Assembly (NCBI RefSeq): GCF_033807715.1 | Contig: NC_084587.1 | Location: 18,947,017-19,011,016 of the forward strand | DNA: 64,000 nucleotides | Reading direction: 5' to 3' | From: Cololabis saira | Taxonomy: Eukaryota; Chordata; Actinopteri; Beloniformes; Belonidae | In this document: one piece after another, positions 1 through 64,000 of the stretch | Layout of the letters: each line of letters opens with the position of its first letter | Numbering within the stretch: position 1 is the first letter of the stretch | Notes under the pieces: generated by a model | The model's database searches: none | The model's input: the letters and a program-made list of their open reading frames with translations, nothing else | What the model was told of the DNA's origin: nothing | Made by a program: the position numbers and the translations under genes

Positions 1-599
1 GTCAAGTCTTTGTGTTGTGTACTGAAAATCCATCAAATCACACTGTGAACCACCTAATATGCAGATTATTGACTTTGCAAAAGATTTTTTTTTCCTTAAA
101 AAGATGCACTTGCAAGTTTACCTCATTTAATGGGGTTAATTCCTCCCTGCATGTGAGTTCTGCTGTTTTTGTAATCGTAAGATTCGTGCAAATGTTACGA
201 AAAACAATCATGATGATTGACTAAAGCGCCAAACCTCTCATAGCTCCTCAGATGCTGTTTACTTGACCACATATGGGGATCTCAAACACAATGCATCACC
301 TATAAAACCCCATAATCAGACTTTAGGTAATTTAGTTCAGACATTTTAAAGTCTGTTTGTTTGTCTGGCTCCTCCCCCTCCGTGTGGCTCCTCCCCCTTC
401 TCCCCCCACCATTTTTTTTCTTTTTCCTTTTTTTTGCATCGGTCCAGTCACACCCCCCTCCCTCTCCACGCTAATGTGCCGCTCCAGCGTTGTCTGTACT
501 TGCAGCTGTAGGCTCACTGTTGCTGCTCCAACCAACCATCCATCCTGCACCTCGGTGTCTCCAAGCTGAGGTGCTGCTACTCCAAAAAAAAAAACACCG
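1..599. other. Upstream intergenic sequence, no gene seen
   Basis: AT-rich sequence followed by a pyrimidine-rich tract (about 355-475). A TATAAAA string occurs at 301-307, but no open frame with recognisable coding content follows it. The short open frames here are low-complexity translations of the C/T tract. Confidence 0.5.
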
Positions 600-1214
600 G
601 CGCCCGCGTGTTTGTGTGCGTTTGAGTGTGTACTAACAAAACCCCCCCGAGCATTCAACTCCCGGATCTGCTCATACGTACCTTTTTCCGCCTTCAGGTA
701 CCAACTCCGGCAAAAACTACCTGTAGAGGAAGTCGTGGGGGGGAAAGTACATTTTTCTGAAGCCGAAAACGACGGCGAGAACCGGCGTGTGCGGAACGGC
801 TCCTCGGCGGTGACGTCACGGCCGCCGTTGGAATTCTTCTTCTTTGCGTTTTTTGGCGGCAGCCGTTGGAGTTTTTTCTTTTTTTTTTTTTTTTTCCGCC
901 TCGTTTTTGTTGGGAACCAGAAGGGGGCGGGGCTTGTTCCAACGCTTCTTCAACGCTCGGCTTCAGTCCGCAAAGACCGACACAACAGACGTTGTGTCTT
1001 TTTGTGCGTGAGCCACAACTCTATCCCAATTCCCACCCCCTCCCAACCCCACACCACCATTACCCGGTTCGCCTTAAAGCACCTTTTAAAGCCGGTTGCG
1101 GTGCTCGATCTGCAACCGAAAGCCGTCCCTGGAGGAGTGTTTTTTTGAGTGGCAGAAGGAGGAAGAGAAACCGAGATTGAAAGTAGCGGGAACGTGGAAG
1201 GACGCGGAGAGCTG
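600..1214 (+). promoter_or_regulatory. atf7ip: atf7ip promoter region and probable non-coding first exon
   Basis: This stretch is clearly richer in CpG than the AT-rich DNA on either side. It contains a perfect CRE palindrome TGACGTCA at 811-818 and a GC box GGGGGCGGGG at 923-932, and it ends in a strong splice donor (GCTG|GTGAGT, exon end 1214). The first coding exon of atf7ip begins only at 22469 with 6 bases before its ATG, so at least one upstream non-coding exon is required and this is the best candidate in the window. The transcription start cannot be fixed from sequence. Inference: a TATA-less CpG-type promoter. RNA could instead start at another upstream exon. Confidence 0.55.
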
Positions 1215-1493
1215 GTGAGTGGCGGAACTGCAGGCAGCATGTTAGCCTCGCAGCTCTTTCACTAAGCCTGTACATGCATATATCTGAATATATAAATATA
1301 TATATTTTCTTAAAAGCTATATAATTAACCTGGGACTCAATTTGCAGACATGGATTGCTTTAGTTTTTTTTTTTTTCTCAAATGTGGGTTACCGTAAGCT
1401 TTATGCAATGTGTTCCTGGCAAGCGTAAGAAATGTAAGCTAGCACTTGTCATATTAGCTAAAAGTATAAAGTTGTGATTTAAAGCATCATATT

Positions 1494-2061
1494 TAGTGAT
1501 GCACCGAAATGAAAATTTGTGGCCGAAACCAAAACCGAAAATAATAATAAACACTTGGCCGAATACCGAACAATTCCGAACATGGTTCTTCAGCAGTTTT
1601 TCATTTATTTTGCCAATTTCTTCACCATTGCATAAATCAAATACATTTGATTTAGGCATGCTTTTCAAAGAAAAAAATCTTTTACAAAATTACAAGGTAG
1701 AAAATATTTATTGAACATAAAAAAATGATTTTTTTTAAATTTACCAGCATTATGTTGTTTTGGTTCCACCTCCTGGTGAATGTTAGGTAAAATTCCTATG
1801 GGTTTAGTTTTTGGTTGGCCAACGATTTATTACAGGAGCGGCCAGTCTATTAGGTAAAAGTCTTATGGGTTAGTTTTTGGTTGGCCAACGATTTATGTAG
1901 TGCGCAACGTTACGGGACGGAGCGGCCAGTCTATTTCCTTATTTTACAACGCTGTTATTAATTGTTCGTTTTTTTCCCCCACTTATTCCACCGAACACCA
2001 AAAGTTTTTTTGCCATTTTCGGCCGAACAATTTCGGTTACCGAACAATCGGTGCATCACTA
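1494..2061. mobile_element. Non-autonomous hAT element, 568 bp
   Basis: The ends are inverted copies: TAGTGATGCACCGA at 1494 and TCGGTGCATCACTA ending at 2061. This terminal repeat is typical of one hAT group in vertebrates. The element is flanked by ATATT on both sides (1489-1493 and 2062-2066), and the paralogous unit near 3616 shows a single ATATT, the empty site. The interior has no transposase frame. An imperfect internal tandem duplication of about 69 bp lies at 1785-1935, around the word TTTTTGGTTGGCCAACGATT. A 5-bp duplication is shorter than the 8 bp usual for hAT but is known in some subgroups. Confidence 0.75.
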
Positions 2062-2114
2062 ATATTAATACTTGTTTTTCCTCCACTCTCTTTATGTTTG
2101 AATGAGGGTTGTTA

Positions 2115-2616
2115 AGCCTGGGATATACTTGCTGTTGGTGCTTGCGTTCGCGTCCGTTCGCCTGCACCACCAACCGCAACGTTGCTCGCGTAGTACGCGA
2201 GGAGAGCGCGTCGTACCGGCGGTGACCGGTAGGGGGCAGTAAGCACAGCAACAGTTGGAAAAGTGATAAAATATTTAGTAGCAGCGGTAGTAGTAGCAGT
2301 AGCAGATTATAACGTCGACACGTCAGATGAACGCAGGATACGCGTGGCGGCCATGATGCGTACGCGTTCTGAACTGCAAGTATAAAGCTTGAGTTACGGT
2401 TCTGCGTCAAAACGACGCCGTGCCTATGGCGTGTGGTATGCGTCGACGCAGACCACACGCCGTCACTGACGTGCACCTCCCGAAAATTGTAACTACGCGT
2501 CGAGGCGACGCAGACCACGCACAGACCGAGAGGGCTGTGATTGGTTCGCTTGGAAGCAACGCATTTCCGGTTTGAAGCAGTCGTGAACTTTCAGCGCTCT
2601 TTTCTTCGTGTATGTG

Positions 2617-2655
<39 letters not shown>

Positions 2656-2978
2656 ACAATAGTTGTCCTTATCTCTTTGATTCACTGTGACCGGAAAAAG
2701 TCGCATAAACCATTCAGGAAAAGATTTATTACACGAATTAGCGGTCACGGGAGGTACTGCACCGCGGCGAAATGGAGTGACGGAGAAGTCCGAAGGGTTC
2801 GCGACGGCGTGTGCTGTGCGTTGGTTTGATGCAGAACCATAATTCAAGCTTTAGTAGCAGCGGTAGTTGCAGCATTAGTAGCAGTAGCAGATTATAATGT
2901 CGACGCGTCAAATGAACGCAGGATACGCGTGGCCGCCATGATGCGTACGCGTTCTGAACTGCAAGTATATCTCAGGTC
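2115..2978. mobile_element. Harbinger-type MITE, 864 bp, with a nested second element
   Basis: The terminal inverted repeats are imperfect: AGCCTGGGATATACTTGC at 2115, matched by the inverse GCAAGTATATCTCAGGTC ending at 2978. The flanks are TTA/TTA (2112-2114 and 2979-2981), the 3-bp duplication favoured by PIF/Harbinger transposases. The neighbouring tandem unit (3296-3302) has a single TTA at the same place. The interior is CpG-rich with no transposase. A second element (2385-2851) is nested in it. Confidence 0.75.
2385..2851. mobile_element. Nested MITE flanked by about 110-bp direct repeats
   Basis: The ends are inverted: AAGCTTGAGTTACGGTTC at 2385 and its counterpart (CCATAATTCAAGCTT) ending at 2851. 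It carries a T run at about 2619-2653. The sequence before it (about 2273-2384, starting TTTAGTAGCAGCGGTAG and ending CTGAACTGCAAGTAT) is repeated after it (2851-2968) with few differences. The host element's right end has therefore been duplicated around the insertion. No coding frame. Confidence 0.6.
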
Positions 2979-5900
2979 TTATAGGTAGCTTACGTTCTGA
3001 GTAAAGCTGAGGTTTTTATTTACGCTTTGAATGGAAGTATGGGTTACTTATTCTGAACATGGGGTGTATAGCATTTTTAATTAACCACAGACCCAATTTG
3101 TAGCCATGGATTGCATTAAAGTTTTTTTTTCTTTGTTTTTTCTCAAATGCGAGTTACCGTAAGCTTTATGACATGTTTCTAGCGAGCGTAAGAAATGTAA
3201 GCTAGCACTTGCCACATTAGCTAAAAGAATAAAGTCCTGATTTAATATTATATTAATACTTTTTTTTCTCCACACTGTGTATTTTTGAATGAGGGTTTTT
3301 ATAGGTAGCTAAAGTTCTGATTAAAGCTGAGGTTTTTATTTACTCTTTGAATGGAATTACTGCGGACACTAGCAGTAGTAACTTTTTTAGAAGAGTTCTT
3401 AAGTATGGATTACTTATTCTGAACATGGGGTGTGTAGCATTTTTTTATTAACCTGGGACCCAACTTGTAGCCATGGATTGCATTAAAGTTTTTTTTTTTT
3501 TTTTTTTCTCAAATGTGGGTTACCGTAAGCTTTATGACATGTGTTTCTAGCGAATGTAAGATATGTAAGCTAGCACTTGCCACATTAGCTAAAAGTATAA
3601 AGCTGTGATTCAAAGCATCATATTAATTTTTTCCCCCACCCTGTATGTTTTTAAAAGTAGCTTAAGTTCTGAGTAAAGCTGAGGGAAAGGTTTTTATTTA
3701 CGCTTTGAACGGAATTACTGCGGACACTAGCGGTAGTAACTTTTTTAGAAGAGTTCTTAACTATGGATAACTTATTTTGAAAATGGGGTGTATAGCATTT
3801 TTGTCATATAATTCTTCATTTTAAATGTATATTTGTAATATTTTAGCATTTAGCATTGTCAAAGCAAATTAGTAGGCAGTAGCCACACCATGATTATAGA
3901 TCGCCAATCCAAGCAAACTGGGCACGACATCATTGTTAAACCACTTTATTATTTTTTAAAATATTTGTTTAACCGCCCAAGATGTCGGTTTCAGTCCTAA
4001 AGTCAGTTTCTAAGCATGTTCAAGGTTTGCAATATCTGGCATTAAACATTGCAGTGGGACTTCTTTTTCTAATTTCGTCAAATTATTCCAGATGAACTGA
4101 TTTGGACGCTACTGCTAACATTGGTGGCATTCAGCCGTTACCGAGATGGACGGCTACTGTTTTGTTTTCCTTTTTTCCTTTTTTCCTTTACAATATGTGC
4201 GTGTAGCTATTATTTTTGTTTCTACATTCTGCTACTATAGTTAAAACTAACAGAATTAATGAACAGAAAGGAGAGGGGTAAATTATTGATATGATTAAAG
4301 ATAAGACTGTTCAGACTGCAATTGATACCAGATGTTTCCGACTTTATTATATGCTGCAATTTCATCCTTTTTCTGTACATCCATCGTGCTGTGTTCACAT
4401 GGCACTCTAATGTGTCCTACCTGTCGGTGTGTTACACCCTGGACATGTTGCTTTTATGTGCATCCACACCTAAGAGAACAGGAGAACTAAATCTTATACT
4501 GTAGGTGCATTTGTCCACATTTTAACATCTAAGCCTGTTAAGTGTATATATAGTGAGTATGTGTTTTAAAGTCTTGTTGCTAAAACAAGCAGGAAGTTCA
4601 TCCAAGCTCATCCAGCGCAGATGTGTCAGTTTGGGGGAGGGGAACATCGAAAGACTGATTTGTCTTGGATGGAAGTCAAACATGTAACACAAGTGGGCTA
4701 AAATGGAGAATGTTTTTGACCTGTGCTAATCCCCCCCTACTGGTCTGAAGTGGTACAGCCCAGTAATTTTCCATGCAGCAGATTGTTCTAGAATGTGGGT
4801 GTGGCTTAATGTCAATGGCCAAACAAGGGTTGAGCAGTTCTTCCGTTTCTCTTATTCTATTGTTCAATGAAGTGTGACAATTTTTTTTTCCTAATATTTT
4901 TTCCAGTTGAACAGATGTACAGATAGTTGAACAGCTGAGTGAACAGCAGGGTCATGTGAAACAGTAGAGTCAAAAGTAAGCCACAGTCAAGAGAAAGTAT
5001 CAGTCTTCATTATTGAACTCTTTCATCGCTATGACGGTTAAAAAATGTTGGGTCTCAATGTTTTTTTTCCCGTTTTTTTCCTTCCTATTCAAAGTGGTGC
5101 AGCCTAGTTTTCTACTTTCCCTTCCCCCACATCTCTCGCTCGCAGCGCTCACATGGTGCTTGTACTTCATTGCACAATCTTTTTTTTTTTTTCCTGCAGA
5201 GGAGGAAGCAGCCTCTAAAAGGTCCCGCCCACAGTTTTCAGATTTTTTTTTTTGTGTATATAAAAAAGAGGATTATATTTTTTATAGTTAGTGTTATAAC
5301 TCCAACTGCTAACAGTTGAATAATTGATCGAAAACCTTTGTGCATCTAGATACTAAATTAGGATAACTTAACATGAAGTTTAGCTATTATAATTTACAGA
5401 GAGGATTACAGTGCTCTACAAGTGGAAAAAACAGAGTTTATTCGCACAGCCGTGACAACCCACTTGGTCCTTCCTACAGCTTTTTTGCTAAATGCAAGTT
5501 GTTGCTATTGGTCCATGAGGACCAAAGGCCCATAAAAGACCTTAGCATGTTTTTTTTAATGTAATTTTATTTGTCAGAGGTGAATTCAGCCACGTCCCTA
5601 ATATGCATATAAAAGTCAAATGTCCTATAGTTAACATGATCAAGAAGGTGTGCAGAGTTTTTCACTTGATCTCTGTTACTTTGACAGTAAAATGTGGGTA
5701 CATACTGAAAATTGTGTTGTGACCTTGAGAAATGTCGTTTTACCACCATACAATATTAAAATGACAATGATAACAAATAATAGATGCCCCATTTTATTGG
5801 GAGAGTATTTTCTCAAAAGGCCTAGTGACACATTCCATGTGGAGACTGAAGTCTGCTTGATTCTGTAACATTACTATTAACTGTTAATGTTAACTATTTT

Positions 5901-7387
5901 TGAACACTGCAGTTTTAAGCTCACATATATACATTAGCAAATTTACCACAATATAAGGAAAAATATTTTATTTAGTTTGCTTTATGATTTGAAAAAAAAA
6001 AAACCCAACCTCCTCAGTGTCTGCAATCTTGAAACAATGCCCAGTCCATGAGAACCGGTTTCAACCAGTCTCAGCCGGTTGCTTCTTCCTTTCAGTATGA
6101 AGATTAAATATGGTGGTTTTAGTTCGAACTCTGTATTGTTGTTCTTAATCATCACCTATTTTAGTTAGCACGTCATTCGCAAGACTTGTTAAAATAGTTT
6201 TGCCTTTCACACACTAACCATAACTAAATACGCCCTCTGACATCTAGGATCACTTTTAGCAAGACTCAGTCATAGCACATCTCACATTTCAAATGACTTA
6301 GATTAATCTAACAGTTACTAGTTGTGAACCAGGTATCTTGTCAGTATAAGAGGCTAGGATTTAGTTAATGACCTTGAGAAGATAAATGGTGGATATGATA
6401 TAGGCCTTAGGAAAGTAAGGTAACTGTTTCTTTCAAATGATTGATTGCTGATGGGTTCATGTGCTTCAATTACTAAATGTTATATTTGTCAATATCCAGT
6501 CATTTCAAAATTTAGTTGTAAAAATGTTCAAATATCAGACACTCTTTTAGTATGCATTCATGATTCTACTTTTTTTTGCAGGCTATTAGTAATGACTGCC
6601 ATCATAAAATTGTGTGTATTTTTTTAATTGCTTCAGCACAACAGAAGTCGTCTCTGTCATCAATGTCACACAATTCTGTTGAAACGGTTCAATTTGTGCT
6701 GCGCCACAATTTCTTTTTCCTTTCTAGTTTTAAAGTTAAAATCTAATACATTTTTATTTTTTTTTAGGAATATCAGCAAGATTTTGTCCTATTTAACAAC
6801 ATGGACCGTAATAGTACAGCCTGGGAAAAATTATGCAGTGCAGCAAGTGTACTGTACAGCTAACCATTCCAAGAACATCCAGCAAAATTGTACATTTTTG
6901 TTGTTAATTAAATTAGTATGCCTTCACCAAAAGCCTTTTTTTAAAGGTGATTAGAAATTATTTAAAAAGGTTTGACTTCCATTTCAGATTTTTAAATTCT
7001 GAACACATTTCCGTGTTTTCTCCTAAGAAACGAGAGTAGATTAATTTGTGTTTTATAATGCATTATGTCTGTATGGTATACATAAATTATTGGACCAGTT
7101 CATGTCATAGACTAATAGAAAATCCTGATCTGATTTAAAATTTTGTGCAGAGCATAGATAAACCTTTTTGAGGGATGATGAACAAATCTTTTTTCTCAGC
7201 AAAAGTAGCTGTCAAATAAAATGTTAAGTCTTATTGCACTTCCAGCAAAACGTCCTTTCTCTGGACTGTTTTGTGACTAACATAGTCATCCCTTCGATCA
7301 TTCCTCCTTAACGTGCCTCATAACTGTAGTATAAGAATGAATGGTCTCATTTACTGATGAGTTAAATTTTGGTTCAAACATCCATCC

Positions 7388-7670
7388 ATCCATTTTCTAT
7401 ACCCGCTTCATCCTTTGCAGCGTCACAGGGGTCTGTTGAAGCCTGTCCCCGCTAATTACAGGCGAGAGGCAGGGGTTCACCCTGGACAGGTCTCCAGTCT
7501 ATTGCAGGACCACATATATAGACGGACAACCAGGCATACTCACACTCACACCTACGGGCAATTTCAAATCATCAATTAACCTAATATGCATGTTTTTGGA
7601 CTGTGGGAGGAAGCCGGAGTAACCGGAGAGATCCCACGCAAGCACGGGGAGAACATGCAAACCACTCTGT
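7388..7670 (-). repeat. Fish SINE/LINE-tail type interspersed repeat
   Basis: It begins with (ATCC)n, followed by TTTTCTATACCCGCTTCATC, and ends with words complementary to TTTGCATGTTCTCCCCGTG. This is the conserved 3' portion shared by abundant teleost SINEs and LINEs. The ATCC run on the + strand implies that the element's 3' end is on the left, so the copy is on the minus strand. The same GTTTGCATGTTCTCCCCGTG word appears in the + strand SINE at 57082. Confidence 0.65.
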
Positions 7671-7713
7671 TAAAATATTCTTGTTGCATTTCTTTGTGAA
7701 ATAGAGGTTTTGT

Positions 7714-7716
<3 letters not shown>

Positions 7717-7757
<41 letters not shown>

Positions 7758-7761
7758 CGCG
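7717..7761. repeat. (AT)n microsatellite followed by (GC)n
   Basis: An uninterrupted AT dinucleotide run (7717-7752) passes directly into GCGCGCGCG (7753-7761). The alternating purine-pyrimidine run at the end is a Z-DNA-prone sequence. Confidence 0.95.
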
Positions 7762-10700
7762 TTTTATGGGTTGTACTGATCAAACATACAGAATTGTTGT
7801 GCTACGCAAGCATCAGCTGTGATTTTCTCTGCTCGTAAGTGATTGGAATGCTGCAAAAAGTTCTTTCAGTAAATGAAACTTTTTTTTCCACTAGCTAAGT
7901 AATTCAAACATGTAGTTCACCCATAAATGTATGGGTAACCTGCAGCAGTTATTTGTACTACTATAACTCTTCTGTGACCATGAGGCAGCCGTGTTGGTAC
8001 CAGAGTACCAATTGGTTTTAGGACAAATCAAGAATGCAATAGTTTTTTTTTTTTTTTTTTTTTTTTAATGGGAGGTAATAAGCCAGCATCTAAACGTTAT
8101 GTTTTGACAAGTTGGCAAGTGGTCAGGTGTTGGCCTTTGATTGATGTGTGAACAACCGTGAGGAAGAGAATCCCTCATATTTTACGACACCTAGCATTTG
8201 GTTCTGCATAGCGTTAATTTGCCCTAATGAGTTTGACTGTTGAAAAAGGGACATTTTTGATCTGCTGCGCTACCCATCTCGATTTGTAAACGCTGGTTTT
8301 GCATTCTGGTGTTGATGGGCGAAAGCATTAACAAAGAACGAAGTGGTAGCACACATTTGCATTTTTATGTTTTCCTCTCTTCTGCCACTGCGTATCCTTT
8401 TCTGATTCACAAAGCCCGGCGTTGCTAATTTAGTTTTTTCCAATATTGTGTTGCTATTGTTTAATATCGTACCAACCTACATGCTTAGAACATAAGATCC
8501 AGTTCAAAATAACAGTTGTATTTTCACCTATACATACAACGCAGCTTCCTGCCATGGCAGAATGGCACAGCATTTCCATTGCATAATCTTTGCATCAGAG
8601 ATGGACCTTCTAAGCCTCATGGATCAGACACACATCTAGAAAGGTTTAGGGTCTGAAAATGATCCACATGGCCTCCCCATTCAAGGGGCAGCACCAACGA
8701 TTACGTTTCAAATTGCCTTTGCTCACAGCTGGTTAGTGCTACGACAAATCAGAGCAATGAACAAGGTGGCTTATTCAAAGCAACGGAAACAAGTCAACCT
8801 GGAGTGTTGAATTAGTAAATTATACCTTTGTTGATTGCTGTTGGCAAAACAGCAAAGCATCTACCTTTGCAAAGGAAGAGTTAGAGTGCCCTTTTATTTT
8901 TCCAAGAAAAGGTCTGAATCTTTAATATTTTAATGATCTTAATCATTAACGCCAATTCAAACGACTGTTAATCCTCAACTGCAGCTATCTACACTTTTTA
9001 CATCCACAATATTTCGCTGCTCTGTCGTTGTTGTGTTAAGCCCACCAACAGACCCTCTGATTTGATTGGGTCGCCAAGACTTTTGTGCACATTTAATTAA
9101 CTCCAATGGATGGTAAAATTAAACGTACCTGCAAATTTAAATTTGCTTTCAGAAAACTGTCCCACCATTTCCATCATGTCGACAAGATGGAGACCACTGA
9201 GACATGTGAGGTGTTCATTGCTCTGCACATCTTTTTCTGACCTTTATAACTACATGACCAGGTACTTCTTTGTACTGCACGACTGTTTAATTATCATCAT
9301 GAATGCACTTAATACCATCAACAAAGAAATGCCATTCTCCATTTACCATGTCAAAACCAATGGGGGACATAGTGATTGGACACACTTCGCTCCGCATCAT
9401 TTACTGCCAGCGGTGCACCGCTTTCGCTTTTTATTTAGTCTTTTCCGTAAAATTAACGGATTTAGGACACATAGCCTCTCCTTAAAACAGTCCTCCACAG
9501 ATCCCTGCGTCGCCCAACTTGCACCGCCAGAATTTTTGGACAACGCGGACAGCAAAAAACCGCACTGGTAGATTTGTTCTTCCCTTTTGAATTTCCCACC
9601 GCTATTACTTCGTTTTCAAGTAGGGTAGAAAAATTGTTTGCTGCAATGTCTGTAAAACATTTATCAACTTCTTCTTGCATCAAATTTTCTTCATTTCCTC
9701 GTTGCTGTGGCTACGCTACATGCAGGAAGTAAACTAAATGAAACTTGACACCAAGAGGAACAGTGCTGCAAATAGGAACATACGTATTTTCCTACTATGT
9801 TCTGTGGTGTAATTACAGAACGACGCAATAACGCAGAAGCATAAACGCTAGTGGCTACGTACGGCCTGTGTGTAACCCGTCTGCTACGCAGAAGAAGCTG
9901 GGATGGTTGTTTCTGTTTGCTATTTGCATGCACTTGGATGGTAGCGATAAATTAAAAGAAATGACTCGTAATTGCAAAGGTCGCTGAGCAACGTCACCTC
10001 TTGCCTACCTCATCCTCGTCCAACCACCACTGGGTCAGAACCTAAATCACAGCTCCCAAAAATGTGTCTGTAAAGACATTTTTGGTAATGGAGACACGCA
10101 TCAAGGATTTACAATCTTCAAAAACTGCCCCAGACCCCTGGTTGTGGAAGCGGACTTGAAGCCAGACTCTAAATTTACCTCAACTTCATGTTGGAAAAAT
10201 AAACCTAATTTTTTTTTAAGAATTTCTTCCATTTTCCAAAGCAAAATAATGCTGAAAAAGCTAGATCAGCAATGAGAAAGTTTTTTTTTCTTCATTAGAC
10301 TGCAAGAGAGAAAAACAAATAAGTAGGCATGTGCTTTTGGAGTCACCATGAAAGGGAGTCCTTCAGCAGCCGAGCCAGCCATTTTGTGCTGTCGCATTTA
10401 CTCCCAGCAGTCACTGAGAGTGGGGGTGGGGAAAAGGTAATATGCTAGCTTGTTAAGCACTACCAAACGGTGAGGTCAGAAAGTTTTAGCTGCGTGCTGA
10501 CGGGTTTTCACAGAAACGGACCACGTTTGTGGTCATTTAAATGTTATGAGACCCGTGGCTACTTTTTGCTCATGTGTTGATGTGTCTTCTCAGCAAAGGG
10601 GACCAGCAGCTTACAGTGCTGTGTTCATCCTTGTTTAGGAGATAATTGTACGCCTTGCGAGAGAAATGCCACATATAGATAAAAAAAAATACACGATTGC

Positions 10701-13700
10701 TAGAGTAACTGAATTAAAATTTGATTAATCAGCTCAAGGAAAAGGAACTGTCATTTCGAGGCCAGGGGTGGAATATTAACCAGTTCACAAGAACCAGGAT
10801 TCATTAGAAATGTTTTCCTAGTCATCACAGGCTGGTTGAAATCCGACCATGTCATTACTGATCCTGAGTTGTTGAAGCTGGCTTTTAATTTGTGATTTCC
10901 TTCAGTATCCTCCCACCGTGTTGCTATGAACACCCTTCGGCTGCAATGGTTTAGTCCATGCTTGGCAGTAAAGCTCCAGTGGGGAGCAGACTGCAGGTGT
11001 GGGGGAAGGGTGTTGACGCTCTGTCTGGCTGTGGACTTAGGCGCTGATTGTGTAGTGCTAGCCCTAGGTTGATCGTGCAGCTCGACTTATACCCTATATC
11101 ATCAGAGGATTGTTCCCTTTTTCTCCTGCAGTCTCCTTGGGGAAGCTCTAACAGAGCTCTATGAGCTTTTGCATAAAGATGTTTTTAGTTCAGCATTTCA
11201 CTTACTGATTTATTGCATAAGTTCAATTAGAAACTAGATTTATTTTACATCCAGATTTCTTTATTTGTTTTAACGTTTCATTGGTTAATATTGATTTTCC
11301 TTTTCTGTAGCTAAGATAAAATCTCTCACTAGCGCAAGGCTAAAGAATAGTCACCATGTGCTTGATTGATTCACATGGAAACTCCCGGTTCTGCCTACCC
11401 CCACCCCCCCTGTTTTTCTTCCCTTTTTCCTTCTACACCCGCTCTAGCTGGTCTCCACTTCTATAGGGGTAGGGGGTGGGGTGTCGCATACAATACTTTG
11501 GCAACGGTTGGCTAAGAACAGTGCTTTTACATTGTTGTTCAGCAGTTAACTGTCTTTAGATAAGTTTTACGTTTGACTACATTTTTTAAATGCTGGAGGT
11601 GGCCACATTTTAGATTCAGTTAATCTTTAATATATTAACTATCTACTTCACTCTTAATATTGCCAAACAAAACAATAATCTGACACACATCCCCTGGATT
11701 AACATGACTACTTATTAAGATCAATTGACATGTGTTTTGTATTGTAGGTTGTAAAATTTTGATTAATATACAGGCAGTTATCCTCTTTTCCTCTTTTCCT
11801 TTTTTTTGCCTTGAAATTCGCAATCTGTTTAGAATAAGTCTGTCTTTGCTCAATCGTCTTCTTCCCTGCATCTCTGGCAGTTGAAAACTTGGTCTTGTCC
11901 TGTGGGATAGCATGAAAAAAATGAGGTATGTGGCAAAAAAGAGACCTGATTGGTATTGTAGTCTTGTTCCTTTGCACGGAATGACTTGGCTCAAATTAGA
12001 TGCTGCCCACATTTCCCCCAAAAAGAGATCTATAAACGGCTTATCTAAAATGTGTGGTTACACAGAATATCCTGTAAATGACAGCAATTCTTTACCAGAT
12101 AGGCAAAGACCACCTATGTGTGAGCAAATTTTTTACCTTAAATCACATGTCAGAAGAGGATAATAGTAGGAAAGCATAATAACTTGTGTTTTACAATTTA
12201 CTAATTGTCTAGTCATGCCGATTCCGGGGTTTCAATTTCAATTAAAAGTATTTTCGTCTATAGCAGAATATACCGTTTAGCATGTTGACTCGATGGTGAA
12301 TTAAAAAAATGCGGTGTTAAGCCGATGCTAGGTTCGTATCAGGTGGTTGCTTTGCGAAGGGAAGTAGTATGATGATTAGGGATGAGGAAGTGATAACAGC
12401 TAGCGACCGGTTGATCCGACTGCCAATCGTTTATATTAGATACAAATTTGGAGAATGGCAAAGTGTCCTCGCGTGGTTCAAAACCAGGATGTAGATATGT
12501 TTATTTCTGCTCTAAAGTTCGACATTTTAACATGAGTCAATGGAAATCGACTCGCTTTTGGAGCCGACCTTTAGTGGTCAGCCAAGGAACTGCAGCGAAA
12601 CTTAGTTGTGCGTGAGCATCAACGTGAACGTAAGACGGTCGACACGTGGTTTTAAGAAGGATGCCCCCCCCGGCATAGATTGTCATAAAGCTAACATCCA
12701 GGCAACCACAGCTGTGCTGCTCAGATTTTATAGTCCACCTGACGTGCACATTCTTTAAAAACTAGAGCTCTAACACCATAAGAACTTCTATACACCACAG
12801 AGAGCAATCATGTTTCATCAATCAAACGGGTGATTGCTCATTTTTAAACCACAGCAAAGGAAACTGATTACAGCTCCTGAACAGTCATCTTTTTGGTGAA
12901 ATCATTTTGCAAAATCTGGAGTGCCATAGCTGTTTACAGACGTAAAATAGCTTAAACCAATAGCACAGAAGCAAATTTTTTTTTTTACCTGGGTTGGTAA
13001 TATTGTATGGATTTATTTTTTTGGTTGATTTTTGTTTAAATCTAGCACTTCATTCAGCTAAAATGGGAAGTCTTGGCTAGAGTTGGATAACAATTTTCTG
13101 TGGCACGGTGCTGCTAACAAGATCACGTGCAGCATGTAGCTGTAGGATGTTAGGGTTGCTGCGCACAGAAAACCAGGTGGCCATTTTGAGTCTCAGTGAA
13201 TCCAGATGCAGGCGGCCAGGGTGGGGGGAAGGGACGAGTGCGGACTGTTCGCAGTGTTGTAGGAATGCAGTCTCTGCTCTCCCTAGCTGACTTTCTTTCT
13301 TTTTTTCCCCCCCATTTAATATTTTGCCTCCATAGAAACAGTCTGGCGTTAGATAAATATTTTGTGATTGTGCAGGATTAATCTGGTTAATCTGATCTTG
13401 AGATCAACAGTCCTGCTTCTGTAATGGTATGAAACGGCAATTTGCCAGGTTTTGCTGCCTGGACTTGATGGTTTAAGCTATATTAGCTACAGGTACGGTG
13501 GAAGTTTTATAGTTTCTCACCCAATTACTTAGTCTTAAATCCTAAAATGAACCAGTGCAGCTCTGAATTGAAAGGGGGATGATAGTTAATAAATCATGTG
13601 TTTTGAATAGAGCTGATGTGGCTCTTACAACAGCAAACTAAGTCAGTATTTAGAGTTAATCAATATTACGTGCAGATAACATGTTTTCGAACTTGCTTCC

Positions 13701-14635
13701 CCCCCACCACCCCCCACCCCTTTTTTGTGGGTGGAGTCTGCAACATGTGCTGCTCCCTGCGTGCTCAGCAGGCTGTTCGCAGCAACACTGGTGGCCATTT
13801 TGTGTTTCTGCAGTGGCACAAGAGGGGGTTGGGCAAAGACTGCACAGAAACTTGGCATTTAATCCCACAAAAGGGATTTTTATAAAAGTATGAATTCTGA
13901 TAAATAAAACAAATCACATCAAAAAGAAATATTGACCTGTCGAGTTAATTCTTAATCATACTGGTGCCTGGTCTGAACCTTAGATGTCACAACAGGAAAT
14001 GTTGAAGGGTCAGCTAGTCATGCATTGGGACAGAAAGTCACAATGCACCAGGTATGTTTTTCAGTTTCTGGTTAAAGCGAGCTTTCTTTGTTCCCCCTGA
14101 GTAAAGGAGCCACCTCAGAGCTGGAATGGTTCGGTCTGTTTACCAGAACCCCTCCCTGCTGTGGAGGAGGCGGGCCGCTGGAGGCTGCACTGCTCTGAGC
14201 AGCTAGCATGAGACTGTGTGGCTAAAAAAAAATGTCAGCTGTAGCATTTTTTCCCCCTCCTAAGTAACAGAGAAAAAAGTGCTTGAGGCAAAACACTATA
14301 GTTGTTGCACTGCATTGCTTTCAATTAATTTGAGGTAACATTTATTTGGATAATCCTGGGAAAAAAGTTAAATTGGGTTTTCATCAACCGGCTTTAAGGA
14401 ATGAAATTAAATAAGTTATTGGTGGTTTATTCACATTCAGAGTCAAAACGGGTAAAATAAGACATAGCCTTCCCTGAGCATGACCACAACTTGACTTTTC
14501 CTTTTTCCTCAACCTCAACACGATGTTCTTTATCTCGTTGCTTGTGATGCCCCACCCCCACTCCCTCCCCACAAAAGAATGGTTCGGTCCATGCTTGAGC
14601 AGGAGAAGCTGCTCCAGAGGCGGACGGAGAGAGAG

Positions 14636-14637
14636 AG

Positions 14638-14676
<39 letters not shown>

Positions 14677-14704
14677 ATGTATGTGTGAGAGAGAGGGAGA
14701 GAGC
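14636..14704. repeat. Compound microsatellite (GT)n (ATGT)n (GA)n
   Basis: GAGAGAGAGT is followed by (GT)n, then five to six ATGT units, then GAGAGAGAGG. It lies inside one of the recurrent intron-1 blocks, 40 bp downstream of GGTCCATGCTTGAGC. Confidence 0.95.
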
Positions 14705-17700
14705 GGGTGATGGAAAAGGTGGGGGCAGCTTCTGCCTTATGATTAGGTGATTTGTGGGTGTGCAATTTAGCGCCGAGCGCTGCTAGCTAAGCTCTGAATA
14801 AAGTTCATATACCGGTAGCTTTTTTTTTTTTTTTTTTTTTTTGCCATAATTGAAATGTTTTTTTGGTTTCTCTAAAAGCTAGCTCCCCTCGCATAGCTGT
14901 AGGTTCTCAAGTCCTCTAGGTGAACGACGATGTCAAAGAATGAGCTGTTTGGTTGAATACAATTTCTTGGGTACCTAGATTTTATTAATTATTTTTTATT
15001 AACTTTTAAGATTTTTAAAGCAATTCTGGAAACAAAACAGAGAAGTGCGTTAGCTCTGTTTTGCATGTCTGAACATGGTACGAAACAAGTATAGGATATG
15101 AGTGGAGTAGCTAGAAAGGCAGCAGGATAATTTTGACATTTTTCTTTCGTTGTTTTATTTTTAACATAGTCCTTCCTCAGATCTTGACAGACTGTAAAGA
15201 TAAGCTAATTTTACCACTAGAAAAAGAACAGCCACCACTGCTACTGGCTTTTTTTATTTTATCATTTTTACTTGGTCAAACAAATGTTTTAAGCCAGTGC
15301 TTTAGATTCAGCTATTTAAAGCATTTTCTTTACCAAGTGCTTTGTGTTAAGATAAATTTAACCCATTAGGTTAAAAACTTTGTAAAAAGGGATCCACCCT
15401 TTTACACACAGCTTTTTGTGCCCATGTGGCTTCATTGTTTTTATTATGTTTCTGCTGTTTAAATAAGTTGCTGATATCTATAAAATACCTGATGGATCAA
15501 ATGTCCATGTGACTAAGGTCCTCTGTAGTCATCATTTAAAAGCCATTAGAGGGACAGAAGTAGGTTGAAGCTAACATGGTTGGTGACTCAGTGCCAGCGA
15601 ATTCTCAGTTCATGGCACATTGTATCTTATTTGAACATGTGACAGCTACGCAGTTAACTTATAATTATTATCTTAGAGAGCCCAGTATTTGGATTTGTTT
15701 ACGTTTTATTCACACGGAAAATAGCTCAGCTTTATGTCTTCATCTCAGAAGGTGAATCCTCCACATAAACTGAATTACAATAGTGATCAAACTCTTACAT
15801 TTCCCCTCAAGGGTTTGCAGTGTTAATGGATTTATGCCATGAAACTTCTTTCACCTGCTCAGTTTGTTTTTTTTGGTTGTTGTTTTTATTTTAAATAAAT
15901 AAATGGACATGACAGACCTCCCCCCCTGACCTTGATCTGAATGGTATAGTCCATGCTGGCTGTAGATTTCCACTCTGTGGACTAGTTTGTGCTAGAGTTG
16001 GGGGATGGGTATGAGGTGTTGCTAGGCAACAGTATGTGCAGTTTACTCCTCCTCTGTCTGTGCGCCCCTAGCTAGGGCTCTTGAGTGGTAATCACTGTTC
16101 TGCACTTCTGCACTGTAAGACCCAGCTGACACCGGGTTGGGTTGGTGTGTATTTGCGGTACCCTTTGCATGTGCTGTTTTAGTTGGAACAAGAAAGAAAG
16201 AAGAAAAAAAGTGTAGGGAAAAAAAAATATATATTTTTTTTTTTTTTCCCTTGTGTACTGTCATTGAACATAGCACAGAAACAGGAAATTAAATGCTCTT
16301 TTCAAGACGTTTAAGTCATACCTAACCAGGCACAGAGCCACATTGGTTGCACGTGTTTTTGTATAACACACCCCTGCAAAGACCAGCATGGACTAGCCCT
16401 GTTTGAGCTCCTCCTCCTTTTCTTTTATGTTTGGGTCCAACCTCTTGGCTGTTCCCTGCTCCAGCAATCAACAAATATGTGGAAGGCCCAAACCTACACA
16501 TCGTACTAAAGGTTGACTCTCCTTTCTTTAAGCATGCTTGGCATTTTTCAGAGTCACAGAAAATTAACTGTTTGGTTTGTTACTGCTTAACTTTAAAGTT
16601 GAGTTATTCATATTTTCCTTAAGAAGCTACGCTATTTAAGAAAGGTGTAGTTTGGGTGGTTGTTTGTGTCTAGTTTCGGATACTGTGGGACTTAAATGCA
16701 AATTCATTAACTAGCTAATCACCAAGGAATTTGAAACCTGAGACACACTATGGAAACATAGTTTGAGGTATATTATCTGTATGTCAGTAAGACTACAACA
16801 GCAAACTAAGTCAGTATTTACACATTTTGGGAGATTTGTTCCTCACAACTGCCACAGGTGTAAAATATTGTTTGCATATGTGAAAGAAGCAATTTCCTTT
16901 TTTCTTTAACATTTTTGTCAATTTCTTGGTGTAACTAAAAGGCATAACGTTGTATATACTGCTAGCTGTATTGATGAAAAGAAGCCTGTCAGAATCTTTA
17001 ATGGTGCAATCAAAATTGTTTGCATCAAAAACCAGAAAAAGCAAAAATAAATTACCACTCTGAAACTGTGAGACAGAGAACCGTATACTTCAAATGACTT
17101 CATTAATCTAGGAGGTTACAGTCGGCAAAGTATTTAAATTAGGCATTTGACTCATTGAAATGCTTTTATCCGGTTTTATAGACTGGAACACTGGGCCCAG
17201 GTGCTCCAAATCAGCTCATCTCACATCAGACTCCTCAAAGACAAATAGAGAGAGAGTTAGGAATGCCCACAATTAGACAGGGTCGTCACACTGTTTTATA
17301 TTTTATTGGTGGTCAAAGTTGCGTATGCCATGCAGAAATTAACTGCGCATCTTCACAACTTGTACACTCCATACCTGCAAACTGGTTGGTTTTTGGAACA
17401 TTCGCCGTTTGAATCAGAATATAATTCAGGTTAATGAAAAACATCCTTACGATAACGCATCTTTGGAACACAATACACACACACACCAAGTCTTTCGGCC
17501 AATCACAATCAAAAAAGGTCATTGCTTCGTCACCATTACATGGTGGAATAAAGGCAATTTTCATGCAGGGTAATATTACTTCAAGGGATGCCAGTTTTGA
17601 GGTAAGCCTCTAATGATATGCTCTTACTTGACATTAAGTAGGTAAATAAGAAATTGCTAAACATTTAAGCAAATTCTTACCTGCGGTGCTTGTGTTCCAC

Positions 17701-18736
17701 CAAAGATGCATCTTTGCGAAGTCGGAAGAAAACAGAAAAGCATAGATGTTCCTTGTCTCATGCTATTGATGCATGAAACTTCTGAAAGATCTCTGTTTTC
17801 AAAGTTTAAGTTGTTTCTCAAATTCTTTTTCTCAGGCACATGCACAGTAGTCGTTTTTGCCCATGCTGTGTCCAGGCATGATTGACTCTCACTGCCGATT
17901 TCCTCAGGAATCACATTACTCCGGTTTTGATTGTACTAGAGGACGATTGTTACTTGTACATACCATATCATGTTGTAATATTGCACTACTTCATGGCTTA
18001 TTTTGAGTTACCTTGGTTTGATTCTGCCCGCTCACATTTTGGAATTTCTGAATTATGTTGTTGTGTTATTGAATGATTGTTGCTATGAAGACATAACATA
18101 TAGGTTGCATACATGCCCTCATCCATGTACATGTGCAGCTGATCCAATCACACTTCAACAATGCCACTGATCAGGATCTGTGGCATGCTGGAGCACAGAA
18201 ATAAGCACTCAACTAGACCTTGTGGGCCCGCTTCAGCTTGGTTTCGGCCGCCTTGTAGAAGTATAGTTTGATTTCTGGTTATCTGTTGCACATAGCCTAT
18301 GCATTTAAGATGCATCATTGTTGCTGTTTTTAGTTGTATGTTGTTGTTGTTGTTTGTTTCAGTTTAAGCTAGCTAGCGACAAAGTGCTAGCTAGCAGTGT
18401 AGGTTCCTTTCTGCAGAGCAGTAGCTTGAACTCTTGGTTTTCTTTTACTTCCTCTATGTAGCTCAGACAAAATGTAGCAAATTAAAGCGTATTTTATGTG
18501 AATTTAGAGCCAATGAAGGTTGAGCTGCAGTAACGTTTACTGAAAATAGAGCAATTTGCCTTTCTACCCGGCTTGAACCTGACAAATTAGTGGTAGCAGG
18601 AATATGTTAAAAGCAATCGCATTAGTACCGATCATATTTGTTAGTCTGTGTCGACCAGAAATGTCGAAAAATTTCAGGAAATGTTGCAGTGGTTGTTTAG
18701 GAGTAGGGTTGTAGCTAGCTAAGAAGAAGAAATTAA

Positions 18737-19569
18737 GGGTGCTTTCACACCTGTGGCCCGTTTGTTTTGTTCCGATTCAGGGGCTGAACCGATACAGTTG
18801 TTCCGTTTCTCGTTCGTGGAGTTTGTGTTCACAAGGCAAACGTCTGTACCGTTTCAAAGCTGATAACAAATTCCATGCGCGAACCAGCTGCTCTCTGATT
18901 GGTCAAATGAACGCGGAAGGAGTTTTCTCTTCCGACCCCGGCATAAACAACACGCCCCTTTCAGCGCAGCACAGACGGCAGCTGCCGGCTTTAGGCTGAT
19001 TTATGGTTCTGCGTTACACCAACGCAGAGCCTACGGCATAGAGTACGGCGTAGGCTCTGCGTTGATTTAACGCGGAACCATAAATCAGGCTTTACCCATT
19101 CATTTATGTGCGCTCGGTGCAGAGCGGAGCCCGGCAGAGGACGAGAGGCCGCCTGCTGCAGCCGGGTTTGGGCTGCGCAAACCCTGCCCGAATTGAACAT
19201 TGTTTAATTTCAAACAATGTTTAATTTGTGCCGTGCTGGGAAGACATCTCGCACGTCCAATAGGAGAGGAGTTGGTGGAGCTGGACCGACTCCTCTCCTT
19301 GCGCCGCGGTCGCACATACACAATGAATGGAGTTGTGTCGGTTGCTGTGTGGATTACGTTCTCACTCCAAATAAAAAAAATGAACCGTTTCAGGTCTCGA
19401 TTGGAATCGTTCCGAGACCACCTCTCCTAGGCGATCTCGGAACGCTTGTTTTGTACCGTTTCAGAGCGCGATTGCTGTGTTCACATATACCAAAACGTTC
19501 CGATCTTGAGGGGGAAACGTTCCCTGTATCAGAACAACTGCTTGAAACGGTACAGGTGTGAAAGCACCC
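18737..19569. mobile_element. Harbinger-type non-autonomous element, 833 bp
   Basis: Terminal inverted repeats GGGTGCTTTCACACC (18737) and GGTGTGAAAGCACCC (ending 19569) are perfect over 15 bp. Both ends are flanked by TAA (18734-18736 and 19570-19572), the expected 3-bp Harbinger target duplication. The interior contains repeated CGTTCCG/CCGTTTC motifs and a nested 97-bp MITE, but no transposase. It lies in intron 1 of atf7ip. Confidence 0.8.
18994..19090. mobile_element. 97-bp near-palindromic MITE nested in the 18737-19569 element
   Basis: The arms run inward from GGCTGATTTATGGTTCTGCG and are matched by CGGAACCATAAATCAGGC at the other end. Internal arms (AACGCAGAGCCTACG and CGTAGGCTCTGCGTT) extend the foldback almost to the centre. 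The flanks are TTTA on both sides (18990-18993 and 19091-19094), so the duplication is TTA or TTTA. Confidence 0.8.
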
Positions 19570-22474
19570 TAAGAAGAAATTCCTAATGTTATCATACAAA
19601 TAGTCAGTGAGTTTTGTTTTTTTTTTGTTGTTTTTTTTAAATGAGCTTTCAGTTCAGATATATTCTATCTGCGTTCTAGTGTTTCTGATGTCCAAGTAAA
19701 GCATTTTTCAAAATTCGGATGGTTTCTTTCTGATGGCCAAGCATGACATCAGATGGTTCACGTAGCCAATACAGTTGAGACATTCACTTTGCTGTTTTCA
19801 TGTACTTCTTAACCTCAACCTTTTGCCTTGGCAACCTATAAGAATTTTTTATACTTTCACCAAGAATAATATTAAGATTTTATTTGGACCACAGGGATTT
19901 TATAGTCACTTTTTTTTTTTTTTTCATTAGCAGGTGTTAGGAGCTGTTTAATTGGACAGGTGGTTTTATCTATAAAATTGTTAAAGGGGTTTTCTAAGTT
20001 TGGCTTAGCTATACATTTTCTGCATTTCTTCCCCTCCACTGCCAGCTTGCTGAAGCCTGAGGCTCACCAGAAAATCCTCATTGTGCAGGGTGGCGTTGCA
20101 ACCTGATACATCTGACAGTCCTTTTCAGCTAGCTACAGAGGTCTCAGTCTGGCAGCGAACAGCAGAGCCGACCGCCATTTTGAGTTTCTGCACTAAATCC
20201 AGGCGCACTAGTCGAGGCCGCAAGATGGGGGAGGGGAGTTTTTATGCTCTGCGCAGTATGCAATAACATTGGAATGTGAAGTGGAGCAGCGATCGTGTTT
20301 GCCATTCACACTGTTCCACTTGATTGTAATCTATTTTTGTGGTGCTTTTGTTTTGGTGGATTTTTTTTTTTTTAGAAATAATACTAAAATGTTTTATAGC
20401 TTAGTTAGGTAAAAATAAGTTTGTGGCAGAAAGCATGCTTGCTGATGAGAGGGAACACAGCAGGGATGGCTTACAGTCTTCAGTGCTTGCACCAGCGTCT
20501 CAGTGTGTTGCTTGACAGTGTAAAGTATACGCTGAATCCAGATCAGTCCTCCTATTTTTCCCCACATACATATGTCATCCTGCTAAGTCTCAAAAGATCT
20601 GAGGCTAAACTAAACTGTGATTGGCTAAAGCTTAGCTTTATCAACTTGTGTCACCAATATAGTAACTGTAACGCTAACAAGTTTACCAAAAGACAAAGTT
20701 TTTACTCTCAATAGTTATTTGTGGAATGTGGATATAGCTTGACTCATGTCTACCTTTCGTGTTTTGTTCCCACAGTGTGACCGATTTAAAGCTACATAGT
20801 TTCTGAGTTGATTTGAATGAGCAGTGTCCGTTTTTGTTATAACAGAAGGGAGAGCAATTAGATTTAGAAATACAGTCGGCACACCAGCAGTGGCACATTA
20901 AACTCGTATTCATGAAAAATTCAAGCTGGTTGATTAGTTTGTATGTAAGGCTCTTCCCTGCACAGGGGCACCCTCCTCTAATCTGTGTTGCTCTGGCCAG
21001 CTACCTCCACGTTTAGCCAGTCCACTCTGTCATCGTTGTGTAACTGGACATAGCTACTTGATTAAAACATAATTCCTCAAATTTGATGCCCAGAATTACT
21101 CAAAGCCTTTGGTACAAGTGGTTGTTGCACGTTTTGCCAAAATAGATTAGATGCTTGGCTGTACTAATACACATTTTTCTTTATTTTGTTCTTCTCTTTT
21201 TATAGAATAAATACCAAAAGGCCGAAAAAATAGCATTGCATGTTTGACTGGGAAATATTACTGCAGTGACGGACAGAGGAACACTCTTTAGTGTTTTCAT
21301 GAGCATACAGTATGAATTATTTTAAATGATGTACTTTTAAATAGTACTTGTATTTCTAGCTAGATGAAATTCTCCCCTCCCCCCACCCCTGCAGCACACA
21401 AGACGCATACGCAAATAAATATCTCATTCTGTAGTCAAAGGCCCTGATACAGTCTGAGAGAGGGATATACACTGCTAAATTTAGGGTTACTCTTTCATTT
21501 CTTATTATAAAAAAAATCCTCAAAAATACTTTTTCTTTGTTTTCCTTTTTTCCTTCAGATTGCTGAGAAATCCTGTGGGAAATCGATGACCAGGAATCTT
21601 TAGGCCTAAAGGTGTGTTATTGTTAATTAGTCTATAAATCAACTGTTTCCGATATCCCACCTTTTTCTTGTTTGTTACTGTTACAGCAAGCTGCTCCAAC
21701 ATATTGATTCAAAACAATTCCAATGTACTGTGACTGCAGTAAATTCACATTTAAATGACATGAATGCTTGTAAAATGAGCATATTTAAAATATTTTACCT
21801 AGCCTCAACACTACAATATGTGCAACAATCTAAACGGTGTACGGAAAGTCCTTCATGCTTTGCATAACCTCTTTGCTGCTGCCAGCACTGCCCCAGTTGT
21901 TCTCCGCTGATTGGCTGAGGATCGAACCAATAGTTACACGGGGGGGATGGGAGGAAGGTTGGGTTACTGTTCCTGCTTATCTCAGTGTCCTCTCTTCTGT
22001 TCTCGGGATCGTGGCTTAGGTAAACAGGAAATCCATAAGTTAATCACAAGTTAGAGGTAAAAGGGACTATCAGATCATCCTTGATTTTTCTGACACTGTA
22101 TAAAAGCTCTCATGCTTCCTGTGGTGCTCTTTGGTTGCTGTCAGTTTAGGATCGTTATGGTAGTGGGGGATCAGATTCCCAGAATCTGGCAGATTTTTAG
22201 TTTTTAATGCTAAAACAAATATAATTTGAGGGGGAAAAAGGGAACCAAACCATCTGGTGTGAATCCACATGAGAGAACCTTCTAGAAAAGAACAAAGGAA
22301 GCAGCAGAAGAGCTCTCCGGTGACCCCTAGTGTTTTCAGTGGAGCTGTGCATAAAGATCAAGACTGGCTCACAAGCGGAAGTTACTGTGCTGTTTACCTT
22401 TGCAGCTCTCGGCCTCTCCTGGACTGGTAGCACCTTTTTGGATCTAATTGGTCTTTGTCGCCCCACAGGGAGCA

Positions 22475-22972
22475 ATGGAAGTTGTTGTGACAGAGGAGAA
22501 AAAGAAGATTTTCCGTGCTAGGAAAACCATGAAGATTAGTGATCGTCTGCAGCTGGACAGCCTTCACACCACGTTGCTGACGGCGCCAAGTTTGTCCAAC
22601 CCGTCTCCGCCTCCTCTGGTGAACGGCACACATAAAGAGGATGGACAGAAGGTGGCTGACAAGGATCAAAACAACATCACTGACTCAAACGCAAATTCAC
22701 CTGCCTCTCAGACTTCTCTGAGCTCCCCCGCACCATTCCTGTCCCTCAATCTGTCACCTTCTCCTTCATCTTCGCAAAGTCCCAAAGAGCAGGACGAAGC
22801 ACCTTCCCCCACTTCATCATTCCACTCTGTATTTTTTGACCTTAAAAAGATGGAGGGTGACGAAAAGCAGCGTTCTTCGCCGTCAAGTGAGTCTGTTGCT
22901 GCTGCATCAACTGAGCAGAAGGACCAAGAGAAAAATGACAGTGAGGGGATCACCATGGTGGAAAAGAAGCAG
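22475..22972 (+). CDS. atf7ip: atf7ip coding exon 1 (start codon)
   Basis: The acceptor CCCCACAG ends at 22468 and the ATG follows 6 bases later. The donor AAGCAG|GTAAAT closes the exon at 22972 in phase 0 (166 codons). The protein opens with an acidic-basic segment containing [15 protein letters not shown] at about residues 10-25. This closely resembles the conserved extreme N-terminus of ATF7IP/MCAF1 and is my main reason for the name. The rest is a Ser/Pro-rich disordered region, as in the family. An open frame continues upstream without an ATG, but the splice acceptor makes 22475 the natural start. ATF7IP acts in the nucleus with SETDB1 in H3K9me3 silencing (family knowledge). The name atf7ip rather than the paralogue atf7ip2 rests on the overall architecture. 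Confidence 0.88.
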
Positions 22973-23071
22973 GTAAATACCCGTCAAGCATTTCGGAAGT
23001 TATATATATTTGCTTTCTTTCTAGAAATTGTATCACTTGATTCCCAACTTGCAATGTATTTACACCTTTAG

Positions 23072-23513
23072 GAGAAACGCAGCCCAAAAGAGGTCACAGC
23101 TGGGGCTTCAGTGACGGTTTCTGGGAAAGATTCGGCCTCCTCTTCACCCGTGCCACCTGCGGCTTCTGAATACACAGAACCAATGGAAACGGAAAGTGAC
23201 ACCACCAAGACTGCTGTCGCTGAGGCCTCCACATCCCTAGTAAAAGACAAAAAGCCTTCTTCCCTCAAAGCTCCCTCTCCCAGTTCGTCGGCGTGTCATC
23301 CAACGTCAACATCTGAACAAAAGCACACATCGACCGAAGTCACGAAGGCTGAAGTAAAAGAAGAGGATGACAAAGCTGATGTGAAGAAAGGACCAAATTC
23401 TGTCAGAAAGACGGAGATGAACAGTGTCAAAATGGAGGCAAAAAAGGAAGAAACTGATATCAAACAGATATCTAAGTCAAGTAGACCATCATCTGTTCCA
23501 CCTTTTAATACAG
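23072..23513 (+). CDS. atf7ip: atf7ip coding exon 2
   Basis: The acceptor TTAG at 23071 and the donor AATACAG|GTAAGA at 23513 bound 442 bases, which enter in phase 0 and leave with one base. The protein is Ser/Thr/Lys/Glu-rich and disordered, with short runs such as KAEVKEEDDKADVKK. No folded domain is visible. This matches the long unstructured N-terminal half of ATF7IP, which is shorter here than in mammals (about 970 residues in total against about 1270). Confidence 0.85.
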
Positions 23514-24034
23514 GTAAGATACAGTGGGAGGGGCTATGGTAAATTACGTTTTGTTTAAATTTTTTTTCCAGACAATTTCTGCTACTTCTACTGTTAATAT
23601 GACAATGAACGCTTTGAATGTTGAATCAATAGTGCTCTCCTTGCATCCCACATTACATCATGAACCTTAGTTTACAATAACTGATTCTGGTTTAATTTTT
23701 TTTAACAGCAGTGATCAGTGTTGATTTAAAAAAAACTTGTCAAATTATTTTGCTGATTATTTCCCTTCACTGGTGCCTTCATAGTGACCATGAAGTACTC
23801 TACTAAAATGTCCCTGTTTTTATGTCGGAACTGCAGGTTTTTTTGTTCTTTTTTTGTCATTGCTTTCTAGAGTCCAGATCTAATGTGAAGTGTGCTTGTC
23901 CCAAACATAGTTTAGTCCCTCTGATTTGATAAACTGGACAAAAATAAATAAAGTAAAACTGACTTCCAATGCTTAAGGAACCTGAGAACAACAGTATAGT
24001 TATGAGTTTCTTCTTTATCTCGGTTCTTGTGCAG

Positions 24035-24204
24035 CTCGTGAAGAGAAGAGCTCAACCTCGGGACTAAAGCGCACTTTATCGGAAGGAAATGAGGAAGATG
24101 TGAAAAAAGAGGGGAAAAGGCCCAAGGTGGAGGACGAGGAGCTGGAGGCCCAACTGGAACTTAAAATCACAGCCAAAGCTGGCAGCCACCACAAGCTTGA
24201 AAAG
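24035..24204 (+). CDS. atf7ip: atf7ip coding exon 3: nuclear localisation and start of SETDB1-binding region
   Basis: The acceptor TTGTGCAG ends at 24034 and the donor GAAAAG|GTTTGT at 24204. It enters with one base carried over and leaves in phase 0. The peptide includes a basic cluster with [13 protein letters not shown] and then [16 protein letters not shown]. This segment is among the best conserved in ATF7IP and lies in the region that contacts SETDB1. The basic stretch is the probable nuclear localisation signal (inference). Confidence 0.87.
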
Positions 24205-24341
24205 GTTTGTATCCAACTTTCCTAATAGAGTTTGACTTCTGTCACATGGTTTGAAATGTTTGACTCAAGAGAATTTAGATTCTTAATATTTTCTTTCTCA
24301 TTACTCATCCGTCTGTGCCTCTCCGTGATATCTTTTTCCAG

Positions 24342-24479
24342 ATTGTGCAAAACCTTGTGGAAGAACGGCTGAAGATCTTGCAGCTGAACATTTTTGACAA
24401 ACATTTTCAAGAGTTGAAAGACAGAGTTGACAAAATCGACTGTGCTACGAAACACCAAACCGCCATTAACACACTCCAA
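24342..24479 (+). CDS. atf7ip: atf7ip coding exon 4: coiled-coil, SETDB1-binding core
   Basis: 138 bases, exactly 46 codons, lie between the acceptor TTTTTCCAG (24341) and the donor CTCCAA|GTAGGT. The peptide has heptad-like spacing ([15 protein letters not shown], then [14 protein letters not shown]), as in the ATF7IP coiled region that binds SETDB1. The short open frame that runs past 24479 continues into the intron and is not real. Confidence 0.87.
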
Positions 24480-24574
24480 GTAGGTAGACGCCACTACTCC
24501 TGTGTGGAATAGTTTTCCTTGAGGAGAACACAACTGGCAACGCAATATTAACTCCTCCTCCTGTTTTCTTTCAG

Positions 24575-24646
24575 TCCAAGATATCCCGTCTATCGAAAAA
24601 GTTTGGAGAGGCTAATCAGGCATCTGAAAACAAAAGGAAGCAAGAG
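24575..24646 (+). CDS. atf7ip: atf7ip coding exon 5
   Basis: 72 bases (24 codons) between TTTCAG (24574) and GAG|GTAAGG, phase 0 on both sides. It encodes the end of the coiled region (SKISRLSKKFGEANQ). It is too short to show up as an independent frame and was found by splice-site and phase continuity. Confidence 0.85.
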
Positions 24647-24752
24647 GTAAGGCAGCGTTTTCCTTAGCCTGAGTTATTTTCAGTCTTTGTGTGCAGTGTG
24701 CAGACGAGTGTCGGATGAGGCTGTTAAAAAGCGTGCTCTTTGATTTCTGCAG

Positions 24753-24853
24753 GCACTCGCTGCTGCTAGTGCTGCTGCTGCTGCCGCCAGTGCTGCTGCT
24801 GCCATTACCGCCGCCAAGTCTGCAGTCGCTACAAACAACATTCAGGCTCAGCG
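24753..24853 (+). CDS. atf7ip: atf7ip coding exon 6: alanine-rich segment, branch point for two isoforms
   Basis: 101 bases between TTTCTGCAG (24752) and CAGCG|GTAAGT. It encodes a poly-alanine segment (runs of A with S and ITAAK) ending NNIQAQR, and leaves two bases (CG) to the next exon. Two different downstream exons accept this phase: 26428 (full-length form) and 25545 (BEN form). Confidence 0.83.
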
Positions 24854-24975
24854 GTAAGTGCCTCCATGCCTCGAACAGCTTCCTGTCTGAATCCTGTCCA
24901 CTGCCCTTTATGTGCTAATTTATGAGTTCAGCAATGACGTTCACAAGAGTTATCAAGGATTCACTTCACTGCAAA

Positions 24976-25015
<40 letters not shown>

Positions 25016-25544
25016 TGTTTCAAAATATTTTTGGCTATTCAAATTCACAGCAGCTGTGTGTTTGTAAATGTCATTCTTGAATCATAGAGTAGTCTGTGCA
25101 CAATGATTTTATGTGAATATAATTTGGCTTTTGTATGAACGTGACAATACTGGACTGACGGCACTGCGACACACGAGATCGTTTAGAGCTCTAACCAATG
25201 ACATTGTCCCAGGTTGCTAACTGTAATCATTAAAAACTGCACTCAAAACCAAATCGATGGGGAAAAACAAACAATCTGTACATCCTCCCAATCCAAACCC
25301 CCTTGTTCCATGTCCTTCTGTTTGGTTTGTCAGGGTCAACTTTTTCAAACTCATTAATCTCCCTCCAAATATTTCGTAAAGACTTGTTTGGACTAAACAA
25401 ACACATGCCCCAGCGTTTTTAAACCGGTAAAGTAACCCCGCGTGGGTTGAGGTCCTGAGTCTTGTGACGTTCTACAATGTGAAGCCTGAGCGTTTCTTCA
25501 GGCAGTGCAGAGTGTAGTTACAGCTGCACCTCTCCTCCCAACAG

Positions 25545-26100
25545 CGTGCTCCGTCGGCAGACAGTAGAGCCGCAGCCCGTGGTGCTCCGCGAGCGAGTGG
25601 CGCCCTCTTTTGATAAGACTCCTGCACTGTCTGTCAAGGACAAGGAAGAAGAAGAGGAGGGGGAGGGGAAGGAAACAGATATGTCGCGCCACATTGACAT
25701 GGCAAAGAAGCTGGCAGAGTACAGTGAAGGAAGAAGCAGACCTGACGTTAAGCTCCGCACAATTTCTCCCCACTTGGAGAAAGTGCTCTTCTACAACTGC
25801 ATGCGAGGCTCGGGGAACCCCAGGCCTGACCGCTATGCTTCTTACGTTTTCCGCAACTTAGTCCCGTATGAAGTCTACTGCGAGTGGGTAGCGAAGGTCA
25901 ATTATGTTGGATTAATGGGCAAGGAGGCGCTGCCCAAAAACTTGAGGAGGACGATGAGGATGTACATTGAGCGTCGATTTCCTGCGCTGTCGACTGACAG
26001 GTGGAGAGAGATTCGAGACGTTATCAATGAAATACTCCGAGTAAAGAGAAGACCGGAGTTTTTCCAAGAATATGATGGGAAGAATCTTGTGTTTTATTGA
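25545..26100 (+). CDS. atf7ip: Candidate alternative terminal exon of atf7ip encoding a BEN-like domain
   Basis: The acceptor CTCCTCCCAACAG ends at 25544. Joined to the CG left by the exon ending at 24853, the frame stays open for 185 residues to TGA at 26098-26100, and AATAAA follows at 26322-26327. The first 60 residues are polar with a glutamate run. After about residue 65 comes a compact domain: a region around RYASYVFRNLVPYEVYCEW, then GKEALPKNLRRTMRMYIERRF, then DRWREIRDVINEILRVKRR. The order (hydrophobic helix, GK-ALP, long basic helix, RFP, W-I-IN-R) fits the BEN fold, which binds DNA and corepressors. The upstream acceptor at 25502 would give an early stop, while one at 25506 would keep frame. 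Joined to exons 1-6 it yields a 658-residue protein lacking the SIM and Fn3 domain. Alternatively it could be an independent small gene, but the same strand, the phase match and the strong acceptor argue for splicing to atf7ip. Confidence 0.68.
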
Positions 26101-26321
26101 CACCCATATACAGGAACAAAAGCATACTGGGACAATTGTCATTAGTTGTATAATAGAGAATATGAAAATATTTTCTTTATAAATCCCAATCTTTATTCAT
26201 GACATCTTTTGACTTTGCACTTCTCTAATGCACAATTAAGCACTAACGATGTAAACTTGGTCCTGTAATAATGATTGTGAGTTGAATCCTCATGCAAGAT
26301 GTTCAGAGATGACTGATATGG

Positions 26322-26327
26322 AATAAA
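26322..26327 (+). terminator. Polyadenylation signal of the BEN terminal exon
   Basis: AATAAA lies 222 bases after the TGA at 26100, in an AT-rich 3' UTR-like stretch. It supports the exon being a genuine 3' end rather than a skipped internal frame. Confidence 0.6.
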
Positions 26328-26427
26328 GTTAAATGTCCACCCCAACGGGCTTTCACTGGTCATCCTGTTATGGACATGAATTACTTCCTATGTCAACACG
26401 TCTAAGTATGAGCATCTTTCTGAACAG

Positions 26428-26489
26428 GCAAGTCCGGACTTCCATAGAAGTAAAGCCGCCTCCAACTGTTTCTTCATCCAGTTCAGCTG
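26428..26489 (+). CDS. atf7ip: atf7ip coding exon 7 (full-length form)
   Basis: 62 bases between CTGAACAG (26427) and TTCAGCTG|GTGAGT. It takes the two bases CG from exon 6 and continues QVRTSIEVKPPPTVSSSSS, leaving one base. Phase is conserved on both sides, so skipping the BEN exon gives a continuous frame. The intron after it (26490-27747) contains no feature I can name. Confidence 0.8.
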
Positions 26490-27747
26490 GTGAGTTGCAG
26501 GATTTTCTTCAGACAGATGTCATTTATTTCTTTGCTGTTGATAAACTGATCAATATCTTAATGGTTTTCAACAACGGAGTTGGGGGTTTGGATTATTGGT
26601 CTTTTCCACGTGGTCTTGTTTGTGAGACACTTTCACAAAGCAAAGAAATCCTAATCCAGCCATCCTAATCGTTTACCTGTTGGATACAAGGAATTAGTCT
26701 TGGTCCTCTGGGTTTTTGTTCAATTTCCCCACGGGCCGTACCAGTGGATCCAGGAGAAACTTCATTAGGCCGACTGGCTACCAGACTAGCGCCAACAAGG
26801 GACGTCCGAAAGGGCAGTGGAGTAGAAACACCCGGCGCTCCCGTATGAGTCACCGCACATAAATCCAACCCCCCCACCCTGTTGCAGTTGGTCTGGTGTG
26901 CTTTGGAGGGTGGGAGGAGTCTCAGGCACATGTCACAGAACCCGCCCTGTGAGTGGATACAACCCGTCCAGGCCAGAGCACGTAGAAAAGACCAGAAATC
27001 CAACCGCAAAAGAAGCAAAAAAAGAATGTGAGAGAAATGACTTTTAATAGAGTTTATTATGATTTAAGAGATTTTTAATCCTTGCATTGTTTAATTTGAC
27101 CTCTATACGTGTAGAAAAGACTAAATTTCTCTGAGGGCTAGTTCTCCAGTCTGTTTTTAAATGTATTTTGACCCAGTGAATGCTGGGATAATTATCCGCC
27201 ATGACCCTTAGCAACACCAAGCAAGTAGATGACTTCAGCTCTGATGCAGAAATGTAGTTTGTCTGGTTACCCCCACCCGCCGGTTCCTTCCCAGCACTGA
27301 TTAACGAGTCGTGCTTCGCCATGATTGCCCTTGAGCGTATGGCACCACGTCATTACATTCAGTTATTTTTATGCGCTTGGTGTCAGCGAATCGATACAAC
27401 GGGAAACAACACAGAAAATATCATAGAAAAGGTACTGACTTTGTGGATTCTTTTTTAGTTTTTCTCATCAGGAACAACCCTCCAATATATTTGAATTTCT
27501 TCAAGATAAATGATTGTCTCAAATAATAGCTGGATGTCCACATCCTGCATATGTCGGGTACACATACTCATATTGTGCCGAGCACACTTCCTCCAGTCGT
27601 GGTGGAAACGGACCTGGAGCCAGGCCACGCTTGAACGCGGAGCAATCATCAATCATCCCGGGGCCCAGAGTGAATGAGCTCTCAGTGATCTCGGTGACAC
27701 CTCACGTCCCAGGCTGACTCCATCTTCTGTTTTTTTGTGTTTCCCAG
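26490..27747 (+). other. atf7ip intron, no further feature seen
   Basis: 1.26 kb between the donor at 26490 and the acceptor at 27747. Minus-strand open frames at 26665-27018 and 27044-27322 show no recognisable domain or codon pattern. I regard them as chance. Confidence 0.5.
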
Positions 27748-28422
27748 TAGTTCCAGTCCCGGCATCTCTTTCAGTCTGTACTACGACTTCCGCCCCGACA
27801 TCCACCTCCACTACCGTTGTTCCACAGGCTTCTATCCTCCAGCTAATCACTTCCAGCGCTAACGCCGCCTCCACCTTGGCCAACGCCATCACCACTCAGA
27901 GTCAGACCGGCACGCTAGTGCTGAAAACGGCCTCCGGGAGCAGCATGATGGCCGCAGGCCAGCCGCTGGTGATCCAGCTGCCTCTGTCGGTGAACGGCCA
28001 GACGGGGACGCTGGTCAACTTCCCCGTGTCCTCGTTGTCTGCCGCCGGCTCCCTCAGCAAGTCCAAAACCTCTGCCTCCACCACCACGTTTATACTCAAG
28101 TCTCCTCCCACGAGTAATGCGGCGTCGACCTCCATCTCATCTGCTGCCACCCTCCCAGCCCTGCCCGCTCTCCAACCCTCCCCCGGGCAGGTGCCCACCA
28201 CCGCCCAGATCTCCCTGACCCGGCCGGTGTACCAGGGGGGTGCAGGTGGGATAACCACGCCCAACGCTGGCATTTCCGTGACCACAGCCAGGACACCGGC
28301 TCAGTCTGTCTCCGTCGTCGGTGCCATGTCTTCAGTTTCCTCGCCTGCAACCTCCGGGCCAGCAGCGACCGGATCCACTGCTCCAGGACCCCCACAGGGA
28401 ACCTCTCTAACATCAAAGACAG
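27748..28422 (+). CDS. atf7ip: atf7ip coding exon 8: Ser/Thr/Ala-rich linker
   Basis: 675 bases between TTTCCCAG (27747) and AAGACAG|GTGAGG, entering and leaving with one carried base. The peptide is low in charge and rich in S, T, A, P and G, with repeats such as VNGQTGTLVNFPVSS. Such long low-complexity linkers lie between the SETDB1-binding region and the C-terminal modules of ATF7IP. GC content at third positions is much higher than in the surrounding introns, as expected for a real exon. The antisense frames here are shadows of it. Confidence 0.85.
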
Positions 28423-28514
28423 GTGAGGAAAGAACCGTCAAATTTGAAATTATCTATTTTTTTCTTCCGTTTTATTCTTCTGTGATTTACATGACTCTGT
28501 CTTTTTTGTTGAAG

Positions 28515-28616
28515 ACAACCAAGCTACTGGGAGCACTCCATCGAAACCAGCTATGCCCACGGTGCGACCCAAAGGTTCTGTCATCGATCTCACTGAGGAC
28601 GACGACGATGTGCAAG
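28515..28616 (+). CDS. atf7ip: atf7ip coding exon 9: SUMO-interacting motif
   Basis: 102 bases between TTGAAG (28514) and GTGCAAG|GTAGGA. The peptide carries GSVIDLTEDDDDVQ, a textbook SUMO-interacting motif (hydrophobic V-I-D-L followed by acidic residues). ATF7IP is known to bind SUMO through such a motif, linking it to SUMOylated MBD1 and other partners. An overlapping frame that reads through the intron is not the coding frame. Confidence 0.88.
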
Positions 28617-28719
28617 GTAGGACCGAGCTCTTTAAACGGTTTCTTAGCCCTCAGATTTGTTTTGAGGCGTTGGAACGATACCTGCAGCAGGGTTATTTAT
28701 GTTGATCTTTGTTTCTCAG

Positions 28720-28821
28720 TGACTGGAGTTAAGAAGGCCACGGCTTCCGCCACGGTTTCCACCACGGTTTCCACCGCGTCACCTGCGCCGCGCCCTAACC
28801 CCGTCATCAGCGTTCCCACGA
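28720..28821 (+). CDS. atf7ip: atf7ip coding exon 10
   Basis: 102 bases between GTTTCTCAG (28719) and CCCACGA|GTAAGA, one base carried at both ends. It encodes a Thr/Val/Ser-rich linker (ATVSTTVSTASPAPRPNP). The following intron (28822-31012) was invaded by a Crypton-like element. Confidence 0.82.
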
Positions 28822-28953
28822 GTAAGACCAATTAATTATATTTCTATAAATCAATGCTTAGCATTTCACCCTGTCTATAATTCCCTTATGAATGCATTAT
28901 ATAGTCTTTTCTAAAACAGAAAGGTGAAATCCCGCAATCTGATTGGTTGTTAA

Positions 28954-30900
28954 CTGTGGTATAATGAGCATATACCACGGCTTCTATTCTAGAGCCTTAT
29001 CACAGCATATCATTCCGTGTCAGGGAAACAACAATGTATCCATGACAACAACCAACTATTACATATTTTTTGACGGTTACAGTAGGTAGCAAAAAGTAGC
29101 TGGTGTTAAAGTTTATTTTTAATTTTCGTTAACAATTAATTAGGCATGTTGACGGTAAACTCTGATCTCCGGGGAGGGCTAACGATGGATGAATGGATTG
29201 AGTGCCCGTCTGCGGAAAAAAAGACGAACAAAAGACGACATGCAGATCTGACATCTGGAGAGGTTGACCAACTCGATAAAGAGAAAAGTGAGGCGGCCAA
29301 TACAGTTAAACAGACGCGGTGGGCGGTGAAGTGCTTTGAAGACTGGTGCAAAGACAAAGGTTTGGCCGTGGACTTTCAGACGGTGTCTAAAAAAGAATTG
29401 AATGACATTTTAAGAGAGTTTTATGGCACTGTCAGAAACTTTAAAGGTGACCTGTATGGACTGAGCAGCTACACCGGTATCCGTGCAGGACTGAACAGAT
29501 ATGTCAGCGACCCCCCACTCAGCCTCTCTTGGTGCCTCCTCAAAGACAAAGAGTTCAAAACCTCTAATAATGTGTTCGCTGGCGTTGTGAACATGTTGAG
29601 GAAGAACGGACTTGACACTATAGTGCATCACACATCAATCACAAACGCTGACCTCAACACCATAAAGCGCGTCCTGAATCCAAACACTCCAACGGGCTTG
29701 GTAAATAAAGTGTGGTTCGACACGCAGCTGCATTTTGGGCGCAGAGGAAAGGAGGGAAATCGTCAGCTCAAACCCTCATCTTTTGTGATCAAAACGGATG
29801 AAAGGGGCTTGAAATACGCCACGCTGACGCACGAGGACGCCAAAAATCATGATGATCCAGAAGGCAGGAACAGGGAGAGAGTCATGTACCAACTGCCCGG
29901 TGATCCTCTCTGCCCTGTGTCCTCGTTGGAAAAATATCTCTCCGTCCTGCCTCCTGACGCGCCGGCGTTTTATCTGCATGCGAGGAAAGAGCACTGCAAC
30001 TTGGACAAAGTTTGGTAAGTGTATCATGCGTACTGTATATTTAGATGAAAGGTAAATTAATATGACAACTAAAATATGTGTGGTAACATTTAGGTTTACA
30101 CGAGAGCCGATGGGCGTCAATCACCTCTCCACAATGTTGCCCCGCATCTGCAAGGAAGCTGGCACACAGCATAGATACACCAACCTCTGCCTCCACAGCA
30201 CCCCCATAGAGAAGCTGTCTGATGCAGGCCTCAACACCACACAGATCTGTTATGGAGTAACTGCAGAAATGAATGTAAATAATTGTAAATCTAATGTTAT
30301 GGAGTAACTGCAGAAATGAATGTAAATAATTGTAAGTCTAATGTTATTAGTAACAGTATTAGTAAGAGTAAAAGCTGTAATTTTTCATTTATTTATTTAT
30401 TCGAAAAAGGTTAAAATATTTATTTATAATAGGCTATGCATTTCTCATGAATAAAACCTACATTGATTGTGTATTCCTCATTATTGTTGGAGAACCAACT
30501 GTTTCCATGACAACAACCAACTGTTACAGAAGGTAGCAGAACTTAGCAGCAGTGTTTTGACGACATTAACAAAAAGACTAAATTAGTCGAATTGACGTCT
30601 TTATGGTTAATTTTCACCTCCAGGTAGGGTTGACAATGGTAGAGTGCATTGAACAGTGACTTTCTCCTAAAAAAAAAAAAAAAAAAAAAGACGAGGAAAA
30701 GACGACATGCAGAACTAACGTCAGAGATGGGACTATTTTTTTCCACAGTGGGGCTATTTTTACTGGATAATATGTATTTCTGATTAATTAAAAACAACAA
30801 AATTGATTGTGTATTCCTCTTTCATATTTACATTATTGGTAACTGTTTTATAAAAGCAATACATCACGACAGGCCATGGTATATGCTCATTATATCACAG
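28954..30900 (+). mobile_element. Crypton-like tyrosine-recombinase element in atf7ip intron
   Basis: The element is bounded by an inverted pair of near-identical 29-bp ends (28954-28982 and 30872-30900; two mismatches). Each end holds a hairpin with arms GTGGTATA and TATACCAC around the 7-bp core ATGAGCA. It carries the recombinase frame 29146-30307 and then a second, truncated copy of its own 5' part (30484-30760). That second copy repeats words such as CCATGACAACAACCAACT and AAAGACGACATGCAGA and is interrupted by an A run. A 47-bp tandem duplication lies at 30249-30342. Cryptons are DNA transposons that use a tyrosine recombinase (family knowledge). Confidence 0.65.
29146..30307 (+). pseudogene. 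Crypton/DUF3504-type tyrosine recombinase, two exons, decayed C-terminus
   Basis: Exon one (29146-30014) and exon two (30093-30307) join across a GTAAGT...TTTAG intron in frame. An N-terminal region with KQTRWAVKCFEDWC, then FYGTVRNFKGDLYG and GIRAGLNRYVSD, matches the DUF3504/Crypton recombinase family also domesticated in ZMYM2-4, QRICH1 and KIAA1958. FGRRGKEGNRQL holds the likely first catalytic Arg. In the second box the expected H-x-x-R reads HSTP, so the Arg appears to be lost. The frame stops soon after, before any convincing nucleophile Tyr, and ends in the 47-bp duplication. Probably inactive. Confidence 0.7.
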
Positions 30901-31012
30901 CTGAGGGTCGTTCTTCAGCCCGATGCTTAAATATATTATATCTATTATATATTGTATAGTCTTATGATTAATTGGTATACATAAATAAAATGTGTGTGTG
31001 ATCTGTCTGCAG

Positions 31013-31095
31013 CCGCAGGAGCAAGGTCATCCCCAAAAACCAATCAGACCGTCTCCAGCAATCCTCAAATTACAGTGCATCACCGCCCCCCACAG
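31013..31095 (+). CDS. atf7ip: atf7ip coding exon 11
   Basis: 83 bases between CTGTCTGCAG (31012) and CCACAG|GTAAGG, taking one base and leaving phase 0. The peptide ends ITVHHRPPQ, a short conserved stretch preceding the Fn3 module in ATF7IP proteins. Confidence 0.83.
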
Positions 31096-31099
31096 GTAA

Positions 31100-32040
31100 G
31101 GACTCAAAACTGCACATGCGTATTCTTTTCCACTCGTACCCACTCAGCTCGGCTCGGTTTGGCTCTGTTTGGACGGTTTTCCACTAGGCGATAGTACCGG
31201 TTAGTAGTTCCAATCGAGCTGAGTCGGGCTGACAATGCAACATCACCAGACTGCAGGCTACTGATTGGCCGGAGTGTGAGTGACGTCACGGATGATTCTT
31301 GAGATACTCCTTCACATCCGCCGTATTTAAAACCCAACGACCGGGACTTTTACGTTACAACTTTGTTACTGCGAAAAACGGCATTCAAACCGGCTCCGCA
31401 GTGCAACAACGAGCTCAACGCGTTTCTGTTCCTCGTGGCCGAAGACCGAATCCAGGCGTTGGATGGTTTAACGCGTTTCAAGGTCTCCGAGCAGATGGCC
31501 CTTTGTGGGTACCGGAGGACATGTGTCCAGAGGTAGTATTGGAAGAAGCAACTATCGGGCCATCAAAGACCACGGCGGTCGCAATGGCTCGAGCCGGTAA
31601 GAAGTAGTTTGAGCTAACGCAGGCCATTTACGAGAACAACGACAACCATTGTAAAGGAGGGTCTCTCGGACCTGTCGAGAGGGATCTTGGCAGTCGCTGG
31701 TGAGTGTTTTGAGACTCTAAAACAGTTTCATATTACTTACTCAAATTGTTAATTTTGTTTTCCGCATGCAGACAGGGAGTTAAGTAAATAATATATTACA
31801 GCATTTTCTGGACGTGCTTTGTGGTGTAACGCCTCCGGTTTCTGCTCTTCATCTAGGCCGGAGGAATTGGAGCCATGGCAGGCAGCCGCGGGGCCGTACT
31901 GCTGCCTTCAACCTGGTCGTCCAACCCCGGGAAGCCGGTCGCCAGCCGCCGCCACTGACCCAGTCCATGAAAACCTTCCTTTGTACATAGTGTAACATAG
32001 TTTTATTGTGTAATAAACAATTTCACAACCAATTTGCATA
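31100..32040. mobile_element. Probable DNA-transposon remnant in atf7ip intron
   Basis: It starts with a purine/pyrimidine-biased segment of the type TTTTCCACTAGGCGATAGTACC, common at fish DNA-transposon ends. It contains GC-rich coding-like sequence (31300-31610 and 31840-31960) and ends near an AATAAACAA signal (about 32011). I cannot find a clean terminal inverted repeat or name a protein domain, so the class is left open. Confidence 0.35.
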
Positions 32041-32533
32041 ATGACTGTCTCTTTGTGGGGGGCGGTTCTTTAGTGACTGAAGCATCACAGCGGCTATAGT
32101 TTGTGTTAAGGTTGTTGTTAAATGTTAATTCCCACTAAACTATAAATATAGTTAATTCTGTTGACCGAAGTAATAGAGATTAATTACCCTTCTGAATTTT
32201 AATATATTTTGACTTGCATTTGTTAACCTTTGCAAAAGGTGAATATCTGCAGACGGTACGAATGTATTGTTTACATCTGTAACTGTTACACAAATAGTTC
32301 GTTAGAGCATCGCTAATGTCTCGGCCGTCCTCCCCCCCGAGTCGCCGCCGAAGCTAGAATCACCTCAGATCAGACTTTTCCTAGTGAAGTTAAATCTATT
32401 TATATTTTTACAAGGGTACATTTATGTTGGCTTCAAAAAATATTTTGAATAAATGTTGAATTACTAAATCTGGCGTTTCAAAAGCGAAAGCACTGATGCA
32501 CATTTTCTCTCTCTTTTTTTTTTTTTTTTGTAG

Positions 32534-32992
32534 GAACCTCTGCTGAAACCTCGCCCTGTGACCTCTACGACACCAGCCCGGGCCACCAGCATGGCTCTCC
32601 CCCCTCTCCCCGCTGCTCCGGCACCGCCGCGTTTACCGCTGGACGCCGAACGGACCTCGCCCCCCCAGCAGCTGCAGCTGAAGCTGGTGCCGGGCCACAC
32701 TGGCATCGTGCTATCCTGGAGCGTGGCGGAGACCGACCGGAGCTGCGCCGCCGTCGAGAGCTACCACCTCTACGCCTTCCATCAAGACAACTCCAGCGGC
32801 AACGCAGCGCAGCAGCACTGGAAGAAGATCGGCGAGGTGAACGCCCTGCCGCTGCCGATGGCCTGCACGCTCACCCAGTTCCAGTCCGGTTCCACGTACC
32901 ATTTTGCGGTCCGAGCCAAAGACGTTTACGGCCGCTTCGGTGGCTTCTGTGAACCTCAGTGCACAAATGTCATCAGTTCCAGCTCCAGTTAA
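32534..32992 (+). CDS. atf7ip: atf7ip coding exon 12: fibronectin III domain, stop codon
   Basis: The acceptor TTTGTAG ends at 32533. The frame enters in phase 0 and stops at TAA 32990-32992 (152 residues). After a Pro/Ala-rich stretch, a fibronectin type III domain runs from about [16 protein letters not shown] through YHLYAFHQ and [18 protein letters not shown] to [20 protein letters not shown]. This is the hallmark C-terminus of ATF7IP, the part that binds MBD1. Third positions are strongly GC-rich. The complete coding sequence sums to 2904 bases, a whole number of codons. Confidence 0.92.
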
Positions 32993-33091
32993 ACTGTTCA
33001 GAAAGAGACATTTTTGGCCTTTGAAAGTTTGACCTCTTTTAATTTTTTTTGTGTGTTAAATATTGTATGCGGAAAACATACAATAACTGTA

Positions 33092-33097
33092 AATAAA
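33092..33097 (+). terminator. atf7ip: atf7ip polyadenylation signal
   Basis: AATAAA 100 bases after the stop codon, in an AT-rich 3' UTR. Nothing further downstream looks like atf7ip. Confidence 0.8.
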
Positions 33098-33325
33098 GTT
33101 GGAGAATTGAAGCAGGAGACAGTTGGTTCGCCCCGGTTCCTCATATGTGATATATTCTTTTGTCACTTAAGCTGTTCTGTGTAACCTGGAGTTATTTTAC
33201 CCCTCTGCCCCCACCAAGTCAGATATTTATGTTATTCACTCCTGTTAGTCAGACTCTGACCACCTTTTTTTTTTTTTTTCTTTTTTAATTTTTTAAAGTT
33301 AGGCAACAGGATCATTCATGTAAGC

Positions 33326-33534
33326 CAGGGATGTTCAGTCGGTCCTCGAAGGCCGCAATCCTGCATGTTTTAGTTTTTTCCCTGAATCAACACACCTGAT
33401 TCTAATTAACTGTCGTCACCACCTTGTCATCAAAGTCTGGATAGTTCTGTTGATGACAAAGCTCCTTGTATCACGGTTTGATTAAAAAAACGTGCAGGAC
33501 TGCGGCCCTCGAGGACCGACTTTGGACACCCCTG
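33326..33534. mobile_element. 209-bp hAT (Charlie-type) MITE with perfect 8-bp target duplication
   Basis: The left end is CAGGGATGTTCAG and the right end is the inverse of CAGGGGTGTCCAAAG. The arms stay complementary for about 45 bp (CGGTCCTCGAAGGCCGCA). ATGTAAGC occurs immediately outside both ends (33318-33325 and 33535-33542). No coding capacity. Confidence 0.9.
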
Positions 33535-33949
33535 ATGTAAGCTCAGTTGCACAAAAATGTATTCCTGTGTGGTAGAAACAGAATGCTAACTTTTGTGAGT
33601 TCTGTCTGGCAACCAGACTTTGGCAATCCGAATAAAACGTTTTATCAAAGTAGAGGCTTACTACATGGTATTTCACACGGGGTTGTTTTGAAGGCCTTTC
33701 TTCCCGTTGTGGACCACAGAACCAACATTGATTTCACTATCCATCCATAAGGAGTTCAAGGACTACAGGAAGTCCTTCTCCACCATATTTCTCATTTGCT
33801 GTTTCAACAGTGAAGCGGCTGAGATCTGAGATCTTGGTTCTCGGTCACAAAAGGGAGGAACGCCCTTTCTGCGTTTTTTGGATACGGTGCTGCTTCATAT
33901 TCAGGATTTTATACACTTACCAAATGAAGGAAATAATGGCCCGTCTCTC

Positions 33950-34115
33950 CAATGGGGCGAGAAGAAATTTGTCGCTCCTCCACATCAGGAGAAGCCGTTT
34001 GAGGTGGTTGGGTCATGTGGTTAGGATGCATGTCAACACGCTGCAAAGATTGTATATCTCAGCCACCCTGGGAATGCCTTGGTGTTCCCATGGAAATTGA
34101 TGGATGGATAAGAGT
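33950..34115 (+). mobile_element. LINE 3'-end fragment
   Basis: Words such as CTCCACATCAGGAGAAGCC, TTGAGGTGGTTGGG, GTGGTTAGGATGCATG and the terminal TGATGGATGGATAAG reproduce the 3' end of an abundant teleost non-LTR element (L2/RTE-like). The reading frame is broken (LRWLGHVVRMH is visible). It is about 160 bp, so heavily 5'-truncated. Confidence 0.65.
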
Positions 34116-34278
34116 GTCAACGGGCCATGGAGTAAGCAGGAAAACAATTTTTTTTCTTCTAATTTGTATCTAGAAAATTAAACATTGCGTGTCCATTAAC
34201 ATAAGGAGTTATGCATCTTGGTGAATGATGAATGTCCACTATGTTAAGTAATATGTCCCCAAAAAAACAAAAGTAAAA

Positions 34279-34528
34279 CTTAATTTGCTAATTCTTTTTC
34301 TCCGACAAACATTTTGTAGGTTTTTTAATTACCTTACATGTTTTGGCGATTCCTTTCGCCTTCATCAGTCACAAGATGTGTGTGACCCGTCATTTATCAG
34401 CTGATGTTAAATGACGGGTCACACACCATCTTGTGACTGATGAAGGCGAAAGGAATCGCCAAAACATGTAAGGTAATTAAAAAAACAAAATTATTTTTAT
34501 CGGACAAAAAGAATTAGCAAATTAAATT
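34279..34528. repeat. Foldback element, about 110-bp inverted arms
   Basis: The left arm (from TTAATTTGCTAATTC at 34280 to GACCCGTCATTT at 34395) is mirrored by the right arm (AAATGACGGGTC at 34409 to GAATTAGCAAATTAAAT), leaving a loop of about 13 bases that contains CAGCTG. Each arm contains CTGATGA, GGCG and CGCC spaced as in hammerhead-ribozyme cores (see findings). The arms differ by small indels in the A/T stretch, so this is an old insertion. Confidence 0.8.
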
Positions 34529-35039
34529 GTAAATCCATAGACAAAATGAACTTTATCAAATCAAAAGTAAAACTTATTTTCTCAGACTGCTAAATGAGGA
34601 GATGGTGAGAATGCATTGTGGAATAATTTCCTGAATAAGATCAACTAGACCCTCTGACCTGTTCATACATACCCTAGCTACATGAGCATAAATTAATTAG
34701 CTAAGGTGTGTCGGGCTGGAAGGAAACAGTCTCACCTTACAATAGATACAACTATTAGGAATCCAGTTTACAGTGGACCTACATCATTCGTCCGTCCTGT
34801 GGGGCGACAACCCACATGTGGGATAATATGGGTTGGATCCAAAAGCACGGTCCTCAGCATCTCAACCTATGGCTACAGAACCTGGAACATGGAGGGGAAG
34901 GATCCTGAGCTTGTGCATGAGATTCTGAATAGATATTTCATCGAACTGACCTCAAGACAGCGTGGGTGTTTTCACGATTTTCAAGAGGCGCTGGATGTTG
35001 TTCCGCTCTGGAGTTTCCCATGAACTAAAGTGGGGTTAC

Positions 35040-35585
35040 TTAAGCCCCATTTCCACTGACTGGTTCGGTACGGTCCAGAACAGTATTTTGTGTGTTTCCA
35101 TTCTAAAATAGTCCCATTAAACCGAACCATATCGCACCATTTTTGGGCCCCCGTTATTTGTACGTCCATAGAAAAATGGCACGGTACGTTAAGGGTGGAG
35201 TTACTGGCATCACACGATACAATCTGTTGATTGGCGACAGAAAAAAGTCACTACCCACGACAAAAGCAAGCGCGAAAGAGTGGGAGCGTTTGTAAACAGT
35301 ATTTGGCACCCGCACTCTTCTCTCAATCAACGTGGCGTGGATTATACGAAGTACCAAAAACCTAGCAAAACAAAAAGGAGCTGCTGGATGAACTCCATTG
35401 TTGCTGTTGGTAGCTTCGCTTTTTTGCCGTTGCACTTCTATGACACCCCTCTAGGCATTTGGTCTACACCCCACGTTGGCCATGGCATCGGACGACTTGC
35501 AGTGGAAACGTTCACCTGAATTAATTGGACCATTCTAAACCGTACTGAACTGTACCAAAACGTACCGAATCCCCCGCTGGCTAGG
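35040..35585. mobile_element. DNA-transposon MITE-like element with imperfect terminal repeats
   Basis: CCACTGACTGGTTCGGTACGG near the left end is echoed in reverse by CGTACCGAATCCCCCGCTGG near the right end. Subterminal GGTACGG/CCGTAC words recur throughout. The ends are too diverged to call the target duplication. Confidence 0.45.
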
Positions 35586-35915
35586 AGCCTGTGGGTTGGG
35601 CTCTTCCCCAGTAGACAAGAGGGTAACTTTCGTGTGCCTGAGTGGGGAATGGGCTCTAACTGTTGTTTGTGTTTATGTGCCAAACAGTCTAAACTCAATC
35701 TTAATCCACTTGGTGTTCTGGACTTCAGTAGAAAGGTGGATCACATGGGTAGGATGCCAGACAAGCCATGTCAACCCATTGGACCATTCTTCCGGCTCTC
35801 GGTGAAGGCGGACGCTTTTTCTGCTCCCGCTCCCTCCCTATCTGCCCTGCTGCTGCTTTTTGTCTTGTCATTCTTAGAGCCTCTCTTTTCACATCCTCCG
35901 AAACTTTCTACAATC

Positions 35916-36330
35916 ATGGAATTGGTTAACTGGTCTCTCAGTGCAATTGACCAAATTTTCTCGACGAGAAGACAGGGCAACAGGGAGCCCTCCTGCCCCG
36001 CCGGAATGTTTGCTGCTGGATACACGATGGACCCCTGGAAGACGTGGAGGATCGTCCATACTCTGTCCATACTGTCAGTCGAGGATGTTGAAGATGCCTT
36101 CATAATTGGATTTATGATAACAGGATTTCTGCTTTTTGGAGCTGGCGGTTACCTGGCATATCGACTAATTCGGAAGTAGTCGACAGCTGTTCTGGCCCTT
36201 TCAGAGCTGCCTGACGTGGCTAAAGGGATAAGCTGTGCGACCAACGCTCAGACTCTAACGTTGGGGGAGCAAAACCGCAAGCTGGATGCGATTCTTGATT
36301 CTTGGCTGACACGCTTCTCCACTATCACAT
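35916..36330 (+). pseudogene. Small membrane-protein-like ORF broken by one in-frame TAG
   Basis: From ATG 35916 the frame reads 87 residues to TAG 36177-36179, then continues in the same frame with coding-like sequence (ATNAQTLTLGEQNRKLDAILD) to about 36300, where it merges into LINE sequence. The first part contains VEDVEDAFIIGFMITGFLLF with GAGGYLAY, a clear membrane helix followed by a basic tail. The second part looks like an amphipathic helix. The frame is also open upstream to 35634 with a hydrophobic SALLLLFVLSFLEPLF segment. I do not recognise the protein. It lies between endonuclease and polymerase pieces of the LINE, so it is probably repeat-borne. Confidence 0.4.
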
Positions 36331-37394
36331 GGACATCAGGGGTGTGCTTCTGTATTGACAGACTGGAGTGCTGGTTCACCTTTAAGAGGGTGGATTCAAT
36401 TTCAATGCAATCCCACCTCAACCTTCCTGGTAAGATGTATGAAGGCATATTGGACAAGGAAGTCCAATTGAGGGTTGAACCTCAGATTCAGGAGGAGCAA
36501 TGCATAATATGTCCTGGCCATGAAGCACTGGACCAGTGGGTGTGGCAGTTTACCCAACCAGTGCATGTGTGTCTTATGGACTTGGAGAGTATATTTGCCC
36601 ATGTCCCTCAGGGTCCTCTCTGGGGTATGGTCCTAGGAATATGGGGTACTGGGTCCATTGCTACACACCATTCACTCCCTGTAAAAAATGGATCAAGAGC
36701 TTAGTCTGCCCAGCCAGAGGTAAGTCAGATTCCTCTTCAGTGTGTGTCTAGGATTCTCCTTTTTGCCAAGAGGCAAAGATGGTCCCATTCGCAGACTTCA
36801 GGGTTGCATCTCTGCTTTTTGCAAATGTGGTCCTGTTAGCTTTATCAAGTCACCATGTATACCTTGTACTGGAGCAGTTGAGTGTGAAGTGGCAAGGATG
36901 AGAAACAGCACCTCCAAATCCGAAGCAATGGCTGTCAGTCAAAACGGGTCTAAAAATTAAAGTGCCGCAACTGGAGAAAGGTGTTTCCACAGGGGAAAGT
37001 GCAAGATTGACAGACGGATCTGCGCTGCATCTGCAGTAATGCACCAGTTTTTGGTGAAACAAGCTGAGCCAAAAGGTAAGTCAAGGTAAGTGCTCACCCT
37101 TACCATGGTTAGGAACTGTGTGTAGAGACCGAAAGAATATGATTGAACTAAGACGATTGAAACAAGTCTCCAGTTGTGGCAAGAGCAGAGGGGAGCCGTA
37201 CAGAGATTATGGTTAGAACACCACCCTGGCAAGTTTATCCAGGGATTTTCAACCAAGATACCAAAAAGCGCTTTGTTCATACTGAGGGGCCCGAGACAGT
37301 GTTCCAGACATCAGAAGGTCAGTTTATTCAACTATTTGTCATTTTGCGACTACAACAAGAGGCTTTATTCATACAAAACAAATGCAAATTGCAA

Positions 37395-37560
37395 TATTGC
37401 AACCGAGGTCAATCACTTTGGGCCCCTGAGCAAGACCCTTAACCCTTACTGCTCCCCGGGCGCTGTACAAATGGCAGCCCACGGCTCCTAGTTTAACTAG
37501 AGATGGGTTAAAAGCAAAGAATAAATTTCCCTATTGTATGACTAATAAAGGAAAGTTATT
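37395..37560 (+). repeat. Interspersed repeat of fish SINE/LINE-tail type
   Basis: TTTGGGCCCCTGAGCAAG, CTTAACCCTTACTGCTCC, CCGGGCGCTGTACAAATGGC and ATGGGTTAAAAGCAAAG reproduce an abundant teleost retroelement tail. No coding capacity. Confidence 0.6.
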
Positions 37561-38659
37561 AAAATGAACTTGATACACATCTAAACTTATCACCAAAGAG
37601 CAACCTTCAGAGCAGAGAATAACCAAAATGAGCAAACTGAGCAACCAGGACAGAAGCCATCCACAATGTGTACACAAACTTATTACAATACACACTATGA
37701 CCTCAACATTCATGCACAGCTGAAGAAAAGCCACCACCAGCCAGGCTCGTACACCCCTCCAGTATTCTGTCCCTGCAGGAAATACAGAAACAGAAGTCAC
37801 AATTAAGGGCCAAAGATCAAAAATAAGATGATATATTAAAGCAAACAGTCCAAAACCAAATATTTTCTTGCCAACAGGAGTTGGCGTTGCTTCAACTTGA
37901 CTCATCCAAGTGGGCTAGGCCAGTTAACTATCAGTTATACCACCCAATCCAAGTAGGGTGTAGCCATCGGTGGAAGGGTGATAGGTCTGGTGGCGATGGC
38001 ACCCTGAACGTTTCACTGACCCCAGGAGTAGGACATGTGTGGTGTAACATACAGCATTCCTTAGCATTGACGTTATTTATGATTCCTCAACATTCATGGT
38101 ATGGCGCATCCAGGAAGAGGGTGAGTACCTGGAACAGCGTACAAGACACTTGTTGGCTGCAACCACTAACATGCTACAGGAGGTAAACAGAGCACACAGG
38201 AATGTCGTCTGGGGTATCAGAGGAAAGGCAAAAAGGTGCAAGGCTTCCTGTTTTATACCGCCAAACAAGTACTCACCAGCAAGTGCCACTAATTACAAAC
38301 TCAATAACAGTGGCCGCTGAGAAGCCAGAGTTATGCACACTGCCAGGCTATTGAGTGGCTAGACTCTACATTAAAGGTGAAGTGAGAAGCTCTGCCATTC
38401 AAGAGGAGTACAGTTGTTGCTCTTCCACATCAAGAGGAGCCGATTGTGGTGGTTTTGGCATCTGGTTAGGATGCATCTTGGGCTCCTGCCTGGAGATATT
38501 TTCAAGTAAAGGCGGCTGCCATGGGACACGCTGGAGAGATTCTCTCAGCCGGCTTGGGAACATCTTGGTATTCCTCCAGAAGAGCGAGGGAGGTCATGGC
38601 CTCTTTGCTTTCCCCCTGTGAGTCAAACTCAGATAAGCAGAAGTTAATGGATGAATCTA

Positions 38660-40070
38660 CATTGGCCTTTCTGCACATATTCTCTTCATGTCTGCATGTA
38701 TTTTCCTCAGACACTTACCCAGACAGCAGACACATTTAGGCCTAATCACTTCTTCTTTTGGCACTCATAGTTATTATTGTATTTATTGAAAATGTGTATT
38801 AAGTCAATTTAGCCAATTGGAAAAAAGAAAACTTAAAAAAAGCCTAATTACTTTTTCGAGATATCTACAATGTCATTAAATTATCACTCTATTACACCCC
38901 ACTGATATACTGTAAATTCATCCTGAATTGTTGTTTAGTTTGTATACCGCTGTGTTCCTGGGTGATGATTGAGTTTCTCACACCAAATGTGTCCCCAGGG
39001 AAGTTGCAGCCTTGCACTGATTTACAAAAAAAAAACAGCTGGAGACTCCATGGAGACGCTTTAGCTGCTCATCAGGAGCAGACAAATATGAGCCCCCTGC
39101 TGAAGCGAGACCCTTAAGGGAAGCTCATCAATGAGATTCCGGTAGCCAAACGTTGATGCCAGGAGACGATCAATGGTAACATGCATTTGCCGTCTTGTAA
39201 GCTCACCACCTGTGGGGATGGGTATTGGGATGGGATCATTGTAAACCAAGAAAACACTGTTTCATGAGCATAAGTGAGGAAGAAACAAGTATTTTCTGGT
39301 TAGGGTAAGTATAAGAACGTATAATGAACATGTCCTCAAATATATTTGCGAAAACCTTCAACTGGTATTATGAAAGTCGCTCCAATGACCAAACCAAGAT
39401 TCCCCTAGGCCACAGTGAACGGGTTCATTAGATTAGCCGGAGTCATTGTAGCCACTGTGACTTAGATCCCTAGTTTGTAGAGTATTGCTTTGAACTTAAA
39501 GTTATCTCTGCTATCAGTGTTTGCAAGGCAAAGCATGCAGAGCCTGTAACCAACGGCCAAGTCGTTATTTTAAGAATGAAAACTTTTCATTCTTATCTTC
39601 AACTCTTAACCTAAGACTTGCAGACTGAAGGGTGGAGAGAACAGAGGTTTGGAGGCCGACACAGAAAGCACTGACACATGAAAGAACAGAGTCAGCTGGT
39701 GCTCCTACGGATCTCAAAGTGCAAGTCCAAACAATTTCACAAGCTAAAACATAAGTATGTCCTGCAAAATCAAGCTTAACTCCTGAGAGTCTCAGTCAGC
39801 ATATTTGTCATTTTTTACAGACTCCCAATCAAGAGTGAGATTAGAGGGCATTATGGTATTAAGGTATTAAGTTTTCATTAAGTCATCTGATTAGGCGGTA
39901 TTAACTTTCCTGAATCCTGAATTTGCTCTCGTGCTGCCACACACCAAACTGGAAAACACACAACTGACAATTTCATCCGGGTACAATCATCCGCAGTTTG
40001 GCCACGGATAGCTTTTTTATATACTTGAACAATGCCATTGTATGTTGTTTGTTTGACCTGGTTAAGTCAT
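38660..40070. other. Intergenic sequence, no feature recognised
   Basis: AT-rich DNA with several short open frames (for example 39061-39249 minus) lacking recognisable motifs. It is probably old transposon debris. Confidence 0.45.
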
Positions 40071-40286
40071 CTGAGGGGTATTCCAGAAAGCAGGTTCAAC
40101 AAACTCTGAGTCTAAACCTGAACTCTGAGTTGACTTACCCTGAGATAGGAAACTCAGAGTTTTCAGTTCCAGAACAGCGGATATGAGTTAGTTCAATCAA
40201 CTCTGAATTTGTTAACCTTGAGTTAAGCGCGTGCATGAAGAAAATAAAAAGCCATCATCAATGGAGCCCTGATACAACGATTCACC

Positions 40287-40535
40287 ATGGCAACCGGCGA
40301 CAACAAAAGATCCACATACTTTTTTTTTTTTAAACTTTATTTAACATTTCAATTTACAAAATCCCTTTGAGGAAACATTAGTTTGCATCTGAAGATCCAC
40401 ATACTTTACGCCACTGGAGTTAGAAGTGTTAATATGTGCATATGGCGAGTATGAGAGCATATTTCGGAAAAAAAAAAACACAAAGGAGAGACAATTGGCG
40501 TGGGAGAAAGTTGCTGCAATCAATGTGTAAGTTTG
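40287..40535 (+). pseudogene. Harbinger Myb/SANT-like DNA-binding exon, interrupted by a retro-insertion
   Basis: ATG 40287 opens a frame (GDNKRSTYF) that is interrupted at 40323-40391 by a short insertion with target duplication. It resumes as TPLELEVLICAYGEYESIF and RKKKNTKERQLAWEKVAAIN, ending at a GTAAGT donor (about 40535). The spacing of LE-LI-Y-I and AW-KVAAIN fits the Myb/SANT-like domain of the second protein encoded by Harbinger transposons, which helps carry the transposase to DNA. A downstream remnant is visible at about 40980-41065. Confidence 0.6.
40323..40391 (-). mobile_element. 69-bp truncated retro-insertion with 16-bp target duplication
   Basis: AAGATCCACATACTTT occurs at 40307-40322 and again at 40392-40407. 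Between the copies is a T run followed by AAACTTTATTTAACATTTC and a short unique stretch. A + strand T run next to the left duplication is the poly(A) tail of a minus-strand insertion. The source transcript cannot be identified. Confidence 0.75.
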
Positions 40536-41900
40536 AATGCAGTATTCATTTAACATTTAAGCACACTGTCTTATTATATTACAGATGAAAACAGTGGTGG
40601 AATGGTATTGAATGAAATTTTATTGTCATTTAGATCAGGGGCGTCAATTGGGCACGGCAGCCGCCACACTTCGGCTTCAGGGGAAAATGTAAATGTTTTT
40701 TGTTTTTTTTCATACATTTATGGAATTACTCTGTGTCTATTTGTATTGATTTATTCTATTACTTAATACATATAAAATAACTACAAATGCATATCAGAAC
40801 AACATGACCGATTTCACTAGGTATTATCTTTCCCAACACTTGTACCCCCCTCATATCTTGAAATGTGATGTCCCTGACGACAGTGGTCACTATCAATCTC
40901 GTTTTTAGCGCGCTCTGCAGTGTTACTAACTTACAAAAATGAAAAGGAAGCAGACAACCACGCAATTAAAAAAAAAAAAAGAAAGAAGGCAAGTGATGGG
41001 TCCAATGTTGCCCCAGCAGCAGAAGATATTAACGAGGCTGTTAGCCACTTATGCAAGTTCATCTTAAGGTAAGATATCAAATCACCCTACCCTCTTATAA
41101 ATCTGTTTAAGGGAAATATTCAACTTTTTTTTACTCTCTCTCTCTTTATCTCTTCTGCTCCCTCCCTCTCCTTTTTGCATTTGGACTTTAACGGTTTGAA
41201 GTTAAACTCGGATGTCCCTGTGTTAATGTTGCACTGACATAGTGAATAAAGTTAACCGATTGAGTTAAATTGCGTTTGTCAGATACGCTTTTTCTGCTCT
41301 CTAACTCTGCCGCTTGCTGTCCGTGGTGCGGAAAACAGATGTGTATCGCGTAAAGGCCCATTGGCTGAATTGACGCTACTGAGGGAGGAGACGGAGAGAA
41401 ACTCAGGGTTTATTGAAGAAAACCTGCTAGCGAGCAGGTTAGGTTCACAGGGTCAGTTGCCGTAGTAACTGACTCAGAGTTTGAGTTACATCGCTTTCTG
41501 GAACTGAAAACACCGGGTTTCCCTCATCTCAGGGTTAACAAACTCAGAGTTTTCACAAAACCCGCTTCCTGGAATACCCCTCTGATATGACATGAAACTG
41601 AGCTGTCATCCAGTTCTCTTACTTACAAATGCACATGACATTTGTTGTTACTTTCTAGTTGTTTCAGTTTTAGCAGCAGCTGTAATTTTACAGGACCAGG
41701 GGGGTATTCCAAGAAGGAGGTTTAACAAACACTGAGTTAAAGTCTCATCTTGAGGTTACTTGAACCCATGACGACTAAACGCGCTCAGTTGGTTCCAACA
41801 CACCGGTTATGAATTAACTCAAGTAACCCAGAGTTGGTTAACCCAGAGTTGTGCGAGTTCCCGGTGAATCTATAAAGACATCATCTATCGAGGGTCAAAA

Positions 41901-41987
41901 AATGGAGCAGCAAGTCCTCCACCACACTAATACATCTGCCAAAGCACGTGATATGGCTTGGCAGAGAATTACTGATCGCGTCAATGC
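41901..41987 (+). pseudogene. Myb/SANT-like exon of Harbinger element B (N-terminally shortened)
   Basis: ATG 41901 gives EQQVLHHTNTSAKARDMAW and QRITDRVNA up to a GTAAGT donor. It aligns with the last helix of the equivalent exon in element A (AWEKVAAIN against AWQRITDRVN). It lacks the first helices, so the exon has an internal deletion. No downstream exon is identified. Confidence 0.5.
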
Positions 41988-42100
41988 GTAAGTTTAGGCC
42001 ATTATGTGAATTTTATATTAAATGAATGAAGCAAACAATGGGCAAATGAATTGAAAAAATAAGAATAAAAAAAAGTGAAAACTCTGTCAACTGTATTTTA

Positions 42101-43712
42101 TTAATTGAAATGATTGAGACAGATTTGATCATGCACTCTATGACCATCTGCCGTGTCAACCTGCTGCTGAAAGGGTTCCTCCGGTACCGGCTCCTCAATG
42201 ACTGGAGTCAATTCATTGCGCAATGTGGCAATGTTGTGCAATATGGCACATGCAACAATTGTATCCCAGCCCTGTCTGGGCAGTCCCTCAGCCTGCACAA
42301 GCACTGAAACCTCTCCTTGAGAATCCCAAAAGTCATCCCAATTTTGACCCGGGTTCTGCTGTGAGCCACGTTGAAGCGTGTTTGCGCTCCAGCATCCGGA
42401 TCGGGGTACCGGGTAATGAGCGTGGGGAGGCACGGATATCCTCTATCCCCCAGGAGATAGCCATCCAATTTTCCCGCAATTGCAAGTTAGACACATGAAT
42501 ATTTGCAAAACTGATCAATATTCTAATTCTAATATATAATATTAGAAATATAACGCACTCTGTAGACATTTGATGCTCAAATTTGATTCCCTGTACATCC
42601 TGGCATCATGCACAGAGCCTGGCTATCTCGCCTCCACGTTGGATATTAGATTTGCAGCACCACATATCATTTGGCAATTGAAAAAATACGTTTTAAAACA
42701 TCATTAAGAGAGCGCTCAAAAATAAAGGCAACTTACGGTTCCATTATACCTACTTGGACATTGATTCTGTGGAAACCTTTCCTGTTAACAAAGTCAGCCT
42801 CATTTTGGGATGGTGCTGTAATTGGCACATGCATCCCATCGATGCATCTAATAACGTTTGGAAAGCCTGCAATATAGCCAATGCTCATTAAATGTAATCT
42901 CACCAGCAAAGATTTCTGTGCATATTTGAGAAACCTAAGCGATGCTGACCTGCCAGTTGGTGGAACTCCGTCTTAATGACCCTCGTAGGTTTGTGGCCAG
43001 GAAAACGATTAAAGTTGTGAATGAAGCGCTTTAGCGTAAGGCACACTTTACGCACCGACCGACAGGCAGTTGCTTTCCCGATATGTTCAGCGTCTCCAAT
43101 ACTGTACAGAAACTCCCAGATGCAAAAAACGGAGAGGGATGCACATTGTTTGCAGCGAAGAGAGGGCAGACCCACGATGGGTAACGTTTGCAATGTATAC
43201 ATTGCAAACGTTAAACGTTAAAAATGGTTGAATTGTAACAGTGGTGTCGCTTTCATTTTTTCTAACATTATTAGCTGATTATATGTGTAGTGGGCTGGCA
43301 TCAGTATTTGATTTTAGAATTAATTTTGAGTGTATTTCCCACAGACTATGAGCTGAGGAATATTGAACATTTTGAGTGTATTTCTCCCAAACTATAAGTT
43401 GTGGAATATTACTTTTTTAAAGATAATTTAAGGCAGCTGTAAGTGTAATTTTTATTTTATATCAACTTAAAGCATTTAAAAATATTTTTATATTTTTGGG
43501 TAATCAGTTACAAATTTTTTTTTTAGTTCTGTGAACTTATTAGGGTTTACAGTGTATGGATGGAGAAGGTTACTCAAATAAATCAGGGACTCTGCTGAAA
43601 AACGATAGCGCTCTCGCAAATACTCATCGGGGAAAGATAAAATGTCATACCGTGGTCTTATCACCCTCTCACGGTGAATTGCACGGACAATTTGGCCTTC
43701 TATGTGTAACAA
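42101..43712 (-). pseudogene. harbi1-like: HARBI1-like DDE transposase, broken
   Basis: Read on the minus strand, the pieces appear in family order: FPDEYLRERYRFSAESLIYL (about 43640); FLYSIGDAEHIGKATACRSV then [19 protein letters not shown] (43120-42945); after a CAG|GTCAGC...TTGCAG intron, [19 protein letters not shown] with the first catalytic Asp (about 42850); NLISNVEAR then a TAG codon then PGSVHDARMYRES (about 42630); LLGDRGYPCLP with the second Asp and RTRVKIGMTFGILKERF with the Glu (42460-42320); and ACAILHNIATLRNE at the end. The in-frame TAG replaces the usual Trp, frames shift at about 42320, and the segment 43488-43202 is degenerate. Inactive. Confidence 0.8.
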
Positions 43713-44099
43713 GTTGCAGCAGCTCCTGAACTTGCGCTTAAAAACCCGAACATAGCTGGGTTATCTGAACAAAACCTGAACAAAACCTACCCCCTACTAG
43801 GTTATGTTCAGAGCCTATGTTACCATGGTGACTTACCGTACTACCTGACCATTTTGGAACGGAAAACACAGGTTTACCATTTACCCTAGGTTAACATACC
43901 CAGTTTAGCCAGTAAACCTCCTTCTTGGAATACCCCCCAGGCTTTGAGTAATGGGAGCTTTTGCTATTCATTTGAACTGAGTGAATGGATGAATGGATGA
44001 ATGAAGGATTAATTAATTAATTCAATTTATTTCAGACAATTACCACAAAATAGATTGGTAAACAGTATTTACAAAAGAACAATCCCAAACAACATACAC

Positions 44100-44215
44100 A
44101 AGGCAAGGCAAGGCAAGTTTATTTATATAGCACAATTCAACACAAGGTAATTCAAAGTGCTTTACATCAACATTAAAGGCGGCAAGACATAATTAGACAG
44201 TAAATATCAAATAAA
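44100..44215. repeat. Interspersed fish retroelement tail
   Basis: (GGCAA)n, then GTTTATTTATATAGCACAAT, then AATTCAAAGTGCTTTACATC. This is a very common teleost retroelement 3' end. A diverged relative is at 46441-46560. Confidence 0.65.
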
Positions 44216-44707
44216 ATGAAATAAAATTATGAGAAAAGAAGGTGAAATAATAAAAAGCACAAGTTGCTGAAAACTAAGGGCAGTAGAGTACCGTTTATTC
44301 ATATATAAATTTGTACATAATAGAAAAATAATATAAACAAAACTTCCAATTGAATAAACTTGTAAGTATTTATGACATTTATTGATGCAAATTGTCTGAA
44401 AAGGGGTATGAAGAACAGAGAATTCAATAAGAAAGATTTTACACACACATATGTACAATTTACATATAAAAACACAGCAGCATGCAGGTTATACAGGTAT
44501 GTCCACCTGCAGACAGAAACTTCCTCCTAACTGAGCTGCAGTGCTCTGCGTCACCACAGGAGGGAGCCCTGCAACACACTATAAACTAGCTCCCTTCAAC
44601 AACATTGATGATAAATTATTTAATAAGAGCCTCTTTTTTTCCCACAATTCTAACTTTATGATGTACTGCAATATTTTTCCCCCTCATCATTATTTATTTA
44701 AGGGTTT

Positions 44708-44855
<148 letters not shown>

Positions 44856-44879
44856 TTTATTTTTTCAAATTAGATCAGC

Positions 44880-46325
44880 TATGAAAAGCCAGCTGCTAAT
44901 GTTTCACTTGTCTGTTCAGTAGTCCTTAATATCACAAGACTTGAAACATTTTCACAACCTTTGAAGGGTTTCATGGAGAGTTTGTTCACAACGGGATTCA
45001 GACTGAAGAATTGTGGCTTTAGGAAGATAAACACAGAGGTAAGTTAGTTTTGTTTGTCTGAACTAACCAGCGAGCCTCGGTATGTTTTTTTTTTGTTGAG
45101 TTTTTTAACTAATGTTATTGTCCACTGCATCTGTAACAAGGCCAGACTGGGAAACTTTTTCAGGCCAGGAGTCAGTCATGTAACCAGGCCACCTTGGCCT
45201 TGCCCACACGCGCACACTAGTATGTTTTTGGCTGATTTAAAACAAAATGCACTCCAATATAAAAACAATAGCCACTAAAACACTCACCCTAATGTCACAT
45301 AGACATTTTCATGCCAGGACTCAACTGTGGAGGTGTTGACCCACCAAAGAAGTCCACATATAGGACCTACTGTGATTTCTAAGGTTGGAATATAGAGTAA
45401 CTTTACTGCTGTATTTGTGGTGGTACTAGTTTAATAGAAGAGAATAAAGGTTTTATATAATAAGTAGTGTCAAGGTTAGAGCTATACATAAATAGCCATG
45501 TCATGTAGAATATCAACTGCCTCAGTGGCACATCGTCATACTAATGAACCCCAACCTACAGTAAATCCAAGGTTTCATGTTTGTGCTGGGATACATAACA
45601 GAAAGTCAGCAACAGACAGAAAAATTCAACAACACAATCGCTTAATAGAATAATGCTGTAGTGTAAAGAAAGCTATTATTACGAATGAGAGCCGTTTATG
45701 TCAAAAGGCCATGTCTGGTGGTGTTCATATGTCTGCAACTTTTGCATGTTGTTGCTCTACTGTAGAAATGCTTCTGTACCTTCTGCCAATTGCTCTGCAC
45801 TGGCTTCTCCTGAAGCAACAGCAGGACTGGTGTCATCACCATCACCACCTTTGAATAGTTAACATATGCTTAGAGTGATTTTTCATACACTATAGTGCAT
45901 ACAGGAAGATAGTGTAGCCTATGTCTCACTTGATTTGGCCTTGTATTCATATACATAATAATGGAATGATTATATCCCATTTGTTGCACAAATAAATAAT
46001 TTCAAAATCAGTAAATAATAATTATAATAAAATGTCTTGTAAATCAGTAATTTTAAAACCTCAATTCTTATTTTAATTTCAAGGCCAGGACTTATAGGCT
46101 ACATATTTATCCTCCATCGCCTTTTTTTTTTTCTCACTGTCCCTCTCGGCGCCGCCTTTTCCTCTTTTTTTACCCGGCTGGGTGTCCATTATGCGCCTAG
46201 CCTGGACTCGTCTCTGATTGTAGAACAGCATCTCAGCAACAAAACCTTAAAATCAAGAGAAGTGGTACTGTGAATTTCCTTGGCTCCATTATAAACATAA
46301 TTTTCCTATCATAAGATATCCGTAC
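44880..46325. other. Intergenic sequence, possible minus-strand hAT N-terminus
   Basis: Mostly unrecognised. On the minus strand from 46189 a short frame starts DTQPGKKRGKGGAERDSEKK, and near 45860-45790 a minus-strand stretch reads as acidic/alanine-rich peptide. This lysine-rich opening resembles N-termini of zinc-finger hAT transposases in fish, but there is no catalytic domain to confirm it. Confidence 0.3.
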
Positions 46326-46440
46326 TTAAAGGGGACATATTATGGCATTTAATGTATATTTTAAAAAGGCCTTGAATGTCTTGTTATGTATAGTTTTTTC
46401 TACATAAATCAGAAATTCAGCCAGTGGGCCACGTCTCTTA

Positions 46441-46560
46441 AACTTAAACTTAAACTTTATTTATTTATATAGCACCGAATCATACAGTATGAATGCAACA
46501 CATGGTGCTTTACACACAGAATAAAATAACAATCAGAAAACACAATTTAAAACATCGTCT
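46441..46560. repeat. Interspersed retroelement tail
   Basis: AACTTAAACTTTATTTATTT, ATATAGCACCGAATCA and GGTGCTTTACACACAG recall the repeat at 44100. It lies between the left piece of the piggyBac-like element and the provirus-derived sequence. Confidence 0.5.
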
Positions 46561-46629
46561 TTTGTGCCTTTATTTACCTTTTCCAGCTCAATCAAAGAAC
46601 CCGGGGTAATTAATTCGATCACAACAATT

Positions 46630-46647
46630 TGGGGGCTCGTCCGGGAT
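46630..46647 (+). other. Retroviral primer-binding site, tRNA-Pro type
   Basis: An exact 18-base match to the proline-tRNA primer-binding site known from gammaretroviruses, three bases after the CACAACA that would end the LTR. Confidence 0.8.
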
Positions 46648-48239
46648 TGAGAAACAGGAAGAGGTAATTATGAAAAAACAGCTGGTTGCAAAAAAGGCGA
46701 GGACACGGCCCGCGGCAAATTCAGGGTAAGCAGACCGTTTATCTGCATTGGATATCACTCAAAACAAGACCGTGTCTAAAGTCTTAAGTAAACACCCAGC
46801 TGCTGAATTTAATAACTGCTAAATTTAAGGAATGATAACTGCTGAATTTAATAACTGCTAAATTTAAGGAATGATAACTGCTGAATTTAATAACTACTAA
46901 ATTTAAGGAATGACAACTGCTAAATTTAATGAAAAAAGGATGAAAGCTGGAATAGAAATTAAGAGGAAATAATTAGAAAGGGTTTGAGGCCCATAGAGGA
47001 ATATTTTTTAAGGTTTTAAGTCCCAGGATGTCGGGGTTAAAATCCCTTTAGAGGGACAGGATTATGGGAGAATCCTGTTACCGTAGACATTCTAAAGTCA
47101 GAGTCGGGCGACTCCAACCGTGACGTCGACGGGCGCATGGTTTTTTGCTGGGTCAGAGGCCCTGAGGATTTGGCACCTCAGAATTCTAAGAGCTGCCAAA
47201 GAAACTTAAAAAAAAAGTTGATGGTATGCATTGAGGATGGAATAGGATTTTGGAAACTGTAGAGAGGTTTTAAAATGCCCGAGAAACTTTAAATGTTGAG
47301 GGTATTTGGCTTCGTGAAGATATTATAAGACTCTATGTTGACATGAGCCTGAAAAATAGAAATAGAGATGGTAAGATTGTGAAATATATGTAAAAATTAA
47401 GCAGTGGCTGCTGGCCTTGCTGTGAGAGAGGAGGGGCTGTGATTATGTGTGTGTGCTGGTGTGTGTATGTGTGTATGTGTGTGTGTGAGAGACAGAGAGA
47501 AAGTGAAAGATAAGGTGTGTTTGAGACAGAGACGGGCTGTGAGTATGTGTGTGCTGTCTGTGTACTGTATGTGCACTCATGAGATTTTGTGAACAGCTGA
47601 AATATATTCTGTCATTTTAAGAGAAAGAAAAGTATGATTTAATTGACTTCGTAGTTGGCTTTAAAATCGGAAATTGGTTAAAGACAGAAAAGTTGCAGGT
47701 TCAGATGACATGGTCGTAAAAGTCCACTCCTTTCCTCCTCTGTTTTAGAAAAAGGGGAGGGGTTGGTTGGGCCTTTTTAGCAGGGACCAGACCAAGTAAA
47801 GCTTTAAAAAGCTAGAGATTATGCTGATAATAATCTTATTTAGGGGTTGAATAGGTGACAAATTTTAGAATATATTTGGATATTATAAGATAAAATGTTA
47901 AGAAGTAAAAGGTTTAAATTCATATGAGCCTCTCTCTGTTGACTTGGTTAAAATAATATGAACAATGAGCTTCTTTAAATGATACATTCTGTGTCTATAA
48001 AGGAGACTTTTTATCTGTTAAAAATACATGAGCTTCAGCTTCTCTGTTGACATTTTTTAAGATAACATTAACAATGAGCTTCTTTAAATTATGCATTCTG
48101 TGTCTAATAAAGAATACTTTATTTGATAAAGCATATATGAGCTTCGAGAGAGGACTTTTTGGGAGTTTGTTTGTTTAGGTCAAGAATGTTTGTCTGTTTA
48201 CTGGAGCGCCCCCCCTCAGCGAAATATGGTTAATTGGTT

Positions 48240-48905
48240 AGGGGCGGCTCACATTCCTTAAATTTCAAGTGAGGGCATAATAATATTAACGTCCTAGTTG
48301 ATATAAAGTGTTGATGAATACAGATTTTGGAACCTGTGATAGTACGGATGTTGTAATTCTGTCTGTATTTTGTATAGTTGAGGTTACTCTCATTTTTTGG
48401 AAGTGGAAGTGCTTTTGCAATTTTCATTTTATTTAGGAAAAGGACCAGATTGAAATGATAAATTACAGATATGGGTTAGAGGTTTTACAATGTTATTTAG
48501 GACTTTTCTACAGTTATTAATATTAGGACAGTCAGTGGATAATTTACTTTTACATTTTTGAACAGGGTTTGTCACTTTCTGTTTACTGTATCTGTTGCTG
48601 AGAGAGGAAAATATATATGAGTAGGCCTTCTCTATAATAGTTTGCTTCAAGTTCTGATTCACACCATTATCCTTGTTTAATTACCGGTAGGTTGTTCAGG
48701 ATGTCCCAAGTTCCTTTTATATTATGTTTATTTTCATGTAATAACTTTTTATAATATAGCTTTAGGTTAGGTCTTAGTATATCTCTTAGTATATTTTGGT
48801 AGATTTTATATCTTAGTTCGGCTTCCTTGGTAAAATATATAAAGATTATTTTCTTTTGACAAGCATTTGTTAGTCCTCCATTAGTGAACCAAGGACTTTT
48901 TAAAT
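48240..48905 (-). mobile_element. LINE fragment (linker and start of reverse transcriptase)
   Basis: On the minus strand, frames give SPWFTNGGLTNACQKK (about 48890), then KPLTHICNLSFQSGPFPK and MKIAKALPLPK (48500-48410). They align with ITKSLQNACKKKNKLYRD and TYIFNLSFCTGIFP...MKIAKVIPLFKAG of the LINE at 51363-53831. Several stops and frameshifts show it is older than that copy. Confidence 0.6.
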
Positions 48906-49186
48906 AAATTCAGATTAATTTGAACAAGAAAGAAGTCTAAGGACGTGGAAAACAGGAGGGGGTCGGAAAAGATAACGAAGGAATGTAAGGGTACGGACAG
49001 ACCAGTCGTAAAAAGCAAAATGACTCCCTTTCTTCACTAAACCATGTCGTAAACATGTCGGGTGAAACAGAAACAAAAAAAAAAGAGGGGAAACTATGTG
49101 CCAGGCGCGGGGTCGTGGCTGGGGTCAGGCCAAGAGGTACTGTTAGTAAATCAGGCTTTAAACACACACAAATTGTATGAACCACC

Positions 49187-49396
49187 TTGAGCACCAAAAA
49201 CCCCCACTACCATTATGCACACAGAGGGATGGGTGGACGAAGGGGGAGGCCCAGGGGTGGACGAGGGGGGTTGCCAGATAGGCCCAGGAGAGACACGCCC
49301 CACAAAGAGACACCAGGGGACTGGCTGCTTTGGAGAAAAAAACAGACTTTACCATTCACATGCCCCCTCAGGATGAGGGCGGGACGCAAACCCTGA
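49187..49396 (+). pseudogene. gag: gag-like fragment of the provirus (Arg/Gly-rich)
   Basis: The short open frame is rich in R, G, P and D (RPRGGRGG, DRPRRDTPHKE), like a nucleocapsid-type basic region, but without a recognisable Cys-Cys-His-Cys knuckle. It is placed in gag only by its position after the PBS leader. Confidence 0.3.
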
Positions 49397-50071
49397 GACA
49401 TTTTTTCTCGTGTCACACAAGCTCCCTGTGACCTGATGGGAAGAGAGATACTATGACGATTCACTGTGGTCCCGATGGTTTGACGCTAACCTTTCTGGAC
49501 GGAGGTACACAACAATGCGTGGGTTATCGATCCAGCGGACATTGCATGTTATCTCCTCAGCCAGGTCTGGCTGCAGCAATACAGTATGTTGGACTTTGTT
49601 TGAACCAGAAACATCGGTTACTCCTGGCCCGATATACGGTCTATCAACAGTGGCGCCCCTGAGTCGACACCTGGTGTCCTTACGCTGGTTCCCCTAATCC
49701 TTTACATATCACATTATTTTACGATACACCCAATGGTAACATTATGCCTTGCACTCACATTATTGACACGACTAAGGTGGTATGAACTGACGGATGAGGC
49801 TTGCCCTCATGTATCATTGGCTTTGCGCCCAGGCCATCAGGCTAAGGATTTAATGCCTCCAAAACAAAATTATAATCACCACCCAATAGTTGTACGACAT
49901 GGTGAAACAACTAGGCGTTAGGATTTAGAATTTTCTGTAACAGGATCATCAACAAGTGACCCTGTTTCAGAAAAGGGGGAGTAAGGTTGGTAATTATGTG
50001 ACGTGTAAACACGACCCTACATGTATACAGCATGTAGCAGTTAAAGAAATTAATCAAAAGAAATTAAGAAA

Positions 50072-50340
50072 ATGAAGCATCAAATATTTCGTACACACAC
50101 GAAGGATATCATAGGGGGAAAACCACACAAGTGCATGCAAAGAATCGTTCGTGACAACAAAGTCAGGGAAGACTTAGTGAAAACACCATTTGACAAAGCG
50201 ATTCATTTGTTTGTAGACGGATACTGTTTTAAATACTGGAACGAAGGGTTACAATTAGCATATGCGATAGTAAACGAGGAAGACGAAACATGGGTAAAAG
50301 TAGATGCTAGAAGGATTGAAGGAATTAGAATCAGAATCAG
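50072..50340 (+). pseudogene. pol: RNase-H-like pol fragment of the provirus
   Basis: The frame contains HLFVDGYCFKYWNEG followed by LQLAYAIVNEE. The F-V-D-G motif with the following strand fits the first catalytic Asp of retroviral RNase H. The frame stops at a (GAATCA)n repeat at 50329. No reverse-transcriptase core or integrase follows. A deletion remnant. Confidence 0.45.
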
Positions 50341-50345
50341 AATCA
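50325..50345. repeat. (GAATCA)n short tandem repeat
   Basis: Four GAATCA-type units followed by GGTTGCTTAGTCAAG and AAGGAATTTGACTC, the tail of a common fish retroelement. Confidence 0.7.
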
Positions 50346-50579
50346 GGTTGCTTAGTCAAGTTTGAACATTGCCCAAGGAATTTGACTCCGGTTGTTTCAC
50401 TTACCACCCAGATTTGAAAGTAGCAACAGTAAATAACAAATGTACAGTAGATAAAAGTGTGGCACGTATTAAAATATATACGATTAAAAAAGTGAAAGGT
50501 GTAACAGTATAGAGGTAGACATGGTAAAGACAGCTCTTAATAAGAAATATAAATAATAAGTGGCCTTGAGATGGGAAAC

Positions 50580-51075
50580 GGAGATTGGAATGAGTGGAGT
50601 TAAACCTGAGACCACCTGATATATTGTAAAAGCATTATGGGAGTAGTTATATTCTTTAAGGTAAAGAATACCAGAATGGCAAACAGATGGCGATTAGGTG
50701 AATTAAATTCAGTCCAGGAATGGCACGAGTAATTTTTCTTTTTTGTAAAAGGTCAAAAATTTTTTAGATAGCTGGGATAAGTATTACAGTAAATAATAGT
50801 ACAGGAATTTAGATGTCCAAACAAAGGTTTATAAAGAATAAGAAGAGCAGAGCGTGGAAGCAGGCGTCTCGGTTTGAAAAGCAGACCGACATTTTTTAGA
50901 TTCTTAGATATTTAGTTTTGCAAAAAGGATCTATATGACGATTAGAGTTTAGACAGTCATCAATGAGGACTCCAAGGAACTTTGTATAGTTTACTTTATT
51001 TATTTCTTTATCATTTATTTTGATCTGAAAGGCCAGATTTTCCGTATTCTTTTGTTCTTTATTGAAACTTAATGA
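50580..51075 (-). mobile_element. Older LINE, 3' part (downstream of a younger nested LINE)
   Basis: The minus strand encodes ENLAFQIKINDKEINKVNYT then KFLGVLIDD (about 51040-50950), the thumb region of a LINE reverse transcriptase. Its upstream continuation (a WIKN then LNISK then NYI type peptide) reappears at 54905-55000, on the far side of the younger insertion. Confidence 0.6.
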
Positions 51076-51362
51076 TATATTTCATTTCATTTCATTTCAT
51101 TTTTTATTTATTCTGGTCATGGAAATATGCAAAGAAAATAAGCAAGCAAGTAAAATGACAACGCAATCAAAAACATATTCCAGAACCAGAAAGGAGCAGG
51201 AAGAAGAAAATCTTATTATACCTGCCCCTCCCTCAAAAGAAAACTGAACAATAATAACAGATGGTCTGCACAATTACTTAATTAATATCACAAGAAAAGA
51301 AAAGAAAAACAAGAAAATAAATTGTCTGTCTCCATACGCATATATTATATATTTAGACTATT

Positions 51363-54327
51363 TCATACATACATTGCTATTTTTTTCTCTTTAAATTTAT
51401 ATTTAAACTGAAATATGTTTATACAGCACTTCAAATCATAATTTAATGAATTCCATAACTTAATTCCAACAATTGAAGTGCTCATCTGCTTTAAGGTTGT
51501 TCGGGCAAATAAATGTTTAAAATTAAATTTTCTGCGACTATCTTCGTTATTTAAACTGAAAGTAAACATGTATTGTAAGTTTTCTGGTAATAATTTACAT
51601 TTAGCTGTGTACATGATTGTGAGTGTCTGTAACTTAACCAAATCCTCAAGTTTCAGTAATCTTGATTCAAAAAATAATCTGTTGGTGTGTTCTCTGTAAT
51701 GTGTATTGAAAATAACTCTAAGTGCTCTTTTCTGTAATAAAAATAAAGGATTCATATTGGTTGGATATGTGTTGCCCCAGATTGCAACACAATAAGATAA
51801 ATAAGGCAAAATTAATGAACAATATAAGATTCTCATTACTGTATAATTTAACACAAACTTAGCCTTGTTCAAAACAAAAATATTTTTGCACACTTTTGAT
51901 TTTACATGAGATATATGAGCTTTCCATGTCAATTTATCATCTATAATAACCCCTAAAAACCTAAATTGTGATACTCTATCAATTGGTACTCCTTCTAAAT
52001 TAAGTGATACATTTGTTTCTCTTCTTGAATGGCCAAAAATCATAAATTTAGTTTTTTTCAAATTTAAAGACAACTTATTCTCATCAAACCATTTTTTTAA
52101 TTTTACCATTTATTTTTCTATACATTTAGCAAGAGTTTCCAAATCATGTCCTGAACAAAAAAAAGTTGTATCATCTGCAAATAACACAAACTGTAATAAT
52201 TTTGACACTTCACATATATCATTAATGTATAAATTAAAAAGTTTTGGTCCCAAAACAGAGCCCTGTGGGACTCCACAAACAATATTCATATAGTTGGATG
52301 TGTTACCAAAAAACTCCCCATATGTATATAATTTTGAAATAAGAATTTTATGATCAATGGTATCAAACGCTTTTTTTAAATCAATAAAAACCCCAATTGT
52401 GTGTTTCTTGCTATCTATTGCTGTAGTAATCTCTTCTGCTAAATTCATTAAAGCAAAGGTTGTGGACCGATTTTTTCGAAAACCAAATTGATTATCACTT
52501 AACAGTTTATTTTTTTCAATAAAATAATCAAATTTTGTTACAAACAACTTCTCCAACACTTTAGAAAATTGTGACAATAATGATATTGGTCTGTAATTAG
52601 TGAAACTATGTTTGTCTCCTGCTTTAAATAATGGAATAACTTTTGCAATTTTCATTCTATTTGGAAAAATACCCGTACAAAAGGAAAGATTAAATATATA
52701 AGTTAAAGGTTTAATTATGCAATCAATAGTTTTTTTAATAATGGTCAAGTCAATTCCATCGCTATCCGTTGAAGTCTTATTTTTAAATTTTGTTACAATA
52801 GAAATAATTTCACTCTCCTTTACTTCTCCAAGAAACATAGATTGCAATACTTTACTTCCCCCTTTCGAGCTACCTACTGCTTGTCCATTATTATGTTGTT
52901 TAATAGTTTTTGCAAGATTTGGTCCAACATTTACAAAAAAGGAGTTAAATTCATTCACCACTTCTTTCATATTTTTTAGGACCACCTGGCTATCATTAAC
53001 ATAAAAGTTACTAGGTTTACTAGTGGGCTGTAAATTATTGGCAATTACTTCATTAAGAATTTTCCAGGTATTTTTTATATCTTTTTTATTTTCTAGTAAT
53101 CTTTTATTATAATAATCTCTTTTAGCCTGTCTCAATATAACTATTAACTTATTTTTATATATTTTATATTTATTTTCAGATGCTTCGGTTCTAAGTTTAA
53201 TAAAATCTCTGTAAAGTTTATTTTTTTTCTTACACGCATTTTGCAAGGACTTTGTAATCCATGGTTTTCCAATATACTTGGCTTTTGATTTATTTGGCAT
53301 TAATGGACAGTGTTTGTCATACAGTAACAAAAAACTATTCAAAAATGATTCATATGCAGAGTTAACATCATCTACATAAACTCCTCTCCAACACTCTTTA
53401 AGTAAATCATCCCGAAATGTATCGATTGCATCAGCATTTCTTACCCTTGCATATCTAGTACACGATTCTTCCTCATTTCCCCCTGTTTTACCATCATACA
53501 CTGCAAAGACTGGTAAGTGGTCAGTTATATCATTAATTAGCAACCCACTTCTGACCGAATTCTGCAAGTCATTTACAAAAATGTTATCAATTAATGTTGC
53601 CCCTTGTGATGTTATCCTACTAGGCTTAGTGATCAATGGGAATAAACCTCTGCTGTATATTGCATCTAAAAAATCTGACGTATAATTATGTTTGGATACA
53701 TTTAATAAATCAATATTGAAATCTCCACAAATAATATATGTTTTCCTCTCATTTAGCTTGTCCATTAACTCTTCCAATTTGTCTTTGAATGTTGCTATAT
53801 TTGTTCCTGGTGCTCTATACACACAAGTCACAACAATGTTTTTTTACAGTTTCCATTTCAATTTCCACAGTTATATACTCCATTAGTTCATCAATTGCCA
53901 TCGTCATAGATTCAATTAGTTTACATTTCAGATCACTGCTTACATACAAGGCCACACCTCCTCCCCTCTTACTACCTCTGTTCATATAATATAACTCATA
54001 ACCCTGAATATAAAAATCAACTCCTTTTTCTTGATTTAACCATGTCTCAGATAAGGCAAGCAATTTAAATTTGCCTTGAAATGAACTCAAATATTCATTA
54101 ATCTTAGTGAAGTTGGCGTACAGACTCCTACAATTAAAGTGTATCAACGAAAATCTTTTATTTAATTCAAAATTATCTTTGAACTGGTCATCAGTAAAAT
54201 AATCACACGTATCATTAATCCGACTGAAGACATGGCTCTCAGGGTCAACATTACATTCAAAATCATATATTTTATACTCTGAAACATCAGTTCTGGAGAA
54301 GACATGAGTGTCCAGTTGCTCACCCAT
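51363..54327 (-). pseudogene. LINE ORF2: endonuclease plus reverse transcriptase, two lesions
   Basis: About 988 codons. The APE endonuclease shows LIHFNCRSL, LSETWL, RGGGVALYV, CVYRAPG, IICGDFNIDLL and ITDHLPVFA. The reverse transcriptase shows IPLFKAGDKHSFTNYRPISL, SDNQFGFRKNRST, VFIDLKKAFDTIDHKIL, CGVPQGSVLGPKLFNLYIND and FADDTTFF, then NKLSLNLKKTKFMIF and FRFLGVIIDDKLTW. These words belong to the Jockey/CR1/Rex1-type superfamily rather than L1. Lesions: one extra A in an A run (about 53838) shifts the endonuclease frame, one TAA replaces a codon at 52110, and the segment between LYTYG and the VPQG box is shorter than in relatives, which suggests an in-frame deletion. The good preservation points to recent activity. 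Confidence 0.8.
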
Positions 54328-54385
54328 TGTTCATTTAGAGCAGCATCATGCAGCTGCAAAAGGCATTATTCAACATCTGGATCTT

Positions 54386-54905
54386 TTACGCATCTGTATC
54401 AGCGCACATACCTCTGTCCTTTCGCCCTGCATGCTGACCCAGAGAGTCCAGTAGTGTCTTTATATCACAGATCAGATCGGCTGCAGGGTTTTTTCTGCCC
54501 TTGGAGCGGTGCGTCTCCCAGCCTGCTGCGCGCAGCGTTGTCTCCAAATCCAGCTCCTCGGCAGGGACCTCCATGTTAACTCCGTACTCGGACAGGCCTT
54601 TCGCAGCATCTTTGGGGTTTTCAAATACCTTGAACTTTCCATCAGGATGGTATAGTTTTAGTCTCGCCGGGAAAAGTATGCGGAACTTGATCCTCCTCTC
54701 CTGTAGTTGTTTTCTCACTTGTCTGTATTTTGCACGCTCTTTGAACACCCGAGTTGTAAAGTCCTCATCAAAGTAAATCCTACAGTCTTTCACTCTGATG
54801 TCCTTTTTGGACCAGGCGGCTTGGAGCACAATTTGCTTCATTGTGTAGTTTGGGAAACGGACAATAATAGATCTGGGCCGCTCGTTTCTCCCAGTAAGGG
54901 CACCA
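54386..54905 (-). pseudogene. LINE ORF1, L1-type RRM and C-terminal domain, 5'-truncated
   Basis: Minus-strand peptide: GALTGRNERPRSIIVRFPNY, then MKQIVLQAAWSKKD, IYFDEDFTTRVFKERAKYRQ, VRKQLQERRIKFRILFPARL and FENPKDAAKGLSEYG. This is the RRM/CTD pattern of L1 ORF1p (RNA-binding chaperone). The ORF ends 59 bases before ORF2 begins. A frameshift occurs near 54841. Confidence 0.72.
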
Positions 54906-55039
54906 ATATATAATTTGTTTACTAATATTAAGAGAGGTTTTGTTCATTTTTGATCCAAATATCCACCTTAGAAAGCACATTGTTAAGGAGATTTTGAATT
55001 TCATGGATGTTGTTATGTGATACAAGAAAGGTTGTTTCA

Positions 55040-56115
55040 CTTGGTATTCCCAGAAAACATGTCAGTGTTTAGCCCCTGAGGCAGATAATTTTCAACTTTA
55101 TTCTGTACGAAGATATGTCTTTATGTAACATTCAACAGTGAACTACGGAGGAGCTTAATAAGAAGGAATATGTTTTTCAGTTATTGTAATAATTCATTTG
55201 ATCATTAACCAGTATTTTGGGGCAAATATGCCATAGTTTCATGAGAGTGAATGATTTTTACTTTTTGTTACGTAGAAATGTCACTTTTCCATAAAGGAAA
55301 TGTTAATCGTGTGGACAACCCTGAGTACCCCCTGAACGCGTAAAGGATTTAACAGAGTAATTTGCATGTCTGGATTCTTTAAGTGGGTGTACATACAGTG
55401 CCCAAAGGGAAAGAAATCAGTAATGTTCATAAAGAAACAATTATTGCTCCACATCTATCTGTATGAAATTGTAGGATAATGTATTGAATCATCATGAAGG
55501 TGTTTGGGAATCGCTGGATGGGACATGCGAATATGTAGACTAAATTGACAAAAATCTGTGCACAGACCAAAATGACATGGGTGAACGCGGGCCACGGACT
55601 GACCCGTACGAACTACAGACTGGACGACTTTTTCTAGGGCCGCAGAATGCACCCTACTTGAAGGAGACTGACGAATAACAATTTGGTCAGAAAGCTCACT
55701 TCTCCAAACTGCAAAGTTTGGTATCTGCTTACTCCAAACAGGTCGGAGACGGACGGACAGACACGGACCTCACAGACAGAATGGGTTCCCCTGTGAGTCA
55801 TCAAGAGACAGTGGTCGGAGCCAAGGTGGACAGGACCCAGAACGGACCTCCCACATCATCCGACTCCACAGGAAAGGTGACACGTGGTGTCAACGATCGC
55901 AATGGGCAACACTGCACCCCCCCACAAAGATTAGGACCCCAGATCCGGCTGGATCTGGCACAGCAGCGTTAATAAAGGCCTTAGCTCTCAAGAAAGGGGC
56001 AGAATAATCCCCTGAGCAGGGTCCACCGGGTGATCAGAATAGTCTACCTCTGACCCTGAAGAGCAAGAATAAAGAAGAAAGAAGATACATAGGGTGATCT
56101 CTGATTAGACATCAA
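55040..56115 (+). other. Provirus 3' region without an intact gene
   Basis: Between the old LINE piece and the polypurine tract there is only one moderate open frame (55718-55972; polar, no membrane segment). By position it may derive from env, but no fusion peptide or transmembrane helix is visible. Confidence 0.35.
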
Positions 56116-56126
56116 AAGGGGGATTG

Positions 56127-56345
56127 TTATGATTGTTATATAAAGAATAATTTAAAATCAAACTGAATATGTAAACTCCATGTGCTGTTAACTAAATGTT
56201 TCTCTATGTGAAACTGAGGTGCATTCCTCTGACTTCTCACCATGCTGTACCAGGCACGAGATAAGGGGGGGCCAGCTATACAGTTTGGGCCACCCCCCCC
56301 CCCGTTTCTCTAAGGGTAATAAATATCCCTCACACACGCGGGGCG
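56127..56345 (+). repeat. 3' LTR fragment (U3-R)
   Basis: It begins TGTTATG after the polypurine tract, runs through a C run at about 56292-56303, and has AATAAA at 56318-56323. Similarity to the provirus-like sequence ends around CACGCGGGGCGGG, where the right part of the piggyBac-like element starts. Confidence 0.5.
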
Positions 56346-57081
56346 GGCAGATCTGTTAGGATGGCTGCAGAGAGCTGCAGCCATCCTGCCGGAGCTCCCC
56401 CGGAGCCCCCGGGCTCGGAGCTCCGGGCCCGGGGCTCCTCGACGGTCCGGTCCGTGAGCAGCTCCGGCAGCTCCGTATGCGGCCCTGGTGCTCCGGAGCT
56501 AAGCTAAATACTTAGCCCATGCAAAGATCATACAAATATAAATAACATAAAAAATTTACGTCACTTACCGCTGACTCGTGTGCAGTTGCCGGGTCCGTAC
56601 TGTGGGCACTGATCCTTTTATGACGGGAAAATGTTGATGCAAAACCTCATTTTAACTCTCCTTCGCGGTGGAAACAGTCACCGCTTCTAAACTGGCTGAA
56701 GCTCCAGCCGGCGGAGAGAGCTGGTTGTGAGCGTGGTTTCAGCAGCGGAGGCCGACCTATGGAAATAAGCGCCTATGGTGACGTCACCATAGGCGCAGAT
56801 TCAGAATGGGCCGTAGAAAGTCACATGACACTGGAAGATTCTGCAGGGCGGGGGTACAGACCTTGCAGAAATTCATGGGGTTTCATCTTTTTCTGTGTTG
56901 GCAGGGTGAGGGGAGACCACTTTATATATGTTAAAACAAGAAAAAACGTGTTTTTCATAATAGGTCCCCTTTAAATGTTGGCATTCTAATTAAAATCACA
57001 CAATGGTATATACTGACGTGACTTTTACCGTGACCGCGCGTCAAGCGCGCGAGTGGTGAGCTGATAGAAGAAGACGACAAA

Positions 57082-57597
57082 GGGGCACAGTGGCGCAGCT
57101 GGTAGTGCAGCCGTCTCACAGCAAGAAGGTCCTGCGTTCGATTCCCGCCGGGGACGCTGTGGGCGCTGAAGTGCGTGTTAGTGCCCATGACTTCAGTGCC
57201 CACACCCTGGGTGGGGTTGGCGAAAGGGCCTTCCTGTGTGGAGTTTGCATGTTCTCCCCGTGTTCCCTTGGGTAGCTAATGTGAGCTACCCTCACAAAAA
57301 CATGCAGCAGTCCTGGGCTCTACTGCCCCCTCTGGCCAACCGGGGAACAGATGGTGTGGGGAGGATCCGGCCGGAATAACGTGATCCTTCCACGCGCTAC
57401 GTCCGGCCGGAGAAATCCCGGCCGGAGAAACCCCACCCCTGGCGTAGATATGCGGCCTGCTCACTCCTCAGGTTAAGGAGGAGACCTGAGCTCAGTGCAG
57501 GACCTCCTGGGGTTGGTAGAGGATGGCAATGCCCAGGACTGTTACTTAGGTAGGAGCACTGGGTGATAAAATGGGGGAAAAATTTATAAAAAAAAAA
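57082..57597 (+). mobile_element. tRNA-derived SINE with 15-bp target duplication
   Basis: The head has a polymerase III A box (TGGCGCAGCTGG, 57091-57102) and a B box (GTTCGATTCC, 57136-57145). The body shares GTTTGCATGTTCTCCCCGTG with other fish SINEs. The end is A-rich (57586-57597). GAAGAAGACGACAAA stands on both sides (57067-57081 and 57598-57612). Confidence 0.9.
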
Positions 57598-57612
57598 GAA
57601 GAAGACGACAAA

Positions 57613-58340
57613 ATGCCGAAAGTTTTGGGGAAACGAAAAATAAATTCAGAGTGCAGAGTTTTCAAACAGTTTTCAAACAGCATGACTATATTTTTGTTCA
57701 GTGCAAGGAAAAGGCAGTTTGTCTGATCTGCAAAGAAACGGTAGCAGTGTTCAAAGAATTTAACATTCGTCGACATTATGAAACCCGCCATGGGGGGGCT
57801 TGCTAGCCTGCAGGGCCAAGTGAGGAGAGACAAGGTGACTCAGCTAAAATGTGGATTACCCCAACAGATCACATTACTGCGTCAGACGCAGAGGAACGTG
57901 GCGTCCGTCCGGGCCAGCTTCAAGGTAGCTAAACTGATACCACGCTGTGGAAAGGAGTTTATTAAAAAGTGTTGGAGCACTGCTGCGGAGGAGGTGTGTC
58001 CGGACAAGAAAGATGTCCTAAACGCGGTGAGTCTGTCCACATCTACAGTCACCAGGCGGAATGAAGAAATGGGGGGTAATGTACATTCCCAGCTGAAAGA
58101 GAAAGCTAAAGATTTTGTGTATTTTTCGTTGTCATTGAATGAGAGCAACGACATGCAGGACACAACACAACTGTTCATTTTTATTCGGGGAGTAAATTCC
58201 AACTTTGAAGTGACCGAGGAGCTGGCAGCATTACACAGTCTCACAGATACGACAACAGGGGAGGATATTTTTGGTAAAGTTTGCCAAACAATGGAAGAGT
58301 TGGATCCACTGGCGTGGTGGGTGCATAAGCACAAAAAAAC
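57613..58340 (+). pseudogene. hAT transposase N-terminal half, frameshifted (GTF2IRD2/ZBED-like group)
   Basis: ATG 57613 follows the SINE target duplication. Pieces in different frames give a zinc-finger-like module (CLICKETVAVFKEFNIRRHY then ETRH, with two Cys and two His), then LASLQGQVRRDKVTQLKCGL, VASVRASFKVAKLIPRCGKE, FVYFSLSLNESNDMQDTTQL, FIFIRGVNSNFEVTEELAAL and DIFGKVCQTMEEL. This is the order in hAT transposases related to GTF2IRD2 and ZBED proteins. At least two frameshifts occur before 57790. The frame is cut off near 58330, where a minus-strand LINE begins. No catalytic C-terminal half is present. Confidence 0.65.
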
Positions 58341-58370
58341 ACAAAGAAATTGTTTTCCAATTGGGCTCTG

Positions 58371-58695
58371 ATTTTTAGGAGTCTACCCTTGACTAATTCC
58401 TCAGTCTGGTAGGAAATAGGAGTAAAGGTCCTAGAGAACAGAATAGCAACACCACCACTATTGGATGTGTTGTGACTTAAAATAGACAGCCATCAAACTC
58501 ACTTGCCCAGTCAGCAGCAATTGAGTCATCAGTATGAGTTTCTTGAGCAAGAAACACATGAAAACTATTCTTCTTAATCGTTTCAAAGGCCCTCTTACTT
58601 CCTTCCCTGGCCCCATTTAAATTTAAAGAAGCAATTCTGATTTCTCCCATCATAAGAAGAAAAAAATACACGAGTTGTGTGCATGCCATCATCAT
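58371..58695 (-). pseudogene. LINE ORF2 start: APE endonuclease fragment
   Basis: It contains EIRIASLNLNGAREGSKRAF, HVFLAQETHTDDSIAADWAS and, after a frameshift, SHNTSNSGGVAILFS. The N, QE and GGVA motifs are those of the first third of APE-type LINE endonucleases. It ends abruptly at about 58371. Confidence 0.7.
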
Positions 58696-58721
58696 AATTC
58701 ATGTGAAAGATAGACTAGACA

Positions 58722-60014
58722 TCAGACATCACTATTCAACAAGACATTAATCTTGGTCATTATCTTTTTTAGACGGTAGCACTCTGGATTTGTAAAGCAG
58801 CCCTCACTCAAAAAAGATCTAGTTTTCGTGAGGAACTGCTCCACATCAGGGAAGTAGTCGTCAATCTGAACATTTCTCATATGTTTTGTTTTTTCCAAGA
58901 AGGATTTTATGTCTTCCACACTATAATCACAACAAGAAAAACCACTCTGACGTAAGCTGCAGTTAACACTACAGTCAGAAAAATCTCTTTCGTATTCGTT
59001 ATCTGTGCCCCTAAGGTCAGCCAAAACATCGTTCTTTTTAGTCCTTTTAGGTCTCTTTCTTTTGGGGGGCATCTTAAAAACAGTTTCCTCTGTATCCATG
59101 AGGGAGTCATCTAGAGACGCAAGAACTTGGTCAAAGTTGGCCTCAGAGATGCTGCTCTGCGAGTTTTGTATGGATTGACTCTCAGATTCCGCGACCACTG
59201 CATCATCTGGAAGAACTTTGTTCTGTATGTAAGCCTACTGGCTTATCAGTCGGGTTTACCCCGTTAACGTCTTCCCGCAAAAGGGACGCATTATCTGCCC
59301 CTGCCGACTCGGCTGAGGCAGACGAAGTCCCACTGGATACAGCGGGTGCCGCAACAGCAGACGCACCCATTTGGACAGACTGCTCAACCACCACAGCTCC
59401 ATTAGGCGTAGTCCTATTAGTGTTTCCGTGATTTTTTTTCACATCACTAGAATTCTCTTTCTCCTTAAGACACGCACGAACAAGGTGCCCTATTTGCCCA
59501 CAACCAAAGCACTTCATAACACCTGTTGAAGCATAGATGACATAACTGAAGTTATCCACCTTCACCTTTAGAGTTAGGTCCAAATCATCCTTGTTGTCTT
59601 TCAAAATCATGAATATGGATCGCCTGAACGACACTACCTGACTCAGTAGTGGGGATTTGCTTCTAATTGGAATCTTTTTAATTGCGGAAACCAGTTTACT
59701 ATGCCTTGAAAGAATTTCAACCAAAACCTCATCTTTGATAAAAGGGGGAACGTTAGACAAAGTCACTTTCTTTGATGGGATGGAGAGAGGAAGGACAGTA
59801 TGAAAAATGCCGTCAACCACCAAACTCCTTTCAACCAGCTCATTAGCCATCTCAACCGTGCACAAAAAGATCACAATGGCATTGTTCATGTGGGCCACTG
59901 ACAGAATATTGCCATGCCCTACATCTTCTCCTGCTGCTAAACTGCAAACCTTTACACTGGCATTCGATGCTATTTTAACAGCATGACGCCGCGTGAGTTT
60001 TTCAAAACTCTCCA
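58722..60014 (-). pseudogene. Tx1-type LINE ORF1 with CCHC zinc knuckle
   Basis: From the minus-strand ATG at 60014 (MESFEKLTRRHAVKIAS) the protein runs through a conserved RNA-binding region (VTLSNVPPFIKDEVLVEILS) and a knuckle CFGCGQIGHLVRAC (C-x2-C-x4-H-x4-C) near 59500. An Ala/Ser-rich stretch follows, and a stop near 59203. The frame resumes with VAESESQSIQNSQSSIS and a basic PPKRKRPKRTKK to 58722. Two halves separated by one stop or frameshift suggest a single ORF1. It is typical of gag-like ORF1 proteins of vertebrate Tx1/L1-group LINEs. Confidence 0.7.
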
Positions 60015-60258
60015 TACCTGAGCGGCTGCGACCACACCCGGGAAGCAGACGTCCAGGTAAAGCAAGACACAAACACAAACGCCAGTGTTGCTAACCCAAA
60101 CAGAACCAAACCTTAACACTATAGAGAAGAGATGAAAAAAGATCAAAATAAAGAGATAGAAAAGATAGCAAAAAGATAGAAAAGCCCTGTCCCTGGCACA
60201 GCTGCCAACAGTCACACTCACTCAAACGCTCGGCTCCGCCCACTCACTCCGACATGCT

Positions 60259-60261
<3 letters not shown>

Positions 60262-60320
<59 letters not shown>
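60262..60320. repeat. (GA)n microsatellite
   Basis: About 29 uninterrupted GA units, starting directly upstream of the Tx1-like LINE 5' region. Confidence 0.97.
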
Positions 60321-60324
<4 letters not shown>

Positions 60325-60329
60325 AATAG

Positions 60330-60960
60330 TGTGTGTTATGTTAATATCGGTGGATCTGCACTGCGCTCACGCAAACAAGCCTGCACACTTTCAGAGACCC
60401 CAGTTTCTTTGAAGGTTAGCCTACTAGTTTGCCTCTGTTTTCACTTCTGCAAATGATGGACATAAGAACCATAAAGATACGTTTCAAAATAAAAGCGACA
60501 GTTCATTCAGGGACGCATTCGAGATCACAAGAAAATCAGAACAGTGATCTCCTCTCCATCCTGTTTATTTATCTTTTATCTCCTGTTGCTGTTTATTTAT
60601 CTTTACTCCACCAACTCGAAATATTAATCACTTTTCTAAGTGAACGGCGCTAACGCAGTTCAAACAGCAGGTGTATCCGCCCCTTTAATCTGATTGGTTT
60701 AGAGTAAATCGTGTTTTATCCACTGCTCTGCTTCCCCCACGTGGGGTGCGCTCTTATGATTGGCTGGAACAAAGGAAGACATCTGATTGGTTGCAGATCC
60801 TTCCGTGTTAAAAAAAACATATTTGTGGATCGAGTCACGTCAGGAGAGTCTCAAAACTCACACGCAAATCCAGCGCAGCTCACAGACAAAAAAACATTTG
60901 TAAATCAGGTTATATTTGTGTGTGCATCAAAAATACATTTGTATATCTTGTCCTACGCAC
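60330..60960. other. No gene seen; diffuse repeat-like sequence
   Basis: Short open frames only. Phrases such as CATTTGTAAATCAGG and CATTTGTATATCTTG anticipate the tandem repeat at 60972 and suggest one unclassified repeat element covering 60830-61140. Confidence 0.4.
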
Positions 60961-60971
60961 GTGTGAATTGT

Positions 60972-61097
60972 TCTGTGCACGTGTGAAACTGTGTGTGTAT
61001 TTGCAAATCGGTCTGTGCATTTGTAAAACTTGTCCTGTGCACGTGTGAAACTGTTAGTGTATTTGCAAATCGGTCTGTGCATTTGTAAAACTTGTCC
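60972..61097. repeat. 62-bp tandem repeat, two copies
   Basis: Units start at about 60973 and 61035, each reading CTGTGCACGTGTGAAACTGT, then GTGTATTTGCAAATCGG, then TCTGTGCATTTGTAAAACTT. They differ at only a few positions. Confidence 0.85.
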
Positions 61098-61149
61098 TGT
61101 GCATTTGTGAATTATGAGACTGTTCTAGCTCCATACATCTCCATCAAGC

Positions 61150-62690
61150 TTAATAACAGATACAGAACAAATACAAGAAGCCAAATTACATTTGAAAATT
61201 ATTATTTTCAATTCAGGTCATTAACAATAACGCATCTCGTTGAATGTGGATAATGACAAAACCTACCACTGGAAACAACTGCGCAACTGAAGTCAAGGTG
61301 ATATTGCTGACACCTTTGGATATTGAAACTAAAGCAATGCTATGTAACTTCTCAGCACCATTTCAGGTATCCTTTTAAAGAGATAATTAAATTTCAAACC
61401 ATCTATAAAAAAATTGGATGCATATAGTCAAATAAAACATGCTTAAAAAATATTTTTTTATTACCACCTGCCATCCAGGATGTGCTTAGTATCTTTGAGT
61501 GTAGGTGTTGTATCTTTATTTCATGGGTTTAGTTCATGAATACATTATTTCATTTGGTTAACTACAGTTAAAAGCTTACATAAATAATGGATAATAATTA
61601 ACAACACGTATCATAGAGCAGAGTTTGGTTCTCAGGATCGTGGTAACGCTCAGAGTGGCAGGAGAGCAAATACCAGAAAGCAACTGGTGTGATTGCTGAG
61701 CAGATCTGGAAGCCTTAACACGGGACCTGAAATGCTGGTCAGTCAGAGGAATCGCCAGGCAGCAGGCAAGCAGAAACCAGAGATGCTCAGGCAGAACTCG
61801 TGGTCGGGGACAGAAGGCTGAGGTGGTTACAAGCATGGAGACAGGTGATCAGTCCGGGGAAAACCGCTGGAAAGTCAGGCATGCATGACACAAGAACAAT
61901 CTGGCAGCGCCTGGCTGGGAGTGGAGTGCTTAAGTAGAAACCCAGGGCTGATTGCAGATGCGGAGCAGGTGTGGAAGGCGGGAGAAACCATAGTGACATG
62001 AGGAAGCGGAGCTGGCAGGTGAGTGAGGCAGGTTCCCAGATTCCCCCTTTGTTAAAGACTTGACAGTAACCCTGGTGGTTATGTTGGAGTTAAGGGGAAG
62101 AAGTGTGTCTGGAAATGAATGCCCAAACAAAGTCTCCCTTGACTCCCTCAAAAGTATGGTGATCATCTCCCTATAATGATAGTCATCTAAAAATGAAAAA
62201 GTCAAAACTGCATCAAAAACATTGAAGGCAGACATAAGGAAGGCTGCCTGTGACTTTGCAGACTTTTGCCATGGATTTGGGAAACGTGCTTCGACTGCTG
62301 TGAAAATCATTTTGAAAGAATTTGTGTTGTGTTTTCTTCCAGAGAAAATAAATAATAGTCAGGTGTCACCATCGCACCCTTCTGCTCCAACAGAGCTCCA
62401 ACTGACCTCACTATCAAATTGCAGCAACAGCTTCCAGCTCCACGGTTCCAAAACATATTTGGGGCATCCTCCAGTTTTAGGCTGCTTCAGTTTCCTTTGG
62501 CCTGATTCATAGCAGCCAACTAGTAAAACGTTTCAGAAAATGCAGTATGTAGAATTAGAAATCCTATTTCCAAAAAGACTACCCATGAATTAGAAGGGAT
62601 ACAAAAAACCATTTGAACATTTTTATCAGTCTCAGCCCACACCATTTGATTCCAGTAAGGTCAAATAATTTCTGAATCATTTGCCCTCAC
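61150..62690. other. Unclassified, probably retroelement-derived
   Basis: 61600-62060 is a GC-richer block with LTR-like or UTR-like composition. 61930-62310 (minus) is an open frame without a recognisable domain. I cannot assign a family. Confidence 0.3.
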
Positions 62691-62699
62691 GGGGGAAAT

Positions 62700-63135
62700 T
62701 ACATAACGACAAATGAATAAAAGAAATATCAACTGCAGAAATAGATAAGGCTGAAATGCGGCGAAAATCTCCAGGGACTGACGGGTTCCCATGAGAATGG
62801 TATAAATCAATGATGGAACTACTACCTATGCTGCATAAGAGCTTCAATTTGCAACTCAGATATTCATCAGGGCCTATAACTTGAAATTATCTTGAAAAGT
62901 TATTGGTGAGCTATACAGGTATATAGTTGACCTACGGGGTCACACCACAAACTATATAAATATAAAATGGGAAACTGAACTGGTAATTGTAATCTCTTCT
63001 GAGAATTGGTCTAATATTATCCACCCACAAATCACCGCTACAGCCTTGCAACAGTGGAGGGAAAAATTGTGTTGGATTTTTTATGACACCAAAACAAAAG
63101 TCCAAATGTTATTCAGCTTCTCCAGATCAAAACCT
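62700..63135 (+). pseudogene. L1-type LINE ORF2 remnants
   Basis: The + strand reads EISTAEIDKAEMRRKSPGTD then GFP, a stop, EWYKSMMELLPML (62735-62850). This is the L1 reverse-transcriptase entry motif (KSPGTDGFP-EFYK). Then at 62960-63110 come WETELVIVISSENWSNIIHP and LQQWREKLCW, typical of the L1 C-terminal region. The polymerase core between them is deleted. Confidence 0.6.
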
Positions 63136-63548
63136 GCTGGACCATATTTGTCCTCCACAGCCAGAGCCGACCCAAGGCATAAGCGAACTAAACGGCTGCT
63201 TAGGTGCCCGTGACCTAAGTACGAAGATATCGATTTAATTTGTTTCCTATGAATCTTGGTGTAAAGGTCGTTTTGTTTTATATGTCTATTGTTACATCTG
63301 ACTGTACAATGTAGCCTACTGCTTCCCTGTCATCGGTATAGTCTTGCTTGCTATGCAGCCTTTACCTTGTGGTCATGGCTACTGTAGCCTATTTTAATTA
63401 TATGCCGTCGCTTGTCTGCTTGTCATGTTCTTTCCTTCCTTTGATTTTGGTTTCATATTGTGTAGTGTTTTTTTTCTTTTTCAGACCTGTACACAGGTTG
63501 TAGACATTTTTTGCTCATATGTGTCGCGCTTTCTTTGTGTACTATATG

Positions 63549-64000
63549 CAGTGGTGGACAGTAACGGAGTAAATTTACTTGAGTACTGTACTTAAGTACA
63601 TATCCAGAGGATTTGTACTTTACTTGAGTATTAGATTTCTTTGGTACTTATTACTCTTACTTGAATACATTTCCAAGACAAATATTTTTACTTTTACTCG
63701 AGTAAATTTCTAGGAAGGCTGAAAAGTACTCGTTACTTTCAGGTCTGCTCTTTTTTCTTCTTCCCTAAAATCCTATTGGACACAAGCTGTTTTTGTCAAA
63801 GGAGGAGACCTATCACAGTGCACGCTCTCCACTGGGATGTACGTAAAGCGGAAATACGTCAAGCCTCCTCAAAACGATACCGCCAAAGTAGCCTGCGTTT
63901 GTCAAGACAGAGCCGCAACAAGTGAAGACAGAGCTGCAACAATGGCTACGCCAGCGTCAGGAGAAGAAAGACAATCCGCTGAGTCGTCTGAGTCTGATAA
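63549..64000 (+). mobile_element. hAT element, left end, continuing beyond the window
   Basis: It begins CAGTGGTGGACAGTAACGG, followed by TTTACTTGAGTACTGTACTT and further ACTTGAGTA/ACTCGAGTA subterminal words. These make up the well-known left end of a widespread teleost hAT family. A frame opens at 63942. The right end is outside the window, so the target duplication cannot be checked. Confidence 0.75.
63942..64000 (+). CDS. hAT transposase, N-terminal start (partial)
   Basis: ATG 63942 opens ATPASGEERQSAESSESD to the window edge with no stop. A Ser/Glu-rich opening about 390 bp inside the left end is usual for this hAT group. An imperfect duplication (GAGCCGCAACA and GAGCTGCAACA) lies just upstream. 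Whether the full gene is intact cannot be seen here. Confidence 0.45.
   Translation, partial: MATPASGEERQSAESSESD

Follow-up and report, generated by a model that had tools for sequence, protein, structure and literature searches.

A candidate alternative last exon of atf7ip in the saury Cololabis saira encodes a conserved tail with a predicted BEN-type fold

Targeting of the SETDB1–ATF7IP complex is thought to rely largely on partner proteins, and the locus described here raises the question of whether ATF7IP also comes in a form that carries a DNA-binding module of its own. The window, a stretch of 64,000 nucleotides from Cololabis saira, contains atf7ip on the forward strand. A first-pass annotation proposed that exon 6 of this gene can be spliced to an exon ending in a BEN-like domain, giving a self-targeting adaptor for SETDB1. 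In our judgement the stretch at 25545 probably does serve atf7ip as an alternative last exon, which would encode a BEN-tailed SETDB1 adaptor. The new element appears to be the BEN tail; the presence of a Crypton in ATF7IP has already been published. A search of open-licence papers returned no report of an ATF7IP BEN tail, an absence that is weak evidence.

Coding exon 1 is modelled at 22475–22972, from a start ATG at 22475, on the basis of splice sites and frame. Exons 2 (23072–23513), 4 (24342–24479) and 5 (24575–24646) were assembled likewise, exon 3 (24035–24204) opens the ATF7IP_BD/coiled-coil region, placed by way of the turbot protein P0002, and exon 6 spans 24753–24853. A single frame runs through the six exons and all inner boundaries are GT/AG. 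Pieces of the C. saira ATF7IP model P0068 map onto exons of the window, several at 98–100%; its residue 1 aligns at 22475 and it lacks part of exon 1. Exon 6 is bounded by tgcag/GCACTC and CAGCG/gtaagt, with the donor at 24854, and carries two bases over into the next exon: splice sites, frames and lengths all agree with the first-pass reading. Two acceptors compete for these bases, that of the canonical exon 7 (26428–26489, gaacag/GCAAGT) and that of the exon at 25545, and both keep the frame, as CG+G and CG+C each encode Arg.

The alternative 3′ splice site AG (25543–25544, cccaacag/CGTGCT) follows a pyrimidine tract (ctctcctcccaacag). The coding part of the exon extends over 25545–26100 (+) and specifies 185 residues, consisting of the split Arg codon and 184 full open codons up to a TGA at 26098–26100; the 185-codon run announced at first pass is thus present. 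The AATAAA that had also been noted is found at 26322–26327 (+), past the TGA and before exon 7, and is a candidate polyadenylation signal. Exons 1–6 and the tail together predict a short form of 658 residues. An open run of 184 codons has a chance of ∼1.6e-5 per trial at local intron composition, the exon itself being richer in G+C; a chance open reading frame (ORF) is ruled out because the tail is conserved in other fish. In the saury a stop codon precedes the start of the open frame at 25483, and the first in-frame ATG comes only at 25681. Conserved residues run from 25546 on, beginning directly at the acceptor AG. Among eight relatives with visible upstream sequence, seven (P0059, P0162, P0179, P0183, P0188, P0189 and P0190) have, by eye, Asn-Ser before this boundary and P0173 has Ser-Ser; Asn-Ser fits an acceptor of the type AACAG/C. 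A further conserved intronic stretch (25461–25490, +) ends 54 bases before the exon and encodes LVTFYNVKPE in a frame different from that of the BEN ORF, and a near-identical peptide begins the unspliced ORFs P0179, P0183 and P0188. This comparison, made at the peptide level, is most simply read as showing a non-coding element that is conserved and lies upstream of an acceptor under regulation.

The exon is present in other fish, whose proteins contain the tail in frame and with the same joint. When the 658-residue form was used as a query and residues 475–658 only were scored (410 candidates, E≤0.01), four proteins were found, from turbot (P0002), Ataeniobius (P0003), Scortum (P0004) and Siganus (P0005), with 65–75% identity across 76–96% of the query. 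In these four and in P0006, exon 6 is joined to the tail at the identical residue. A second search used turbot residues 560–829 and scored the 7,992 candidates with the most words in common with the query; motif patterns among 120 of the 226 matches, those listed, point to BEN in 5, FN3 without BEN in 106, piggyBac in 4, Crypton in 1 and none in 4, although the patterns overlooked a transposase domain in P0019 that Pfam detects. The five BEN carriers include P0006, an NCBI 'isoform X2' of an icefish. A profile of six tails retrieved 69 proteins, representing distinct protein clusters, among 1,984 candidates. Two are named and the others are contig ORFs; lengths range from 133 to 266 residues, with 61 between 160 and 200. 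Many of these ORFs begin at M where relatives carry V, and their starts are uninformative because M is the start codon picked by the ORF caller. Aligned with the saury tail, the 69 proteins give 70 rows with 25 invariant columns. Conservation is best in tail residues 94–170 (mean majority-residue frequency 0.83–0.88), compared with 0.73–0.78 in residues 2–30 and 0.61 in an acidic linker (residues 31–45); position 2 is covered by 39 of the 70 rows. The protein searches gave gene models, and none of the entries could be clearly identified as derived from a BEN-tailed mRNA. From its sequence, the alternative last exon looks real and old.

What does the tail encode? Its basic core (tail residues 70–170; 25753–26055, +) is predicted to adopt the helical fold of BEN domains, as judged by fold comparison of a structure predicted from the 70-row alignment, and this range agrees with the 'about 110 residues' assigned to BEN at first pass. 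Fold comparison thus supports the BEN pattern that had been read from the letters, whereas Pfam supports it less: the saury tail matches BEN (PF10523) over profile positions 31–75 only, with 16.5 bits against a gathering score of 23.2, which is a diagnostic cut-off and not a biological feature. As the saury tail misses that cut-off, it is called a divergent BEN-fold domain and not a formal Pfam member. Across the alignment, 42 of the 70 members match Pfam BEN at E≤0.1, the best at 2e-4. An earlier AlphaFold prediction from six sequences, several of them truncated, was weak (mean pLDDT 57), and in Foldseek by itself BEN did not stand out from the noise, the NACC1 BEN domain coming at rank 3 with E 2.2. 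Against solved structures, the single-sequence search had no match up to E 10, while the best that the 70-row profile produced was one unrelated chain (E 0.62). A Foldseek comparison with viral models, made in view of a viral source, had no match at E≤0.001, a negative that does not prove such a source absent. The tail is probably a divergent, putatively DNA-binding BEN-fold domain. According to excerpts of one study, NACC1 and ATF7IP interact in the two-hybrid assay (PMC10393139).

The modules exchanged for this tail lie downstream. The element VIDLTEDDDDVQ (28580–28615, +), which we take to be a SUMO-interacting-type (SIM-like) motif, and the C-terminal FN3/MBD1-binding region of the long form (32543–32989, +; located by tblastn of P0013, in which Pfam detects fn3_4) are both missing from the short form, as the first-pass annotation had concluded. 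Its companion claim, that the SETDB1-binding part is kept, is partly supported: the shared exons encode only positions ∼1–126 of the 219 of Pfam ATF7IP_BD. The remainder is replaced by the first half of the alternative exon, which itself matches profile positions ∼127–217. Taken alone, this first half scores 34.2 bits in P0122, above the ATF7IP_BD cut-off of 27.6, and 16.4 in the saury, below it. ATF7IP_BD (PF16788) matches 48 of the 70 tails at E≤0.1, the best at 1.1e-11, with positions 127–217 covered in P0122; exon sequence in the family seed or a similar charged composition may account for these matches. Excerpts of a study of human and mouse ATF7IP map SETDB1 binding to human residues 562–817 and report that the interaction region is required for SETDB1 nuclear localisation and silencing. 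They describe the FN3 domain, with its partners MBD1, ZMYM2 and MGA, as dispensable for both, yet as an aid to efficient silencing in mouse cells (PMC7706265).

The origin of the tail can be approached through the saury genome, where a search at E≤1 lists 12 matches: the window and 11 others at 27–33% identity. Ten of the 11 are copies of one repeat, whose ORF encodes a coiled coil and a BEN domain. The best non-self match among those listed (L002/L043, C13:28030909-28031199, 33% identity, E 4e-8) is unplaced, an open frame with no Pfam match. With one repeat copy as query, 25 matches are listed, the last being the window tail, and the other 24 resolve into 15 loci. The repeat is multi-copy and mostly broken or partial; one copy (C18:6813285) exceeds the Pfam BEN cut-off with 25.6 bits, and a DDE_3/Tc3-type transposase ORF adjoins the repeat copy on C18. 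A search with this transposase ORF (118 of 2,589 candidates scored, 119 matches listed) defines, at a chosen cut of ≥65% identity, 11 loci among the matches listed. Six of these have one of the 15 BEN-repeat loci no more than 6 kb away, and five of the six have it within 1.2 kb, the 6-kb radius having been set after viewing the data and random placement having a chance of ∼1.7e-4 per locus. On C17, C18 and C8 (L037, L038 and L041) a decayed mobile element appears to bear two divergently oriented ORFs, for a Tc1/mariner-like transposase and a coiled-coil-BEN protein, with DDE_3 above cut-off in L038 only. The inverted repeats found in a search for terminal inverted repeats bound no single element cleanly.

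In profile comparison by hhalign, based on few repeat sequences, the tail matches the coiled-coil-BEN repeat over 98 columns (E 2.6e-12, probability 97.65%) at 30% identity. The three-BEN gene of saury C16, presumably of BEND3 type, gives no match to the tail in a comparison with few C16 sequences (probability 0.65%, E 0.088), and matches the repeat weakly (probability 36%, E 3.7e-4). Because the tail matches the transposase-associated repeat and not the C16 BENs, a transposon origin is a reasonable inference from these sequences, with the reverse direction of descent as the alternative.

Several other explanations deserve consideration. The BEN frame could be the coding exon of an independent small gene that sits within the atf7ip intron and has its own promoter, and the Dunckerocampus dactyliophorus NCBI model P0173 ('protein Pat-like', 194 aa) is indeed the tail alone, on a contig equal in size to that bearing atf7ip in this species (P0112). 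Such a gene is nevertheless unlikely: the saury tail has 45 residues upstream of its first in-frame ATG, residues 2–30 are conserved, and P0002–P0006 all splice exon 6 to the tail at one common residue. We also think it improbable that the exon is mainly an off-switch, in which intronic polyadenylation removes the silencing C-terminus for dominant-negative or dosage control and the BEN tail is secondary. A pure truncation device needs neither 25 invariant columns nor a kept BEN fold, even though the AATAAA does sit before exon 7 and the SIM-like motif and FN3 are lost, the latter an aid to silencing in mouse cells according to the same excerpts (PMC7706265).

A cassette arrangement, in which the exon is internal in some fish and adds BEN to full-length ATF7IP, is suggested by the icefish model P0006, in which exon 7 follows the entire BEN core and FN3 forms the C-terminus. 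P0003–P0005 reach the same join by halving the BEN domain, as a gene predictor might, and 65 of the 69 tail proteins, as well as the saury and turbot tails, end no more than 25 residues past the end of the core, although each end among the 65 could be a stop or a contig end; we regard this arrangement as quite unlikely. Least credible is a functionless fossil of a transposon gene: apart from the tail itself, 10 of 11 matches in the genome are BEN repeats associated with a transposon, but across 69 distinct protein clusters the tail retains both an open frame and its core residues, whereas the query copy is the sole one of the 24 repeat matches listed to be full-length without stops.

If the exon is an alternative last exon, as we favour, choice of the acceptor at 25544 over that at 26427 and termination at the intronic poly(A) site would yield the 658-residue protein, in which the half of ATF7IP that comprises the N-terminus and the coiled coil is followed by the acidic linker and the basic BEN-fold domain. 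The coiled-coil half would still contact SETDB1, and the BEN domain would dock the complex directly on DNA or chromatin for silencing, in place of the recruitment of the long form through the SUMO-binding motif and FN3 partners. Such a form may be rare or tissue-specific. A conserved ATF7IP that brings its own module for binding DNA or chromatin would amount to a direct targeting route and, should the exon be fish-specific, would be absent from mammalian cell models. A chromatin-silencing adaptor would then join those genes in which an alternative last exon has captured a domain from a mobile element.

Other mobile-element sequences occur in and around this gene. Crypton-derived (DUF3504) exons (29146–30015 and 30095–30274, +) lie in an atf7ip intron and are used in P0068, the C. 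saira 'isoform X2' model, which continues into the atf7ip exon at 31007, apparently (by eye) in a different frame, and stops; the Crypton-derived frame is open in this percomorph fish. Excerpts of two papers date the Crypton in ATF7IP to the gnathostome ancestor (PMC3212892; PMC9004415). ATF7IP isoform models from five other fish (P0014, P0019, P0070, P0106 and P0116) end in DDE_Tnp_1_7 transposases. We assume these tails to be piggyBac, of at least two families, since that of P0019 is only 31–35% identical to the other four; four of the five models share the host residues, TSLTSKT, that precede the tail. These models may be annotation artefacts. It is a tentative and rather doubtful idea that ATF7IP repeatedly collects mobile-element domains (BEN, Crypton and at least two piggyBac families) as candidate DNA-reading heads, the BEN form being a self-targeting silencer; its targets would then perhaps be the transposons that supplied the domain. 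On the opposite strand, 52110–53843 (−) holds a 577-residue open frame resembling, by eye, a non-LTR retrotransposon endonuclease/reverse transcriptase. The name of P0173 is a separate matter: Pat is, we presume, a synonym of the Xenopus germ-plasm protein Xpat, and if so the ATF7IP tail may be related to a germ-plasm protein of frogs. Excerpts of the Xpat literature make no mention of a BEN domain or ATF7IP (PMC3827131, PMC9624338, PMC3633952), and among open-licence papers none was found that links Xpat with a BEN domain or pgat with atf7ip.

Compared with ATF7IP (MCAF1/AM) as a SETDB1 adaptor, the short form shares exons 1–6, from which turbot likewise reads into the tail, but lacks exon 7 onward, and with it both the SIM-like motif and the domain (FN3) that binds MBD1, and carries a BEN-fold tail instead. 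The BEN-domain proteins BANP, BEND3 and NACC1 have the predicted fold in common with saury tail residues 70–170, whose core is basic; the saury tail differs in scoring under the Pfam cut-off and in being fused to a SETDB1 adaptor. The closest BEN relative of the tail that could be placed is the coiled-coil-BEN repeat found near a Tc1/mariner-like DDE_3 transposase, which, unlike the tail, has a coiled coil of its own (by eye) and is unlinked to atf7ip. The Crypton recombinase in the same window is likewise a foreign coding module offered by alternative splicing within an ATF7IP intron, although domain and intron are different. In CSB-PGBD3 and similar fusions, host exons are reportedly spliced to an intronic mobile-element coding exon; the donor there is a transposase, whereas here it is a BEN domain of putative transposon origin.
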